This document shows, one piece after another, positions 1 through 64,000 of a stretch of DNA of 64,000 bases. The number at the start of each line of letters is the position of its first letter. The first letter of the stretch is position 1. The notes below the pieces were generated by a model, which was not told where the DNA came from, searched no databases, and saw nothing but the letters and a program-made list of their open reading frames with translations. Source of the stretch: Catellatospora sp. IY07-71 (GTDB lineage Bacteria; Actinomycetota; Actinomycetes; Mycobacteriales; Micromonosporaceae); contig NZ_AP023360.1 of NCBI RefSeq assembly GCF_018326265.1, positions 1,603,501 through 1,667,500 of the forward strand, read 5' to 3'. A program made the position numbers and the translations under genes.

Positions 1-1197
1 GACGGGCACGACCACTCGGACTGGGCGCAGCCCTGCTACTTCGCCATCGACTCGGCCGCGCCGGCGCAGGCGCCTGTCGTCACGTCGGCGGAGTACCCGG
101 CCGGCCGCGACTGGCCGGGACACGGCGGTGTGGGCGTGCCGGGCACCTTCACCCTGGACGCCCAGGGCGACCCGGACGTGACCCGTTACAAGGTGTGGGT
201 GTCCAGCGGCTTCCCCTGGTACGTCGACGCGCCGCAGCCCGGCGCGGCCACGTCCACGGTCTACACGCCGACCGGCCGCGGGCCGAACACGCTGTACGCG
301 GCGGCGGTCGACAAGGCCGGCAACGTCGGACCCCAGACTGCATACGAGTTCCTGGTGCGGGACACCGCTCCCGGTGTCGAGGTCGAGGTGGCCGGGGTCG
401 GCCTGCCGAGCGTGCTGCGGCTGTCGCCGACCATCGACGGCGTGACGGAGTACCGCTACCGCATCGGCGACGGTGCCGAGGCCACCGTGGCGGCGGCCGG
501 CGACGGCAGCGCCGTCACGGACATCGTGTTCCCCGCCGTGGGGACGCACCAGCTGACCGTCTCCAGCTACACGGCGGCGGGCCTGGCCGGGGTGACCAAG
601 CAGAACGTCAGCGTCACGGACGCGCCGCGGGTCACCTCGTCGGTGTCCGGCCCGTATGGCCACCAGGCCGTCGTCGGCCAGACGATGACCTGGACCTTCA
701 AGCCGGGCGGCCCGGACGTGGTGGCGTACCAGTACCGGCTGTCCTCGGACACGGAGCTGATCCGGGTCGAGGCGGACGCCACCGGCACGGCCACGCTGGA
801 CTGGACGCCGACCGAGGGCGGCAGCTGGCAGCCCGCGGTCTGGGCGGTCTACGCGGACGGCAGCCGTTCCGCGACCGTGCAGAACCTGTCCGTCTCGGTC
901 ACAGACAGCCGTCCGTACGTGGAGTCGCTGATCTACAACCCGTGGGAGCCGGCGGGTGGCGTGGGCGTCTCCTCGCCGTTCTGGATCTGGTCGGACCTGG
1001 TCGACGTCCCCGTCACCGAGTTCGTGGTCAAGCTCAACGACGGCGCGCCGTTCACCCTGTCCACCGAGGGCGGCACCTCGACCTTCGTGGAGCTGGCACC
1101 GGACCGGGCCGGGGAGAACGTGCTGACCGTGCAGGCGCGCTACACCGACGGGACGCTGTCCCCGGCGCGGGAGTGGACGTTCCTGGTCGCGGGCTGA
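1..1197 (+). CDS. Secreted Ig-like repeat protein, C-terminal part (5' end outside window)
   Basis: The reading frame is open from the first base of the window and stops at TGA 1195-1197, so only the C-terminal 398 residues are seen. A downstream GTG near 130 is probably internal, because in-frame protein-like sequence continues upstream of it. The visible part looks like consecutive beta-sandwich (Ig/fibronectin-like) modules of about 85-95 residues, rich in Val, Thr, Ser and Gly. Recurrent phrases such as YRYRIGDG, YQYRLSSD and FVVKLNDG fall at similar spacing. There is no membrane anchor or sortase signal at the C-terminus. It is likely extracellular; the function depends on the missing N-terminus and I cannot name it. 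A strong hairpin follows the stop. Confidence 0.75.
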   Translation, partial: DGHDHSDWAQPCYFAIDSAAPAQAPVVTSAEYPAGRDWPGHGGVGVPGTFTLDAQGDPDVTRYKVWVSSGFPWYVDAPQPGAATSTVYTPTGRGPNTLYAAAVDKAGNVGPQTAYEFLVRDTAPGVEVEVAGVGLPSVLRLSPTIDGVTEYRYRIGDGAEATVAAAGDGSAVTDIVFPAVGTHQLTVSSYTAAGLAGVTKQNVSVTDAPRVTSSVSGPYGHQAVVGQTMTWTFKPGGPDVVAYQYRLSSDTELIRVEADATGTATLDWTPTEGGSWQPAVWAVYADGSRSATVQNLSVSVTDSRPYVESLIYNPWEPAGGVGVSSPFWIWSDLVDVPVTEFVVKLNDGAPFTLSTEGGTSTFVELAPDRAGENVLTVQARYTDGTLSPAREWTFLVAG

Positions 1198-1210
1198 CCG
1201 CAGCTGAACG

Positions 1211-1245
1211 GAACGGGCCGGTGGTCGACGACCACCGGCCCGTTC
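1211..1245. terminator. Perfect 16-bp hairpin between convergent genes
   Basis: A 16-bp perfect stem (GAACGGGCCGGTGGTC) with a 3-base loop lies between the stop of the Ig-like gene and the stop of the convergent DUF885 gene. It has no T-tract and probably acts as a bidirectional terminator. Confidence 0.75.
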
Positions 1246-1260
1246 GCCGTATGGACCTGC

Positions 1261-2931
1261 TCAGAGGCGGGCGAGCGCCTTGCGCAGCGGGTCGAGACCC
1301 AGCGAGCCGAGGTCGAGCGCGTCGGAGTGGAACCTGCGCAGGTCGAACGCGGCGCCCTGGCGGGCCTTGGCCTCGTCGCGGGCCTGCAGCCAGATCCGCT
1401 CGCCGACCTTGTACGACGGCGCCTGGCCGGGCCAGCCGAGGTAGCGGTTCAGCTCGAAGCGCAGCATCTCGTCGCCCACGCGGCAGTGCGCGCGCAGGAA
1501 CTCCCAGCCCAGCTCGGGCGTCCACCGCTCGCCGGGGTGGAAGCCGAACGGGTTGTCGCGCGGGATCTCCAGCTCCAGGTGCATGCCGATGTCGACGATG
1601 ACCCGGGCGGCCCGGAACGCCTGGCCGTCGAGCATGCCGAGCTTGTCGGCCGGGTCGGCGAGGTAGCCGAGGTCGTCCATGAGCCGCTCGGCGTACAGGG
1701 CCCAGCCCTCGCCGTGGCCGGAGGACCAGCTCAGCAGCCGCTGCCAGCGGTTCAGTTTCTCCGCCTGGTACGCCGCCTGCGCGACCTGCAGGTGGTGGCC
1801 GGGGGCGCCCTCGTGGTAGACCGTGGTCACCTCGCGCCAGGTGGAGAACTCCTCGACGCCCTGCGGCACGGCCCACCACATGCGGCCGGGACGGGTGAAG
1901 TCCTCGCTCGGCCCGGTGTAGTAGATGCCGCCGTCGCTGGTCGGGGCCAGACGGCACTCGATGCGCCGGATCTTCTCGGCGATGTCGAAGTGGGTGCCGT
2001 TCAGGTCGCTGATCGCCTTCTCGGCCAGCTCCTGCATCCAGACCCGGAAGTTCTCCTTGCCCTGGACCTTGTACTTCGGGTCGGCGTCGAGCTTGGCGAC
2101 CGCGTCGTCGATCGAGGCGCCCGGACCGGCGATGATCGCGGACACCGCCCGCATCTCGGTCTCCAGCCGGTGCAGCTCCTCGAAGCCCCAGGCGTACGTC
2201 TCGTCCAGGTCGACCCGGGCGCCGAGGAAGTACTGCGAGGCCAACTCGTAGCGCTCGCGCCCGGCGGCCTCCTTCTCCCGGCCCAGCGGGGCCAGCTCGG
2301 TGCGCAGGAAGCTCGCGAAGTCGGCGGTGGCCTCGTTCGCGGCCGCCGCGCCCCGGTCCAGCTCGGTGCGCAGCGCGCCACCGGCCTCCAGGCGCCGGGC
2401 CAGGCCGAGGTAGAAGTCGTCACCGTCCGCGCTGGTCCAGATGTCACACTGCTTGGCGACCTCCTCCAGCTGGCGGCGGGCGCTGACCTTGCCGCCGCGC
2501 GCGGAGTCGAGCAGCGTCTGCCGGTACTGCGCGAGCGCGGCCGGGAAGGCGTTGAGCCGGGCGGCGATGTTCGCGACCGCCTCCTCGCCGTCGGTCGGCA
2601 TCAGGTCGAACGCGCCGCGCATGGTGTGCAGCGCGCTGGAGATCACGTTCAGCTCGCTGGTCACCTCGCCGGCCTCGAACCGGGCGACGCTCAGTTCGAG
2701 GCGCTCGACCATCGCCTCCTTGGCCACGTACTCGCGATCGTCGGCGGGCTCGATCGAGCGCAGCTCGGCCAGGGTGCGGCGGTCCAGGTCCTCGGCCGCG
2801 GCATACCCCGCCGCGGACAGGTCGTCGAGTTTGTCGTCGTAGCCGCTGATACCGACGAAGGTGGCGCCGATGGGGCTCAGCGGGGCCCATTCGTCGACAT
2901 AGCGATCGGCCAGGTCATCAACACGTCCCAT
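1261..2931 (-). CDS. DUF885 family (putative metallopeptidase-like) protein
   Basis: A 556-residue protein that starts at ATG 2931. Most of it is predicted helical, typical of DUF885. The family's HExxGHH-like signature is present as H373-E374-G-A-P-G-H379-H380, followed by a region with GEGWALYAERLM. This resembles the zinc-site architecture of M32/M3-like helical peptidases. No signal peptide is seen (MGRVDDLADRYVDEW), so it is probably cytoplasmic. It is transcribed alone, convergent with the Ig-like gene and divergent from the EamA transporter. Family assignment is confident; substrate is unknown. Confidence 0.9.
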   Translation of the reverse strand: MGRVDDLADRYVDEWAPLSPIGATFVGISGYDDKLDDLSAAGYAAAEDLDRRTLAELRSIEPADDREYVAKEAMVERLELSVARFEAGEVTSELNVISSALHTMRGAFDLMPTDGEEAVANIAARLNAFPAALAQYRQTLLDSARGGKVSARRQLEEVAKQCDIWTSADGDDFYLGLARRLEAGGALRTELDRGAAAANEATADFASFLRTELAPLGREKEAAGRERYELASQYFLGARVDLDETYAWGFEELHRLETEMRAVSAIIAGPGASIDDAVAKLDADPKYKVQGKENFRVWMQELAEKAISDLNGTHFDIAEKIRRIECRLAPTSDGGIYYTGPSEDFTRPGRMWWAVPQGVEEFSTWREVTTVYHEGAPGHHLQVAQAAYQAEKLNRWQRLLSWSSGHGEGWALYAERLMDDLGYLADPADKLGMLDGQAFRAARVIVDIGMHLELEIPRDNPFGFHPGERWTPELGWEFLRAHCRVGDEMLRFELNRYLGWPGQAPSYKVGERIWLQARDEAKARQGAAFDLRRFHSDALDLGSLGLDPLRKALARL

Positions 2932-3043
2932 GCGTGGAAACCTAGCCGAACGTCCCAGCGGCGCGCAGGCGACTTAGTCGTGGCGCGATCCTGCCGTTCG
3001 ATGTCCGGAACTCGCTGGTGCGCCAGGCCGCCCCTCTGGCAGT

Positions 3044-3997
3044 GTGTCAGGGGTGACCACCACTATCGCTCCTGACACCACCGCGGCCGGGACCAGGTCG
3101 GCCTGGCTGCCCGCGTTCGCGGCGAACGCCGTCATCTGGGGATCGAGCTTCATCTTCATCAAGATCGGCGTACGGGAGCTGCACCCCACCTGGGTGGCCG
3201 CCGGGCGGATCACCGTCGGCGCACTCACCCTGCTCGCGCTGCTGGTGGTGGCCGGGCAGCGGGTGCCCACCGACCGGCGGCTCTGGGGGCACATGCTGCT
3301 GCCGGGCGTGCTCGGCGTGGCGCTGCCGTTCACCCTTTTCGCGTACGGCGAGGAGCGGGTGGACAGCCTGGTGGCGGGCATCTGGAACGCGACCACGGCG
3401 CTGTGGGTGCTGCCGTTCGCGGTCGTCGTCTTCCGCACCGAGAGGTTCACCGCCCGCTCGGCGGGCGGCCTGCTGATCGGGTTCGCCGGGGTGCTGACCG
3501 TGCTCGGCTTCTGGCACACCGACGGCGCCTCGTCGCTGTCCGGCCAGCTCATGTGCGGCGCGGCCGCCGCCTGCTACGGCGTGTCCATCCCGTACATCAA
3601 GCGCTTCGTCACCGGCCGGAAGTTCGACGGCAACCCGTCCGGCGTTTCGCTGGCCTTCGCGCAGACCGTCGTCGCCACGGCCGCCTCGGTGCTCGCCGCG
3701 CTGCTGGTGTCGGGCCTGCCGCCCGCGGTCACCGGGCTGTCCTGGCCGGTCATCGGCTCGGTGGTGGCGCTCGGCGTGTTCGGCAGCGGCATCGCGTTCG
3801 CGCTCAACATGCGGGTGATCGCGGTGGCGGGCGCGTCCATGGCCGCCTTCGTGACGTACCTGGTGCCCGTCGTCGCGACGCTGCTCGGCATCCTCGTCCT
3901 GGACGAGTCGCTGCACTGGAACCAGCCCGTCGGCGCACTGATCGTCCTGCTCGGCGTCGCCGTCGCCCAGGGCGCCCTCCCCCGCCGCCCCGCCTGA
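3044..3997 (+). CDS. EamA/DMT-superfamily drug/metabolite exporter
   Basis: A 317-residue integral membrane protein with about ten hydrophobic segments arranged as two five-helix EamA repeats. The first repeat opens with NAVIWGSSFIFIKIGV, the classic DMT signature. The second contains AFALNMRVIAVAGASMAAFVTYLVPVVATLLG, and the C-terminal helix sits before the stop. Two starts fit: GTG 3044 (used here) and GTG 3053, three codons later. It lies divergent from the DUF885 gene with a 112-bp gap. Substrate cannot be told from sequence. Confidence 0.92.
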   Translation: MSGVTTTIAPDTTAAGTRSAWLPAFAANAVIWGSSFIFIKIGVRELHPTWVAAGRITVGALTLLALLVVAGQRVPTDRRLWGHMLLPGVLGVALPFTLFAYGEERVDSLVAGIWNATTALWVLPFAVVVFRTERFTARSAGGLLIGFAGVLTVLGFWHTDGASSLSGQLMCGAAAACYGVSIPYIKRFVTGRKFDGNPSGVSLAFAQTVVATAASVLAALLVSGLPPAVTGLSWPVIGSVVALGVFGSGIAFALNMRVIAVAGASMAAFVTYLVPVVATLLGILVLDESLHWNQPVGALIVLLGVAVAQGALPRRPA

Positions 3998-4048
3998 CCC
4001 CCGCCCCGCCCCGCCCCGCGCGGCGCGGCGCGGTCGCGCGGGCCGCAA

Positions 4049-4123
4049 GATCCGCCGATTTGCCTGGCACATGGGCCAATGCGCGCCCAAGATACGCCCG
4101 TGTGCCGGGCAAGTCGGACGATC
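4049..4123. terminator. Long imperfect hairpin between convergent genes
   Basis: Arms 4049-4075 and 4097-4123 (27 nt each, about 21 pairs matching) enclose a 21-nt loop. The left arm carries GATCCGCCGA and the right arm ends TCGGACGATC. It sits between the stop of the EamA gene (3997) and the stop of the PHP gene (4156), so it is likely a bidirectional terminator. The sequence before it, about 4000-4045, is only a simple CCCCGCC/GCGCG run. Confidence 0.55.
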
Positions 4124-4155
4124 AGGGCCCGCGGCGCGGCGCGGCCGGCGGGTGG

Positions 4156-4953
4156 TCAGGAGGCCGGGGCGTGGGTATGGGTCCAGGCGAGCAGATCCTC
4201 CACCGGCCAGGTGTTGACGATCCGGTCGGCGGTGAGGCCGGCGGTCTCGGCGCGGGAGCAGCCGTTGACCAGCCAGTCGAGCTGCGCCACCGCGTGCGCG
4301 TCGGTGTTGATCGCGAACCGGAGGCCGTCCACCTTCACCGCCTTGCGCAGCAGGTTCGAGGGCGGGTCGAGCCGGTCGGGGCGTGAGTTGATCTCCAGGG
4401 CCTTGTCGTGGCGGGCCGCGGCGGCGAAGACCGCGTCCGCGTCGAAGCTGCTCGGGGCGCGCCGCCGCAGCGTGCCGCCCCGGCCCGCGTGCCGTGCGTC
4501 GGTGGCCACCGGCAGCTTGCGGCCGGTGCAGTGGCCCAGCACGTCCAGGTGCGGGTCGGCCAGTGCGGTGATCATGCGCCGGGTCATCTTCGCCCGGTCC
4601 ATGCGCAGCTCGCTGTGCACCGAGCCGACCACCACGTCGAGCCGGGCCAGCAGTTCCCGCTCCTGGTCCAGCGAGCCGTCCGGCAGGATGTCCACCTCGA
4701 TGCCGGTCAGCACGCGGAACCCGGTGCCGGCCAGCGCCTCGTTCACGGTGGCGATCGCGTCGAGCTGGCGGTGCAGCCGGGCGGCGGACAGGCCGTGCGC
4801 GATGGTCAGCCGGGGCGAATGATCGGTGACCGCCAGGTAGTCGTGGCCCTGCGCGGCCGCGGCGGCGACCATCGCCTCGAGCGGGTCGCCGCCGTCCGAC
4901 CAGTCGGTGTGCGTGTGCAGGTCACCGCGCAGCAGCTCGCGCAGGCTCGTCAT
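4156..4953 (-). CDS. Stand-alone PHP-domain metal-dependent hydrolase (PolX-type PHP)
   Basis: A 265-residue protein that is essentially one PHP domain. Metal-site motifs in order: GDLHTHTDWSDGG near residue 10, LAVTDHS near 40, GIEVDILPDGSLD near 90, GSVHSEL near 110, LGHCTGR near 140 and INTDAHA near 220. The run GIEVDILPDGSLD and the EINSRPDRLD segment match the PHP module of bacterial PolX polymerases rather than histidinol phosphatases, but no polymerase domain is attached. A phosphoesterase or 3'-nuclease-like activity is the family expectation, not shown here. Start ATG 4953. It is divergent from the M48 protease gene. Confidence 0.88.
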   Translation of the reverse strand: MTSLRELLRGDLHTHTDWSDGGDPLEAMVAAAAAQGHDYLAVTDHSPRLTIAHGLSAARLHRQLDAIATVNEALAGTGFRVLTGIEVDILPDGSLDQERELLARLDVVVGSVHSELRMDRAKMTRRMITALADPHLDVLGHCTGRKLPVATDARHAGRGGTLRRRAPSSFDADAVFAAAARHDKALEINSRPDRLDPPSNLLRKAVKVDGLRFAINTDAHAVAQLDWLVNGCSRAETAGLTADRIVNTWPVEDLLAWTHTHAPAS

Positions 4954-5098
4954 GCCGCCAGGCTAGCCGTCCGGGCCGGAGCCGGGATCACCGATCAGCC
5001 GCGGGCGGTTCCGGTGGCCCGTAAGAGGATTGTCGGCGTCATGGTGCCGCGATAGCCTCCGCACGCTGTAGCAACAGGTACACGGGGAGGAACACGTC

Positions 5099-6949
5099 AT
5101 GACCGCAGGCGTACGCGCGCTGCTGAGCGTGCTGATGCTGATCGGTTTCTACATACTCGCGCTGGTGGAGCTGGTGGCGGCACTGGCTTTCGCGGTCTGG
5201 CTGGCCTCGGTGGCGCCAGCCGCGATCGCCGTCAAGCTCAGCGCGCCGCTGTTCATCGCGATCGTCGGCGGTGTCGGCTGGGCGATGTGGCAGGCGATCC
5301 GGGCCAAGAACGAGCCGATGCCAGGCGTGGTGGTGACCCCCGACCAGGCGCCGCAGCTGTGGGCCGAGGTGCGCCGGCTGGCCGAGGGCGTCGGCACCCG
5401 CGCCCCCGACGAGCTGCGGATCGTGCCCGAGGTCAACGCCGCGGTGTCGGAGCACGCCAAGCTGCTGGGCCTGATCCCGGGCCGCCGTTACCTCTACCTC
5501 GGACTGCCGCTGCTGCAGGCGATGACCGTGGACCAGATGCGCGCGGTGCTCGCGCACGAGCTGGGCCACTACTCGGGCGCGCACACCCGGCTCGGTGCCG
5601 TGGCCTACCGCGGCCGCATCGCCATCGAGGGCGCGGTGAGCCGGATCAGCTCGTGGAACGTGGCGGGCTGGCCGTTCCGCCTCTACGCCCGGCTCTACCT
5701 GCTGGTCGACAGCGCCGCGTCGCGCCGCCAGGAGCTGGAGGCCGACGCCGCCGCGGTGCGGCTGGCCGGCAAGCAGGCCGCGATCGCCGCGCTGACCGAG
5801 GTCAGCGTCGTCGCCATGGCGTACGACTTCTACCTGGGCCGCTACGTGGCGCCCGGCGCCGAGCTGGGTCTGCTGCCCGACGACGTGTTCGCCGGGTTCG
5901 GCGACCTGCTGGCCGCGCGCGAGGAGGAGATCGCCGGGCTGCGCGAGCGCGCCGCCGAGCAGGAGAAGGGCTCGGTGTGGGACACCCACCCGCCGCTGCC
6001 GGTGCGCATCGCCGCCATCAACGCGCTGCCCGAGGGCTCGCCCAGCAACGACCGGCGCCGCGCCACCGACCTGATCCCGTACCTGCCGCAGGTGAGCGGG
6101 CGGCTGCACCAGCTCGCGATCAACGTGAACGGCCGCGAGGTGCTGCCCTGGCCGCAGTTCACCGCCGCGACGGAGAGCCGCCGCCTGCAGGGCGCGGCCG
6201 ACGACATCTTCCGCGAGATCGCGCGCCGGCTGGGCCGCCCGATGGTGGGCCTGGCCGAGGTGCTCGACGCGCTGGCGGCGGGCCGGGCCGGTGAGCTGGG
6301 CGAGGCCTTCTTCAGCGACGCCACCCGCAAGGAGGCGGCGGTGAAGTTCGCGCAGCCGCTGGAGGTGCTGCTGATGCTGGCGGCGCTGCGCTCGGAGCGG
6401 CTGTCCTGGCGTTCGTCGTGGACCGGCTCGTCGACCCTGGTGGACGCCGACGGCAAGGAGCTGGACCTGGCGCCGGTGGCCGAGCTGGCGGTGCACCCGG
6501 CGACGCTGCCGCAGGCGCGCGCCCGGCTGCTGGAGCTGGGCATCGAGGTCGCCGCCGCGCTGGCCGTGGAGACGACGGCGACCGCGCGCGGCGGCGACGT
6601 GATCGCCGGGTTCGGCAACGTCACCTTCGACGGCATCGAGTCGGACCTGCTGGTGCTGGACAACGGCCTGATCGCGATCGCGACCAAGGGCGACAAGGAC
6701 GAGGGCGCCGACCGGATGAAGGCGCTGGTGTCCTCGGTGCCGCTGACGAAGCTCGCCGAGCAGCACCGCTTCCTGCCGTACGAGGAGTTCCACAAGGTCA
6801 CCATCACCAAGCAGGTGCCGATCCGGGCCGTCATCGAGCTGCACGGCGGCCGGACGGTCGAGCTCAAGGAATCGTGGACCGGCGACGAGCTGCACAAGGG
6901 CAGCCGCGACGTGCTGCACAAGGTGTTCGCCCAGTTCACCGGGGAATGA
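5099..6949 (+). CDS. M48-family (HtpX/Ste24-like) membrane metalloprotease
   Basis: A 616-residue protein starting at ATG 5099 after GGGGAGGAAC. Two or three N-terminal hydrophobic segments (about residues 8-62) anchor it. The zinc motif H153-E-L-G-H157 is followed by the third-ligand segment RRQELEADAAA around E214, as in M48 peptidases. A DTHPPLPVRI motif, also typical of M48, lies near residue 297. The C-terminal 300 residues after the peptidase core are not recognised and make it longer than HtpX. The next gene begins 5 bp after the stop, so the two are probably cotranscribed and may form a membrane unit. Confidence 0.88.
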   Translation: MTAGVRALLSVLMLIGFYILALVELVAALAFAVWLASVAPAAIAVKLSAPLFIAIVGGVGWAMWQAIRAKNEPMPGVVVTPDQAPQLWAEVRRLAEGVGTRAPDELRIVPEVNAAVSEHAKLLGLIPGRRYLYLGLPLLQAMTVDQMRAVLAHELGHYSGAHTRLGAVAYRGRIAIEGAVSRISSWNVAGWPFRLYARLYLLVDSAASRRQELEADAAAVRLAGKQAAIAALTEVSVVAMAYDFYLGRYVAPGAELGLLPDDVFAGFGDLLAAREEEIAGLRERAAEQEKGSVWDTHPPLPVRIAAINALPEGSPSNDRRRATDLIPYLPQVSGRLHQLAINVNGREVLPWPQFTAATESRRLQGAADDIFREIARRLGRPMVGLAEVLDALAAGRAGELGEAFFSDATRKEAAVKFAQPLEVLLMLAALRSERLSWRSSWTGSSTLVDADGKELDLAPVAELAVHPATLPQARARLLELGIEVAAALAVETTATARGGDVIAGFGNVTFDGIESDLLVLDNGLIAIATKGDKDEGADRMKALVSSVPLTKLAEQHRFLPYEEFHKVTITKQVPIRAVIELHGGRTVELKESWTGDELHKGSRDVLHKVFAQFTGE

Positions 6950-6953
6950 CGGC

Positions 6954-8006
6954 ATGCCGGTCGAGCCACTGCCGACGGGAGAGTATCGCGTGATCCAGCA
7001 ACGACAGCCCGACCCGCACCAGCCCGGTGCGCCGGTGCACCCGTCCGGCGGCCCGGCCGGTGTCCTGGCGTACACCGAGCCGGACCGGGCCGCCGCTCAC
7101 GGCGGGGTGGTGGCTGCGGCGGCGGCCGCCGAGGCGCGGGAGGCGGGCAACTGGTCCATCGGCGACTTCCGCCTGGCGACCATGCTGATCGGCACGATCG
7201 TCGGCGGCGGCATCGCGCTCACCAACGGCAGCAAGGACGAGCGGCTGATCTTCGTGATCGTGGCCGCGCTGCTCGGCGCGGCCTCCGGCGAGGCGTTCGG
7301 CTTCGGCTTGTCCCGCTGGGCCGAGGTGCGCCGGATGCACCGGATCGTGAAGCGGCGGGTGTGGTTCTCTTTGCTCACCGTGATCGCCGTGGCGGCCGGG
7401 CTGGTCGCGGCGACGCCGCTGCTGCTCCCCGAGGTGGCCGGCGGCAACGGCCAGGCGGTCATCGAAGCCCACAACCTCACCGCACGCGGCATCGCGATCT
7501 CCGCGCTGGCGATCATCGGCGGTCTGCCCAGCGCCGCGACGCTGGCAGCGGTGAAGCAGGTGGCCGCCGACCCGCTGCCGGGCACGCCGGGCCAGCAGCT
7601 CGACGCGCTGCTGCGGCTGCGCCGCATGTGCGCCCGCATGCTCAGCCAGCTCGGCATCCTGGTGCTGCTGGTGATGGGCGTCAACGCCGCCGCGCGCACC
7701 GTGGGCATCGACCTCGATCCGGGAGTGGTCATCTTCTCGGGCGTGGTGGCCTCGTTCGTGGTCGGCACGATGTACGCGCCCACCGCCGCCACGCTGCGCC
7801 GCCGCGGCCAGATCTTCGTGGAGCGGCACTTCGCCCTGGACCACGTGCCCGTCGCCGAGCTGGTCGACGCCGCGGAGAACAAGGGCAAGCTGGAGAAGCT
7901 GCTCAGCCTCGACCAGACCACGTTCGGGGAGCTGAAAGCCGGGCTGGTCGTGCTCTCCCCGGTCGTCGCCGGCGCCGTGGCCCTGATGATCCAGAACCTG
8001 AAGTAG
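6954..8006 (+). CDS. Polytopic membrane protein of unknown function
   Basis: A 350-residue protein. About 65 N-terminal residues rich in Pro, Gln and Ala are followed by hydrophobic helices at about 70-90, 98-118, 140-160, 180-200, 225-245, 255-275 and a last one ending at the C-terminus. A cytoplasmic-looking charged stretch (ENKGKLEKLLSLDQTTFGE) precedes the last helix. It lies 5 bp behind the M48 protease gene and is likely translated from the same message. I recognise no family, and a partner role for the protease is only an inference from the spacing. Confidence 0.75.
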   Translation: MPVEPLPTGEYRVIQQRQPDPHQPGAPVHPSGGPAGVLAYTEPDRAAAHGGVVAAAAAAEAREAGNWSIGDFRLATMLIGTIVGGGIALTNGSKDERLIFVIVAALLGAASGEAFGFGLSRWAEVRRMHRIVKRRVWFSLLTVIAVAAGLVAATPLLLPEVAGGNGQAVIEAHNLTARGIAISALAIIGGLPSAATLAAVKQVAADPLPGTPGQQLDALLRLRRMCARMLSQLGILVLLVMGVNAAARTVGIDLDPGVVIFSGVVASFVVGTMYAPTAATLRRRGQIFVERHFALDHVPVAELVDAAENKGKLEKLLSLDQTTFGELKAGLVVLSPVVAGAVALMIQNLK

Positions 8007-8017
8007 CTCCCGCACGA

Positions 8018-8060
8018 ATGAAGCTCCCGTCCTGCGAGGACCGCAGGGCGGGAGCTTCAT
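8018..8060. terminator. Bidirectional terminator hairpin (AAGCTCCCG type)
   Basis: Arms ATGAAGCTCCCG...CGGGAGCTTCAT with an inner CTGCG/CGCAG stem. It lies between two convergent stops (8006 and 8081). The same AAGCTCCCGTC...GGGAGCTT design recurs at 32534-32581. Confidence 0.8.
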
Positions 8061-8080
8061 CGCGTCGGCAAGGGCGGCGA

Positions 8081-9265
8081 TCACCAGCCCGTGTCGATGA
8101 AGCCGGGCCGGTTGACCAGGTTGAACAGGGCGAACCGGCGCTGCGCGCCGCCGTTGATGGCGGTGTACGCGCCTCCGGCCACCAGCTGCCCCAGCTCCGG
8201 GTTGGTGCTGAGGGTGTTCACCCCGACCGAGCCGTTGCCGTCGGCGGTCCAGGGCAGCAGGTCCCCGGCCAGGGTGACCGCGGCCAGCTTGACCCGCCGG
8301 TTCGAGCCGTCGAGGCAGACGCCCTTCGCACCGACGTTGGCGCTCTTGCACACGTTGTCGAAGTGCCCGCCGAGGTAGACGGTGCCGTCCAGCACCGCCA
8401 CCGCCTGCACGTCGCCGTCCGTGGTGATGGTCCACTTCGCGTTGCCGGCCAGGTCCATCGCGGTGGCCCGGCCACCCGCGCCGTCGATGCCCGCGTACAG
8501 CGTGCCGCCGCCGAGGGCGAGGTCGTGCACCATCGCCGTGACGTGAGACCAGAAGCCGAGGTCGACGTCGCCCCGCGCCGGGTCGACCGCGGCGATCTTG
8601 CCGGTGCCCTTGAGGTAGTTCACCGCGTTGAAGCGCCCGGCGAGGTAGACCCGGTCGGACGAGACGAGCAGCGCGCGCACGATGTCGTTGACGTGCGGCC
8701 GCCAGTTCGGGTCGAGCGCGCCGGTGCTGCTGTCGAACGCCGCGGCCCGGGCGCGTTCCTGCCCGTTCACGCTGGTGATCGAGCCGCCTACGTAGAGCCG
8801 GTCGTGCCCGACGGCCAGCGCGTACGGTGTGCCGGAGACGGCGTGCTTGAACCCGCTGTGCAGCACTCCGCCGGCGTCGACCTTCGCGAGGTTGTCGCGG
8901 CTCACGCCGTTGATCTTGTGGAACGAGCCGGCCAGGTAGATCCCGGACCCGTCCGCGGCGAGCGCGGTGATCCGCCCGTCGGCGACGGGGGCCCAGGGCA
9001 GCAGCGCGCCGGTGCGCGCGTCGACGGCCGCCAGCCCCGCCCGCTTCACCGACTTCCCGTTGCTGGTGACCGAGGTGAAGTCACCGCCGACGTAGATGGT
9101 GCTCCCCCGGTACACGGTGGCGTGCACCTCGCCGTTGAAGGTCACCGAGGGCGCCGGGGCCGGGTTCACCGGCGCGGCGAGAGCGGCCGAACCGGCCGAA
9201 GCGGAGGCGAGCACGCCCGCGACGGCCGCCACCGCGATATCGCGCAATCTTGTACATTTCAGCAC
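8081..9265 (-). CDS. Secreted beta-propeller protein
   Basis: A 394-residue protein starting at GTG 9265 with a Sec signal peptide (hydrophobic run VAAVAGVLASASAGSAALAA, cleavage near residue 31). The mature part is built of repeating blades of about 45-50 residues. Each has a strand such as IYVGGDFTSV, IYLAGSFHKI, LYVGGSITSV, VYLAGRFNAV or VYLGGHFDNV, followed by AAVDxxTGALLPW-like turns. This is the pattern of delta-60/DUF5122-type propellers. Two Cys (CKSANVGAKGVC) could form a disulfide. Extracellular or wall-associated; ligand unknown. Confidence 0.8.
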   Translation of the reverse strand: MLKCTRLRDIAVAAVAGVLASASAGSAALAAPVNPAPAPSVTFNGEVHATVYRGSTIYVGGDFTSVTSNGKSVKRAGLAAVDARTGALLPWAPVADGRITALAADGSGIYLAGSFHKINGVSRDNLAKVDAGGVLHSGFKHAVSGTPYALAVGHDRLYVGGSITSVNGQERARAAAFDSSTGALDPNWRPHVNDIVRALLVSSDRVYLAGRFNAVNYLKGTGKIAAVDPARGDVDLGFWSHVTAMVHDLALGGGTLYAGIDGAGGRATAMDLAGNAKWTITTDGDVQAVAVLDGTVYLGGHFDNVCKSANVGAKGVCLDGSNRRVKLAAVTLAGDLLPWTADGNGSVGVNTLSTNPELGQLVAGGAYTAINGGAQRRFALFNLVNRPGFIDTGW

Positions 9266-9330
9266 GTCATACCCAACGAGGCACCCACCGGGCCGACGCT
9301 CCCGCGCGCGCGGTGTGGCAGGCTGCGCGT

Positions 9331-10326
9331 GTGAACATCGCGGTGATCGGACTCGGGCTCATCGGCGGATCGCTGATGCGCGCGCTGGCGGCCGCCGGGC
9401 ACCGCGTGCTCGGCTTCGATGCCGACCCTGAGGTGCGCGCGACGGCCCGCAGCGCGGCGGCCCGGGTGCCCGCGGCGCAGCGCTGGCAGATCACCGCGAC
9501 GATCCGCGACGCCGCGGCCGACGCCGACCTGGTCGCGCTGGCCGTGCCGCTGCCCGCGCTGGACGACGTGCTGGACGCGCTGGTCGCCGGTGGCTTCCAC
9601 GGGCTGATCACCGACGTCACCTCGGTGAAGGGCCCGGTGCGCGAGACGGTCGCCCGGCGGCTGCGCGGTGCGGCCAACCCGCTGGCCGGGTTCGTCGGCG
9701 GGCACCCGATGGCGGGCAAGGAGACCTCGGGTTTCGCCGCCGCCGACCCGGCGCTGTTCACCGGCTGCGCCTGGGTGCTGTGCCTGGACGAGCCGGGCGT
9801 GCTCGACGACTGGCTGACCCTGGCCGGGCTGGTCACCTCGCTGGGCGCGCGGGTGGTGCCGTCGACCAGCGCCGAGCACGACCGCGCGGTCGCCGCGATC
9901 AGCCACGTGCCGCACCTGCTCGCCCTGGCCCTCGCCGCCGCCGCGGCAACCGACCCGCTCGCGCTCACCCTGGCCGCGGGCTCGTTCCGGGACGGCAGCC
10001 GGGTCGCGGGCAGCCGCCCGGAACTGGTCGCCGCGATGTGCGGCGGCAACGCCGCGGCGGTGCTGCCCGCGCTCGCCGATGTGCAGTCCCGGCTGGACGA
10101 GGCGGCCAAGGCGCTGGAGGGGCGCGACCCGATCCGCGCGGTGCGCGACTGGGCGCAGGACGGTCACACCGCGCGCCGGGCCTGGCCGCCCGCGCCGGGC
10201 CGCCCCGAGCAGGTGCCCGCCCGCACGGAGACCCTGCTGCGGCTGGGCCGGGCCGGCGGCTGGATCACCGAGGTGGCCCCGGACCGCCGTACCGTGACCG
10301 CGTTCCTGCCGGTTGAAGGTGCGTGA
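9331..10326 (+). CDS. tyrA: Prephenate dehydrogenase (tyrosine synthesis)
   Basis: A 331-residue enzyme that oxidatively decarboxylates prephenate to 4-hydroxyphenylpyruvate. The frame is open from 9250, but GTG 9331 is chosen because it places the Rossmann motif MNIAVIGLGLIGGS at the N-terminus, as in the family. Later motifs: ITDVTSVKGPV, GGHPMAGKETSGF (substrate-binding His-Pro-Met and Gly-Lys-Glu) and AISHVPHLLALALA. No ACT domain is attached. The stop overlaps the next start by 4 bases (GTGA). Confidence 0.93.
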   Translation: MNIAVIGLGLIGGSLMRALAAAGHRVLGFDADPEVRATARSAAARVPAAQRWQITATIRDAAADADLVALAVPLPALDDVLDALVAGGFHGLITDVTSVKGPVRETVARRLRGAANPLAGFVGGHPMAGKETSGFAAADPALFTGCAWVLCLDEPGVLDDWLTLAGLVTSLGARVVPSTSAEHDRAVAAISHVPHLLALALAAAAATDPLALTLAAGSFRDGSRVAGSRPELVAAMCGGNAAAVLPALADVQSRLDEAAKALEGRDPIRAVRDWAQDGHTARRAWPPAPGRPEQVPARTETLLRLGRAGGWITEVAPDRRTVTAFLPVEGA

Positions 10327-10625
10327 GCCGGAGCCGTCCCACCCTGCGTGAGCCCCACCCGGTACGCCCGTGGGCGGTGGTCGCGGGCGCGCTGGCCGCG
10401 GGGGTGTGGCTGCTGTCGTTCGGCATGTTCGGGGTGACCCTCGGCGGCTACGTGGCCTGGACCCTGCTGGCCGGCCTGCTCGCCTGGGCCGCGGCGCACG
10501 CGCTGGCCCGGTACGGCGACCGGGGGGTGGCCGCCGGGGTCGCCGCGGCGACCGGGGTCGCCTGGACCGCTGCGGCACTCTCCGTAGTCATGGAGTGGAT
10601 TCGCCGAGGAGCGTGGCCACTATGA
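10323..10625 (+). CDS. Small membrane protein, tyrA-coupled
   Basis: A 100-residue protein starting at GTG 10323, overlapping the tyrA stop by 4 bases, so translation is likely coupled. Three hydrophobic segments (about 19-37, 41-60, 70-90) make it an inner-membrane protein with basic termini. I do not recognise a family and the tyrA overlap alone does not assign a role. Confidence 0.75.
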   Translation: MSRSRPTLREPHPVRPWAVVAGALAAGVWLLSFGMFGVTLGGYVAWTLLAGLLAWAAAHALARYGDRGVAAGVAAATGVAWTAAALSVVMEWIRRGAWPL

Positions 10626-10758
10626 GTGACCTTGTGTTAAGACTCCGCGACGGTCATGGCGGCGGTACGGTGCTGAGGAGCACCGGTCACGAAGCGTCAT
10701 GGATCGACCGCATTCCCGGACTTGACGGAGGTCACACTCGCGCGGCACTCTCGGCTGT

Positions 10759-10956
10759 ATGTGGACGCCCCAGCAGCCAGATCCGGACCGGTGCCGCCGG
10801 CGCCTGCAGTTGCTGGCCGAGCTGTCCGGAGGCACGGGCCGGGAGCGTCTGCTCCCCGTCGTGGGCAGCACCAGAGCCGGCCGGGGGGCGGGCAGGGGTG
10901 TCGCGGCGGAGAAACTCCGCGAGCTGATCGCGCTGCGTCGGCGACTGGCGGGCTGA
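10759..10956 (+). CDS. Possible small charged protein, 65 residues
   Basis: A short frame from ATG 10759 to TGA 10954-10956 in the 443-bp interval between the tyrA operon and the next secure gene. Third codon positions are strongly G/C. The product has two helical, Leu/Arg-rich segments (RRRLQLLAELSG and AEKLRELIALRRRLAG), which makes it more protein-like than the competing frames. No convincing ribosome-binding site is seen. An overlapping frame starting at ATG 10622 is rejected. I see nothing else in the rest of this interval. Confidence 0.4.
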   Translation: MWTPQQPDPDRCRRRLQLLAELSGGTGRERLLPVVGSTRAGRGAGRGVAAEKLRELIALRRRLAG

Positions 10957-11068
10957 CGGGTCGTTGTCTGATCAGGGCCGTCAGTCCGCAAGAGCCGCCG
11001 GATGACCAGCCCTCGCCGGTGACCTGCGAGGTCGCCCGGCGCCCATATCGACACTATTTGGGGGGACC

Positions 11069-11578
11069 GTGTCGTACTTCGCCGCCGCGGTGGTCCGGGG
11101 CCGGTCCGGCTGGGCCGCCACCGAACTCGACCTGCACGATGCCGCAGACGTGGACGAGGTCGCGGACCTGCTGCGCGACACCGATCCCGCGGCCGACGTG
11201 TCCCTGATGTTCGTCGAGTCCGACGACGCCTACCTCGTGGTGATGCGCCTCGACGAGGGCGAGGACCTGCGCATCTTCGGGTCCGACTCGGCCTTCGCCG
11301 ACGAGTCGCGGCTCGGCAAGCTGCTGCTCAGCGACGTGGAGGTCCCCGTCGTCGAGATCGACGAGGCGGAGCCCACGGACGACGACGAGGACCGTCCCGC
11401 CGCCGACCCCGCGGCCGATCCGGTGGGCGACGCCGACCTGCTGGCCGATCTCGGCGTGTCCGCGCACAAGCTGCTGGCCCTGTGCGCCACCGACGGCCTG
11501 CTGCCCGCCGACGTGACCGCCGAGGTGTGCCAGGCCATCGGCTGCGGCGACGAGGTCGAGGAGCTGCGCGAGTCTTGA
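11069..11578 (+). CDS. tRNA adenosine deaminase-associated protein
   Basis: A 169-residue acidic protein starting at GTG 11069 after GGGGGGAC. It matches the actinobacterial family always found directly before tadA. It opens SYFAAAVVRGRSGW, has an acidic middle (residues about 95-125, many Asp/Glu) and ends in an alpha-helical domain (LLADLGVSAHKLLALC...). Its stop overlaps the tadA start (TTGA), consistent with coupled translation and a partner role. Biochemical role is not established as far as I know. Confidence 0.88.
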   Translation: MSYFAAAVVRGRSGWAATELDLHDAADVDEVADLLRDTDPAADVSLMFVESDDAYLVVMRLDEGEDLRIFGSDSAFADESRLGKLLLSDVEVPVVEIDEAEPTDDDEDRPAADPAADPVGDADLLADLGVSAHKLLALCATDGLLPADVTAEVCQAIGCGDEVEELRES

Positions 11579-12072
11579 GAGCCAGGCCGCGGCACGAGGA
11601 GTGGATGCGCCGCGCCCTCGCCGTCGCGGCAGGCTGCGACGACAGTGCCGACGTGCCGGTCGGTGCGGTGGTGTACGCCCCCGACGGCACCGAGCTGGCG
11701 ATCGGGCGCAACGAGCGGGAGGCCACCGGCGACCCCACGGCGCACGCCGAGATCCTCGCGCTGCGCGCCGCCGCCGCCCGCTGGGGCGAGTGGCGCCTGG
11801 AGGGCTGCACGATCGTGGTGACGCTGGAGCCGTGCACCATGTGCGCGGGCGCGATCGTGCTGGCCCGCATCGGCACGGTGGTGTTCGGTGCCTGGGAGCC
11901 CAAGACCGGCGCGGCCGGCTCGCTCTGGGACGTGCTGCGCGACCGCCGCCTCAACCACCGCCCCGAGGTCTACTCCGGGGTGCTCGCCGACGAGTCCGCC
12001 ACCCTCCTGCGCACCTTCTTCGACCGGTCGCCGGGCCCTGACCTGCCCGCGCCGTCCCGGGAAGCCGGCTGA
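11575..12072 (+). CDS. tadA: tRNA-specific adenosine deaminase (A34 to inosine)
   Basis: A 165-residue zinc deaminase that converts the wobble adenosine of tRNA-Arg(ACG) to inosine. TTG 11575 is chosen as start: it overlaps the previous stop and retains the family's N-terminal HEEWMRRAL helix, which the ATG at 11605 would cut off. Zinc and catalytic residues are H57-A-E59 and P-C87-T-M-C90. Length is normal for TadA. A hairpin terminator follows at 12197. Confidence 0.93.
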   Translation: MRARPRHEEWMRRALAVAAGCDDSADVPVGAVVYAPDGTELAIGRNEREATGDPTAHAEILALRAAAARWGEWRLEGCTIVVTLEPCTMCAGAIVLARIGTVVFGAWEPKTGAAGSLWDVLRDRRLNHRPEVYSGVLADESATLLRTFFDRSPGPDLPAPSREAG

Positions 12073-12196
12073 GGGCCGGGGATCTGCCCATGCCGCGCGG
12101 CAATCGATGGGCTGCCTCCGCAACACCCGGGTTGCGCCGCGCACTCGGCCGCATGCCAGGTCCGAGGCTCCGGCGCCAGCCATCCTCGGTGACGGG

Positions 12197-12236
12197 CCAC
12201 ACCTTCTGGGTTGTACCTACATCCCAGAAGGTGTGG
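12197..12236. terminator. Perfect 14-bp hairpin downstream of tadA
   Basis: Arms CCACACCTTCTGGG and CCCAGAAGGTGTGG enclose a 12-base loop. It lies between the tadA stop and the convergent dehydratase stop, so it probably ends both transcripts. Confidence 0.8.
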
Positions 12237-12272
12237 GCCGCACGCTGGAGTAGTGCCGCGGCGGGTGACGGG

Positions 12273-13073
12273 TCAGCGCGAGACCGTGCCGGCCAGATAG
12301 GGCTTGCCCGAGCGGGCGTCACGCAGGGAGAACTCGTCCCCCGTCCAGGTGAAGCCGACCGTCGCGGGCAGCAGCATCGGGAGCTTGAAGGCAACGTCGA
12401 CCGTGTACGCGTCCGGGAGCCTGCCCTCCAGCGCGGCCAGGCACCGGGCCTTGCTCCACATGCCGTGCGCGATGGGGCGCGGGAAGCCGAACAGGCGCGC
12501 ACCCAGCCACGAGGTGTGGATCGGGTTGTGGTCGCCGGAGGCGTCCGCGTACTCCGTGCCGGTCGAGGTGGGCACCCGCCAGGTCGCGTGCGGCGGCGCC
12601 TCGGGCGCGGGCTCGCGGGCCGGGCGCTCCTCGCGGGGCTCCGCGGACGGCCCCCGCCGCAGGTACGTCGACACGTCCCGCCACACCACCGTCCCGTCCA
12701 CCGACGCGGTGGTGATCACGTCGTACTGCCGCCCGCGCGGGTGGTCGCGCAGGTCCCGCGCGTGTACCGCCAGCTCCAGCACGTCGTCGGCGGTCAGCGG
12801 CCGGGTCTGCTCGATGCGGTTGGCCACGTGCACCCCGCCCACCACCGGGAACGGGAAGTCGCGCCGGGTCATCAGATCCAGCTGCAGGCCGAAGCCCAGG
12901 ATGTGCGGGTAGGTCACCGGCAGCCGGTCGCTCAGCCGGAACCCGCACACCCGCTGGTAGCGGGCCAGGTGCGCGCGGTCCACGACGGCCGTGGTGGTCA
13001 GCGTGTCCTCGGGCAGCGTGCTGGGCCTGGGGAACGGCACGACGGACAGCGCCGCGCGCAGCATGCTCGGCAT
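12273..13073 (-). CDS. MaoC-like hot-dog (R)-specific dehydratase/hydratase
   Basis: A 266-residue double hot-dog protein. The frame extends upstream to 13106, but ATG 13073 lies one base after the stop of the reductase gene (TGACATG) and gives a sensible N-terminus (MPSMLRAALSVVP). The hydratase signature is in the C-terminal half: YADASGDHNPIHTSWLGARLFGFPRPIAHGM, with the catalytic D...H pair (DHNPIH) and the IAHGMW turn. Known members hydrate or dehydrate enoyl/3-hydroxyacyl thioesters. It is cotranscribed with the FabG4-like reductase and, with the divergent thiolase, forms three steps of an acyl-chain cycle. Confidence 0.88.
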   Translation of the reverse strand: MPSMLRAALSVVPFPRPSTLPEDTLTTTAVVDRAHLARYQRVCGFRLSDRLPVTYPHILGFGLQLDLMTRRDFPFPVVGGVHVANRIEQTRPLTADDVLELAVHARDLRDHPRGRQYDVITTASVDGTVVWRDVSTYLRRGPSAEPREERPAREPAPEAPPHATWRVPTSTGTEYADASGDHNPIHTSWLGARLFGFPRPIAHGMWSKARCLAALEGRLPDAYTVDVAFKLPMLLPATVGFTWTGDEFSLRDARSGKPYLAGTVSR

Positions 13074-13074
13074 G

Positions 13075-14376
13075 TCAGGCCCCCAGCAGCGACTGGCCGC
13101 AGACACGCACCACGTTGCCGGTGACCGCGGCCGAGCCGGGCGCGGCGAACCAGGCCACCGTCTCCGCGACGTCCACCGGCAGGCCGCCCTGGGACATGCT
13201 GTTCATGCGCCGCCCGGCCTCGCGGATGAACATCGGCAGCTTCGCGGTCATCGCGGTCTCGATGAAGCCCGGCGCGACCGCGTTCACGGTGATGCCCCGC
13301 GCGGCGAGCACCGGGGCCAGCGCGTGCACCCAGCCGATGACACCGGCCTTGCTGGCGGCGTAGTTGGTCTGGCCGCGGTTGCCGGCGATGCCCGCGATGG
13401 AGGCCACGCCGACGATGCGGCCGCCGTCCGGGATCAGGCCCGCGTCGAGCAGCACCTGCGTGACGTGCGCCGGGGCGATCAGGTTGACCTTGAGCACGGC
13501 GTCCCAGCGGGCCGGGTCCATGTTCGCCAGCGTCTTGTCGCGGGTGATGCCCGCGTTGTGCACCAGCACGTCCAGGCGGCCGTGCCGCTCCCGCAGGTGG
13601 TCGGCCAGCCGCTGCGCGGCGTCCGCCCCGGTCAGGTCCAGCTGGTACGCCTCGCCGCGTACCTCGTTGGCGACCTTGGCCAGGTCGTCCCCGGCCGGGG
13701 GCACGTCCAGGCAGATCACGTGGGCGCCGTCGCGCGCCAGCACCCGGGCCATGGCCGCGCCGATGCCCCGCGCCGCGCCGGTGACCAGCGCGATCCTGCC
13801 TCGCAGATCGCCGCCCTCCGGCGCCGGGACGGCGCCCACGGTGATCGTCTGCCCGCTCACGTACGCCGACTTCGCCGACAGCAGGAAGTCGAGGGTCGAG
13901 CGCAGCGCGGCGATGTCGGCGTCCGGGTGCACCCGGACCAGCTGCGCGGTGGTGCCCCGGCCGAACTCCTTGCCGACGCTGCGTACGAAACCGTCCAGGG
14001 CCTGCTGCGCGGCAGCCTGGCCCGGGTCGGCGACCGAGGCGAGCGGCAGGCCCAGCACGACCACGCGGCCGGCCGGGGTGAGCGCTCGCGCGACCGGGTG
14101 GAAGAAGTCGTAGAGCGCGCGCAGGCCGGCCGGGCCGGTGATGCCGGTCGCGTCGAAGACCAGCGCGTGGTGCCTGCCGGCCTCCTCGCTCGACGCGTAC
14201 AGCTTGGCCAGCTCCTCGAAGCGCGGGCCGTCGGACGGGCCGACCAGCACCGGGCCGGGGATGAGCGCGTCGCCCTCGCGGAATCGGGCCAGCTTCTGCG
14301 GATCGGGCAGGCCGAGCCGCTTGACTATCGCCCGCCCAGGCCCGGACCTTGCGAAACTTGTGTAACGGTCGCTCAT
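13075..14376 (-). CDS. fabG: High-molecular-weight 3-oxoacyl reductase (FabG4-like SDR)
   Basis: A 433-residue protein, about twice the usual FabG length, as in mycobacterial FabG4. The N-terminal ~200 residues form a flavodoxin/Rossmann-like domain lacking an SDR active site. The C-terminal SDR domain has the cofactor motif TGAARGIGAAMA, an HNAGITRDKTL segment, the catalytic YAASK motif with an upstream Ser (GVASIAG), and ends GGLPVDVAETVAWFAAPGSAAVTG. It reduces 3-oxoacyl thioesters with NAD(P)H. ATG 14376 is only 7 bp from the perfect palindrome at 14383-14404, so a repressor bound there would block its transcription. Confidence 0.92.
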   Translation of the reverse strand: MSDRYTSFARSGPGRAIVKRLGLPDPQKLARFREGDALIPGPVLVGPSDGPRFEELAKLYASSEEAGRHHALVFDATGITGPAGLRALYDFFHPVARALTPAGRVVVLGLPLASVADPGQAAAQQALDGFVRSVGKEFGRGTTAQLVRVHPDADIAALRSTLDFLLSAKSAYVSGQTITVGAVPAPEGGDLRGRIALVTGAARGIGAAMARVLARDGAHVICLDVPPAGDDLAKVANEVRGEAYQLDLTGADAAQRLADHLRERHGRLDVLVHNAGITRDKTLANMDPARWDAVLKVNLIAPAHVTQVLLDAGLIPDGGRIVGVASIAGIAGNRGQTNYAASKAGVIGWVHALAPVLAARGITVNAVAPGFIETAMTAKLPMFIREAGRRMNSMSQGGLPVDVAETVAWFAAPGSAAVTGNVVRVCGQSLLGA

Positions 14377-14382
14377 GCGGTA

Positions 14383-14404
14383 GACCTTACTCGCGAGTAA
14401 GGTC
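14383..14404. promoter_or_regulatory. 22-bp perfect palindromic operator between divergent genes
   Basis: The 20-bp core ACCTTACTCGCGAGTAAGGT is a perfect palindrome, extended by one more pair on each side. It lies within the 46 bp that separate the fabG-type start (14376, minus) from the thiolase start (14423, plus), so one bound dimer could control both directions. TTACTnGCnAGTAA-like palindromes are typical of TetR-family regulators of lipid metabolism. No regulator gene is adjacent. Confidence 0.75.
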
Positions 14405-14422
14405 GAACACCAGGAGGCTGTT

Positions 14423-15685
14423 GTGACTCAGAGTGTGCGTAAGGTGGCCGTCCTCGGCGGCAACCGGATCCCGTTCGCCCGGTCCAACAGCAAGTACGCC
14501 CAGGCCTCCAACCAGGACATGCTCACCGCCGCGCTCGACGGGCTGATCGCCCGCTACGGACTGTCCGGGCAGCGCCTCGGCGAGGTCGCCGCGGGCGCCG
14601 TGCTCAAGCACGCCCGCGACTTCAACCTCACCCGCGAGTCGGTGCTCGGCACCGGCCTCGACCCGGCCACTCCCGCCGTCGACCTGCAGCAGGCCTGCGG
14701 GACCGGCCTCCAGGCGATCACCTATCTCGCCAACAAGATCGCGCTGGGGCAGCTGGAGTCCGGCATCGCGGGCGGCGTGGACACCACCTCCGACGCGCCG
14801 CTCCAGCTCAACGAGCAGTTCCGCCGCGTGCTGCTGCGCCTCAACAGCGCGAAGAGCACCGGCGACCGGCTCAAGGCCGCCCTGGCGCTGCGCCCGCTCC
14901 AGCCGTTCAAGCCGGAGCTGCCCCGCAACGCCGAGCCGCGCACCGGGCTGTCCATGGGCGAGCACGCCGCGATCACCGCCGAGCGCTGGGGCGTCACCCG
15001 TGCCGACCAGGACGAGCTGGCGCTCGACTCGCACCGCAAGCTCGGTGCCGCGTACGAGGCCGGCTTCTTCGACGACCTGCTCACGCCGTACCTCGGCCTG
15101 ACCCGGGATCAGAACCTGCGCCCCGACACCTCGCTGGAGAAGCTCGGCTCGCTCAAGCCCGTGTACGGACTGCGCGGCAAGAACCCGACCATGACCGCGG
15201 GCAACTCCACCCCGCTCACCGACGGCGCCGCCGTCGTGCTGCTCGGCTCCGAGGAGTGGGCCGCCGAGCACAGCCTGCCGGTGCTGGCGCACTTCGTCAC
15301 CGCGCAGACCGCCGCGGTCGACTTCGTGCACGGCGACCCCGAGCCCGAGGGCCTGCTGATGGCCCCGGTGTACGCCGTGCCCCAGCTGCTGTCCCGGCTC
15401 GGCCTCAAGCTGCAGGACTTCGACTTCTACGAGATCCACGAGGCGTTCGCGTCGCAGGTGCTGGCCACGCTGGCCGCCTGGGAGTCCAACGGCCTGGGCA
15501 CCATCGACCGGTCCCGCCTCAACGTGAACGGCTCGTCGCTGGCGGCCGGGCACCCCTTCGCCGCCACCGGCGGCCGCATCGTGGCCACCGCCGCGAAGCT
15601 GCTCGCCCAGCGCGGCTCCGGCCGCGCCCTCATCTCGATCTGCGCCGCCGGCGGCCAGGGCGTCGTCGCCGTTCTCGAACGCTGA
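14423..15685 (+). CDS. Acetyl-CoA acetyltransferase (thiolase)
   Basis: A 420-residue thiolase starting at GTG 14423 after CCAGGAGG. The acyl-accepting Cys is C92 in QQACGTGLQA. The C-terminal half has NGSSLAAGHPFAATGGR (catalytic His) and ISICAAGGQGVVAVLER (second catalytic Cys), and the substrate-side signature YEIHEAFA is present. The enzyme reversibly joins or cleaves 3-oxoacyl-CoA. Its divergence from the reductase/dehydratase pair over a shared operator suggests one regulated acyl-CoA pathway. A FadI/FadA5-type role is possible; exact substrate is not evident. Confidence 0.92.
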   Translation: MTQSVRKVAVLGGNRIPFARSNSKYAQASNQDMLTAALDGLIARYGLSGQRLGEVAAGAVLKHARDFNLTRESVLGTGLDPATPAVDLQQACGTGLQAITYLANKIALGQLESGIAGGVDTTSDAPLQLNEQFRRVLLRLNSAKSTGDRLKAALALRPLQPFKPELPRNAEPRTGLSMGEHAAITAERWGVTRADQDELALDSHRKLGAAYEAGFFDDLLTPYLGLTRDQNLRPDTSLEKLGSLKPVYGLRGKNPTMTAGNSTPLTDGAAVVLLGSEEWAAEHSLPVLAHFVTAQTAAVDFVHGDPEPEGLLMAPVYAVPQLLSRLGLKLQDFDFYEIHEAFASQVLATLAAWESNGLGTIDRSRLNVNGSSLAAGHPFAATGGRIVATAAKLLAQRGSGRALISICAAGGQGVVAVLER

Positions 15686-15689
15686 CCCT

Positions 15690-15743
15690 CTGGATCTAGA
15701 TGAGTTGTGGTCGCCTGGGCAGCAACAACTCATCTAGATCCAG
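15690..15743. repeat. 52-bp hairpin repeat, copy 1
   Basis: Perfect 19-bp arms (CTGGATCTAGATGAGTTGT and its complement at 15725-15743) enclose a 16-base loop. A related copy in inverted orientation lies at 16678-16729. The right arm supplies the TGA stop of the minus-strand DUF559 gene. It may also end transcription of the thiolase gene. Confidence 0.85.
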
Positions 15744-16662
15744 CCCAGCCCGCCGCGTGGAGCGCGGTGCGGAGGGTGGCGGCGACCTCGTCGGGGCGGG
15801 TGCGGATCTGGTACGCGGTGAAGCGGAGGATGCGGTCCCCGCCGGTCCAGATGTCGTTCTGCCGCCTCATGTCCGCCTCCCAGTGGGCCACCTCCATGTG
15901 GTGGGCGCCGTCCACCTCGACGTGCAGCCGGTACGCCCGCCAGTACGCGTCCCGGTAGCGGACCCTGCCGCTGGCGTCCACACGCCGGTCTTGCAGGTCG
16001 GGCACGGGGAGGTGGTGGCGGCGGCACAGCTTCACGAAGTCGATCTCAGAGAGCGCGCCCGCGCCGCCCGCGGCGTCCCGTGCCGTGGTGGCGATCAGCG
16101 TGCGGCGCGGTGCCCGGGGCAGCCGGTGCAGCACCTCCAGCAGTTCCGACGGCAGGACCAGCCGTTGCTGGCAGGCCGCCGCGACGATCGTCTGCGCCGC
16201 GTCGGGGAACCGCGCCCAGGAGGCCGCATCGACGACGGAACGGGCGATCGTGGTGCGTGGCGGCCGCCCGAGCTGGCAGTCCTGCTCGGTCAGGTGGATG
16301 GTGCGGCGTACCTTGACCGCCGGCATGTCGAGGGGCAGCCGACGGAATAGATCGGGCCGGTGGCCCCCGGTGTGAACCAGCACATCGATCCGCTCTTCGC
16401 GGAACTTCCCGCGCAGCCCACCGGCGTGCGCGGCGGCCAGCCCGGCCAGCCGGGCGTCAGGCCCGGCGGCCAGCACCGCCACCCAGCGCTGTTGATCGAG
16501 ACTGAGCGGCCCGGTCCCCGCGAAGACGATGCCTCGGCACACCTGCCGCCAGCGTCCCGTCTCGATCCGGTGCCGCACCTTGCCCACCGTCAGCAACTCC
16601 ACCGCCTGCGCCCAGGTCAGCACGTTGCTCTGCGCGAACAGCACCCACTCCAGCTCCTCCAC
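15730..16662 (-). CDS. AbiEi-like N-terminal domain / DUF559 nuclease-fold protein
   Basis: About 310 residues from GTG 16662. The frame stays open to GTG 16713, inside the neighbouring hairpin, so the start is uncertain. The N-terminal part (LTWAQAVELLTVGKVRHRIETGRWRQV then a CRGIVFAGT strand) resembles the winged-helix AbiEi-type antitoxin domain. The C-terminal ~100 residues form a DUF559 (Vsr-like restriction endonuclease fold): SEIDFVKLCRRHHLPVPDLQ, then LHVEVDGAHH with the acidic E-V-D pair, then RILRFTAYQIRTRPDEV. Such proteins are common in actinomycetes but uncharacterised. The stop codon lies in one flanking hairpin and the open frame reaches the other, so the gene fills the space between two matching repeats. 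Confidence 0.8.
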   Translation of the reverse strand: MEELEWVLFAQSNVLTWAQAVELLTVGKVRHRIETGRWRQVCRGIVFAGTGPLSLDQQRWVAVLAAGPDARLAGLAAAHAGGLRGKFREERIDVLVHTGGHRPDLFRRLPLDMPAVKVRRTIHLTEQDCQLGRPPRTTIARSVVDAASWARFPDAAQTIVAAACQQRLVLPSELLEVLHRLPRAPRRTLIATTARDAAGGAGALSEIDFVKLCRRHHLPVPDLQDRRVDASGRVRYRDAYWRAYRLHVEVDGAHHMEVAHWEADMRRQNDIWTGGDRILRFTAYQIRTRPDEVAATLRTALHAAGWAGSR

Positions 16663-16677
16663 CCGAGCAGCCTGGCC

Positions 16678-16729
16678 TGGATCTAGATGATTTGTTGTCG
16701 CCCCAGCGACCACAAATCATCTAGATCCA
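16678..16729. repeat. 52-bp hairpin repeat, copy 2 (inverted relative to copy 1)
   Basis: 18-bp perfect arms (16678-16695 and 16712-16729) with a further inner GTCGC/GCGAC stem. Read on the minus strand, it matches copy 1 at nearly every position. The G-C pair of copy 1 (GAGTTGT/ACAACTC) is a T-A pair here (GATTTGT/ACAAATC), so both arms changed together. Confidence 0.85.
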
Positions 16730-16746
16730 CGACTGGGGGAAGGTAG

Positions 16747-17169
16747 CTAACGGATGGTGCCGGGTGGGGCGAGCCATTGGGCGGGTTGGCCGGTGGCTTT
16801 CTTGATGACGTCGAAGTCGCCGTCGTAGTGCAGGACCGTGAGGCCGTTGAGTTCCGCGGTGGCGGCGACGAGCAGGTCGATGGGGCCGGCGCTGCGGTGC
16901 TGGCCCTGCTGGGTGAGCAGGTCCTGGACCTCTGCGGCGCGACGGTACACCCCGTCGGGGATGACGACCCATGGATAGGCCAGCCGGAGCGTGTCCAGCA
17001 GCACCGCTCGGTCGGCGGCGGACCTGGCGGAATGGAGCAGTTCGAGTTCCGTCACCGCGCACAGTCCGATGAGGCCCTGGCTCACCGGCTTGTCCCAGCC
17101 GAGTCTTCCGCCGCTCGGGCGGAGCAGCCGGACCAGTGCGCTCGTGTCGATGAGATAGGTGACCGTCAC
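16747..17169 (-). CDS. vapC: PIN-domain ribonuclease toxin (VapC)
   Basis: A 140-residue PIN domain. The metal-binding acids are visible: D8 in [13 protein letters not shown]41 in AVTELELL, D98 in [11 protein letters not shown], and D116/D118 in HYDGDFDVI. VapC toxins cleave tRNA or rRNA when freed from VapB. GTG 17169 overlaps the TGA of the upstream antitoxin gene by 4 bases (GTGA), giving coupled translation. It sits right beside the hairpin-bracketed DUF559 gene. Confidence 0.92.
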
Positions 17170-17381
17170 GGCTTAGGACGATAGTTCTTCTTATCCAGAA
17201 GCTCGTCGAAGTATCCTGCGTCACCGAATTCACGCAGCTTGGCAAGGGCTTCCGCGCGCCTGCGCTGGGCGGCGCTCTCCCGCAGGGCGGTGTTGACGGT
17301 GTCCTTCTTGGTCTTCGTGCCGAAGACCTCGGCGGCGTCGGCGAGCAGCTCCTCGTCGATGTCGATCAGCATCTTCGCCAT
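17166..17381 (-). CDS. vapB: VapB-type antitoxin
   Basis: 71 residues from ATG 17381, preceded by a GGGGGA ribosome-binding site. The N-terminus [35 protein letters not shown] is a ribbon-helix-helix DNA-binding fold. The C-terminal part ([19 protein letters not shown]) is the flexible region that would wrap the toxin. First gene of the vapBC operon; it is expected to repress its own promoter at the repeats just upstream. Confidence 0.9.
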
Positions 17382-17403
17382 CGGGTCCCCCTCGCGGCCG
17401 CGA

Positions 17404-17433
17404 TATATACGATCTCGCCAAGGAGTATATACG
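17404..17433 (-). promoter_or_regulatory. Likely VapB operator/promoter: two TATATACG sites
   Basis: TATATACG occurs at 17404-17411 and 17426-17433, 22 bp apart (two helical turns), 22-52 bp upstream of the vapB start. The second lies in the palindrome GTATATAC. This AT-rich island stands out in the GC-rich surroundings and fits RHH-type autoregulation; binding is inferred. Confidence 0.6.
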
Positions 17434-17477
17434 CCGGGCCTCGGGCTCGCCAGGGACGGGGATCGCTGCGTGCGAGA

Positions 17478-18920
17478 ATGAGGCACGTGACGAAGCGCCC
17501 GCACGTTCCGAATGTCCTGGCCACCCGCTATGCCTCCGCTGAACTGGTGACGCTGTGGTCGCCCGAGGAGAAGGTCCGCGCCGAGCGCCGGCTGTGGCTC
17601 GCGGTGCTGCGCGCCCAGCGTGATCTCGGCATCGCGCTGCCCGACGGCGTGATCGAGGCGTACGAGCGGGTGCTGGACCAGGTCGACCTGGACTCCATCG
17701 CGGCCCGCGAGCGGGTCACCCGGCACGACGTGAAGGCGCGCATCGAGGAGTTCAGCGAGCTCGCCGGCCATGAGCAGATCCACAAGGGGATGACCTCCCG
17801 GGACCTGACCGAGAACGTCGAGCAGCTGCAGATCCGCGACTCGCTGCTGCTGATCCGGGACCGGATCGTCGCCGCGCTGACCCGGATGGCCGCCCGCGCC
17901 ACCGAGTACGACCAGACGATCATGGCGGGCCGCTCGCACAACGTGCCCGCGCAGGCCACCACGCTGGGCAAGCGGTTCGCCTCGGCGGCGCAGGAGATGC
18001 TGATCGCGTACGAGCGCCTCGACGAGCTGATCGCCCGCTACCCCCTGCGCGGCGTCAAGGGCCCGGTGGGCACCGCGGCCGACCAGCTCGACCTGTTCGA
18101 CGGCGACGCCGCGAAGGTCGCCGAGCTGGAGCGCCGGGTCGCCGGGCACCTCGGCTTCCAGCGGGTGCTCGACAGCGTCGGCCAGGTCTACCCGCGCTCG
18201 CTCGACTTCGACGTGCTGACCGCCCTGGCCCAGGCGGCGTCCGCGCCGTCGAGCCTGGCCACCACGATCCGGCTGATGGTCGGCCAGGAGCTGGCCACGG
18301 AGGGCTTCAAGCCGGGCCAGGTGGGCTCGTCGGCGATGCCGCACAAGATGAACACGCGCTCCAGCGAGCGGGTCAACGGCCTGGCCGTGATCGTCCGCGG
18401 TTACGCGAGCATGGCCGGTGAGCTGGCCGGCGACCAGTGGAACGAGGGCGACGTGTCCTGCTCGGTGGTGCGCCGGGTGGCCCTGCCGGACGCCTTCTTC
18501 GCCCTGGACGGCCTGTTCCAGACCTTCCTCACCGTGCTCGACGAGTTCGGCGCGTACCCTGCCGTGATCAACCGCGAACTGGACCGCTACCTGCCCTTCC
18601 TCGCCACCACGAAGGTGCTGGTCGGCGCGGTCAAGAAGGGCGTCGGCCGGGAGACCGCCCACGAGGCCATCAAGGAGCACGCGGTCGCCGTGGCGCTGGC
18701 CATGCGCGAGCGCGGCCAGGCCGAGAACGACCTGTTCGACCGCCTCGCCGCCGACGCCCGCCTGAGCCTCTCCCGCGCCGAAATCGACGCCCTGGTCGCC
18801 GACCGCTCCGCCTTCGTCGGCGCCGCCTCCGCCCAGGTCGCCGCGATCGTCGCCCAGGTCGAGAAGATCGCCGCCCAGCACCCCTCCGCCGCCGCCTACA
18901 CCCCCGCCGCCATCCTCTGA
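17478..18920 (+). CDS. purB: Adenylosuccinate lyase
   Basis: A 480-residue member of the fumarase/aspartase superfamily. It removes fumarate from SAICAR and from adenylosuccinate in purine synthesis. Visible motifs: [12 protein letters not shown] near residue 100, [18 protein letters not shown] (catalytic His region) and the superfamily signature [15 protein letters not shown]. Start is either ATG 17478 (used) or GTG 17487, which would give [17 protein letters not shown]. Gene order (not operon) with other pur genes; it ends in a strong hairpin. Confidence 0.95.
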
Positions 18921-18922
18921 AA

Positions 18923-18968
18923 GGAAGGGCACCTTCTTCTCGTTTTCCGTAGTAGAAGGTGCCCTTCC
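18923..18968. terminator. 15-bp hairpin after purB (repeated terminator type)
   Basis: Arms GGAAGGGCACCTTCT and AGAAGGTGCCCTTCC enclose a 16-base loop containing TTCCGTAG. The same arms and loop motif recur at 61970-62013. Confidence 0.85.
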
Positions 18969-19016
18969 TAACGCGCCGCAGGCGCGGTGCGGGGTCGGGG
19001 CTGAGAGGATCACCGG

Positions 19017-19619
19017 GTGGAGTTCCTGGGCGCGCTGCTGGTGGCCTTCGTGGCGATCTTTCCGGTGGAGCTGCCGGACAAGACGTTCGTGGCGACGCTG
19101 GTCCTGAGCACCCGCTACCCGCCCCTGCCCACCTGGCTCGGCGTGGTGGCCGCGTTCGGCGTGCAGTGCGTGATCGCGGTGGCCTTCGGCGCGCTGCTGA
19201 CGAAGCTGCCCACCCAGCCGGTGCAGCTGGTCGCCGCGGCGCTGTTCGCGGTGGGCGCCTTCGTGCTGGCCCGGGGCGCGGGCAAGGCCGACGAGCAGGA
19301 GCAGGAGCAGGAGGAGGAGTTCGCGGCCAAGGCCGCCGAGCCCAAGCGCGGCTGGCGGGCCGCGGGCGCGAGCTTCCTGGTGCTGTTCACCGCCGAGTGG
19401 GGGGATCTGTCCCAGCTGCTGCTGGCGGGGCTGGTCGCCAGCGGGCGGCCGGTGGTGCCCACGTTCCTCGGCGGCTGGCTGGGTCTGGCCACCGTGTCCG
19501 GTCTGGCGGTGCTGCTCGGCCGGTGGCTGTTGAAACGGGTGAAGCTCAGGGTCATCCGTTACGTGGGCGCCGGGGTCTGCGGGGTCCTGTCGGTCGTGAC
19601 CTTGCTCTCAGCTCTGTGA
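19017..19619 (+). CDS. GDT1/TMEM165-type (UPF0016) cation transporter
   Basis: A 200-residue, six-helix membrane protein made of two halves. The duplicated family motif appears as [11 protein letters not shown] in the first half and [11 protein letters not shown] in the second. The halves are joined by a charged loop with a QEQEQEEE run (about residues 95-105). Homologues move Mn2+ or Ca2+ in exchange for protons. Start GTG 19017. The first motif has Pro where classical members have Gly (ExGDK), which I believe is common in actinobacteria. Confidence 0.85.
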
Positions 19620-19737
19620 AAGCAGTGAACTTGTGGGAGTTTCGGTGCTCCCCAGAATTCTTGCCGGTTACGCCTGCCGGTAATCTGAACCTGCCCGTGG
19701 CGGACAGGCAGACATAGAAAAAGTCAGGAGTTTCCCC

Positions 19738-19980
19738 GTGGCTCGCGTCGTGGTTGACGTCATGCTTAAGCCCGAGATCCTCGACCCGCAGGGGCAGGCC
19801 GTCGCGAACGCGCTGCCCCGCCTGGGCGTCAACGACGTCGCCTCAGTGCGTATCGGTCGCCGTGTCGAGATCGATTTCGCCGGAGAGGCCGACCTGGAGA
19901 GGGCCCGCGAGATCGCGGACAAGCTCCTGGCCAACCCGGTCATCGAGGACTACGACATCCGGGTCGTAGAAGCGGCATGA
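19738..19980 (+). CDS. purS: Phosphoribosylformylglycinamidine synthase subunit PurS
   Basis: An 80-residue subunit starting at GTG 19738 after AGGAG. It has the usual layout: [27 protein letters not shown], then [11 protein letters not shown]. PurS bridges PurQ and PurL in the three-part FGAM synthase, which makes formylglycinamidine ribotide. The stop overlaps the purQ start (ATGA). The 118-bp leader carries no structure that I recognise. Confidence 0.95.
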
Positions 19981-20653
19981 GCAAGATCGGTGTGGTGACC
20001 TTCCCCGGTTCGCTGGACGACGGGGACGCGGCCCGTGCCGCGCGTATCTCCGGAGCCGAGGTCGTACGGCTCTGGCACGCCGACCCCGAGCTGCACGGCG
20101 TCGACGCCGTGGTGCTCCCGGGCGGCTTCTCCTACGGTGACTACCTGCGCTGCGGCGCGATCGCCCGGTTCGCGCCGGTGATGGAGGCCGTCGCCGACGC
20201 CGCGCGCGGCGGCATGCCGGTCATGGGCATCTGCAACGGCTTCCAGATCCTCTGCGAGGCCCACCTGCTGCCCGGCGCGCTCACCCGCAACCAGCACCTG
20301 CACTTCCGCAACCGGGACCAGTGGCTGCGGATGGAGAACACCGACACGGCGTGGACCAACCACTTCACCGACCGGCAGGAGATCCTGATCCCGGTGAAGA
20401 ACGGCGAGGGCTGCTACGTGGCCGACCAGCGCACGCTGGACGAGCTGGAGGCCAACGGCCAGATCGTGGCGCGCTACATCCGCGGCAACCCGAACGGCTC
20501 GACCCGCGACATCGCGGCGATCCGCAACGAGGCCGGCAACGTGCTGGGCATCATGCCGCACCCGGAGCACGCCGTGGAGGCGCTGACCGGCCCCTCGCTG
20601 GACGGTCTCGGATTCTTCTCTTCGGTGCTCCGGCACCTGGCGGGGGCAGCAGC

Positions 20654-20657
<4 letters not shown>
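19977..20657 (+). CDS. purQ: FGAM synthase glutaminase subunit PurQ
   Basis: A 226-residue class I glutamine amidotransferase that supplies ammonia to PurL. The nucleophile Cys is in [14 protein letters not shown], and the His/Glu of the triad are in [11 protein letters not shown] near the C-terminus. [14 protein letters not shown] is the oxyanion-side motif. It overlaps purS upstream and purL downstream by 4 bases each, so the three subunits are translated as a unit. Confidence 0.96.
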
Positions 20658-23128
<2,471 letters not shown>

Positions 23129-23152
23129 ACAGCACCCCGACGCAAACACCCC

Positions 23153-23204
23153 GGGCGGCCTGCCCGGTGCCGGACCACCTGATCCGCCACCGGGCAGGCC
23201 GCCC
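23153..23204. terminator. 17-bp hairpin after purSQL
   Basis: Arms 23153-23169 and 23188-23204 are perfectly complementary (GGGCGGCCTGCCCGGTG) with an 18-base loop, 25 bp after the purL stop. Confidence 0.85.
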
Positions 23205-23205
23205 T

Positions 23206-23299
23206 CAGTTTCGGGAAAAGTGCACAAGTCCGAGCTGGCGAGGCTGCAGTTTCGGGGAAAGTGCACGAATCCGAACCGGCTAGGCCGCAGTTTCCCGGG
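23206..23299. repeat. 41-bp-period tandem CAGTTTCGGG repeat
   Basis: CAGTTTC begins at 23206, 23247 and 23288, an exact 41-bp period. The first two units share CAGTTTCGGG-AAAGTGCAC-A-TCCGA-C-GGC-AGGC and the third is cut short. The same motif and period recur at 47187-47244. It lies between the purL terminator and a convergent gene. Confidence 0.8.
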
Positions 23300-23340
23300 C
23301 ATCGCCCCGTGGCGGCCGCCGACCGCGGCGGTGGGGAGAG

Positions 23341-23970
23341 TCAGGCCGGGTAGGTCTGGGTGGCCCGCTCGGCCTGGCTCAGCCAGCCCCGCTCCACCAT
23401 CGTGTCCAGCACGGACTCCCACGCCCGGCGCGGATCGGCGTCGGCATCCGGGGCCAGCGGCACCGCCAGCACGGCGGCCTCGGCGACGGACAGCTGCGCC
23501 ACGGGCTTGCCGAAGCGCGTCTGCGCCGCGGTGGCCAGGCCGACCGTGCCGCGGCCGAAGTCGGCGTTGTTCAGGTAGAAGCCCAGCAGCTCGGTGCGGG
23601 TGTACCGGTCTTCGAGCTTCGACGCCATGATGCCGACGCGCCAGCTCGACACGTCATCCACGTCCGCCGCCGTCGCGGCGTAGCGCCGGGTGATCAGCGA
23701 GCCCGACCAGGGCCGGAACGGTTCCTCGTAGAAGTCGGGGTCGACGGCCGCGACGAACGTGTTGAGCACCGGCATCGGCACCTCGCGCAGGTCCACGACC
23801 GCCTGCTGGGGCCGGAGCTCCGCCGGTTCCGGCACGCTGTCGTAGAACTGCGTGGCGGCCACCGCCGCGAAGAGCACGATGAACGCGTCGATCGCGACGA
23901 TCGCGGTGATGATCCGGCGGCGCCGGCTCCATCGGGGCGAGGACTGCTGCACCACATCGACCATGGTCAT
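23341..23970 (-). CDS. Membrane-anchored degenerate GT51 (transglycosylase)-like protein 1
   Basis: 209 residues with one N-terminal transmembrane segment (about 21-43, IITAIVAIDAFIVLFAAVAA). The rest follows GT51 peptidoglycan glycosyltransferase order: VDPDFYEEP (canonical EDxxFYxHxG), SGSLITRRYA (canonical GSTITQQL), KLEDRYTRTELLGFYLNNADFGRGTVGLATAAQTRFGK (second Glu region), then a SVAEAAVLA segment. The first catalytic Glu-Asp is replaced by V-D-P-D and no transpeptidase domain follows, so catalysis is doubtful. A tandem paralogue lies upstream in the same direction. Confidence 0.75.
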   Translation of the reverse strand: MTMVDVVQQSSPRWSRRRRIITAIVAIDAFIVLFAAVAATQFYDSVPEPAELRPQQAVVDLREVPMPVLNTFVAAVDPDFYEEPFRPWSGSLITRRYAATAADVDDVSSWRVGIMASKLEDRYTRTELLGFYLNNADFGRGTVGLATAAQTRFGKPVAQLSVAEAAVLAVPLAPDADADPRRAWESVLDTMVERGWLSQAERATQTYPA

Positions 23971-24011
23971 GGACTCACCCTAGACCCGGGCACGGCGCCG
24001 CCACCGCCCCG

Positions 24012-24671
24012 TCAGTGGGGGACCGGCTTCGGGAACACCAGTCCGGCGCGGGTCGCGGCGCTCAGCAGGCCGCGCTCGACCATGGTGTCCAGCACCCGGT
24101 GCCAGGCCTGCTCGACGTGGGTCGAGCCCGCCCCCACGTGCACCGCGACCAGCGCGGCCTCGGCGAGGGTCAGGTCGCGCGGCTCCTTGCCGGCGTACCA
24201 CCGGGCCGCCTCGGTGAGGCCGGTCGCGCCGGTGTCGAAGCGTGCCGTGGTCAGGTAGAAGCCGAGCAGGTCGGACTTGGAGTACCAGTCCTCGAGCTTG
24301 TGCGCGGCGACGCGCACCCGCCAGCTGTCCAGCTCGGACTCGTCGAGCCCCATCGCGACGACCGCGTACTTCTTCGTGATCAGCGTGGACGGCCAGATCA
24401 GGCCGGTCGCCTGGTCGTGGAAGCCGGGGTCGACGGCCGCGACGAAGGCGTCGGCGACGCCGGGCGGCAGGTTCGTCACCCGGATCGGGTGCGTGGTGTC
24501 GAAACGCTCCTTCGGCATCGGCACGTCGGCGTAGTAGTACCGGACCCCGCCGTAGGCGACGCCCGCCAGCAGCGCCAGCACCGCAGCGAGACCCGCGAGC
24601 CGGAGCAGGCGGTTCGGCTTCGGCGGCGGCAGCGGCGCCGAGCGCGGAAGGTCGACAATGGACACTCCCAC
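24012..24671 (-). CDS. Membrane-anchored degenerate GT51-like protein 2
   Basis: 219 residues, paralogous to the downstream neighbour and laid out the same way: one transmembrane helix (about 22-42), then VDPGFHDQATG, STLITKKYAV, KLEDWYSKSDLLGFYLTTARFDTGATGLTEAARWYAGK and TLAEAALVA. The motif positions of GT51 are kept, but the first catalytic ED is V-D-P and the NxxxFGRG turn is changed to TARFDTG. It is less conserved than copy 1. The pair may act as regulators or scaffolds in wall synthesis; that is inference. Confidence 0.72.
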   Translation of the reverse strand: MGVSIVDLPRSAPLPPPKPNRLLRLAGLAAVLALLAGVAYGGVRYYYADVPMPKERFDTTHPIRVTNLPPGVADAFVAAVDPGFHDQATGLIWPSTLITKKYAVVAMGLDESELDSWRVRVAAHKLEDWYSKSDLLGFYLTTARFDTGATGLTEAARWYAGKEPRDLTLAEAALVAVHVGAGSTHVEQAWHRVLDTMVERGLLSAATRAGLVFPKPVPH

Positions 24672-24711
24672 ACGGTAGACGTATCGACGGCTGTGCGCAG
24701 CCCCGCCCGGG

Positions 24712-25155
24712 TCAGGCCAGCAGTTTCCGCGGTCCGGGGCCCTGTGCCGCCAGCTGGTCGCCCGGGTTGTAGAGCGCGCAGGACTGCAGGGACAGGCAGC
24801 CGCAGCCGATGCAGCCGTCGAGCGTGTCGCGCAGTCGCTCCAGCAGCGCGATCCTCGCGTCGAGGTCGGCCCGCCAGCGCGCGGAAAGCCGCGTCCAGTC
24901 CGCCTTGGTGGGGGTACGCCGTTCCGGCAGCTCGGCGAGCGCCTCCCGGATCCGCTCCAGGGACACCCCGACCTGCTGCGCGATCCGGATGAAGGAGACG
25001 CGGCGCAGCTCGCTGCGCTCGTAGCGGCGCTGGTTGCCGCCGGTGCGCACGGAGTGGATCAGGCCGCGCTCCTCGTAGAAGCGCAGCGCCGACGGGGCCA
25101 CCCCGCTCCGGGCCGACAGCTCGCCTATCGTCAGCAGCGTCACACCAGGTTTCAC
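24712..25155 (-). CDS. soxR: Redox-sensing MerR-family activator SoxR
   Basis: 147 residues from GTG 25155 (GGGGGATC before it). The N-terminal MerR winged helix reads TIGELSARSGVAPSALRFYEERGLI, a dimer helix spans about 80-112, and the [2Fe-2S] ligands are C115-x2-C118-x-C120-x5-C126. In actinomycetes SoxR responds to redox-active compounds and nitric oxide and usually controls a few oxidoreductase or transport genes. Here it faces a split transketolase across a short divergent region that holds two overlapping dyads. Confidence 0.93.
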   Translation of the reverse strand: MKPGVTLLTIGELSARSGVAPSALRFYEERGLIHSVRTGGNQRRYERSELRRVSFIRIAQQVGVSLERIREALAELPERRTPTKADWTRLSARWRADLDARIALLERLRDTLDGCIGCGCLSLQSCALYNPGDQLAAQGPGPRKLLA

Positions 25156-25169
25156 GATCCCCCGCCTTG

Positions 25170-25194
25170 AGTTCAAGTGCACTTTAACTTGCAC
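25170..25194. promoter_or_regulatory. Candidate SoxR operator between soxR and transketolase
   Basis: Two overlapping dyads lie here: AGTTCAAGTGCACTTTAACT (25170-25189, one mismatched pair) and GTGCACTTTAACTTGCAC (25177-25194). The latter is centred on TTAA and resembles half of the classical SoxR box (AACTTGAGG). Only 48 bp separate the two start codons. Confidence 0.6.
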
Positions 25195-25203
25195 CCTACT
25201 CTC

Positions 25204-25881
25204 ATGGCTGTCATCGAGGTGGAACCGCTGCTCACGCGGTTGACCGGGGACGAGAAGCACGCGCCGAGCGCGTACTCGACCCTGGACGTGCTCTGGGTCC
25301 TCTACGACCGGGTGCTGCGGGTGGACCCGCGCCACCCCGACGACCCCGACCGGGACCGCTTCCTGCTCTCCAAGGGCCACGGCCCGGCCGCGTACTACGC
25401 CGTGCTGGCCGCCAAGGGCTTCTTCCCGCCGGACTGGCTCGACGACCTGGCCGGGGCGGACAGCCCGCTCGGCCACCACCCGGACCGGCTGCGCGTGCCC
25501 GGCGTCGAGATCAGCTCCGGCTCCCTCGGGCACGGGCTCGGTCTCGGCGTGGGCACCGCGCTCGGGCTGCGGGCCCAGGGCCGCCTGGCACCGCGGGTGT
25601 ACGTCCTGCTCGGCGACGCGGAGCTGGACGAGGGCAGCAACCACGAGGCCATCGCGTACGCCGGCGCGACCGGCCTGGACACGGTCACCGCGCTCGTGAT
25701 CGACAACCAGTCGGCCTCGCACGGTTGGCCGGGCGGGATCGCGTCCCGGTTCGCGGTGCACGGCTGGACCGCGGTCACCGTGGACGGCCGCGACCACGAC
25801 GCCATCGCCGCCGGGCTGGCGCAGGCACGGGAGGGCGCGCCGCACGTCGTCGTGGCGCGTGTCGAGCAGAAGGGGAGCTGA
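25204..25881 (+). CDS. Transketolase, N-terminal (ThDP-binding) subunit
   Basis: 225 residues from ATG 25204. It carries FLLSKGHGPAAYYAVLAAKG, then the thiamine-diphosphate/Mg2+ motif GDAELDEGSNHEA (GDGE..N type) and IDNQSASHGWPGG. It ends after one domain, so the catalytic site needs the next gene's product. Shorter than most N-terminal subunits (about 270). The stop is 2 bp before the next start, giving a coupled pair. Split transketolases can serve the pentose phosphate path or a specialised pathway; the SoxR divergence favours a stress-linked one by inference. Confidence 0.9.
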   Translation: MAVIEVEPLLTRLTGDEKHAPSAYSTLDVLWVLYDRVLRVDPRHPDDPDRDRFLLSKGHGPAAYYAVLAAKGFFPPDWLDDLAGADSPLGHHPDRLRVPGVEISSGSLGHGLGLGVGTALGLRAQGRLAPRVYVLLGDAELDEGSNHEAIAYAGATGLDTVTALVIDNQSASHGWPGGIASRFAVHGWTAVTVDGRDHDAIAAGLAQAREGAPHVVVARVEQKGS

Positions 25882-25883
25882 TC

Positions 25884-26756
25884 ATGCGAGAGGCGTTCGC
25901 CGGCACCATGTCCCGGCTGATCGAGGAGGATCCGCGCACCGCGCTGGTGCTGGCCGACATCTCGGCCGCCGCGTTCGAGCCGGTCGCCCTCAAGCACCCC
26001 GACCGGGTGCGCAACGTGGGCATCCGCGAGCAGCTCATGATCGGCGTGGCGGGTGGGCTGGCCCTCACCGGGCTGCGCCCGGTCGCACACTCCTACGCCA
26101 CGTTCCTGATCGACCGGGCGTACGAGCAGATCAAGCTCGACCTGGCCCACCAGGGCGTCGGCGCGGTGCTGGTCAGCGTCGGCGCGTCCTACGACGGCTC
26201 CACCGCGGGCTACACCCACATGTCACCGATGGACGTGCAGCTCATCGACACCCTGCCCGGCTGGACCGTGCACGTGCCCGGCCACCCCGGCGAGGTCGCG
26301 CCGCTGCTGGCGGCCGCGATGCCCCACGACGACCCGGTCTACCTGCGGCTCTCGGCGCAGGTCAACGACATCGCGTACGCCGACGCGCACCTGCTGCGGC
26401 CGGTGCGCCACGGCTCGGGAGCGCTGGTCGTGGCGGTGGGGCCGATGCTGGCACCGGTGCTGGAGGCGACGCGAGGGCTGGACGTCACGGTGGCGTACAC
26501 GCACACCCCCCGCCCCTTCGACACCGCCGGCCTGCGCGCGCTGGCCGGCTCCGGCAACGTGGCCCTGGTCGAGCCGTATCTGGCCGGCACCTCCGCCCAC
26601 GTGGTGAGCGAAGCTCTGGCTGACCGGCCGCACCGCCTCCTCAGCCTGGGGGTGGGCCGGGTCGATCTCCACGCCTACGGCACCCCGGCGGACCACGCCC
26701 GCGCCCACGGCCTCGACCCGGCGGGCCTCCGCACCGCCCTGACGACCTGGCTCTGA
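25884..26756 (+). CDS. Transketolase, C-terminal subunit
   Basis: 290 residues from ATG 25884, directly behind the N-terminal subunit. It contains VRNVGIREQLMIGVAGGLALTGLRPVAHSYATFLIDRAYEQIKLDLAHQ, with the catalytic-site Glu in GIREQ, followed by GASYDGSTAGYTHMSPMDVQLIDTLPGWTVHVP. The C-terminal Rossmann-like domain starts near residue 175. Together the two subunits make a full enzyme of about 515 residues. Confidence 0.9.
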   Translation: MREAFAGTMSRLIEEDPRTALVLADISAAAFEPVALKHPDRVRNVGIREQLMIGVAGGLALTGLRPVAHSYATFLIDRAYEQIKLDLAHQGVGAVLVSVGASYDGSTAGYTHMSPMDVQLIDTLPGWTVHVPGHPGEVAPLLAAAMPHDDPVYLRLSAQVNDIAYADAHLLRPVRHGSGALVVAVGPMLAPVLEATRGLDVTVAYTHTPRPFDTAGLRALAGSGNVALVEPYLAGTSAHVVSEALADRPHRLLSLGVGRVDLHAYGTPADHARAHGLDPAGLRTALTTWL

Positions 26757-26854
26757 CCCGCCCCGGTCCGCTCAACCCGGTCCGCCCCACCCCGCCCCGG
26801 TTCCACCCCGCGGCCTGGCTCCACCCACGGCCGGGCTCCGACGCCCGTCCCTGC

Positions 26855-26920
26855 CAAGATCGGCGTTTCGTGTCCAACCTGCGGTCAGGCCGCACCTTTG
26901 GACACGAAACCCCGATCTTG
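26855..26920. repeat. Two-tier hairpin repeat (AAGATCGG/TCGTGTC family), copy 1
   Basis: Arms of 23 bp (26855-26877 and 26898-26920, one mismatch) begin CAAGATCGG and end TTTCGTGTCCAA. The loop holds a second small stem TGCGG/CCGCA. Relatives lie at 49470-49534 and 50988-51050. It lies 99 bp after the transketolase stop; the 26757-26854 stretch is low-complexity CCCCGG sequence with nothing else visible. Confidence 0.8.
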
Positions 26921-26967
26921 ACCACCGCCCGCGAGCCGCACCTCACTCCGCGCGGGCGGCCGCAAAG

Positions 26968-27058
26968 CAAGATCGCGACGATCTTGCGCGAACTGTTGGG
27001 GATACGCCCGATACGGGCGTGTCATCCCCGCAGCTCATGCAAGATCGTCGCGATCTTG
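26968..27058. repeat. Inverted pair of self-complementary 20-mers before the purM stop
   Basis: CAAGATCGCGACGATCTTGC at 26968-26987 and its complement at 27039-27058. Each copy is itself nearly palindromic (CAAGATCG...CGATCTTG), so the DNA can fold as two small hairpins or one large one. It sits 13 bp from the purM stop and probably ends the purF-purM transcript. Confidence 0.7.
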
Positions 27059-27070
27059 GTGGTGGGAGGG

Positions 27071-28213
27071 TCAGCCGCGGGTGTGGTGGCCGAGCATGTG
27101 GACCTGGCCGGTGCCTTCGACGATGTCGCCGACGTGCCAGCACTCGACGCCGCGGCCGGTGAGGAGGGCCATGGCGCGGTCGGCGTCGGCGGCGGAGACC
27201 ACCGCGAACATGCCGACGCCCATGTTGAAGGTCGACTCCAGGTCGGCGGTGTCGATGCGGCCCTTGCGCTGGATCAGGTCGAAGATCGGCTGCGGGGCCC
27301 AGGTGGAGCGGTTGACGATGGCGTCGACGTGCTTGGGGAGCACGCGGACCAGGTTGCCGGGGATGCCGCCGCCGGTGACGTGCACGAGCGCGTGCACCTC
27401 GCACTCGGCGATCAGCGTCAGGCAGTCCTTGGCGTAGATCTTGGTCGGGGTGAGCAGTTCCTCGCCGAGGGTGCGCTGGTCGCCCAGGTCCTCGATGACC
27501 GAGTCGAGCTTGAGCCGGGCCTGGCCGAGCAGCACGTGACGGACCAGCGAGTAGCCGTTGGAGTGCAGGCCGGAGGAGCGCATCGCGATGACCGCGTCGC
27601 CGACCTGGACCCGCTCGGCGCCCAGGATCTGGTCCTCCTCGACGACGCCGACGCCGTTGGCGGAGAGGTCGTACTCGTCCGGGCGCATCAGGCCGGGGTG
27701 TTCGGCGGTCTCGCCGCCCAGCAGCGCGCAGCCGGCGTACCGGCAGCCGTCGGCGATGCCCGCGCCGATCTCGGCGATGCGGTCCGGCACGACCTCGCCG
27801 CAGGCGATGTAGTCGAGCAGGAACAGCGGCTCCGCGCCGCAGGCGACCAGGTCGTCGACGACCATCGCGACCAGGTCGATGCCGACCGTGTCGTGGATGT
27901 TCATCTGCTGCGCGATGGCCAGCTTGGTGCCCACGCCGTCGGTCGACGAGGCCAGCACCGGGCTCTTGTACTTCGACGTGTCGAGCTTGAACAGGCCGGA
28001 GAAGCCGCCGAGGCCGCCCAGCACCTCCGGGCGGTGCGTACGCGCGACCTTGTCCTTCAGCATCTCCACGGCCCGGTCGCCGGCGTGGATGGACACGCCC
28101 GCGTCGGCGTAGGTGACGGTGCGCCGGCGGTTGGTGCTGCCCTCCGCCGTCCACAGCTGGCGGTTGCCGTTCTCCGGCTGCCCGGAGACGGGGCGCTCGG
28201 TCACGTGCGTCAC
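27071..28213 (-). CDS. purM: Phosphoribosylformylglycinamidine cyclo-ligase
   Basis: 380 residues from GTG 28213, chosen because AGGAG precedes it at a good distance; the open frame extends much further upstream but is shadow sequence. The enzyme closes the imidazole ring of AIR with ATP. Motifs: TYADAGVSIHAGDRAVEML, VLASSTDGVGTKL, VDDLVACGAEPLFLLDY, GGETAEHPG and HVTGGGIPGNL. It lies downstream of purF on the same strand. Confidence 0.96.
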   Translation of the reverse strand: MTHVTERPVSGQPENGNRQLWTAEGSTNRRRTVTYADAGVSIHAGDRAVEMLKDKVARTHRPEVLGGLGGFSGLFKLDTSKYKSPVLASSTDGVGTKLAIAQQMNIHDTVGIDLVAMVVDDLVACGAEPLFLLDYIACGEVVPDRIAEIGAGIADGCRYAGCALLGGETAEHPGLMRPDEYDLSANGVGVVEEDQILGAERVQVGDAVIAMRSSGLHSNGYSLVRHVLLGQARLKLDSVIEDLGDQRTLGEELLTPTKIYAKDCLTLIAECEVHALVHVTGGGIPGNLVRVLPKHVDAIVNRSTWAPQPIFDLIQRKGRIDTADLESTFNMGVGMFAVVSAADADRAMALLTGRGVECWHVGDIVEGTGQVHMLGHHTRG

Positions 28214-28281
28214 GGTTTTTCTCCTCTTTGTGCGCGGCACCGGCTTTTCAGGGAAGGGTGTCGGTGCCGTGACGAGTGGTG

Positions 28282-29814
<1,533 letters not shown>

Positions 29815-30006
29815 CTGCTGCTCCTTGCGCTTGTCGCTTCAGTAGCTGGTCGATGCCCTGCTCGCCAAAGCCGGCATCGATGGTGTGTGTCGGCGTCGGG
29901 CGGCGATTGCCGCCGCAGCTCAGTGTACGTGACCGGCAGGGGCGGACACCCCGGTGCCTGGCCCGTGCGACACGTGACTGAATCCAGGGTTACCAGTCTG
30001 CCAGGC

Positions 30007-30363
30007 CTAGACGATCGGGAAAAGAGCCCCGATATCGGACCGAATGCCGCTGGCCCGAATCCGCCCATCCGCCACCGCCGCCGCCCAATCCACGCGTCCG
30101 GCGGCGAGCTGAAGAAATGTGACCGGATCGGTCTCGACCAGGTTCGGGGGCGTACCACGGGTGTGCCTTGGCCCTTCGACGCACTGAATCGCACCGTATG
30201 GGGGAACCCGCACCTCCACCGAACGGCCAGGAGCCGTCGTCGCAAGATGTGCCAAGAGTGCCCTAACCGCATCGCGAAGCGTCAAACGTTCCGGGACCCG
30301 ACCCGTGGCCAGGGAGTCGAGGGCTTCGGCCACCGCCGGGGATATATCAGGCGAGGGGGACAT
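30007..30363 (-). CDS. Small sterol-carrier (SCP2)-like domain protein
   Basis: 118 residues from ATG 30363 (the frame extends 5 codons upstream). A short helical N-terminus (SPAVAEALDSLATGR) leads to an alpha/beta SCP2-like fold: SVEVRVPPYGAIQC, TPPNLVETDPVTFLQLAAGRVDWAAAVADGRIRASGIRSD and a hydrophobic end ALFPIV. The FLQLAAGRxxWxxAVADGRIxASG run is the family's signature. It lies 192 bp upstream of purF on the same strand, a neighbourhood I recall from other actinobacteria. Ligand unknown. Confidence 0.82.
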   Translation of the reverse strand: MSPSPDISPAVAEALDSLATGRVPERLTLRDAVRALLAHLATTAPGRSVEVRVPPYGAIQCVEGPRHTRGTPPNLVETDPVTFLQLAAGRVDWAAAVADGRIRASGIRSDIGALFPIV

Positions 30364-30518
30364 AAGCGGACGATACAAGATTACTTTTACTCATTATGTA
30401 CGGGCCCTGGGTCGCGCAATCCTTCCTTCGCAAGGCATAGTTGCGGGCGGTGTATTCCCGCAGCGCCCCCCACACCCCGCTCGCTGTGGGATATCGAGGA
30501 GCTTGGAAGGCGGTGGCC

Positions 30519-32516
30519 GTGACTACCCAGCGACGGTCCTGGTTGGCACGCGTCGGAGTGGTAGCGATGGTGTCGCTAGGCACACTCGTCGGCGTCTCCG
30601 CTCCGGCATCCGCGCAGGCGGCGTCGATCAACGTCGACTCGTTCCCGTCGTCCGCCAAGAAGGGCGACACGATCACGATCAAGGGATCGGTCAAGAACGA
30701 CAGCAGCCCGGGTGTGCCTTCGATCACCGCCGGTGACAACAGCTCAAAGGTCGAGTGCGTCCAGTGCAACTCGCCCGCTGACGACACGATCGAGGCTGAC
30801 GGCTCCAAGTCCTTCGAGTTCAAGCTCTCTGTGTCGGGCGATCCGGTGCAGGGCGACAAGGTCGAAGTCAAGATCGAGGCGGCCGGCGCCCAGGCTAAGA
30901 CGGTCACCATCAGCCTGCAGGCCGCACAGCAGTCGACCGGCACCATCGCCGGCACCGTGTACGACTCGCGCACCGGCCAGCCGCTCTCGGGCGCCCTCGT
31001 GCTGCTGTCCGACGGGAACGACAAGGAGTTCCCGGTCAAGACGACCGGCTCCAACGGCTCCTTCCGGTTCGTGCCGTCCGCCTCCGCGCCGATCGCGCCC
31101 GGTCTCATCGTGGTCACGGTCCAGAAGGACCCGTTCACGATGAAGACCTTCAGCCAGAACCTCGGCGCGGGCCAGTCGAAGACCGACATCCGGATCTCGA
31201 TGGTCAACGAGGCCGCGGCCAGCGCCACGCCGTCGGTCGAGGCGACGCCGACCGACGCCGCCAGCGCGCTGCCCGAGGATTCGGCCGGCACCGGCGAGGA
31301 GAGCCCCGGTGAGGCCGTCGACGTCTCCGGCGACCAGAAGGAAGAGGGCGGCCTGGACGCCATGACCTGGGTCATGATCATCCTGGGCGGTCTGCTGGTG
31401 GCGCTGGGTATCGGCGCGATCGTGCTGCTGGTGATGAAGCGCGGCGGCGACGACGATGACGACGACGAGGACGACGAGGACGACGACGACGAGCCGGTGC
31501 GCGGCCGTCCGGGCGTGCGTCCCGGCCAGCCCGTGCGGGCCGGAGCGGGTGCGGGCGTCTACGGCGGCGCCGGTGGTGGCACGTACGGCCGTCCCGCCGA
31601 CCCGACAATGGTGGCCCGCCCCGGAGCGGGCAACGACGCGACCGTGATGCACCGCCCCGGCGAGTACGGTGGCGTGCCGCAGCAGCGCGGCGCTCAGCAG
31701 CCCTACGGCTCCCCGGCCGCCACCCAGCAGTACGGCGGCTACGGCTCGCCGGTGGCCCCGACCAGCGGTTACAGCGGCGGCCAGCCCAGCTACGACCAGG
31801 CCGGCTACGGCGCTCCGCAGGGCGGCTACGGCTCGCCCGCAGCCCCGACCAGTGGCTACGGCAACCCGGCGCCGACCAGCGGCTACGGCAGCCCGGCCCC
31901 GACCAGCGGCTATGGCGGCAGCCCCGCCGGCGGCTACGGCTCGCCGGTGGCCCCGACCAGCGGCTACGGCGGCGGCCAGCCCGGCTACGGCGACCAGGGC
32001 GGCTACGGCCAGCAGCCCGGCGGGTACGGCCAGCAGGGCGGCTACGGTGCCCAGCAAGGCGGCTACGGCCAGCCGCAGGGCGGTTACCAGGGCCAGTACG
32101 ACGAGCCCACGCACTACGCGGGTCCGACCTCGGGTGGCAGCTACGGCTCGAACCAGGGCGGCTACGGCCAGGACCAGCAGAGCGGGTACGGCCAGCAGCA
32201 GGGCAGCTACGGGCAGGACTCGTACGGCGCCCAGCAGGGCGGCTACGGCCAGCAGCAGGACCCGTACGGCACCCAGCAGGCCGGCTACGGCCAGCAGGGC
32301 GGCTACGGCCAGGACTCATACGGCGCCCAGCAGGGCGGCTACGGCCAGCAGCAGGACCCGTACGGCACCCAGCAGGGCGGCTACGGCCAGCAGCAGAGCG
32401 GCTACGGCCAGGACCCGTACGGCAGCCAGCAGGACGGCTACGGCCAGCAGAACGGCTACGGCGACGACCGGCGCGGCAACCGCGGCGACCGCCGCCTCGA
32501 CTGGCTGGACGACTGA
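30519..32516 (+). CDS. Membrane-anchored protein with Gly/Tyr/Gln low-complexity cytoplasmic tail
   Basis: 665 residues from GTG 30519, eight bases after GGAAGG; an earlier in-frame start at 30441 would bury the signal peptide. Order: Sec signal peptide (about 1-32, ending APASAQAA), an Ig-like domain (35-135, with a Cys pair VECVQC), a carboxypeptidase-regulatory/CNA-B-like domain (140-230, [23 protein letters not shown]), an acidic Ser/Glu linker, one transmembrane helix (about 281-306), a run of Asp/Glu (about 311-325), then about 340 residues of [G/S]Y[G/S], QQ and APTSGYG repeats with about 40 Tyr. By the positive-inside rule the tail (K-R-G-G after the helix) is cytoplasmic. Composition resembles FUS/EWS-type low-complexity domains. 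Function unknown. Confidence 0.85.
32214..32405 (+). repeat. 96-bp direct repeat inside the low-complexity tail
   Basis: Two copies start at 32214 and 32310 (CAGGACTCNTACGGCGCCCA). They encode the same 32-residue block beginning [19 protein letters not shown]. The copies differ little at the DNA level, a sign of recent in-frame duplication by which the tail could change length. Confidence 0.75.
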
Positions 32517-32533
32517 CCCGCCCCACTTGCCCC

Positions 32534-32581
32534 ATCAAAGCTCCCGTCACGCTGTTCCGACAGCATGGCGGGAGCTTTGAT
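32534..32581. terminator. Hairpin after the low-complexity gene, overlapping the next ribosome-binding site
   Basis: Arms ATCAAAGCTCCCG and CGGGAGCTTTGAT with an inner GCTG/CAGC stem. The 3' arm contains GGGAG, which sits 8 bases before ATG 32583 of the radical SAM gene. Folding would therefore hide that ribosome-binding site. Confidence 0.75.
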
Positions 32582-32582
32582 C

Positions 32583-33722
32583 ATGGAAAAAGGCCGCGCG
32601 GTTTGCTGGAATGGGCGGGTGGCCGGTGTTGGCGGCATGCGGGGGCTGTCCCCCATGCCGGGGTATGTCGTGATGCAGCCGACGACGCTGTGCAATCTGG
32701 ACTGCGTCTACTGCTACCTGCCCCTGCGCGCGGCCGACCGGCGGATGCCGGTGGCGGTGGCCGAGGCGGTGGCTACGGACGCGAACGCCTGGGCGGCCGG
32801 GGGCCGCTTCTCCGTGGTCTGGCACGGCGGTGAGCCGCTGGCGGCCGGCCGCGAGCACCTGACGGCGCTGATGGCCCCGTTCGCGGCGGGGGTGGAGCAG
32901 CACGTGCAGACCAACGCGACGCTGGTGGACGACGCGTGGTGCGAGTTGTTCGCCGCTCGCGGGGTGCGGGTGAGCGTGAGCGTGGACGGCCCCGAGGACC
33001 TCAACGGGCAGCGTGTGTCGCGCGCGGGGCGGCCCGCGTACGACCGGATCGAGCGGGGGATCGCGGCGCTGCGGCGGCACGGCCTGCCGTTCGCGGCCCT
33101 GTGCGTGGTGGGCGAGCCGCGGCCGGGGCTGGCGGCCCGGCTGTACGGGTACTTCCTGGAGCTGGGCTGCGACATCCTCGGCGTCAACATCGAGGAGCGC
33201 GAGGGCGTCAACGAGCGTCCCAACGGGCATGACGCGATCGCGGTGCGGGCCTTCTGGGCCGAGCTGGCTGCGGCATGGCGGGCCGACCCGCGGATCCACG
33301 TGCGCGAGCTCGAATGGAGTCTGCGCTACCTGGGCGCGGTGCTGGACGGCACCGCCGACGGGCTGCTGCCGCGCACGCTGGACCCCATCCCGACGATCGG
33401 GTACGACGGCTCGGTGGTGCTGCTCTCGCCGGAGCTGGCCGGGTTCCACGATCCGGTGTACGGCGACTTCACCAGCGGTAACGTGCTCACCAGCCCGCTG
33501 TCGGCGCTGCTGGGGACGGCACGGACCGGCTGGGTGCCGGAGTTCCTCGACGGGATCGCCGCGTGCCGCACGTCCTGCCCGTACTTCGGTTTCTGCGGGG
33601 GCGGGCACGCCGCCAACCGCTACTTCGAGCACGGACGGTTCGACGGCACGGAGACCGAGCACTGCCGCAACAGCAAGATCAACCTACTGGAGGGAGTGCT
33701 CGACCATGTCCGACGAGACTGA
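32583..33722 (+). CDS. amcB: Cyclophane-forming radical SAM/SPASM peptide maturase (AmcB-like)
   Basis: 379 residues from ATG 32583; an alternative ATG at 32637 gives MRGLSPMPGY. The radical SAM motif is C37-x3-C41-x2-C44 in TTLCNLDCVYCYLPL, followed by WHGGEPL, VQTNATLVDD and VSVSVDGPED. The C-terminal SPASM region binds extra Fe-S clusters through CRTSCPYFGFCGGG and a late Cys in TETEHCRNSK. These enzymes join an aromatic ring carbon to the beta carbon of a residue two places on, making three-residue cyclophanes. The next gene, overlapping by 17 bases, encodes a fitting precursor. The Amc name is from memory of that family. Confidence 0.88.
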   Translation: MEKGRAVCWNGRVAGVGGMRGLSPMPGYVVMQPTTLCNLDCVYCYLPLRAADRRMPVAVAEAVATDANAWAAGGRFSVVWHGGEPLAAGREHLTALMAPFAAGVEQHVQTNATLVDDAWCELFAARGVRVSVSVDGPEDLNGQRVSRAGRPAYDRIERGIAALRRHGLPFAALCVVGEPRPGLAARLYGYFLELGCDILGVNIEEREGVNERPNGHDAIAVRAFWAELAAAWRADPRIHVRELEWSLRYLGAVLDGTADGLLPRTLDPIPTIGYDGSVVLLSPELAGFHDPVYGDFTSGNVLTSPLSALLGTARTGWVPEFLDGIAACRTSCPYFGFCGGGHAANRYFEHGRFDGTETEHCRNSKINLLEGVLDHVRRD

Positions 33723-33900
33723 CCGCCTGGCCGACCGGATCCTGGACGCCCGCGCCGAACTCGCTCCCCTGCTGGAGGAGGCGCGGCTGGCGCGGCTGGC
33801 CCGTTCTGAAGGGCCAGGCACGGACGGCGGCGCCGTCTGTGCCTGGAACCACTTCGAGAACATCCCGACCTTCTTCAACTGGAACAACCGGCCGCGCTGA
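33706..33900 (+). CDS. amcA: Multi-cyclophane RiPP precursor peptide (AmcA-like)
   Basis: 64 residues from ATG 33706, inside the maturase 3' end but in another frame, after GGAGGGAGTG. The leader is a charged helix (residues 2-34, DRLADRILDARAELAPLLEE). The core is CAWNHFENIPTFFNWNNRPR (45-64). It has four aromatic-x-x triplets suited to cyclophane formation: W47-N-H, F50-E-N, F56-F-N and W59-N-N. Only one Cys (C45) is present. No protease or transporter gene is adjacent, so removal of the leader would need an enzyme encoded elsewhere. Confidence 0.88.
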   Translation: MSDETDRLADRILDARAELAPLLEEARLARLARSEGPGTDGGAVCAWNHFENIPTFFNWNNRPR

Positions 33901-33921
33901 GCGGCGGTGCCCACAGGAAGA

Positions 33922-34170
33922 TCAGCGGCGGGGAGTCCAGTCCTTACCGTCGTCGTCATCGTCATCGTCGTCGACGGCGTAATTCGCGTACGGGTCGTAC
34001 GGATCGCGCTCGTCGTCGTCGTGATCCTCGGCAACAGTACTGCCGCTGCCGCTGCTGAGCTCGTTACCTCCGAGCTCGCGCTGCAAGGCGGCGAGGTCGG
34101 TGTTCGGGGAGTGATACTTCAACTCCCGGGCCACCTTAGTCTGCTTGGCCTTAGCTCGGCCGCGCCCCAT
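33922..34170 (-). CDS. DUF3073 family small protein
   Basis: 82 residues, MGRGRAKAKQTKVARELKYHSPNTDLAALQRELG then a very acidic C-terminus with a run of eight Asp. The N-terminal signature is the DUF3073 family, found near leucine dehydrogenase and bldC in many actinomycetes. Basic head and acidic tail suggest a nucleic-acid or ribosome partner, but no function is known to me. It converges on amcA with only 21 bp between stops. The 264 bp upstream to the leucine dehydrogenase stop hold its likely promoter and one terminator. Confidence 0.9.
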   Translation of the reverse strand: MGRGRAKAKQTKVARELKYHSPNTDLAALQRELGGNELSSGSGSTVAEDHDDDERDPYDPYANYAVDDDDDDDDGKDWTPRR

Positions 34171-34376
34171 GGCCGACCCCCTCGCACATGAATGACGGGG
34201 CTACCCGAAGGCGGGCCCCGATGACGTCAGACATCTCTCGTGGGTCATACGGTACATGGGAGGAGGGCACTTCGGCATCTCGGGTTACCGGGTGTCTGAC
34301 AGCACATCGGAACCTGTCCGTTTTATGACTGGTAAGGAGTATATCGCTCCCCAGTAATGACGGTCCAATTCCCGGC

Positions 34377-34421
34377 CGAAGCCCCCGGTCGCGCTGTTTC
34401 AGCAGCTCGGCGGGGGCTTCG
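34377..34421. terminator. Hairpin after leucine dehydrogenase
   Basis: Arms CGAAGCCCCCG and CGGGGGCTTCG with an inner GCTG/CAGC stem. It is placed 13 bp beyond the minus-strand stop at 34435. Confidence 0.8.
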
Positions 34422-34434
34422 ACCATGAAAGGGG

Positions 34435-35496
34435 TCAGACCCGGATGGTCCGGAGGCGGCCCACCTCGGCGATGCGCTGCTCGGCGAGGCGGTCCGCGGC
34501 GGCGGCCGGGGAGATGCCCTCGGCGTCCGCCGTTTCCAGGATTCGCTTCGTCGTGTCGTAGATCTTGGTGGCGCGCAGCTTGGCCCGCTCGAAGCTGAAG
34601 CCGTCGATCTCGTCCGCGACCTGGATCACGCCGCCCGAGTTCACCAGGTAGTCGGGCGCGTACAGGATGCCTCGGTCGAGCAGCAGCTTCTCGACGCCGG
34701 CGTGCGCGAGCTGGTTGTTGGCCGCACCGGCCACGATCTGGGCCTTCAGGGCGGGCACCGTGTCGTCGTTGAGCGCGCCGCCCAGCGCGCACGGCGCGTA
34801 GACGTCGATGTCGCCGGCGACCAGCGCGGTGGCGTCGGCGACCAGGGTGACCTGGGGGTAGGTGGCCTTGGCCCACTCCAGCGCCTTCGGGTGCACGTCG
34901 GTCGCCACGACCTCGGCGCCGTCCTCGATCAGGTGGGCGGTCAGGTACTTGCCGACCTTGCCCAGCCCGGCCACGCCGACCCGGCGGCCCTTGAGCGACG
35001 GGGTGCCCCAGCGGTGCTCGGCCGCGGCGCGCATGCCCTGGAAGACGCCCCAGGCGGTGAGGACCGACGAGTCGCCGGCGCCGCCGTACTCGACGCTGCG
35101 GCCGGTGACGAACTTCGTCTCCCGGGCCACGACGTCCATGTCCTGGACGTAGGTGCCGACGTCGCACGCGGTGTAGTAGCGGCCGCCCAGGGACTGGACG
35201 AACCGGCCGTACGCCCGCAGCAGCTGCTCGGACTTGATCTGCTCCGGGTCGCCCCAGATGACGGCCTTGCCGCCGCCGAGGTCGAGCCCGGCGAGGGCGT
35301 TCTTGTACGCCATGCCCCGGGAGAGGTCGAGCACGTCGTGCAGCGCCTCCTCCTCCGTGGCGTACGGGTAGAAGCGCGTGCCGCCCAAGGCGGGGCCGAG
35401 CGCCGTCGAGTAGATGCCGATGATGGCCTTCAGGCCGCTGGCCCGGTCCTGGCAGAACACGACCTGTTCGTGACTGCCGTCGCTGAATACGCCCAC
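34435..35496 (-). CDS. Leucine (Glu/Leu/Phe/Val-family) dehydrogenase
   Basis: 353 residues from GTG 35496. The N-terminal substrate domain shows [35 protein letters not shown] (catalytic Lys) and the conserved Asp in YYTACDVGT. The NAD domain shows [20 protein letters not shown]. The C-terminal [22 protein letters not shown] is typical of leucine/valine dehydrogenases. It reversibly deaminates branched-chain amino acids to 2-oxo acids. Val, Leu or Phe preference is not decided by sequence. Divergent from the next gene with a 124-bp gap. Confidence 0.93.
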
Positions 35497-35620
35497 TGCT
35501 GGCTCCAGGTGACTCCGATGGCCCTTGTGGGGCCGATCCGTTCTCGGTGTTTCCGAGGGGTCGGGCGACGCCGCGGTAGCGACGCTCCCGCTGACAGCCT
35601 AATCGTGGGAGGATCGCGAG

Positions 35621-36448
35621 GTGCCGTCACAGTTCGCCGCGTACCTGAGGGTCTACGAGCCGCTCACCGCGTTCGCGCCGGAACGTGAACGATTCTGGCG
35701 CCGCTACGTGGACGAGGGGCGCGCCATCGGCGTGTCCGACGGGCCCGGCCGCCAGCGGGCGACCGTGCTGGAAGCGCTCGGTGCGGGCTGGTCGCGCCTG
35801 CCCGACCTGCCCGATGAGGCATACGTCATGCAGGGGCTGACCGGCCAGGCGGAGGTGCCGCTGGTCTGCCCGTGGAACCTGCGGGTCCGGGTCGCCGAGG
35901 CCGCGCTGCAGGCCCGGGACGGGGTGCCGCAGGTGCTCGCCGACGCCTTCGTGCCGCCGGTGCTGGTCGACCTGGCGCAGACCGTGGTCGGGCAGACCCG
36001 GGCCGAGGACCGGATGCACGAGCAGGTGGCCACCTGGGGGGTGCCGCTGCGCTGGTTCGTGCTGGTCTCGCCGGCCGAGCGGGACCTGGTGCTGGAGCCC
36101 ACCCGCCGGGTGCTGCGCTACCGCACGGAGATCGGCAAGGCCCGGCAGCGGGCGCACAAGGGGCTGCGGGTGCTCCGCCGGACCCTGGGCGACGTGCCGA
36201 TCACCGATTCGCTGCGGGAGACCGCGCGCTGGCTGGAGTCGTTCCATCCCGGGTCGGTGGTCGAACTCGACTACGGCGGCTTGACCGCGCTGCTGTCGGA
36301 GGACGCGCTGCGCGACGACGACTCGGTCGAGTTGGTCGCCACCGGGCTGGCCGGGCTGGAGCGGGAGGACGGCGACGCCGCCACGGCCGCGTATGAGCAG
36401 CTCGTGCAGCGGTGGCGGGCGATCCAACTACTGGAGCGCAGCAACTGA
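35621..36448 (+). CDS. Conserved hypothetical protein, 275 residues
   Basis: Starts GTG 35621. It is soluble, with no signal peptide or transmembrane helix, and is predicted mostly alpha-helical with an aromatic central section (WGVPLRWFVLVSPAERDLVLEPTRRVLRYRTEIGKARQRAHKGLRVLRRTLGD). I recognise no domain. It lies between leucine dehydrogenase and bldC, is read in the same direction as bldC, and ends 219 bp before it. That neighbourhood suggests an actinobacterial core gene, but no role can be given. Confidence 0.75.
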   Translation: MPSQFAAYLRVYEPLTAFAPERERFWRRYVDEGRAIGVSDGPGRQRATVLEALGAGWSRLPDLPDEAYVMQGLTGQAEVPLVCPWNLRVRVAEAALQARDGVPQVLADAFVPPVLVDLAQTVVGQTRAEDRMHEQVATWGVPLRWFVLVSPAERDLVLEPTRRVLRYRTEIGKARQRAHKGLRVLRRTLGDVPITDSLRETARWLESFHPGSVVELDYGGLTALLSEDALRDDDSVELVATGLAGLEREDGDAATAAYEQLVQRWRAIQLLERSN

Positions 36449-36667
36449 CGGTACGTAGCGCGTGGGTTACCTGGAGTGATCGAAAGCTATGAAATTACTG
36501 TCTTCATCCGCTAAAAGCAGACATGTCGTTCATTCATCATCCGTCCATCCACGGACCTTCACCCGTTCGGCCCATGTCGGACATCGGGGACTAGCCGGAC
36601 TATGGGTAGCGCGTTGACCGGCGGGACCCCGGTCTTCGTCTATAGGTACTTGTGGAGGAGTGACCGC

Positions 36668-36877
36668 ATGGCGTCGCGTACGCACGAACCAGAACCCCTG
36701 CTCACCCCGGCAGAGGTTGCGTCGATGTTCCGCGTCGACCCGAAGACCGTCACCCGGTGGGCCAAGGCGGGCAAGCTCAGCGCTATTCGTACGCTGGGTG
36801 GCCACCGCCGCTACCGCGAGTCGGAGGTGCGTGCTCTGCTCCAGGGTCAGATCCCGCACCAGCGTCAGGGCGACTGA
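36668..36877 (+). CDS. bldC: Developmental MerR-like regulator BldC
   Basis: 69 residues from ATG 36668 with GGAGGAG eight bases upstream; the frame extends to 36602 but that part does not match the family. It is a lone winged-helix DNA-binding domain with no effector domain: LLTPAEVASMFRVDPKTVTRWAKAGKLSAIRTLGGHRRYRESEVRALL. In Streptomyces BldC binds cooperatively to direct repeats and holds back the switch to aerial growth. The ~220-bp upstream stretch is less GC-rich than its surroundings and presumably holds the promoter. Confidence 0.95.
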   Translation: MASRTHEPEPLLTPAEVASMFRVDPKTVTRWAKAGKLSAIRTLGGHRRYRESEVRALLQGQIPHQRQGD

Positions 36878-36898
36878 ACCGAGACAACTGAACATAAG

Positions 36899-36930
36899 AA
36901 GAAGGGCGCTCCCCCCAGAGCGCCCTTCTT
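36899..36930 (+). terminator. Rho-independent type terminator of bldC
   Basis: Arms AAGAAGGGCGCT and AGCGCCCTTCTT with an 8-base C-rich loop, followed by CTTTG. It lies between convergent bldC and the ABC ATPase gene. Confidence 0.85.
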
Positions 36931-36946
36931 CTTTGCCTTCCGCCGG

Positions 36947-37624
36947 TCAGGGCACCAGCGCGCCGTCGCGGAGGGTGACCACGCGGTCGGCCATGTCCAT
37001 CAGGGCCGCGTCGTGCGTGGCGACCAGGGCGGTCATGCCGCGGGCGTGCACCAGGGCACGCAGCAGGTCCATGATCTGACGGCCGGTCTCCGAGTCGAGC
37101 TGGCCCGTCGGCTCGTCCGCGATCAGCAGCTGCGGGTCGTTGGCCAGCGCGCGGGCCACCGCCACGCGCTGCTGCTGGCCGCCGGACAGCTCGTACGGCC
37201 GCTGGTTGGCGTGCGCGCCGACGCCGACCAGCTCCAGCAGCACCGCCACCCGCTGGTCCCGCTCGGCGGGGCGCACCTTGGCCAGCCGCAGCGGCACGCC
37301 CACGTTCTCGGCCGCCGACAGGATCGGCACCAGCCCGAACGACTGGAACACGAAGCCGATCACGTCCCGGCGCAGCGCCACCAGCTGCGGCTCAGCCGCC
37401 GAGGTGACCTCCTGCCCCGCGATGAAGACCTTGCCCGAGGTCGGCCGGTCCAGCCCGCCGATGATGTTGAGCAGGGTCGTCTTGCCCGCGCCCGAGCGGC
37501 CGCGTACGGCGACCAGCTCGCCGCGCCCGGCGGTGAACGAGACGTCCCGCACCGCGTGCACGACCTTGCCCGCCCGGCCGAAGTCGCGGGACACGTTCTC
37601 GACCCTGACCAGCTCTTCAGCCAC
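36947..37624 (-). CDS. ABC exporter ATPase (MacB/LolD type), second copy
   Basis: 225 residues from GTG 37624, five bases after GGAGGT and overlapping the previous gene by 8 bases. Walker A is GRSGAGKTT, the Q-loop VFQSFGLVPILSAAENV, signature LSGGQQQRVAVARAL, Walker B LLIADEPT and the H-loop ALVATHD. It belongs to the group that pairs with FtsX-like permeases. Last gene of a four-gene exporter operon; the two ATPases may form a heterodimer. Confidence 0.92.
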   Translation of the reverse strand: MAEELVRVENVSRDFGRAGKVVHAVRDVSFTAGRGELVAVRGRSGAGKTTLLNIIGGLDRPTSGKVFIAGQEVTSAAEPQLVALRRDVIGFVFQSFGLVPILSAAENVGVPLRLAKVRPAERDQRVAVLLELVGVGAHANQRPYELSGGQQQRVAVARALANDPQLLIADEPTGQLDSETGRQIMDLLRALVHARGMTALVATHDAALMDMADRVVTLRDGALVP

Positions 37625-38579
37625 GGCGCACCTCCACACGGTCGGACTCCAGGGTGAGCTTCACCCGGTCCTTGAGCTCCAGTTCCTCCACGAACGCGCC
37701 GGGCAGCTGCATGCGCCCGGCCCGGTCCAGCACCGCGTACTCCTCGCTGACCAGCTCGGTGCCGCCGTCGGCGGTGGCCCGCGCGGTCCGGCGCACCTCC
37801 GAGGCCAGCCGGCCGTCGCGGATCGCCACGGTACGCCGCACCTGCGTGGCCACGTTCGGGTCGTGCGTCACCACGACCACGGTCACGCCCAGCTCGGCGT
37901 TAATCGTCTGCAGCGCGCCGAACACCTCGGCCGCGGTCGACTCGTCCAGCTCGCCGGTCGGCTCGTCGGCGAACAGCACCTCGGGGTCGTTGGCCACGGC
38001 CAGCGCCACCGCCACGCGCTGCTGCTCGCCGCCGGACATCTGGTCCGGGCGGCGGTCCGCGCAGTAGCCGACGCCGACCATCTCCAGCAACTCCAGCGCG
38101 CGCTCGCGGGCCTTGCGGCCGGACCGCGTGCCAGCCAGCCGCATCGGGGTCACCACGTTCTCCAGCGCGGTCAGGTACGGCAGCAGGTTGCGGCCGGTCT
38201 GCTGCCACACGAAGCCGACCATGTGCCGCCGGTACGACAGCCGCTTCTTCGCCGACATGGTGAGCAGGTCGTACTCGCCCACCCGGGCGATGCCCGCGGT
38301 CGGCACGTCGAGGCCGGACAGGATGTTCAGCAGGGTCGACTTGCCGGAGCCGGAGGCGCCGACGATGGCCAGCAGCTCGCCCCGGTCCACCACCAGGTCG
38401 AGTCCCTGCAGCGCGACGACCTCGACGCCCTCGGTCTTGTAGATCCGCACCAGCCCGTCGCACACCAGGTGCCCGCGCAGCCGGTCGGCGCCGCCGGCCC
38501 GGTCCGCGGCCCGCTGCGCGGCACGTGCCTGCAGCGTGGCGAGGTCCGGCGGCGCGATGGTCTCGTCAGTGGTCGACAT
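37617..38579 (-). CDS. ABC exporter ATPase with C-terminal AbrB/MazE-like domain
   Basis: 320 residues. A 35-residue N-terminal extension precedes the ATPase core (Walker A GASGSGKST, VWQQTGRNLLPYLTALENV, signature MSGGEQQRVAVAL, Walker B VLFADEPT, VVVVTHDP). After the core, about residues 275-318 (YAVLDRAGRMQLPGAFVEELELKDRVKLTL) look like a swapped-hairpin AbrB-type element, an unusual addition for an ABC ATPase. Its start shares one base with the stop of the upstream permease. Confidence 0.9.
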   Translation of the reverse strand: MSTTDETIAPPDLATLQARAAQRAADRAGGADRLRGHLVCDGLVRIYKTEGVEVVALQGLDLVVDRGELLAIVGASGSGKSTLLNILSGLDVPTAGIARVGEYDLLTMSAKKRLSYRRHMVGFVWQQTGRNLLPYLTALENVVTPMRLAGTRSGRKARERALELLEMVGVGYCADRRPDQMSGGEQQRVAVALAVANDPEVLFADEPTGELDESTAAEVFGALQTINAELGVTVVVVTHDPNVATQVRRTVAIRDGRLASEVRRTARATADGGTELVSEEYAVLDRAGRMQLPGAFVEELELKDRVKLTLESDRVEVRRG

Positions 38580-41233
38580 CAGCTCTCTCCCGCTTCGAAG
38601 GAACCGAGCCGGAGCACCTCACCGAGGCGCAGCCGGCGGTTGAACAGGGTTTCCACCGCGAGCGCGGTCAGCATTCCGATCAGCACCAGCGCCACCGCGG
38701 CGCCGGCCACCAGCGGGTCGAAGGCGACCCCGACCGTGATCCCGTCGGTGAACGTGTCGAGGCCCAGCGCGGGGGCGATGAGCCGCGGCATCGCCACGCC
38801 CACCGCCGCGCCGGTCAGCACCGCCACGGTGACCACCGGCATCAGCTCCACCAGCAGCAGGCCGCGGCCCTGGCCCCGGGTCAGGCCCATGGTCCGCAGC
38901 CGGGACAGCACGGTGCCGCGGCCCCGGGCGCCGGAGACGACGGCGAAGCCGATCGCCAGCAGGGCGAGCACCACACCGGTGCCCGCGCCGATGGCGAACG
39001 CGAAGGTGATCACCGCGTTGACGCTCGTCTCATCCAGGCTCGCGCGGGTCTGGTCCCAGGTCGTCACCTGCGTGACCGGCTCGTACGCCTTCGCGCGGTA
39101 GCCGGTGCTCGCCCAGCGCTCCTGCCCGGCGTCGCCCACCGCGCGCAGCGCCTGCGGGTCCGGGTCGCCCGCCAACAGGTAGCCGCTGGGCAGCAGCGCC
39201 TGCCGGCTGTCCGCCGGGAACGCCTGCCAGGGCAGCACGACGAAGTTCGTCGCGCCGTTGGCGATCGGCGGGAACCCGTCGACCACCGCGGCCACCGAGA
39301 AGTCGTAGAACCGGCCGCGCAGCGTCACCATGGGCTTGCCGTCGCCGATCTGCTTCGCGGCTCCGGGCGAGACCAGGGCCGGGATGACCGGGCTCTGGCC
39401 CGCCTCGGTGAACGCCGCGGGCGGGGTGACCTCGACCCCGGATTCGGCCAGCACCTTCGCGTAGGCCGGGCCGTCCAGCACCAGCGCGTACACCGTGCCC
39501 TTGCGCTGCTGGTCGACGGCCAGGTCGCCGGCCGACTCGACCATGTAGGGGGCCACCGCGGTCACCCCGGGCACGGCGGCCAGCTCGGTGGCCGTCCGCT
39601 CGTCGAAGTAGTAGCCGTCGACCTTGACGTCCGCGGCCATCCGCAGGTCCGTGGCGCGGTCGCGGCCGGAGTCGATGGTGCCCGCGACGGCCACGCTGAA
39701 CACCGCGGTGCTCACCGCGACGACCAGCACGGCCACCGGGCCGATCACGGCGCCCGCGGTGCGGCCCGCCCGGGACAGGCCCAGGAAGCCGACCGCGCCC
39801 CGGCGGCGTACGGCCAGCCGGCCCAGCCAGGCGACCACCGGCGGGATCACCCGCACCATGGCCACCGCCGCGCCCGCGGCCAGCAGCGCGGGCACCGCCG
39901 CCAGGTAGACGTCGACCTCACCGGACTCGCTCAGGCCGCGCTCGCGCAGCAGCCATACGCCCGCCCCGGCGAGCACCAGCAGGCTCAGCTCGGCGGTGCG
40001 CCGCTTCAGGCCCACCCGGGTGCTCGCCACGTCGGCGCGCTCGCCGGAGAACGACGGGTCGCGCGAGGTGCGCATGGTCATCACCGGCACGGCCAGCACC
40101 GCCAGCGCGGTGAACACGGCCAGCACCGGCCAGGTGGCCGCGGGCCGCCCCGGCACCGCCGTGCCGGCCAGCGCCCCGACGATCGCGGCGGGCACCACGA
40201 GCAGCGATTCCAGCAGGGTGTACGACCCGATGGTCAGGATCGCCCCGCCCCGGGCCCGCAGCAGCGCGAACTCGGCCCGCCGCCGGCTCACCAGCACACG
40301 CGCGGCCAGCAGCACCAGCCCGGCCAGGGTGACCAGCGCGCCCACCTGCACCACGGCGAGCAGCGCCTGGGCGGCGCGGGCGCGCTCGGCGAACCGGGCC
40401 AGCGCGGTGTCCAGGCCGGTCGTCAGCGACGACTCGATGCCCTGCCGCCGGGCGACGTTGGCCGCCTCGACCACGGCGGGCAGCACGGCCATGTCGAGCG
40501 TCGCGGTGTCGATGCGGTAGCGCCACTCGTAGACGACCGGCGCCAGCTTCTCCAGCAGGGCCAGCCCGGCCTGGTCGGAGAAGACCACCGCGCGGTACGG
40601 GTCGCCGTCGTCGTTGGGCAGGTAGGCCCGGAGGCCGGTCGGCATCGGCTCCCAGTAGGTGCCGTTCTCGTCGTGCGGCTCGATGATGCCGACGACCTCC
40701 ATCGGCACCCGGTCGTGGAAGCGGAAGGTGCTGCCGACCCGCTGCTCCAGCTGCTCGGCGTTCCACTTGGTGAGCACGACCTCGACCGTGCGGTTCTCGC
40801 CCGGCTGGGTGTGCGGCCACCGGCCCTCGACCAGGTCGGCCTGCTCCTCCAGCCCGCTGCCGGCGCGGACGCTGAACAGCGGCGGGGTGCGTTCCGGCAG
40901 GCCGGTGCCGCGTACGAACGACTCGTCCTGCACCGTCGCCAGGGCCCACCAGGACTGCGTGACGCGCTCCCGCAGGGCGGGGTAGAGGACCGCCTGCTGC
41001 TGCTCCAGGCGCCGCTGCGGGTCCCAGTTGGCGTTCTCCGGCTTCGTCGCGCGGTAGGTGAGGTCACGGGAGGTGTAGCTGAGGGGCGAGACGTCGTTGC
41101 GCAGGCCGTCGTCGGTCAGCTGGTTGGCGACCCGCGGCGCGCCGAGCGCGAGCAGGCCGGCCGCGAGCGTGAGCACCCCCAGCAGGGCCAGGGGCCCGGC
41201 TCCGGCCCGTACCCGGGCGATCCAACCCTTCAC
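38579..41233 (-). CDS. FtsX-like ABC permease, 884 residues
   Basis: Starts GTG 41233, overlapping the upstream stop by 4 bases. Layout: an N-terminal helix (about 13-32), a large extracellular MacB-like domain (about 35-290), a block of helices with a LLRARGG cytoplasmic motif near 330, a second extracellular domain (about 530-725), and three terminal FtsX helices including RGTVLSRLRTMGLTRGQGRGLL. This two-fold layout matches large actinobacterial FtsX permeases. Substrate unknown; antibiotic or lipid export is possible. Confidence 0.88.
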   Translation of the reverse strand: MKGWIARVRAGAGPLALLGVLTLAAGLLALGAPRVANQLTDDGLRNDVSPLSYTSRDLTYRATKPENANWDPQRRLEQQQAVLYPALRERVTQSWWALATVQDESFVRGTGLPERTPPLFSVRAGSGLEEQADLVEGRWPHTQPGENRTVEVVLTKWNAEQLEQRVGSTFRFHDRVPMEVVGIIEPHDENGTYWEPMPTGLRAYLPNDDGDPYRAVVFSDQAGLALLEKLAPVVYEWRYRIDTATLDMAVLPAVVEAANVARRQGIESSLTTGLDTALARFAERARAAQALLAVVQVGALVTLAGLVLLAARVLVSRRRAEFALLRARGGAILTIGSYTLLESLLVVPAAIVGALAGTAVPGRPAATWPVLAVFTALAVLAVPVMTMRTSRDPSFSGERADVASTRVGLKRRTAELSLLVLAGAGVWLLRERGLSESGEVDVYLAAVPALLAAGAAVAMVRVIPPVVAWLGRLAVRRRGAVGFLGLSRAGRTAGAVIGPVAVLVVAVSTAVFSVAVAGTIDSGRDRATDLRMAADVKVDGYYFDERTATELAAVPGVTAVAPYMVESAGDLAVDQQRKGTVYALVLDGPAYAKVLAESGVEVTPPAAFTEAGQSPVIPALVSPGAAKQIGDGKPMVTLRGRFYDFSVAAVVDGFPPIANGATNFVVLPWQAFPADSRQALLPSGYLLAGDPDPQALRAVGDAGQERWASTGYRAKAYEPVTQVTTWDQTRASLDETSVNAVITFAFAIGAGTGVVLALLAIGFAVVSGARGRGTVLSRLRTMGLTRGQGRGLLLVELMPVVTVAVLTGAAVGVAMPRLIAPALGLDTFTDGITVGVAFDPLVAGAAVALVLIGMLTALAVETLFNRRLRLGEVLRLGSFEAGES

Positions 41234-44200
41234 CGGTCAGCTCCGATCCGCAGCTGGGCGGCGGCCAGCCGCTGCCGCATCGTGGTCGCGACGAGCCCGG
41301 CCAGCACCAGGGTGATGGCGAGCAGGATCGCCGCCGTGCCGAGCACTGGCGGCCAGTCCGTCGTGGTGAGCGCGGGCGGCACGGGCCGGCTCGCGCTCGG
41401 GGTGAGGATCACCAGCGGGCCGGTGGTCCGCGCGACGAACATGCCCACCAGCAGGCCGACGGCCACGCCGAGCCCGGCCAGGAACGCCTGCTCGATCATC
41501 AGGGCACGGGCCAGCAGGTTCGGCGTGGCGCCGAGGGTGTTGAGCACGGCCAGCTCGGCGACCCGCCGCCGGGCGGTGGCCCGCACGTCGACCGCGACGC
41601 CGACCAGGGCCAGCCCGATCGCGCCCAGCGCCGCGATGAACAGCGCGATACGCGCACCGGCGCCGAACGGGTCGTCTGCGGCGTGCAGCGCCAGGGCGTG
41701 CCGGTCGATGGTGAGCAGGTTGGGCAGCGAGGCGGCCGCGGCGGCGGCCTCGGCGTGCCGGGCCGGGTCGGTACGCAGCCACCACTCGCTGATGACCGGG
41801 ATCCGGGGGGCACCCTCCCGCTGCAGGTGAGCGGCGAGCGCGGGCATGTCGACCAGCAGCGCGGCGGGCTCCAGCCCGCCGGGCAGCGCGGTGGCCTCGC
41901 CGGTCACGTGCACCGTCGTGGTGACGCCCCACAGCGGGACGTCCACCTTCGCGCCGACCTGGGTGTGCAGCGCGGCGAGCGCCTCCGGGGTGGCCAGCAC
42001 GGGCACGGTGACGGGCGGGGCGTCGGGTCGCAGCGTGAACGTGTACGGCACGTTGACCGCGCCGCCCGGATCCATCATGTCGACCCGGGCGCCGTCGCCG
42101 GTCACCGCGACCTTGACCTCGCCGTGGCTGCCCGGAACGCCCCAGCTGCCACCCGGCAGGCCGAGGTCGAGCGGGACCGCGGCGCCGGTCGCGGCGACGG
42201 TGGACAGCCCGGTGAGCTCCCAGGTGATGCGCAGCCCGAAGGGCATGTCGGGCCCGTCGGTAGCGAAACCGGTCAGCCGCAGCCCGGCCGTGTCCGGCAC
42301 CGGCACGTCGAACGCGTACCCGTCGGCGTCGTCGCTCTCGGCGAGCGGCACCACGTGCACGCCGCCGTGCTCGTCGGTGAACAGGGCAGAGCTCGCCTCC
42401 CGGGGCCGGGCCAGGAAGTCCTGCCCGTTCGCGGTGACGCGGACCGAGCCGCGCAGCGACTTCGTCCCGGCCGGCACGGCCACGCCCGGCGCCTGCCGGC
42501 TCTCCGCGGTCAGCGCGGCGGTCAGCGCGTGGATGTCACCCATGTCCGCCCGCATCCGCAGCACGTCGCCGGCGGCCGCGGCGTCGAGTGCGAGCAGCGA
42601 GACCGCTGTCTCCCGCTCGCCCGCGGTCAGCGTGGTCCGCCAGGCGGGCAGCGCGGCGGCGACGCCGGGCAGCGCGGCGACCTGGCTCACCCGCTGGCGC
42701 GGGGCGATCCAGGACGTCTCGGTCAGGCGCAGGTCCGCGCCCGTGGTGTGGTCGGCCTGGTCCAGCTGGGACTGCCGGGCGGTCGCGGCGAGCGTCCAGG
42801 CCAGCGTGCTGACCGCGACGCTCAGCGCCAGCAGCAGCACCGGCCCGGCGTGCGGGCGGCGGCCGGCCTGCCATACGCCGAGCTGGGCGGCGAACCAGGA
42901 CCTGCGGTCGACCTGGCGCTCCAGCAGCCGGGTCAGCGGCGGCAGCAGGCGCAGCGCGACGACCGCGCCGGCCAGCACGCCGAGCGGCCCGGCGGCGGCC
43001 AGCATCGGGTCGATGCCCAGCTCGCCGGCGACCCCGGACAGCGGGGAGTCGTACTGCCGCAGCTGGAACCAGGCGAGCACGGCGAAGCCGATGAGCGCGA
43101 GGTCCAGACCGGCGCGCTGGGCCACGGCGGTGCGGCTGGGCCGGGAACGGGCGGCCAGGTCGGCCACGTAGGTGCCGCCGCCGCGCAGCGCGGGCAGTAG
43201 CATGGCCAGCACGCAGCCGAGCCCGGCGGTCACCGCGACGCCGACGGTGAGAGGGCTGATGCCGCCCTCCAGGCGCAGCCCGATGGCCGCCAGCGCGGGC
43301 ACCCGCTCGGCGAGCTTGAGCAGCGGCGCGACCAGCAGCGGGGCGAGCACGGCACCCGGGGCCGCGATCAGCAGCGCCTCCCACGCGGCGAGCCCGGCGA
43401 GCTGGCCGCGGGACGCGCCGCGGGCACGCAGCAGTGCGGTCTCCGCCCGGCGGCCTTCGGTGAGCAGCGCCGCCAGCAGGATCAGGGCGTACCCGCCGAG
43501 GATCGAGATGAGCAGGAGCGGGGTGAGCAGGTCGGAGCGGCCGACGAGGCTGGCCTGCTGGATGCGGTCGACCAGGCGTTCCAGGTGCGTCGAGGCCTGG
43601 CCGCCCTCGCCGTAGCCCAGTTCCTTGGGCACCTCGCCGAGGGTGGTCACGGCGCCGCGGGCGGCGACGAGTTCGGACAGCAGCGCCCGGGACAGGTCGG
43701 GGGTGACCACCCAGCCGCTGTTGCCGAGGTAGGACCAGCCGTCGAAGAAGTCCTCCCGGTTGAGCACCAGCGGGCCGTACGTGTTGCGGCCCGGCTCGAC
43801 GCCCTCGGCGATCTCCGGCACGAGCAGCCAGTACGGGTCGTCGGCGGTCAGCGGCGCGAACACGCCGACGACCTCGACCTCCTGGACCTTCTTGGTGATG
43901 CCGTTGGTCATCCGCACCCGGGAGCCGGTCTTGAGGCCCAGCGCGTGCGCGGCGGCCTCGCCGACGACGGTCTGCGGCACCTGCGCGCCGGTCTGCGGCC
44001 AGCTGCCGGAGACGAGCCGGGCGTGCGCGGCGAGGTCCTCCAGGAACATGACCCGGGCGTAGACGACGCCGTAGGAGTCGGCCACCGCGTCCCCGGTGTC
44101 GCCGTTGAAGCGCAGGCCGCTGGCGTACCCGGCGGCGGTGACCGAGAGGCGGGTGTCGCCGAACCGGCGCGCGAACGACTCGCGCAGCTTGGCGTCCGTG

Positions 44201-44463
44201 GCGGTCCACGACTCGGCGGAGAACGACTTGCCGACGTCCTCCCCGGTGGAGACCCAGCCGCTGCCGCCCGTGCGCGAGGGCAGCCGGATCTGGATCGCCC
44301 GTTCGTCCGGCGGCGCCGCGGCGACGGCCGCCCGGCCGCCCGCCTCGATCACCGCGCCGCTGTAACTCGCCAGTGCCACCAGCAGCGTGGTCGAGATCAG
44401 CGCTGCCGCAGCCGCGGCTGTCAACAGGCCCTTCGCGCTGTAGGCCCGCCGACGTCCCAGCAT
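41230..44463 (-). CDS. FtsX-like ABC permease, 1077 residues
   Basis: ATG 44463 with AAGGAGGC six bases upstream; the frame is open to 44490. Same plan as its downstream partner: an N-terminal helix (KGLLTAAAAAALISTTLLVALASYSGAV), a large extracellular domain, a helix block with ALLRARGASRGQLAGLAAWEALL, a second extracellular domain of about 330 residues, and terminal helices with ELAVLNTLGATPNLLARALMIEQAFL. Two unlike permeases and two unlike ATPases suggest a heterodimeric exporter. A TetR gene lies 90 bp upstream. Confidence 0.88.
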   Translation of the reverse strand: MLGRRRAYSAKGLLTAAAAAALISTTLLVALASYSGAVIEAGGRAAVAAAPPDERAIQIRLPSRTGGSGWVSTGEDVGKSFSAESWTATDAKLRESFARRFGDTRLSVTAAGYASGLRFNGDTGDAVADSYGVVYARVMFLEDLAAHARLVSGSWPQTGAQVPQTVVGEAAAHALGLKTGSRVRMTNGITKKVQEVEVVGVFAPLTADDPYWLLVPEIAEGVEPGRNTYGPLVLNREDFFDGWSYLGNSGWVVTPDLSRALLSELVAARGAVTTLGEVPKELGYGEGGQASTHLERLVDRIQQASLVGRSDLLTPLLLISILGGYALILLAALLTEGRRAETALLRARGASRGQLAGLAAWEALLIAAPGAVLAPLLVAPLLKLAERVPALAAIGLRLEGGISPLTVGVAVTAGLGCVLAMLLPALRGGGTYVADLAARSRPSRTAVAQRAGLDLALIGFAVLAWFQLRQYDSPLSGVAGELGIDPMLAAAGPLGVLAGAVVALRLLPPLTRLLERQVDRRSWFAAQLGVWQAGRRPHAGPVLLLALSVAVSTLAWTLAATARQSQLDQADHTTGADLRLTETSWIAPRQRVSQVAALPGVAAALPAWRTTLTAGERETAVSLLALDAAAAGDVLRMRADMGDIHALTAALTAESRQAPGVAVPAGTKSLRGSVRVTANGQDFLARPREASSALFTDEHGGVHVVPLAESDDADGYAFDVPVPDTAGLRLTGFATDGPDMPFGLRITWELTGLSTVAATGAAVPLDLGLPGGSWGVPGSHGEVKVAVTGDGARVDMMDPGGAVNVPYTFTLRPDAPPVTVPVLATPEALAALHTQVGAKVDVPLWGVTTTVHVTGEATALPGGLEPAALLVDMPALAAHLQREGAPRIPVISEWWLRTDPARHAEAAAAAASLPNLLTIDRHALALHAADDPFGAGARIALFIAALGAIGLALVGVAVDVRATARRRVAELAVLNTLGATPNLLARALMIEQAFLAGLGVAVGLLVGMFVARTTGPLVILTPSASRPVPPALTTTDWPPVLGTAAILLAITLVLAGLVATTMRQRLAAAQLRIGADR

Positions 44464-44553
44464 GGCGCCTCCTTGGCTCCCGATCACCAACCTCTGTAGA
44501 AGCAGGGAGGAGCCTTGACCGGTTCACACGCCGTGACGGCTGTTACCGGACCG

Positions 44554-45183
44554 TTATGGCTGGTGAGGCGGTTCGCCCCTTTCATCCGGTGGTAGGACCC
44601 CTGCGGTGAGCTGGGCAAAGGCAGAGCGGCGCTGGATCGCCAGGTCGCGGGACTGCCCGGCGGCCCACGACCACAGCGCGCTGTCCCAGGCAGCCTGCGC
44701 CGCACCCGCCACCAGCAGCGGGTACGGGTGCGTCTCGGCCCTGCCGCAGCGCCCGGCCACGAACACGCTCACCAGCCGCCGCAACTCCTCGCTGAGGACG
44801 AGGTACGTGCTCAGCAGCGACGGCTGCTCGCTGAGCAGGGCGAGCCGGGCGCGGAGCTGGTCCAGCTCGGCCTCGTCGGTGATGTCGGCCGCGTCCAGCA
44901 CCGCGCGCACCGACTCCAGCGGAGGCTCGTCGGCGGGCCGTGCCGCCAGCGCGCCGCGCAGCTGGTCCACCCGCTCGTGCCCGACGTCGCCGAAGAGCAC
45001 GTGCTGCTTGGAGGAGTAGTAGCGGAAGAAGGTGCGCACCGAGACGCCCGCCTCGGCGGCGATCTCCTCGACCGTGGTGTGCTCGTAGCCCCGGCGGGCG
45101 AACAGGGCGAGCGCCGCCTGCTCCAGCGCCGCCCGCGTGTGCTGTTTGTGCTGTTCCCGCCGGTTGATCACCCGTCCGGTCAT
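44554..45183 (-). CDS. TetR-family repressor
   Basis: 209 residues from ATG 45183. The N-terminal helix-turn-helix is complete: TRAALEQAALALFARRGYEHTTVEEIAAEAGVSVRTFFRYYSSKQHVLFGD. The C-terminal ligand domain is not of a type I recognise. It is in line with the FtsX-type exporter genes that begin 90 bp downstream, so it most likely controls them and may be cotranscribed. No clear palindrome was found in the gap. Confidence 0.9.
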   Translation of the reverse strand: MTGRVINRREQHKQHTRAALEQAALALFARRGYEHTTVEEIAAEAGVSVRTFFRYYSSKQHVLFGDVGHERVDQLRGALAARPADEPPLESVRAVLDAADITDEAELDQLRARLALLSEQPSLLSTYLVLSEELRRLVSVFVAGRCGRAETHPYPLLVAGAAQAAWDSALWSWAAGQSRDLAIQRRSAFAQLTAGVLPPDERGEPPHQP

Positions 45184-45278
45184 TCACTCATCTTCCAAGC
45201 GCGGGCCCGCACCGGTCAAAGTGCGGTCCGCCACCGGGAGACGACGGGCATTGGTCGATATAGCAGCATTCACGTTAT

Positions 45279-45854
45279 ATGCACCGCTACCGTCGGACCA
45301 TGGTTGCCCATCGGCTGGTGCGGAACCTGGCCGGTGCCGTCGCGGTGCTGGCAGCGCTGTTGATAGTGGTCTTCGGGCTGCCCGCCCTGAACCGGGCCGT
45401 GCCCACCGACCGCTCCCTCGCCGGACCGCGCTACGACGTGGGGGCGGGTGTCACCGTCGCACCACCGGCCGGCGCCCGGGTGGACGCGAGCAAGACCCGG
45501 CCCGGCAGCGAGCGCGCCACGGTGATGTTCCTGGTGGGCGACGTGCGCTATCTCATCGTGGTGCAGCCGTTCGACGGGCCGATCGGGGAGGCGGCGGAGA
45601 AGCTGCGTACGAAGATCAAGGCGACGCAGGGTTACCAGGTCACCGGGAACGAGGGCGGCATCCGCACGACCGGCGGCCTGGCCGGCGTGGCCGGCGGCTA
45701 CACCGCGCCGGGGCGCAGCGGCCGCTACGCCGTGTTCCTGGCCGGCGAGCACTCCATCGAGGTGACCGTCAGCGGCGCCCAGCTGGAGCTGCAACGCGAG
45801 CTGGCCGGCATCGACGGCTCGATCAGCTCCATCACCTACGGCGGTGACCGGTGA
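45279..45854 (+). CDS. Membrane-anchored hypothetical protein
   Basis: 191 residues from ATG 45279, or 184 from ATG 45300; neither has a clear ribosome-binding site. One N-terminal hydrophobic helix (LAGAVAVLAALLIVVFGLPAL) is followed by an extracytoplasmic alpha/beta domain of about 140 residues with no motif I know. Its stop overlaps the PrsW-type gene by 4 bases (GTGA), so the two are probably made together. A role as partner or substrate of that protease is a guess from context only. Confidence 0.75.
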   Translation: MHRYRRTMVAHRLVRNLAGAVAVLAALLIVVFGLPALNRAVPTDRSLAGPRYDVGAGVTVAPPAGARVDASKTRPGSERATVMFLVGDVRYLIVVQPFDGPIGEAAEKLRTKIKATQGYQVTGNEGGIRTTGGLAGVAGGYTAPGRSGRYAVFLAGEHSIEVTVSGAQLELQRELAGIDGSISSITYGGDR

Positions 45855-47170
45855 CGGTGGCGGGGCGCTCCCGGCGCTGGCGCTTCTCGGTGCGCCCGAC
45901 CCCGCGGGCCGCGCGCGCCCTGAAGTCGCTCCAGCTGCCCGCGTTCTGGCTGCTGGGCCTGATCCTGCTGGCGGGGATGGCCCGGCTGCTGGAGATCCTG
46001 CGCGCCGACCTGGCCCGCTTCCCGGTGGCGACCACCTCGGCGATCGTCCTGTTCGCCCTGTACGCCGTGCCGTTCTGGCTCTTCATCGCGTCCATGGACT
46101 TCCTGGAACGGGAGCCGCCGCTGCTCATGGCGACCGCGTTCGCCTGGGGCGGCGCGGTGGCCACCACCGCCGCCATCCCGGGCACCCAGGCGCTGCACGA
46201 CCTGGTCGCCAAGCTGATCTCACCCGCGTTCGCGGCGGCCTGGGGCTCGGCCATCGCCGGGCCGACCGTCGAGGAGCTGCTCAAGGCGCTCGGCGTGGTG
46301 ATGATCGTGCTGGTCGCCCGCAAGCAGATCAACAGCGTGCTGGACGGCATGGTGTACGGCGCCCTGATCGGGCTCGGCTACCAGGTGGTCGAGGACATCG
46401 TGTTCGCGGTGAACGCGGTGGCGCTGCGCGGGCAGGGCGACGGGGTGGGCCCGGTGGTGGCCACGTTCTTCCTGCGCGGCTTCCTGGCCGGGCTGTGGAG
46501 CCACACCCTGTTCACGGCGCTGGCCGGAGCGGGCATCGCCTGGTTCGTGGTGCGCACCGACAAGCCGCTGTGGTGGCGGCTCGGGGGCCTGGGCCTCGGG
46601 CTCGGCCTGGCCTGGCTCACCCACTTCGTCTGGAACTCGCCGCTGTTCGCCGACGGCCTCGGCTCCGGCGCGGCCGGGGTGCTGCTCGGCATGCTCGGCA
46701 AGGGCCTGCCCGCGCTCGCCATGGTGCTCGCCCTGCTCTGGGTCGCCCGGCACCGGGAGGCGCACTACTACGTGGCGCAGCTGGCACGACTGCAGGACCC
46801 GCGCATCGCCACCCCGGGCGAGCTGCAGATCATGGGCCACGGCCACCTGCGCGCCGACGCCCGGCGCTACGGCCGGGCCCGCGGCGGCCGCGCCGGGGAG
46901 CGGGCGGTGCGCGGGCTGCAGACCGCCCAGGCCCGGCTGGCCGTCGAGCTGAGCCGGGTGGACCGCATCTCGCCCGGCGACGAGCTGCTCGTGCACTGCC
47001 GCGACGAGGTGCTCGCGCAGCGGCAGCGCCTGGTCGACCTCGGCCACCCCGAGGCCGTCGTCTCACCCATGCGCCCCGCCGTGCCCCGCGTGGTTGTCCT
47101 CGGCATCCTCTTCGCGACCGCCCTCTTCCTCCTCATCTGGCAGGCCATCAAAACCATGAACGCCGCCTAG
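45851..47170 (+). CDS. PrsW-family intramembrane metalloprotease
   Basis: 439 residues from GTG 45851. At least eight transmembrane helices. PrsW motifs are present: FLEREPPLLM after the second helix, the catalytic GPTVEELLKALGV (EExxK) near residue 140, GMVYGALIGLGYQVVED near 178 and a helix with LWSHTLFTALAGAG (His) near 217. A C-terminal cytoplasmic helical region (about 300-405) precedes one last helix. PrsW proteases cut anti-sigma factors inside the membrane in Bacillus; the target here is unknown. Confidence 0.9.
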   Translation: MTVAGRSRRWRFSVRPTPRAARALKSLQLPAFWLLGLILLAGMARLLEILRADLARFPVATTSAIVLFALYAVPFWLFIASMDFLEREPPLLMATAFAWGGAVATTAAIPGTQALHDLVAKLISPAFAAAWGSAIAGPTVEELLKALGVVMIVLVARKQINSVLDGMVYGALIGLGYQVVEDIVFAVNAVALRGQGDGVGPVVATFFLRGFLAGLWSHTLFTALAGAGIAWFVVRTDKPLWWRLGGLGLGLGLAWLTHFVWNSPLFADGLGSGAAGVLLGMLGKGLPALAMVLALLWVARHREAHYYVAQLARLQDPRIATPGELQIMGHGHLRADARRYGRARGGRAGERAVRGLQTAQARLAVELSRVDRISPGDELLVHCRDEVLAQRQRLVDLGHPEAVVSPMRPAVPRVVVLGILFATALFLLIWQAIKTMNAA

Positions 47171-47186
47171 CCCGCGCTGCCGGGCG

Positions 47187-47244
47187 CAGTTTCGGGGAAA
47201 CTGCGCTCATTCCGGCTGCGATTCGTGCAGTTTCCCGGAAACTG
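47187..47244. repeat. CAGTTTC-N3-GAAACTG repeat pair, 41-bp period
   Basis: CAGTTTCGGGGAAACTG at 47187-47203 and CAGTTTCCCGGAAACTG at 47228-47244, starting 41 bp apart. Each is a 7-bp stem with a 3-base loop. The motif and spacing match the repeat at 23206-23299, about 24 kb away. Confidence 0.8.
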
Positions 47245-47271
47245 CCGCACGCCCGCCGGGCCCCGGGGACG

Positions 47272-47310
47272 GAGAAGGGCCGCTCCCCAGGGTGGGGGGC
47301 GGCCCTTCTC
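47272..47310. terminator. 17-bp hairpin between PrsW-type gene and convergent small gene
   Basis: Arms GAGAAGGGCCGCTCCCC (47272-47288) and its near-complement (47294-47310) with a 5-base loop and one imperfect pair. Confidence 0.8.
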
Positions 47311-47320
47311 GTGGGTGTCT

Positions 47321-47557
47321 TCAGTTGGGGGCGTGGCCGCCGTCGCCGTCGACCGTGATGTCCGGCGTGCCGTCCTGGTCGAGGTCGACCAGCGTGATGT
47401 CGACGTCGCCGTCGCCGTCGGTGTCGAACTGGAACAGGTCCGCCTTGCCGTCGCCGTCGGTGTCCGCCACCCAGACGTCGGCCTTGCCGTCCTGGTTGGT
47501 GTCGCCCGTGATCAGGTCGCGGCGGTCGTCGCCGCGGGTCTCCACCGTCTCGCTCAT
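47321..47557 (-). CDS. Small DxDxDG-repeat (calcium-binding type) protein
   Basis: 78 residues from ATG 47557 with AGAAGGAG upstream. After a short head come five repeats of about 11-12 residues, each with an acidic loop: DTNQDGKAD, DTDGDGKAD, DTDGDGDVD, DLDQDGTPD and a final DGDGG. This is the spacing of EF-hand-like thrombospondin type 3 or dockerin-type Ca2+ loops. There is no signal peptide, which is odd for such repeats. The next gene upstream on the same strand is the substrate-binding lipoprotein, 36 bp away. Confidence 0.8.
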   Translation of the reverse strand: MSETVETRGDDRRDLITGDTNQDGKADVWVADTDGDGKADLFQFDTDGDGDVDITLVDLDQDGTPDITVDGDGGHAPN

Positions 47558-47593
47558 GACTACTCCTTCTCGGGGGACTTTCAGGGCACCACG

Positions 47594-48922
47594 TTAGTGG
47601 CGCAGGACAGCACCGGCCGTGGAGAGTGCCTTGACCACCTCGGCCGACTCGGAGTAGCCGATGACCAGCACGCCGTCCGGCTGGACCGAGACGATGTCGC
47701 CGGCGATCCGCTCCAGCTCCGCCTTGTCCTTCACGCTGCCGTCATCGGTGATCTGGTAGATGTGCGTCTGCACGTCGATCTCGCTGAGACCGGCCTTGAC
47801 CAGCTCCTTGACGACGTCCTTGGCGAGGTTCGTGCCGTAGTTGCCGCTGTGCGCGACGATCGCGACCTTGCGGTCGCCGTCGCGCAGGATCACGTCGGCG
47901 ATCGCCCGCGCCTGCAGGATGTCGGACGGGGCCGTACGGAAGTACAGGCCCTTGTCGTCGGCGGTGGTCAGGCTCGCCGAGGTGTTGCACGGCGAGAACA
48001 TGATCATGCCGTGCTTGACCGCCTCCGGCAGCGAGGCCAGGGCCACGCCGGACGCGCCGGGACCGATCAGGATGTGCACGCCCTCGGCGGCGTGCTTGGC
48101 GATCGTGGCGGTGGCCACCCGCGGGTCCGTGCCGTCGTTCCCGTCGACCCACTCGACGTTCTTGCCGAGCACGCCGCCGGCCTCGTTGATCTCCTTGACC
48201 GCCAGCTTCGCCGCGGCCAGCATCGGCGGCGCGGTGTACGCCAGGGCGCCGGTCTGCGGCAGCAGGCCGCCGAACTTCAGCGCGACGGCCGACTTGCCGT
48301 CCTTCGCCGGGCGCGGCGGCTTCTTGCCGCTGGCGTTGAGCTCGTTGCCGGTGCCCAGGTACTCCGTCTTGCCGTTGTCGAGCTGGTTGGCCGAGCTGAA
48401 GTGCACGGTGCCGTAGCTGGTCGTCGACGGCTCACCGGCGTCGGTGAAGCCGTGCCGCACGGTGATGCCGCGGTAGGCGATCGACTTGCCGTCCCGGGCC
48501 AGCGTCAGGCAGGACTGGAAGGTCCGGCAGACGATCTCGCCCGAGGTCACGCCGTTGACGTACTGCGCGATCTTGGCCGGCTCGACGGTGCCCGCCTGCT
48601 GGGCCGCCAGCGCGCTGATCATCATCGCGTCGTAGGTCTCGGCCGCGAAGAGGTAGTCCTTCAGGCCCGGCCACACCGCGTTCAGCCGGCTGGTGAAGGT
48701 CTGGTTCAGCTCGGTGAGCGGCAGCGTGCCCTTCATGCCGTCGAGCAGGCCCGCCTGCTCCTTGAACAGGGCGCCGAACTCGTTCGCCATGTTGCCGTCG
48801 GTGCCGTAGAGGTACGCACCCTGGTAGTTCGGGCTCTCCGGATCGTCCTGCGACGAACCGCAGGCAGCGAGCGTGAGCAGCGATACGCAGGCAGCGGCTA
48901 TGACAGCTCGCGAGATACGCAT
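47594..48922 (-). CDS. Branched-chain amino acid-type substrate-binding lipoprotein, circularly permuted
   Basis: 442 residues from ATG 48922 with GGAGG seven bases upstream. Lipoprotein signal ends at the lipobox LAAC21. What follows is out of normal order. Residues about 32-200 (YLYGTDGNMANEFGALFKE ... FAAETYDAMMISALAAQQAG ... GEPSTTSYGTVHF) match the C-terminal half of LivJ-type proteins. A Lys/Pro linker follows. Residues 216-442 (KFGGLLPQTGALAYTAPPMLAAAKLAVKEINEAGGVLGKN ... HILIGPGASGVALA ... IGYSESAEVVKALSTAG) match the N-terminal half. The usual hinge point is where the protein now begins and ends. No permease or ATPase genes are adjacent. Confidence 0.85.
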   Translation of the reverse strand: MRISRAVIAAACVSLLTLAACGSSQDDPESPNYQGAYLYGTDGNMANEFGALFKEQAGLLDGMKGTLPLTELNQTFTSRLNAVWPGLKDYLFAAETYDAMMISALAAQQAGTVEPAKIAQYVNGVTSGEIVCRTFQSCLTLARDGKSIAYRGITVRHGFTDAGEPSTTSYGTVHFSSANQLDNGKTEYLGTGNELNASGKKPPRPAKDGKSAVALKFGGLLPQTGALAYTAPPMLAAAKLAVKEINEAGGVLGKNVEWVDGNDGTDPRVATATIAKHAAEGVHILIGPGASGVALASLPEAVKHGMIMFSPCNTSASLTTADDKGLYFRTAPSDILQARAIADVILRDGDRKVAIVAHSGNYGTNLAKDVVKELVKAGLSEIDVQTHIYQITDDGSVKDKAELERIAGDIVSVQPDGVLVIGYSESAEVVKALSTAGAVLRH

Positions 48923-49050
48923 GAGGGTGCCTCCATGGCGACGGTCCAACGGGCACCTTAGCGTCATTGCCTGGATTGGGGGAGGGGCCATTACGCCCGA
49001 TGGGTGTCGAGTGCTCCGGTACGGTTGCCGCCGCCCGATAGGCTCCCGTC

Positions 49051-49440
49051 GTGACCGTCGATCCAGACCACTCCTTCGAGGACGCCGCTCTCGTACTTGA
49101 CCAGGCATTGGCCGGTGACGGCAGCGCGGTGGCCGGCACCCTCGACAAGGTGGTGCAGCGCGACGGCAGCACGGGTGCCTACAACGTCGCCTGGTGCCTG
49201 GCCGGGGAGCTCGCCGGGGACGGCGTGCGCGCCGGCGCCTGGGCGCTGGACTTCCCCGGCATCGAGGAGGCGGCGTACGACGCCCGCTGGGTGGCCCGGT
49301 TCGTGAGCGCGTACGTCAACCACGACGAGCCCACCGGCGAGGCGCTGATCGGAGCGGCGCTCGCCGACGGCCAGCTCAACCGCTGCCTGCTCACCCTGGC
49401 CGGCTCCACCGTCGCCACCAAGCGCCGCCGCGAGGGCTGA
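49051..49440 (+). CDS. Conserved hypothetical protein, 129 residues
   Basis: Starts GTG 49051, divergent from the binding-protein gene. Soluble, acidic, probably all-alpha (FEDAALVLDQALAGD, AYNVAWCLAGELAGD, WVARFVSAYVNHDEPTGEALIGAALADG). No known domain recognised. It ends before a repeated hairpin at 49470, which likely serves as terminator. Confidence 0.7.
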   Translation: MTVDPDHSFEDAALVLDQALAGDGSAVAGTLDKVVQRDGSTGAYNVAWCLAGELAGDGVRAGAWALDFPGIEEAAYDARWVARFVSAYVNHDEPTGEALIGAALADGQLNRCLLTLAGSTVATKRRREG

Positions 49441-49469
49441 GCGGCGCTGCCGTTTCGCGGCCGGGCGGC

Positions 49470-49534
49470 AAGATCGCGGGTTCGTGTCGGAAAGTGGCGC
49501 TGAACCTCACCGGACGACACGAGACGCCGATCTT
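49470..49534. repeat. Two-tier hairpin repeat, copy 2 (most diverged)
   Basis: Left arm AAGATCGCGGGTTCGTGTCG (49470-49489), right arm CGACACGAGACGCCGATCTT (49515-49534). About 16 of 20 positions pair. Same AAGATCG...TCGTGTC design as copies at 26855 and 50988. It lies between two genes and occupies most of the 141-bp gap. Confidence 0.75.
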
Positions 49535-49581
49535 CGCCGGCACCGTGCAACCTCTGGCCACGTCGGGTCCGTAGAGGGGGC

Positions 49582-50076
49582 GTGACCCGAGACGTGGACG
49601 AGTTCACCGCCTACGTGCAGGCCCGGATGGAGCACTGGCGGCGCACCGCGTACCTGCTGAGCCGAGATTGGCACATCGCCGACGACCTCGTCGCGATCCT
49701 GGCCGGCAAGCTCTACCGGCACTGGCGGCGCCTGCACGCCCTGCCCTACCTCGACGCATACGCCCAGCGCATGCTCACCCGGGTCTGGCTGGACGAGACC
49801 CGCCGCCCCTGGCGCCGCGAGAGAGCCTCCGCCGACCTGCCGGAGGGCGCGGCCACCGCGGGGCAGCGCATCGAGGAACGGGACGCGCTGTGGCGGCTGC
49901 TCGGGGCGCTCGGCCCGCGGCAGCGGGCGGTGCTCGTGCTCCGCTTCTACCTCGACTTCAGCGTGGAGGAGACCGCGGACGCGCTCGGCGTCAGCACCGG
50001 AACCGTGAAGAGCCAGTGCGCCCGCGGCCTGGAGACGCTGCGGGCCCTGGTCGGCCAGAGCGAGGTGGCGCAGTGA
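49582..50076 (+). CDS. SigE-family ECF RNA polymerase sigma factor
   Basis: 164 residues from GTG 49582 after GAGGGGG. Region 2 reads EFTAYVQARMEHWRRTAYLLSRDWHIADDLVAILAGKLYRHWRRL. Region 4 reads LGALGPRQRAVLVLRFYLDFSVEETADALGVSTGTVKSQCARGLETLR, the helix-turn-helix that contacts the -35 element. This is the short actinobacterial SigE group (SigE70), not the mycobacterial stress SigE. The stop overlaps the next start by 4 bases, so the neighbour is probably its regulator. Confidence 0.92.
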   Translation: MTRDVDEFTAYVQARMEHWRRTAYLLSRDWHIADDLVAILAGKLYRHWRRLHALPYLDAYAQRMLTRVWLDETRRPWRRERASADLPEGAATAGQRIEERDALWRLLGALGPRQRAVLVLRFYLDFSVEETADALGVSTGTVKSQCARGLETLRALVGQSEVAQ

Positions 50077-50975
50077 GGAAGGAACTGTTCGACGAGGCCG
50101 TCGGGGTGCCGCCGGTGAGCACGGTCGACCTGACCGCCGTGATGGCCCGGCAGGACCGGCTGCGCCGGAACCGGCGCGGCGCGGCCGCGGTGACCGGCGT
50201 GGTGGCCGTCGCGGTCGCCGTGGCGGTCGTGCTGGGCCTGCCCGGGCAGCTGCGCGCCGACCGGGCACCGGAGCCCGCGATCCCCGCGCCGTCCGTCTCC
50301 GCACCCGCCTCGCCGTCGCCGAGCGTCACAGTCGCCGAGTCCGGCGAGACGAAGGCGGCCCGGGTCGAAGCGGCCTGGCAGCGGGTGCTTCCCCGGGTGC
50401 TGCCCGGCGCACGGTGGCGGGCCGGACGTGACGACCCGGCAGGCCCGCGCACCTACGACAAGACGTTCAAGGCCGCCCCGCCGCCGCTGGCCACCCAGAC
50501 CAACGTCGACGAGCTGAACCCCACTCGGCGGAAAGTGCCGTTGCACACCAGCGTCGCCTACTACGGCACCTTCGGCGTGGTGCGGTTCGGCGGCGTGGAG
50601 AGCGAGCTCTTCTTCGACACACGATGGCGGGCCGTCCTGGAACGCGACTCGGGCAACTGCGCCACCGCGTCCGACGGCGTCTACACCTGCCGGCTGGACA
50701 CCCTGTGCGAGCCGCCGACGACCTGCCGGCAGCAGACCGGGCCGAACGGCGAGCTGATCGTCATCCGGAACCACTCCGAGCGGATCGAGGGACTTCGCGT
50801 GCCGCTCGTGAACCGGTCGGTCCTGGTCCGCTCCGCGGACGGCACCCGGTCGGTCTCCCTGGACCAGGGCAATCAGGTGGGCGGCGACGGCGACCCATCC
50901 CCCAAGACCACCAGGCTCGCCCTCACCGAACAGCAGATGATCGACATCCTGCTGGAGCCGGGGTTGATGATCTGA
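50073..50975 (+). CDS. Single-pass membrane protein coupled to the sigma factor
   Basis: 300 residues from GTG 50073 (GTGA overlap). A short cytoplasmic N-terminus (about 1-38, MRKELFDEAVGVPPVSTVDLTAVMARQDRLRRN) precedes one transmembrane helix (about 39-60), a Pro/Ser/Ala linker and an extracytoplasmic domain with four Cys (NCATASDGVYTCRLDTLCEPPTTC) that may form two disulfides. Anti-sigma function is inferred from position and topology; no zinc-binding HxxxCxxC motif is present. The final codons lie in a 12-bp direct repeat (GGGTTGATGATC at 50961 and 50981). Confidence 0.75.
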   Translation: MRKELFDEAVGVPPVSTVDLTAVMARQDRLRRNRRGAAAVTGVVAVAVAVAVVLGLPGQLRADRAPEPAIPAPSVSAPASPSPSVTVAESGETKAARVEAAWQRVLPRVLPGARWRAGRDDPAGPRTYDKTFKAAPPPLATQTNVDELNPTRRKVPLHTSVAYYGTFGVVRFGGVESELFFDTRWRAVLERDSGNCATASDGVYTCRLDTLCEPPTTCRQQTGPNGELIVIRNHSERIEGLRVPLVNRSVLVRSADGTRSVSLDQGNQVGGDGDPSPKTTRLALTEQQMIDILLEPGLMI

Positions 50976-50987
50976 CGGACGGGTTGA

Positions 50988-51050
50988 TGATCGGGGTCTC
51001 GTGTCAGAACGTGCGGCTGGACCGCATCTTCTGACACGAGACACCGATCA
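50988..51050. repeat. Two-tier hairpin repeat, copy 3
   Basis: Arms TGATCGGGGTCTCGTGTCAG (50988-51007) and its complement (51031-51050) pair at 19 of 20 positions. The inner TGCGG/CCGCA stem is the same as in copy 1. It lies just after the sigma-coupled membrane gene and before the tRNA-Phe 3' end. Confidence 0.8.
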
Positions 51051-51142
51051 CCCGCGAGCAGAGGCCGGACACAGAAAAGCCCCGAGCCGCGGCCGGAGAA
51101 ACTCAGGCGCAGTTCGGGGCGACAAAGCCCGGCGAAGAGCTT

Positions 51143-51219
51143 TGGTGGCCAGGGGCGGGGTCGAACCGCCGACCTTCCGATTTTCAGTCGGACGCTCGTA
51201 CCAACTGAGCTACCTGGCC
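51143..51219 (-). tRNA. tRNA-Phe (GAA)
   Basis: Acceptor arms GGCCAGG/CCTGGCC, anticodon stem TCCGA-CTGAAAA-TCGGA giving anticodon GAA, T arm GGCGG-TTCGACC-CCGCC. The 3' CCA is encoded (51143-51145). Last of three tandem tRNA genes. Confidence 0.96.
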
Positions 51220-51244
51220 GAAACCACCGGGGGTGGTCGTGCAT

Positions 51245-51321
51245 TGGCGGTCCTGACGGGACTTGAACCCGCGACCTCCGCCTTGACAGGGCGGCGAGCA
51301 CTCCGACTGCTCCACAGGACC
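51245..51321 (-). tRNA. tRNA-Asp (GTC)
   Basis: Acceptor arms GGTCCTG/CAGGACC, anticodon loop CTGTCAA giving GTC, T arm GCGGG-TTCAAGT-CCCGT. CCA encoded at 51245-51247. Middle gene of the Glu-Asp-Phe cluster. Confidence 0.96.
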
Positions 51322-51372
51322 TTGCTACTTGCTCTTCCTTGCTACCGGGAGACCTTATCAGGTCCCGGTCCG

Positions 51373-51445
51373 TGCCCCCAACGGGATTCGAACCCGTGCT
51401 ACCGCCTTGAAAGGGCGGCGTCCTGGGCCGCTAGACGATGAGGGC
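51373..51445 (-). tRNA. tRNA-Glu (TTC)
   Basis: Acceptor arms GCCCTCA/TGGGGGC (one G-T pair), anticodon loop CTTTCAA giving TTC, T arm with GGGTTCGAATCCC. CCA is not encoded. First gene of the cluster. Confidence 0.95.
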
Positions 51446-51577
51446 GGCCGAACCATCATCCCACAGAGCTGCGATAAAGCTTGCAGCTGCCATGTGATGG
51501 TGGCTGTTGCTCCCATCCGGCCCCGCCGGAGGCTCGGAAAGCATATGTGACCAGCACCCGTTCCGCCAAATCGGGGG

Positions 51578-52432
51578 TCAGAGCGTGTCGGGCAGGCGGA
51601 TGAGCCGGTACTTCCCGCGCAGGCCGGAGATGATAGTGGGCAGCGCGGCCAGGGTGTTCGCGCGGTCGCCGCCGGCGTCGTGGAGCAGCACCACGCCCCC
51701 GGCGCGGGTGTTCTTGACGACCCGGCTCGCGATGGTGGAGGCGGGCGGGCGCCGCCAGTCCTGCGGGTCGACGGTCCAGTGCAGCGGGCTCATGCCGAGG
51801 CTGCGGCTCACCTTTACCGCGGCGGCGGTCCAGTTTCCGCCCGGATGACGGAAGTAGCGGATCGGGGCGCCCGGCACGGCGGCGTGGATGGCGTCGTTGG
51901 TGCGTTGCATGTTGGCCCGGATCGCGGCCTCGGACCAGGTGCCGAGCTTGAACTCGTGGTTCCAGCTGTGGTTGCACAGCGTGTGGCCCTCCGCCACGAT
52001 CCGCTGAACGAGCTGCGGGTACGCCTTGGCCTGGGTGCCGACCAGGCAGAAGGTGGCCTTGACGCCGCGCGCCTTGAGCGCGTCGAGCACCTTCGGGGTC
52101 CAGGTGGCGTGCGGCCCGTCGTCGAAGGTCAGCGCGACCCCGGCCGAGCCGGTGGTGCGCTGGAGGGTGTACTTCGCCTTCTCCGGGGTGGGCTTGGTGG
52201 TCGGGGCCTTCGTCGGCGCCCGGCTCGGCGTGGGGCTGGGCGCGGCCAGGCTGGGTGACGGGCTGGGTGAGGCGTCGAGCGAGGGTGTTGCCGCGGCCGA
52301 GGCACCGGGGGCGGCACCCGCCGAGGCCGGGTTCCAGGGCGCGGCGGCGGGTTTGCCGCCGCACGCCGCGGACAGAGTCAGGGTGATTCCGGTCACCACG
52401 GCGGCCAGGCCGTGGACGCGTCGGTGCGCCAT
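51578..52432 (-). CDS. Lipoprotein polysaccharide deacetylase (NodB domain)
   Basis: 284 residues. Lipoprotein signal with lipobox LSAAC24, then a Pro/Ser/Thr/Ala-rich wall-spanning linker (about 30-90). The NodB domain (about 95-284) shows VALTFDDGPHATW (catalytic base Asp and metal Asp), LCNHSWNHEF (metal His pair), FRHPGG, WTVDPQDWRR and VVLLHDAGG (catalytic His). Such enzymes remove acetyl groups from peptidoglycan, chitin or xylan; a wall-anchored peptidoglycan or chitin substrate is likely. Confidence 0.92.
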   Translation of the reverse strand: MAHRRVHGLAAVVTGITLTLSAACGGKPAAAPWNPASAGAAPGASAAATPSLDASPSPSPSLAAPSPTPSRAPTKAPTTKPTPEKAKYTLQRTTGSAGVALTFDDGPHATWTPKVLDALKARGVKATFCLVGTQAKAYPQLVQRIVAEGHTLCNHSWNHEFKLGTWSEAAIRANMQRTNDAIHAAVPGAPIRYFRHPGGNWTAAAVKVSRSLGMSPLHWTVDPQDWRRPPASTIASRVVKNTRAGGVVLLHDAGGDRANTLAALPTIISGLRGKYRLIRLPDTL

Positions 52433-52552
52433 ACCCGCTCCCCAGATCGTGCTCCGCGATGCGAAGGGATCTCAGGGTGCCACAGGGGACGCCTGTGGCG
52501 GTATGGGGCGCGAGTCGCGTTCAGGACACGATTGAGATACGCGTCACAAGGC

Positions 52553-53104
52553 TCAGGAGAAGTCGCCGAGCGCGGGCACCGCGACGCCGGTGACGCCGGC
52601 CAGCCACGGCGCGAACTCGTCCGGCTGTTCGGCCAGGCGGCTCAGCAGGTCGGCGGGGTGCACCCAGCGCAGCGCCGCGACCTCGGCGGGGTCCGGGCGC
52701 GGCGGCTCGGTGTCGGCGTCCAGGATGCCGAGCAGCACGTGGTCGTACTCGTCCTCGACACGGCCGGTCGCCGGGTCCTCGGCGCGGTACGCGTACACGC
52801 CGATCTCGGTCAGCTCGACGCCGCGTACGCCGATCTCCTCGGCCAGCCGCCGGGCCGCGGCGGTGACCAGGTCCTCGCCCGGTCCGGGGTGGCCGCAGGC
52901 GGCGTTGGCCCAGCGCAGCGCGAACCGGGTCTTCACCGCGGCGCGCTGCTGCAGCAGCAGCCGCCCGGTGCCGTCCAGCAGGTGTACGGAGAACGCCCGG
53001 TGCCGCATCCCCGGGGCGCTGTGCGCCTGGGCGACGGTGGCCTTGCCGCAGGGGGCGCCGGCCGCGTCCACCAGCTCGACCAGGTCCTCTTCCCGAGACC
53101 TCAT
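52553..53104 (-). CDS. idi: Isopentenyl-diphosphate delta-isomerase, type I
   Basis: 183-residue Nudix-fold enzyme interconverting IPP and DMAPP. Visible: HRAFSVHLLDGTGRLLLQQRA, catalytic Cys C70 in WANAACGHPGPGE, the Nudix-like AARRLAEEIGV and the Glu region RVEDEYDHVLLG. The start overlaps the stop of the crtI-like gene (ATGA), so both are one operon supplying and using isoprenoid units. Confidence 0.94.
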   Translation of the reverse strand: MRSREEDLVELVDAAGAPCGKATVAQAHSAPGMRHRAFSVHLLDGTGRLLLQQRAAVKTRFALRWANAACGHPGPGEDLVTAAARRLAEEIGVRGVELTEIGVYAYRAEDPATGRVEDEYDHVLLGILDADTEPPRPDPAEVAALRWVHPADLLSRLAEQPDEFAPWLAGVTGVAVPALGDFS

Positions 53105-54528
53105 GCGCGTGCTCCGACCACTCGACGTGCCGCCGCCCGGCCCGAGATCAGCACCATGGGTACGCCGACGCCGGGACGGGTGCCGGACCCTGTGAAGACA
53201 ACATTACTCAGGGTTGGATGCAGGTTACCCGGCCGCAGCGGGCCGCTCTGCCGCAGCGTGTGCGCGCTCGCGAAGGGGGTGCCGAAGGCCATGCCCTGCC
53301 GCGCCCAGTCGTCCGGGGTCACCACGTAGGACAGCTTGAGGTCGGCTCCGAAGTCCAGGTAGCCGCGTGCCTCCAGGGTGGCCATCAGCTCCCCGGCGTA
53401 GCGCCGTCCCACCGGGCCGTCCCAGCGCACGGGCGCGGTCCGCAGGTTCGGCACCGGGGCCACCACCTGGTACGTCTGCCGCCCCGCGGGCGCGGCTGTG
53501 GGATCGGTCCGGCTCGGGTTGGTGACCAGGATCGACGGGTCGCTCATCAGCTCGCCGCGGTTGACCACCTCGTCGAAGGTCTGCCGCCAGGAGCGGCCGA
53601 AGTGCAGGTTGTGGTGCGCGATGCGCTGGTAGCCGCCCCGGTCGTCGCGAGTGCCCAGGTGCAGCACCACGCACGACGGCGACGGGGTGAGCCGCCGCAG
53701 CCGGGCCGGGGCCATGCCGGGCAGCAGGCTGTACGCCGCGGGCAGGTCCGGGTTGAGCACCACGGTGTCGGCGGTGAGCCGCTCGCCGTCGGCGGTGTGC
53801 ACCGCCACCGCGCGGCCCGCGCGGGTCTCCACCGAGGTGACCTGCGTGTGGTAGCGGAAGGTCACGCCGTGCTTCTCGGCCGCGGCGGCCAGCGCCCGGG
53901 GCACCGCGTGCATGCCGCCGCGCGGATACCAGACCTCGCTGACCGTGTCCAGGTAGGAGGCGGCGGCGTGGTCACGGCCGGTGAACAGGTTGCGGAAGGA
54001 GAACAGGCGCTGGGTACGCGGGTCGGCGAAGAAGTCGGTGAGCCGCCGCCGGGCGCCCTCCGTGGCCAAGGTGCGCCAGTGCCCGTGCGGATCGCGCCGC
54101 TCGAACTGCTGCAGCCGCCGCGCCCAGCGCTGGAAGCGCAGGTAGCCCGCGGCCTCCTTGCCGCCGCACAGCTTCGCGATGGCGGCGACCATCCGGTCGG
54201 TGTCGGCGTGCACGTCCAGCGTGGTGCCGTCGGGGAAGTGCGCGCGGTACGCCGGGTCGAGGCGGATCAGGTCGACCCAGTCGTGCAGGTGCTCGCCGAC
54301 CGCCGCGAGCGGCTCGGCCAGCAGGTCCGGCGCGGTGATCATGGTCGGGCCGGTGTCGAACCGGTGCCCGTCCAGCTCCAGCACCCCGACCTGGCCGCCG
54401 GGCGCGCCGGAGCGCTCGATCACGGTCACCTCGCGGCCGGCCCCCGCGAGATGCAGCGCGCAGGACAGTCCGCCGAGACCCGCTCCGACCACAATCACAC
54501 GATTTGTCGGTCCCAGTACGGTTCGCAC
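53101..54528 (-). CDS. crtI: Phytoene desaturase (CrtI)-like FAD oxidoreductase
   Basis: 475 residues from GTG 54528. N-terminal dinucleotide motif VIVVGAGLGGLSCALHLAGAGREVTVIERSG, followed by GHRFDTGPTMIT. The C-terminal carotenoid-desaturase signature is NVVFTGSGTRPGVGVPMVLISGRAAARRVV. It may introduce double bonds in phytoene or act on a diapocarotenoid. No phytoene synthase, crtE or cyclase gene is in the window, so the carotenoid role rests on family membership and its pairing with idi. Confidence 0.85.
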   Translation of the reverse strand: MRTVLGPTNRVIVVGAGLGGLSCALHLAGAGREVTVIERSGAPGGQVGVLELDGHRFDTGPTMITAPDLLAEPLAAVGEHLHDWVDLIRLDPAYRAHFPDGTTLDVHADTDRMVAAIAKLCGGKEAAGYLRFQRWARRLQQFERRDPHGHWRTLATEGARRRLTDFFADPRTQRLFSFRNLFTGRDHAAASYLDTVSEVWYPRGGMHAVPRALAAAAEKHGVTFRYHTQVTSVETRAGRAVAVHTADGERLTADTVVLNPDLPAAYSLLPGMAPARLRRLTPSPSCVVLHLGTRDDRGGYQRIAHHNLHFGRSWRQTFDEVVNRGELMSDPSILVTNPSRTDPTAAPAGRQTYQVVAPVPNLRTAPVRWDGPVGRRYAGELMATLEARGYLDFGADLKLSYVVTPDDWARQGMAFGTPFASAHTLRQSGPLRPGNLHPTLSNVVFTGSGTRPGVGVPMVLISGRAAARRVVGARA

Positions 54529-54686
54529 GAATTCATGGTGGCATGATCGTCGCCACGTTCTGCCCGAATGGACAGCGAGCCGCCCTGTTTGCCCGATATC
54601 TGACAACCCGCGGTGACCGCCCCCGAGCCGGTGCGAAATCGGGCGCAGCCCGGCGGCCCGAGGCGCGGTCGCCGCGTCGTCGCGGG

Positions 54687-55216
54687 TCAGTGCAGGTCGC
54701 CCACGATGATGCCGCGGCCGTTGGTGCCGACGTAGACGCGGCCGTGCACGCGCGGGTCGCCGGTGATCGCGGCCCCGGTCCAGGCCCACTGGTGCCGGTC
54801 GTCGTTCACCCGGACCCAGCGCCGTCCGGCGTCGTCCGAGCGGAAGACCCCGCGTACACCGCGCACCTTCGCGCTGGAGAAGACGGCCGGGTAGGCGCGG
54901 CCGGGGGCAGCCTTGCCGAAGCCCACGTTGTCCGCCTCGTCCACGCCCCGCAGCCGTGCGAACGTGGCCCCGCCGTCGGTCGAGCGCCACATGCCGTACG
55001 CGAGGCCGGTCTTGCCGCCCGCGAGCCAGACGTCGCCCGCGATGCCCGGCACGGCCTGGAAGCGCACGTCGCCCTCGGCCGGCAGCCCGGTCGCCGCGGC
55101 GGTGAAGGAGGCCCCGCCGTCGGTGCTGACGTAGAACGTCCCGGCGGCGAAGGCGTACACGGTGCGTGCGGCGACCCGGTCCGACTCCACCCGCGCCCCG
55201 GCGGGCACGCCTTGAG
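54687..55216 (-). pseudogene. GH74 xyloglucanase, 3' fragment cut off by IS30 element
   Basis: About 176 residues equal to the C-terminal blades of a GH74 protein: TFYVSTDGGASF, IAGDVWLAGGKTGLAYGMWRSTDGGATF, VGFGKAAPGRAYPAVF, RGVFRSDDAGRRWVRVNDDRHQWAWTGAAITGDPRVHGRVYVGTNGRGI. It aligns with the end of the intact neighbour at 58324. The first codons read from the minus strand of the IS end are not native. Removing 55217-56497 rejoins it in frame with the 5' part. Confidence 0.88.
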
Positions 55217-56497
55217 TTCTGGTGGTTGTCGCAACACCCCAGTTCAAGGGGTGCGATGGACTTCAAGATCCGTACTGACCGTACGGCGCAGGGGCCGAAG
55301 AAGCTGCGTGCTGAACGGGAGGAATACTTCCGGCTCGTGCAGCAGGGCTATGGCAACAGGGAGGCGTCCCGACGCGTCGGTGTTCATGAACGGACCGGAC
55401 GCGAGTGGCGCAACGGCCGGATGGCCCCCAACCGGCTCCGGGCGCCCGCTCAGGCAGAGCGGGCGCCCGGAGCGTCGTCGAGGTATCTGCAGGAGGCTGA
55501 TCGTCTCCACATCGCCGACCGGCTGCGGGACAAGGCCTCGGTGCGGGCGATAGCCGCAGAGCTCGGCCGCAGCCCGTCCACCATCAGCCGGGAGATCCGC
55601 CGTAATCGGCATCCGGGTAACGGCCAGTACCGACCGTATGCCGCTCAGGCCCGGGCCGACGGCCGCCGACCACGCCCCAAGCCCGGCAAGATCGGAGAGA
55701 ATGCCGCCCTGCGGGACTTCATCCAGGATCACCTGGACAAACGGTGGAGCCCGGAACAGATCTGTCAGGCTCTGCGCAGACGATTCCCCGCGCGGCCGGA
55801 GATGCACGTGGTCCACGAGACGATCTACCAGGCCCTCTACGTTCAGGGCCGAGGCGAGCTACGCCGCGAACTCACCCGTGCGCTGCGCACCGGCCGTGCC
55901 CGTCGCAAGCCGCACCGGCAGGCGGCCAGCCGCCAGCCACGGTTCACGCACCCCATGGTCATGATCAGCGAGCGGCCGGCCGAGGTCGAGGACCGTGCCG
56001 TGCCCGGCCATTGGGAAGGCGATCTGATCATCGGCAAGGACGGCGGTTCGGCCATCGGAACGCTCGTCGAACGCTCCACCCGCTACGTCATGCTCGTCCA
56101 CCTGCCCACCGGCCGCAGCGCCGAACACATGCGCGACGCCCTCCAGGCGACAGTGCAAGCCCTACCGGCCCACCTGGTCCGCTCCCTCACCTGGGACCAG
56201 GGATCCGAAATGGCCGCCCACCACGCCTTCAGCGTGGCCACCGACATTCCGGTCTACTTCTGCGATCCGGGCAGCCCATGGCAGCGCGGCTCGAACGAGA
56301 ACACCAACGGCCTGCTGCGGCAGTACTTCCCCAAGGGAACCGATCTATCCGTCCACAGCCGTGACCACCTCGACGCCGTCGCCGTCGAACTCAACGGCCG
56401 ACCACGCAAAACGCTCGGCTGGGAAACCCCAGCCGAGCGCCTGCGTACACTGCTCGCGGCCTAGACAACCAACCACGTGTTGCAACGACCCCTAGAA
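55217..56497 (+). mobile_element. IS30-family insertion sequence, about 1281 bp
   Basis: Terminal inverted repeats: left TTCTGGTGGTTGTCGCAACAC (from 55217) and the complement of the right end TTCTAGGGGTCGTTGCAACAC (to 56497), 17 of 21 positions alike. One transposase gene fills the interior. No target duplication of 2-3 bp is apparent at these limits, so the exact ends are uncertain by a few bases. Taking out this span restores one GH74 frame. Confidence 0.88.
55256..56464 (+). CDS. IS30-family transposase
   Basis: 402 residues from ATG 55256. N-terminal helix-turn-helix pair (EEYFRLVQQGYGNREASRRVGVHERTGREW and RDKASVRAIAAELGRSPSTISREIRRN) binds the ends. The DDE catalytic domain shows HWEGDLIIGK (D), LTWDQGSEM (D) and GSNENTNGLLRQYFPKGTDLS (E). 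Uninterrupted and full length, so the element may still be active. Confidence 0.95.
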   Translation: MDFKIRTDRTAQGPKKLRAEREEYFRLVQQGYGNREASRRVGVHERTGREWRNGRMAPNRLRAPAQAERAPGASSRYLQEADRLHIADRLRDKASVRAIAAELGRSPSTISREIRRNRHPGNGQYRPYAAQARADGRRPRPKPGKIGENAALRDFIQDHLDKRWSPEQICQALRRRFPARPEMHVVHETIYQALYVQGRGELRRELTRALRTGRARRKPHRQAASRQPRFTHPMVMISERPAEVEDRAVPGHWEGDLIIGKDGGSAIGTLVERSTRYVMLVHLPTGRSAEHMRDALQATVQALPAHLVRSLTWDQGSEMAAHHAFSVATDIPVYFCDPGSPWQRGSNENTNGLLRQYFPKGTDLSVHSRDHLDAVAVELNGRPRKTLGWETPAERLRTLLAA

Positions 56498-58253
56498 TCC
56501 GCCCGCCGCTGCTCGGGGTCCAGGTCGCGCCGCCGTCGGCGGAGTGGTGCACCGCCGCGCCGTCCGGCGACCACACCACGTGCGCGCCGTCGGCGCTGAC
56601 CGCGATCCGGCCGCCCCCGGAGATCCCGTCCGGCTGGGTGGCCGCGGGCGTCCACGTCGCCCCGCCGTCGTAGGAGATGCCGAAGCGGGTCCCGTTCGTC
56701 GGGTTGCCCACCCGCACCACCGTGGCGGGCACCAGCCCCGCGAAGTCGAGGCCGGTGGTGCTGCCGTGGGTCGGATTGTCGAACATCAGGCCCGGGTTGG
56801 CGAAGTCGTGGTGCACGAAGCCGCCCACGTCACCCACCGCCGAGATGAGGTGCGCCCCGACCGGCGGGCTGACCAGGTCGAGCACGGCGGTCTCCTCCAG
56901 GCCGCGGGCGCGGACCTCGATGTGCACCGTGCCGCCGGTGTCCCAGTCGGTCAGGTTGTCGGTGGCGTAGATCGTCGCGCCGGTGCCGTAGAGCAGGCGG
57001 CCGGAGTCGAACGGGTCGATCTCCAGCGACTCGGTCATCCAGCCCAGCTTGGGCGCCTCCTCCGGCAGCGGCGGCACGGCGTTCCAGGTCAGCCAGGGCG
57101 CATCGGTGATGTCGAGGTCGTAGCGCTTGACGCGGTTCGGCCAGGCGCCCCAGTCCCAGGAGCGGGTCCAGGTCGCGCCGCCGTCGGTGGTGCGGAAGAA
57201 GACCACGTCCGGCCACCACGCGATCTGCGTGGCCACCATCAGCGTGCCCGGCCGCTGCCGGTCGATGGTGAGACCGGAGTAGCCCCAGGAGCCGCTCTCC
57301 GGGGTGATGTCGGTCCAGGCGCCGGTGGCGGTGTCGAGCTTCCAGACCTTGCCGGAGCCGCCGTCGTACGGGCCGCCGGTGTCGCTGGTGGCCAGATAGA
57401 GGAAGCCGCCCTCGTGGTCGAGCACGCCCTTGTGCGGCACGTGCCCGGTCGGCGCGCCCGGCACCGCGGCCCAGGTCGCGCCGCCGTCGGTGGAGCGGTA
57501 GAGCGGGTTGTCCTTGTCGGCCACGCCCACGTAGATCGTCTGCGTGCCTCGGCGGCGGCCGCCCGTACGCGGGTCGAACACCACCCACACCACGCCCTGC
57601 AGGTCGCTGGAGTAGCCGCTGGTGTCGTTCGGGTCGGCGCGGTAGGTGCCCGGGTTCGGGAACGCGGTGACCTGCGCCCAGCTCGCGCCGTGGTCGGTGC
57701 TGCGCCACAGGCCGTGGCCGCTGGGCGCGCCCAGGTAGAGCACGCTGTTGCGGTGCGGGTCGATGGCCAGCCGCTCGCCCATGCCCCGGCCGGGCATGTT
57801 GCCGCCCAGCTTGAACGGCAGCTCGGTGACCTGCCAGGTGCGGCCCCGGTCGCGCGAGCGCAGCACGGCGCCGTTGTTCGGGTCCCAGTCGTTGGTGTAG
57901 GTGCCCACCGCGACGTAGACCCGGTCCGGGTCGCGGGCGTCGGTGGCCAGGCTGGCCACCCCGGACCAGCCCCACTTCGCCCAGCCGATCCAGTCCAGCA
58001 GCGGGATCCACCGGCCGGTGGCCGGGTGCCAGCGGTACGCCCCGCCGATGTCGGTACGCGCGTACACGAGGCCCGGTTCGGACTGGTTGAACACGATGCC
58101 GGGGACGAAGCCGCCCCCGACGATCTCGACGTTGCGCCAGCGGTAGCCCTGGCCGGCCGACGCGGGCGCGCCGAGCAGCCCCGCCCCGGCGGCCGCGCCC
58201 ATCGCGCCGACCGCGCCGAAGAGAACGCGCCGGGAGATACGTGCCTGGCTCAT
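56498..58253 (-). pseudogene. GH74 xyloglucanase, 5' part interrupted by IS30 element
   Basis: 585 residues from ATG 58253 up to the insertion. It has a twin-arginine signal (QARISRRVLFGAVGAMGAAAGAGLLGAPASA) and then the two-propeller GH74 fold with BNR-like repeats (WRSTDHGASW, YRSTDGGATW, FRTTDGGATW). Catalytic-region motifs are RTDIGGAYRW and LGWMTESLEIDPFDSGRLLYGTGATIYAT. After SADGGATWTPSSGGR the frame runs into the IS end. It has no CBM, unlike its neighbour. The broken protein lacks the closing blades and is probably inactive. Confidence 0.9.
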
Positions 58254-58272
58254 CTGGTTCCTCTCTGTACGA

Positions 58273-58310
58273 GCGCGAGGCGCCCCTCCGCAGGGAGGGA
58301 CGCCTCGCGC
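58273..58310 (-). terminator. Hairpin after the intact GH74 gene
   Basis: Arms GCGCGAGGCG and CGCCTCGCGC with inner CCCTCC/GGAGGG pairing, 14 bp past the minus-strand stop and just before the start of the split GH74 gene. Confidence 0.8.
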
Positions 58311-58323
58311 CATCCGGGGGCGA

Positions 58324-61059
58324 TCACAGCGCGGTGCAGGACACCGGCGCCGGGATCGGGTTCGAGGTGTTGTTCCAGGAGGCGTTGAAGCCCGCCGTGG
58401 TGCTGGTGGTGGGCGCCAGCGCGCCGTTCCAGGCCTCGTTGACGACCTGGACCGCGGAGCCGGTCTGGGTGCGGATGCCGCCCCACATGTTGCTGATCAC
58501 CTGGCCCGCGCCGTAGGTGAAGCTGACCCGCCAGCCCGTCGTGGCGACGGTGCCGGTGCTGGTCACCTTGAGCTCGCCCTGGAAGCCGTTCGGCCACGAC
58601 TGGACGATCCGGTACGTGGCCGTGCACGCCTTGCCGGCCTGCGAGGACGGGCTCGGCGAAGCCGACGGCGACGCGCTCGGGGAGGCCGAGGGCGACGCGC
58701 TGGGCGAGGCCGACGCGGACGGGGACGCGGACACCGAGGCGGACGGGCTCGGCGGCGGGCTCGACGGCGTCACGGTGCTGTCGCCGTAGAGGATGCCGCG
58801 GCCGTTGGTGCCCAGGTAGACGCGGCCGTACGTGCGCGGGTCACCGGTGATCGCGTCACCGGCGTTGCCCCACTGGCGCTGGTTGTCGTTGATGCGCACC
58901 CAGCTCGCCCCGGCGTCGTTGGAGCGGTACACGCCGCGCACGCCGTCGATGGTGGCCATGGTGTAGACCGCCATGTTGGTGCGGCCGGGCGCCGCCTTGC
59001 CGAAGCCGACGCTCACGCCGCTCGCCGACGCGGCGAACTTGGTGAACGACGTGCCCGAGTTGGTGGAGCGGTACAGGCCGGTGTCGCTGGCCAGCCAGAT
59101 CTCACCCTCGACGCCGGGCATCGCCTTGAAGCCCGAGATCACGCCCAGGCCGGTCGCGGCCGTGGAGAAGCTCTGGCCGCCGTTGGTGCTGACGTAGAAC
59201 GTGTTGTTGTACGAGGCGTAGAACTTGTTGGCGTTGACCCGGTCCGCCTCGACCTCGGCTGTGGCGGGCACGCCGGAGGCCTGGCTGAAGCCGCCGCCGA
59301 AGCTGGTGGCGTAGAAGACGCCGTTGGCCTCGGTGCTCCACACCACGCGGGTGCCGTTGGCGTTGAGCGCCACCGTGCCGCCCTGCGCGCCGCTCGGCGA
59401 GCTGCCCGACCACCAGTTCGCGCCGCCGTCGGAGGAGACGCCGATGTTGGTCTGGCCGTTGGCCGTACGCGCGCCCTTGCCGACCCGGACCACGTAGCTC
59501 GGGTTCAGCTCGGCGAAGTCGATGCTGTTCGTGCTGCCGAAGTACGGCATGTCGAACATGTCCGGGACCACGTCGAGGTTGGTGTGCCGGAAGCCGCCGA
59601 TGTCGCCGACGCCCGAGATCAGCGGGGAGGTGCCGCTGGGCGGGCTGATCAGGTCGAGCACCGCGGTCTCCTCCAGCCCCTTGATGAACGGGCTCAGCGC
59701 GACCGTGCCGCCGGTGTCCAGCGCGGTGAGGTTGGTGGTGCCGTAGATGGTCGCGCCGGTGCCGAACAGCATGCGGTTGGAGTTGAACGGGTCGATCTCC
59801 AGCGCCTCGGTCATCCAGCCCAGCTTCGGCGACTGCTCCGGGGCCGACTTCTGCTCGTTGAAGTCCAGCCACGGCACGCCGGTGATGTTCAGCGTGTAGC
59901 GGTTGGTCCGGTTCGGCCAGGCGTAGTCGTAGAACTGCCGCCAGGTCGCGCCGCCGTCGGTGCTGCGCCAGATGAACGTGTCCGGGTACCAGGAGCTGTA
60001 GCCGGTGACCATCAGCGTGTTCGGGTTCTGCTTGTCGATGGACAGGCCGGAGTAGCCGAACCAGTTGTTGTTGGTGTCCGTCGACGGCACGGGGCTGATC
60101 TGGGTCCAGGCGCCGGTGGACAGCTGCATCTTCCACACATCGCCGTGGCCGCCGTCGTACGGGCCGCCCTTGTCGCTGGTGGTGATGTAGAGGTAGCCGC
60201 CCGCGATCTCACCCTGGTGCGCGAGGAAGCCGGTGGGCTGGCCCGCGACCCGCTCCCAGCTGGTGCCGCCGTTGAGGCTGCGGTACACCGTGTTCTGCAG
60301 GTCGGCGACGCCGACGTAGATCGCCTGGGTGGTGTTGCCCGCGGTGCCGGTCGACTTGTCGAACGCGACCCACACCACGCCCTGGTTGAAGTTCAGGTAG
60401 TTGTTGGTGTCCGCGGCGTCCTGCACGTAGTTGCCGACGTTCGGGAAGTTGGTGACCTTCGCCCAGGTCACGCCCGAGTCGGTGCTGCGCCACAGGCCGT
60501 TGCCGGCCTCGGTGCCGAAGTAGAGGGTGCTGTTGCGGTTCGGGTCGATCGCCAGCCGCTCGCCCATGCCGCGGCCGGGCATGTTGCCGCCGACCTTGAA
60601 TGGCAGCTCGGTGACCGCCCAGGTGGCGCCCTTGTCCGAGGAGCGCAGGATGGCGCCGTTGTTGGGGTCCCAGCTGTTGAGGTACATGCCGACCGCGGCG
60701 TACACCTTGTTCGTCTGCACCGGGTCGGTGGCCATGCTCAGCACGCCGTTGTAACCCCACCTGTCCCAGCCGAACTGGTCCAGCAGCGGGATCCAGCTGC
60801 TGGTCGCCTGGTTCCAGCGGTACGCGCCGCCGATGTCGGTGCGGGCGTAGATCAGGTTCTGCTCGGTCTGGTTGAAGATGATGCCGGGGACGAAGCCGCC
60901 GCCGTCGATCCGGACGTTCTTCCAGGTGTACGGCTCGGACGCGGCGGCCGCGGCCGGGGTGCCCCCGGCCAGCTGGGTGACGACCGCCAGCGCGCCGGCG
61001 GTCAAGGTCGCGGCGATGGTGCCGGCGAGGGTGCGGGTTCTTCGGGCTCGGGGTTGCAT
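58324..61059 (-). CDS. GH74 xyloglucanase with C-terminal CBM2 cellulose-binding domain
   Basis: 911 residues from ATG 61059 (open frame to 61167, but the signal peptide starts at MQPRARRTRT). Sec signal with cleavage near residue 40 (GTPAAAAA). The GH74 region (about 45-760) keeps ARTDIGGAYRW, NMPGRGMGERLAIDPNRNS and LGWMTEALEIDPFNSNRMLFGTGATIYGT. A Pro/Ser linker of repeated PSAS units (about 763-810) leads to a CBM2 (about 812-911; Cys pair CTATYR...VSCTAL, Trp in SWPNGFQG, ATTGWRVSF, NEAWNGAL, NASWNN). It cuts plant xyloglucan outside the cell. Confidence 0.93.
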   Translation of the reverse strand: MQPRARRTRTLAGTIAATLTAGALAVVTQLAGGTPAAAAASEPYTWKNVRIDGGGFVPGIIFNQTEQNLIYARTDIGGAYRWNQATSSWIPLLDQFGWDRWGYNGVLSMATDPVQTNKVYAAVGMYLNSWDPNNGAILRSSDKGATWAVTELPFKVGGNMPGRGMGERLAIDPNRNSTLYFGTEAGNGLWRSTDSGVTWAKVTNFPNVGNYVQDAADTNNYLNFNQGVVWVAFDKSTGTAGNTTQAIYVGVADLQNTVYRSLNGGTSWERVAGQPTGFLAHQGEIAGGYLYITTSDKGGPYDGGHGDVWKMQLSTGAWTQISPVPSTDTNNNWFGYSGLSIDKQNPNTLMVTGYSSWYPDTFIWRSTDGGATWRQFYDYAWPNRTNRYTLNITGVPWLDFNEQKSAPEQSPKLGWMTEALEIDPFNSNRMLFGTGATIYGTTNLTALDTGGTVALSPFIKGLEETAVLDLISPPSGTSPLISGVGDIGGFRHTNLDVVPDMFDMPYFGSTNSIDFAELNPSYVVRVGKGARTANGQTNIGVSSDGGANWWSGSSPSGAQGGTVALNANGTRVVWSTEANGVFYATSFGGGFSQASGVPATAEVEADRVNANKFYASYNNTFYVSTNGGQSFSTAATGLGVISGFKAMPGVEGEIWLASDTGLYRSTNSGTSFTKFAASASGVSVGFGKAAPGRTNMAVYTMATIDGVRGVYRSNDAGASWVRINDNQRQWGNAGDAITGDPRTYGRVYLGTNGRGILYGDSTVTPSSPPPSPSASVSASPSASASPSASPSASPSASPSASPSPSSQAGKACTATYRIVQSWPNGFQGELKVTSTGTVATTGWRVSFTYGAGQVISNMWGGIRTQTGSAVQVVNEAWNGALAPTTSTTAGFNASWNNTSNPIPAPVSCTAL

Positions 61060-61411
61060 CTGTGGCTCTCCAGTGGAGGACGGTGCCGCCAGGCGCACAG
61101 GAGACAGGGCGGGCCCAGGGCAGTGAGCAACCGCCGCCGTGCCTGTGTCACCGAGCGGCGACGGCACGTGCGTATGCGTTGCGCGGGACTGCCCTCGGCT
61201 GCGCGCGCCGGTCCCGTGGAGAGGTTCACACGCTTCTTACAAGCGTGTCAATAGTTTGATGTGCCAACGAACTAGCGTCCTATGTGACCGGCGGCGGGAC
61301 GGCTGTGAGGCCCCGTGCGATCTTCGATCACATAGGAGACATTGGTTAGGTGCAGGTTGCCCGGCCGTTGTAGGGTTCGCGCGCAACCCTCAACCCCTCC
61401 GGAGCCCGATC
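61060..61411. promoter_or_regulatory. Divergent region with two inverted-repeat pairs
   Basis: 352 bp without a gene between the GH74-CBM2 gene (minus) and a membrane-protein gene (plus). It holds ACACGCTT-N5-AAGCGTGT (61228-61248), a perfect 8-bp dyad about 170 bp from the GH74 start, and CCTATGTGA (61279-61287) with its exact complement TCACATAGG (61328-61336), 40 bp apart. Both look like regulator sites; which gene each serves is not clear. Confidence 0.55.
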
Positions 61412-61957
61412 ATGAGTGAATACACCCCCCAGGTGAACCTGATCAGCCGGACCGGTGCCGGCGTGGTCGGCGGTGTCGCCGGCGGCCTGTTCCTGGCCCT
61501 GGCGCTGCAGATCACCGGTCACATCAAGCCGTATGCCCAGCTCGTCGGCGAGACCGACGCCTCCACCGCGTGGGTGATGGTGCTCGTCGTCGCGGGTGCG
61601 ACCGGCGGCCTGTTCGGCGCGTTCGTCGGCAAGTTCATCCGCGGCCAGATCGTGCCCGCCGTGGGCACCGGCCTGGTCTGGGGCATGATCACCTGGGCCG
61701 TGCTGGCGATGCTGCTGCTGCCGACCTTCGGCGACGGCGGCGTGTTCAGCATCAAGGACGCGGGCGGCATCGTCATCCTCGGCGTCTACGTCGTCTTCGG
61801 CGTCATCACGTCGATCGTGTACGCGATCGCCGGCCCGCGCCGCCGCCACTACTACCGCCGCCGCCGCGAGGTCGGCTTCGTGATGGCCATGCCGTCCATC
61901 CGCCGCCGCCGTCGCCGCCGCTCCGACGAGGACCTCGTCGAAGAACTCGAAGACTGA
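61412..61957 (+). CDS. Four-helix membrane protein with Arg-rich C-terminus
   Basis: 181 residues from ATG 61412 after CTCCGGAG. Hydrophobic segments at about 14-34, 47-70, 78-98 and 110-132, then a basic cytoplasmic tail ([30 protein letters not shown]) that changes from Arg to acidic at the end. I know no family for it. It is followed at once by a repeated terminator hairpin. Confidence 0.75.
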   Translation: MSEYTPQVNLISRTGAGVVGGVAGGLFLALALQITGHIKPYAQLVGETDASTAWVMVLVVAGATGGLFGAFVGKFIRGQIVPAVGTGLVWGMITWAVLAMLLLPTFGDGGVFSIKDAGGIVILGVYVVFGVITSIVYAIAGPRRRHYYRRRREVGFVMAMPSIRRRRRRRSDEDLVEELED

Positions 61958-61969
61958 AAGAAAGAAAAG

Positions 61970-62013
61970 GAAGGGCACCTTCTTGACGGATTCCGTAGAA
62001 GAAGGTGCCCTTC
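61970..62013. terminator. 15-bp hairpin, same type as the purB terminator
   Basis: Arms GAAGGGCACCTTCTT and AAGAAGGTGCCCTTC, loop with ATTCCGTAG, followed by TTAA. The match to 18923-18968 extends through the loop (TTCCGTAG). Confidence 0.85.
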
Positions 62014-62051
62014 TTAACGTTCCGGCCGGTGGTGCTCCGGCGGAACGCCGG

Positions 62052-62255
62052 TCAGAGGGCGCGCGCGATCTCGGCGAGCACGTCCGACGGGACCTCGACG
62101 ACCGTCTCGTGGTCGGGGATGTCGAGCTGGCGCAGGGCGTCGGGATCGGTGACCCGCCAGCCCTGTACGACGAAGGTGTCCCGGTCGGTGCGGTAGAGCG
62201 ACGGGCAGTTTGTGTCGCCGGACAGCACCGTCTTGCGGATGAAGGTCAGCTGCAC
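62052..62255 (-). CDS. Small conserved hypothetical protein, 67 residues
   Basis: Starts ATG 62255. Sequence such as LSGDTNCPSLYRTDRDTFVVQGWRVTDPDALRQLDIPDHETVVEVPSDVLAEIARAL is familiar from actinomycete genomes but has no assigned role. It is a compact beta-rich protein with one Cys and is often found next to helix-turn-helix genes. The upstream LuxR-type gene is on the same strand, 46 bp away. Confidence 0.8.
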   Translation of the reverse strand: MQLTFIRKTVLSGDTNCPSLYRTDRDTFVVQGWRVTDPDALRQLDIPDHETVVEVPSDVLAEIARAL

Positions 62256-62301
62256 CCGGTCAGCTTAGCGAAGAAAAGGGACAAATAGCGCACACGGCGC
62301 G

Positions 62302-63285
62302 TCAGCCTCGCCGGACCGCCCACAGCGCCGCCTCGGTGCGCGACGCCGAGCCGGTCTTGCGCAGCAGATTCGACACGTGCACGGCCACCGTCCGGATGGA
62401 GATGTCCAGCTCGCGGGCCATCTGCTTGTTCGACATCCCGGCCGCGAGGCAGCCGAGGACCTCCTGCTCGCGCGCGGTCAAATCGGCCGGCTCCGGCGTG
62501 GCGGCCGTCCGCAAATGACCCGGCAGCGGCTCGCGCAGCAGGGCCGCCGCGTCCCGCCCGGCCGTCGCGGCCAGCAGCTCGACCAGCCAGTACGGATTGC
62601 CCCCGGTGCGCTCGCGGACCGCCGCGGCCAGCTGCGCGGGCACGTCGCCGTGCACCTGCGCGATGATCCCGGCGATCTCGGCCGTGCCCAGCGGGGGCAG
62701 GTGCTGCCGGATCGCGCCGGGCGCGCCGGACAGCCGGGCCAGCGTGCGGGCCACCAGCTCCGGCGAATCCGCCGAGTCGGGCAGCCGGCTGGTGACCAGC
62801 AGCAGCGCGGGCAGGCCGGGCGCGGTGGCCAGCTCGCCGATCAGATTCAGGCTGGCCGGGTCGAGCGCGTGCAGGTCCTCCACGACGAGCACCGCGGGAC
62901 CGGTGCCGACCAGTGCGCGGACCGTCCGCACGGCCAGCCGCAGCAGCGCCTCGGGCGCGTAGCGCTCGTTCGGCGCGTGCGGATCCTGCGCCAGCCAGGC
63001 CAGACCTCCGGCGGGCACCGGCAGGTCGTGGGTGTCGCGGCCGCTGAGCACGGCGGCCAGCCAGTCGTACGGCGCGGGCGAGTGCAGCCGCGCCGCGCCG
63101 GACAGCACCACCGCCGGGGCCGGTGAGAAGGCCGCCACGGCGCTGGCCGCCAGCCGGGACTTGCCGATGCCGGCCGCGCCCGTGATGAGGACGACGTCGG
63201 GGCGGCCGCCGGAGCGCGGCCCGGACCAGCGAAGCAGCAGCTCCTGCCGCTCCGCCTCACGCCCCACCATCGACACCGCGGTCAC
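62302..63285 (-). CDS. Compact LuxR-type regulator with AAA/STAND ATPase domain
   Basis: 327 residues. N-terminal ATPase: VGREAERQELLLRW, Walker A TGAAGIGKSRLA near residue 40, Walker B VLVVEDLHALDPASL near 130, and the arginine-type motif LLLVTSRLP. C-terminal LuxR helix-turn-helix (about 262-325): LTAREQEVLGCLAAGMSNKQMARELDISIRTVAVHVSNLLRKTGSASRTEA. LAL regulators are usually 850-1000 residues with a long TPR-like middle; here that middle is nearly absent. Target genes unknown; the next gene (67 residues) is on the same strand. Confidence 0.88.
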   Translation of the reverse strand: MTAVSMVGREAERQELLLRWSGPRSGGRPDVVLITGAAGIGKSRLAASAVAAFSPAPAVVLSGAARLHSPAPYDWLAAVLSGRDTHDLPVPAGGLAWLAQDPHAPNERYAPEALLRLAVRTVRALVGTGPAVLVVEDLHALDPASLNLIGELATAPGLPALLLVTSRLPDSADSPELVARTLARLSGAPGAIRQHLPPLGTAEIAGIIAQVHGDVPAQLAAAVRERTGGNPYWLVELLAATAGRDAAALLREPLPGHLRTAATPEPADLTAREQEVLGCLAAGMSNKQMARELDISIRTVAVHVSNLLRKTGSASRTEAALWAVRRG

Positions 63286-63506
63286 CGCTTCACCTTACGT
63301 ACCAGGCGCACGGCGCGGCGCACGCCGGTGAGCGGCCGTGCGCCAGGCCACGGTCGCCGCGCGGTCGGAGATCCGTACCGTTTACCGGGTCCACTCGGCC
63401 CGTCCACGCCGCTGATCAGGGTCGCAGCGGTGGCGACGCGCGGGCGGGGCAGGATACGTACAACTGCTTAAAGACAAACGGCCCTCTTATAGGCAGGCTA
63501 TGGGGC

Positions 63507-64000
63507 ATGACCGTGATCCTGCACGCCGTCGCCCGCACCGACGTCGGCCTCGTCCGCGAGAACAACGAGGACTCGGCCTACGCGGGCAGGCGGTTCGTGG
63601 CGGTGGCCGACGGGGTCGGCGGCTCGCCGTCCGGCGAGGTGGCCAGCCAGATCCTGATCGAGTCGCTGTCCCCGCTGGAGCAGGATCCGGCCGAGAACGG
63701 CGCGGACGCGCTGCTGGCGACGCTCGCGGTGGCCAACGGCCGGATCCGCGCCGCGATCGACGCCGACCCGGCCAGCGACGGCATGGGCACCACGCTGACC
63801 GCGCTGCTGCTCGGACCGGACCACGCCACGCTGCTGCACGTCGGCGACTCGCGCGCCTACCTGCTGCGGGAGGGGCGGCTCAGCCAGCTGACCGTCGACG
63901 ACACCCTGGTCCAGGCGATGGTCGAGCGCGGGCTGCTCAGCCCGGAGGAGGCGCGTCACCACCCGCACCGGTCGATCATCACGCAGGCGGTGCAGGGCCG
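63507..64000 (+). CDS. PP2C-type Ser/Thr protein phosphatase (3' end outside window)
   Basis: First 164 residues, from ATG 63507. Motifs of PP2C: ARTDVGLVRENNEDSAYAG (metal Asp and Arg/Glu), VAVADGVGGSPSGEVAS (metal DG), GMGTTLTALLL and LLHVGDSRAYLLREGRLSQLTVDDTLVQAM. It dephosphorylates Ser/Thr residues, often set by PknB-type kinases or anti-sigma antagonists. The frame remains open at the window edge. The 221-bp gap upstream holds its probable promoter, including a less GC-rich stretch near 63460-63500. Confidence 0.92.
   Translation, partial: MTVILHAVARTDVGLVRENNEDSAYAGRRFVAVADGVGGSPSGEVASQILIESLSPLEQDPAENGADALLATLAVANGRIRAAIDADPASDGMGTTLTALLLGPDHATLLHVGDSRAYLLREGRLSQLTVDDTLVQAMVERGLLSPEEARHHPHRSIITQAVQG

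Follow-up and report, generated by a model that had tools for sequence, protein, structure and literature searches.

We found that the amcBA locus of Catellatospora sp. IY07-71 is the form that the actinobacterial AmcA/AmcB triceptide system takes in Micromonosporaceae, a membership established by curated models of both proteins. The AmcA/AmcB kind is already known; what this analysis adds is that across Micromonosporaceae amcBA is common, keeps its chromosomal neighbours and hardly varies. We consider it probable that AmcB forms about three cyclophanes on AmcA, that the pair is largely vertically inherited and that its product has a conserved endogenous role. The literature searched contained no report on AmcA/AmcB or on the evolutionary picture of amcBA, part of which may be covered by Phan and Morinaka 2022, the primary AmcB paper, and Sugiyama 2022 (the 'AmcB' of PMC10311463 is a chemical abbreviation, not the maturase).

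The amcBA locus and its family

The genome carrying amcBA is a single contig of 8.6 Mb, and the 64,000-nucleotide stretch of it that we analysed, referred to here as the window, holds the following features:

27071..29814, minus strand: purM (open frame within 27071-28279) and purF (28282-29814); TIGR00878 and TIGR01134 over cut-off
32534..32581, plus strand: strong hairpin, lacking a T tract, between a gene for a GQY-rich protein and amcB (fold of 32517-32660, z -4.09)
32583..33722, plus strand: amcB, predicted radical SAM/SPASM cyclophane maturase; NF041718 at 494.5 bits, conserved Cys
33706..33900, plus strand: amcA, 64-residue precursor; NF041722 at 106.7 bits, overlapping the amcB stop by 17 bases
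33706..33828, plus strand: variable AmcA leader, residues 1-41; 52% mean pairwise identity
33832..33897, plus strand: conserved AmcA core AVCAWNHFENIPTFFNWNNRPR, residues 43-64; near-identity across loci and low pN/pS
33922..34170, minus strand: DUF3073 gene, convergent neighbour; PF11273 at 83.6 bits, matched in 75 of 80 loci
36947-44490, minus strand: ABC-transporter cluster, beginning 3 kb from amcBA, beyond bldC

The sequence agrees with the original prediction in its basic layout: amcB stops at 33722, 17 bases into an amcA frame that starts with the ATG at 33706 and runs for 64 codons, whose C-terminus CAWNHFENIPTFFNWNNRPR (C45 to R64) carries the triplets W47-N-H, F50-E-N, F56-F-N and W59-N-N. 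That this arrangement exceeds chance is indicated by the NCBIfam equivalog models (hmmscan), against which AmcB, read from ATG 32583 as a 379-residue frame, passed the curated cut-off of NF041718 (AmcB; 494.5 bits vs. 425) and AmcA that of NF041722 (AmcA type 3a; 106.7 bits vs. 65). Because both proteins pass curated cut-offs, amcBA belongs to a named and known kind, as the prediction had supposed when it proposed the comparison with AmcA/AmcB. The locus resembles the type 3a members of this actinobacterial triceptide maturase group (NF041718, NF041722) in cut-off scores, maturase-first gene order and multi-triplet core, and it shows a genetic layout of triceptide systems, a SPASM maturase gene next to one for a precursor that contains aromatic-X-X triplets. 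Neighbouring models scored below their cut-offs: AmcA reached 23.4 bits against NF041723 (AmcA type 3b; cut-off 65), and the second-best family for AmcB was TIGR04261 (GrrM/OscB; 223.4 bits vs. 310), whose precursors are Gly-rich, unlike the AmcA of the window.

AmcB contains the radical SAM CxxxCxxC motif, whose Cys columns (37/41/44) are kept in all but one of 115 aligned loci; a further four Cys columns near the C-terminus (328/332/338/361), taken to be SPASM-type in keeping with the family name, are kept in 113-115 of the 115. By sequence, the nearest solved structures, the radical SAM domain of ChlB (57.7 bits) and a sulfatase-maturating enzyme (55.3 bits), are both remote. The closest named AmcB, at 94%, is that of Catellatospora bangladeshensis, and the next ones come mostly from further Catellatospora and from other genera of Micromonosporaceae. 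The amcB/amcA pair was found again in further genomes; taking for each locus the ATG nearest the window's position, an amcA ATG overlaps the end of amcB in 102 relatives' loci, mostly by 32 bases (61) or 17 bases (25).

Three starts are candidates for amcB, namely ATG 32583, which the original prediction used, GTG 32619 and ATG 32637. The ATG 32583 is found at the same place in one of eight Catellatospora relatives (L036) and is absent in the other seven, and 8/8 have an in-frame GTG lying 18 nt ahead of the conserved M-R-G methionine, which in the window is GTG 32619. Depending on the start chosen, 66 to 102 bases separate amcB from the GQY-rich gene, and this interval contains the hairpin at 32534-32581, in an arm of which sits the Shine-Dalgarno-like GGGAG of ATG 32583. 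The original prediction had placed the ribosome-binding site of amcB in a terminator hairpin and argued from this for low or conditional expression. The placement is weakened, as it belongs to a start missing in 7/8 congeners; the hairpin is not followed by a T tract, and a scan of 32400-34500 returned no terminator-like site. Low or conditional expression of amcBA is therefore uncertain.

The GQY-rich protein gene itself (30441-32516, plus strand; 691 residues) encodes a PF13620 domain (carboxypeptidase-regulatory-like) followed by or joined to a long low-complexity tail rich in Gly, Tyr and Gln. One inner arm, CGCTGTTNNNNCAGC, occurs in two hairpin loops (32550-32564 and 34392-34406) on either side of the amcBA-DUF3073 segment; the window has two exact matches to it and five at up to one mismatch (shuffles: mean 1.67, with 4/100 reaching 5).

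Core conservation and inheritance of the site

Among 80 AmcB-selected loci, 69 carry the 3a core, 5 a type 3b precursor, 1 a short type and 2 a type 1 precursor, while none was found in 3, one of which (L100) lies on a contig that stops at AmcB. These loci are the best 80 of 91 relatives from the AmcB search, which favours close relatives, so the share of 3a is perhaps inflated. Nevertheless, conservation of the short frame next to the maturase, the point on which the original prediction had staked its refutation, is borne out by the same core recurring in 69/80. A similarity search with the window's AmcA that used no motif filter gave an AmcA-like frame in 96/116 loci (counting the window's own place twice, as L001 and L116, and including L031 and L046, which look like one duplicated contig). 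In 94 of these 96 the last 22 residues are identical save residue 57, which is Tyr in 82 and Phe, as in the window, in 12; the remaining two are type 3b, and no intermediate core form appeared in this search.

The codon table, identities and pN/pS values come from loci chosen with a motif filter under which most positions of the core are fixed, and the core figures are conditional on that filter. With this condition, the core has pS 0.402, pN 0.0053 and pN/pS 0.013 (69 motif-filtered 3a loci), and AmcB has pN/pS 0.22 (two blocks in 49 of the 69 loci, 20 being dropped). Over 67 loci (13 of the 80 were dropped), mean pairwise identity is 98.9% in the motif-filtered core, 97% in BldC, 87% in PurF, 86% in PurM, 82% in the dehydrogenase, 76% in AmcB and 52% in the leader, for which up to 40 residues ahead of the core were taken. 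On this codon evidence the 3a core is under strong purifying selection. One might suppose that the conservation acts on the nucleic acid, as an RNA element to which the peptide is irrelevant, and the near fixation of AAC and TTC codons would fit such an element, although GC-rich codon bias can explain it; yet six Arg and four Pro codons are in use in the motif-filtered loci (rows L116-L121 were dropped from this table), and with a pS of 0.40 the residues stay constant (pN 0.005). Since synonymous sites vary and residues do not, we rejected conservation at the RNA level, to which we give next to no credence.

The usual place of amcBA is between purM and the DUF3073 gene; neighbours matched in the 80 loci were DUF3073 (75), PurF (74), the dehydrogenase (72) and BldC (72), and purM lies upstream of amcB on the same strand in 65 loci, at a median of ~164 bases from the codon of AmcB residue 19. 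Whereas purF and purM of most relatives thus lie upstream on the strand of amcB, the window's lineage departs from typical type 3a loci in that the upstream block (purM, purF, an SCP-like gene and the GQY-rich gene) is inverted relative to amcB in eight Catellatospora loci and in Catelliglobosispora (L043), and therefore amcB of the Catellatospora lineage comes after the GQY-rich gene, not after purM. The bases right before amcB in L043 and L056 read Leu-Asp-Asp-stop, resembling the end of the window's GQY-rich gene.

AmcB distances correlate in rank with those of PurM (0.85), PurF (0.76) and the dehydrogenase (0.74), compared with 0.87 between PurM and PurF, as expected of largely vertical inheritance. 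In an AmcB tree of 113 sequences (out of 117 loci; L107 and L114 were left out for length, L002 and L100 by choice), the 92 rows with a 3a core form one clade with support 0.88, broken only by two short-type rows. A third core type and type 3b, the latter a grade and not one clade, fall outside the 3a clade; support at the deepest splits is low (0.38-0.46), with all syntenic AmcBs as one clade at 0.38. These comparisons suggest that the pair at the purM-amcBA-DUF3073 site has been inherited largely vertically, and the single clade of the 3a loci suggests one origin of the 3a core, with very little change since.

Among 150 sampled Micromonosporaceae genomes, apparently one set for all three types to judge from shared handles, AmcA 3a is over cut-off in 100 and 3b in 11, none of them among the 100 with 3a; 111/150 therefore have one or the other and 39/150 neither, which indicates that amcBA is not essential everywhere and that some lineages either do without its function or encode it differently. 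Sampling more widely, we found AmcA 3a in 3/296 genomes of the class, all three Micromonosporaceae, and AmcB over cut-off in 48/298 genomes of the order, with G162 and G235 as the genomes outside Micromonosporaceae among the matches listed. In 44 of the 150 Micromonosporaceae genomes there was no 3a match, and 19 of the 20 listed ones have a DUF3073 gene. Of the DUF3073 stretches from these 19, six carry AmcB with another precursor type (L103/L147 and L105/L145 among the non-3a stretches repeat named loci), four (L142, L148, L150 and L157) gave no AmcB match although purM and DUF3073 are both present, and the other nine, in which purM falls outside the stretch, are silent on the purM-DUF3073 gap.

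Type 1 AmcA (NF041721) is over cut-off in 13/150 Micromonosporaceae genomes, as against 100/150 for 3a, and the 13 include the window genome's own decayed locus; type 1 has F-D-N/W-D-N triplets beside an AmcB-like gene, a likeness to the window, and differs in its core. In the window's genome, a second AmcB-like gene (L002, G000:C1:6414509-6418384, at about 1501-2525) covers only profile positions 1-294 of 362 and scores 420 bits, under cut-off, and its frame extends over a type 1 precursor (FDN/WDN triplets) that is encoded in another frame; the locus has the appearance of a type 1 AMC locus that has decayed.

Number of rings and precursor types

Enzymes forming three-residue cyclophanes join an aromatic residue to the beta carbon two residues on, so that triceptide crosslinks link residues i and i+2, according to the part of PMC11002830 available, and a hydrogen-abstraction mechanism is described in the accessible text of PMC12257519. 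AmcB would recognise the variable AmcA leader and, in aromatic-X-X triplets, remove a beta hydrogen from the third residue, whose beta carbon it would then join to the aromatic ring; this may yield about three, possibly four, three-residue cyclophanes on AmcA: at F50-E-N, F56-F-N and W59-N-N, with W47-N-H doubtful. The candidate ring sites, with their counterparts in other AmcA types as aligned by eye, are:

33844..33852, plus strand: W47-N48-H49, candidate ring A (doubtful); constant in 3a loci, WRP, WRA or PRP in 3b
33853..33861, plus strand: F50-E51-N52, candidate ring B; FEN in 3a, FED or FSD in 3b
33871..33879, plus strand: F56-F57-N58, candidate ring C; FYN/FFN in 3a, FYQ/FWE in 3b, FTE in the third type
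33880..33888, plus strand: W59-N60-N61, candidate ring D, followed by R-P-R; WNN in 3a and the short type, FTN or FSN elsewhere

Type 3b precursors (NF041723) also stand beside AmcB at the same site and, like the window's AmcA, end in a run of triplets, F-x-[QE]-F-[TS]-N, with R-P mostly following the last one (FTN/FSN). They differ in lacking C-A-W-N-H and in having one additional residue before P-T-F; Cys45 and His49 are likewise missing from the third-type precursors. Three aromatic triplets thus persist in the 3b relatives and W-N-H does not, which favours three rings over four and suggests three conserved ring sites and one doubtful site specific to 3a. Of the 'up to four rings' of the original prediction, the three at triplets kept in 3b are the better candidates, and the fourth is weakened by the replacement of W-N-H.

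A fourth ring, which would need a crosslink from W47 to the His beta carbon, is possible but doubtful in our judgement. W-N-H is constant in 94 3a loci and directly adjoins F50-E-N, and the third precursor type, which occupies the same site, likewise carries four of them (W-T-D, F-T-T, F-T-E and F-S-N), both of which observations would fit a ring there; on the contrary, 3b relatives have W-R-P, W-R-A or, without Trp, P-R-P at this place, the acceptors described in the available part of PMC11002830 are Asn, Asp, Arg, Ser and Ala but not His, and the Cys-Ala-Trp-Asn-His stretch could serve otherwise, e.g. in metal binding.

That third core type, RWTDVFTTQFTEFSNRPR, lies behind AmcB at the same site in L144 and L156 with the triplets WTD, FTT, FTE and FSN; it stays below the cut-offs of both NCBIfam models for AmcA type 3 (best 21.5 bits vs. 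65) and could represent an AmcA type that has no model yet. A shortened core, CESTGTYYNWNNRSR, occupies the same site in L145/L105 (a metagenome-assembled genome, apparently one duplicated contig), inside the 3a clade and with the last triplets kept.

Role of the product

We reasoned that a core under strong purifying selection, near-frozen, widespread and largely vertically inherited makes an endogenous role most likely, and the likeliest role of the product would accordingly be a conserved endogenous function of Micromonosporaceae, not that of a diversifying antibiotic. Core conservation by itself names no function, and other cores occupy the same site in some relatives.

Alternatively, the product could be an antibacterial or signalling peptide, acting in the manner of darobactin, for which a general transporter would serve as exporter and a housekeeping protease would do the trimming. 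Darobactin, a crosslinked radical-SAM peptide, does act on Gram-negative bacteria, as stated in the part of PMC9055067 available, and in the window an ABC-transporter cluster starts 3 kb from amcBA, which qualifies the original prediction that no protease, exporter or immunity gene is adjacent; between purM and bldC in the window, indeed, none of the three was recognised. However, a match to the first ATPase of this cluster lies near just 16/80 loci, so the cluster is probably not dedicated to amcBA, and we judged a dedicated exporter within it unlikely. The antibacterial or signalling reading, moreover, sits poorly with a core that is nearly identical in many genera and an AmcB that tracks housekeeping genes, and the patchy type 1 AmcA (13/150) shows the pattern of an accessory metabolite, which 3a does not; we consider this reading unlikely.

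Within the endogenous role that we favour, AmcA 3a may go further and be a core-genome RiPP, that is, a family-wide, sequence-frozen endogenous multi-cyclophane factor encoded beside purM/DUF3073 and not a specialised metabolite. It could then be a cofactor-, metal-binding- or envelope-type peptide, of which the constant Cys45 and His49 would be 3a-specific additions. We advance this more specific reading tentatively, rating it somewhat short of an even chance.

According to PMC12257519, the bioactivities of triceptides still await elucidation. A peptide core more conserved, in motif-filtered loci, than the neighbouring purine biosynthesis enzymes, and encoded in a two-gene locus that most of the sampled Micromonosporaceae genomes carry, would make the role of a triceptide directly testable. 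For genome miners it carries a warning, as the amcBA 'cluster' behaves as core genome.
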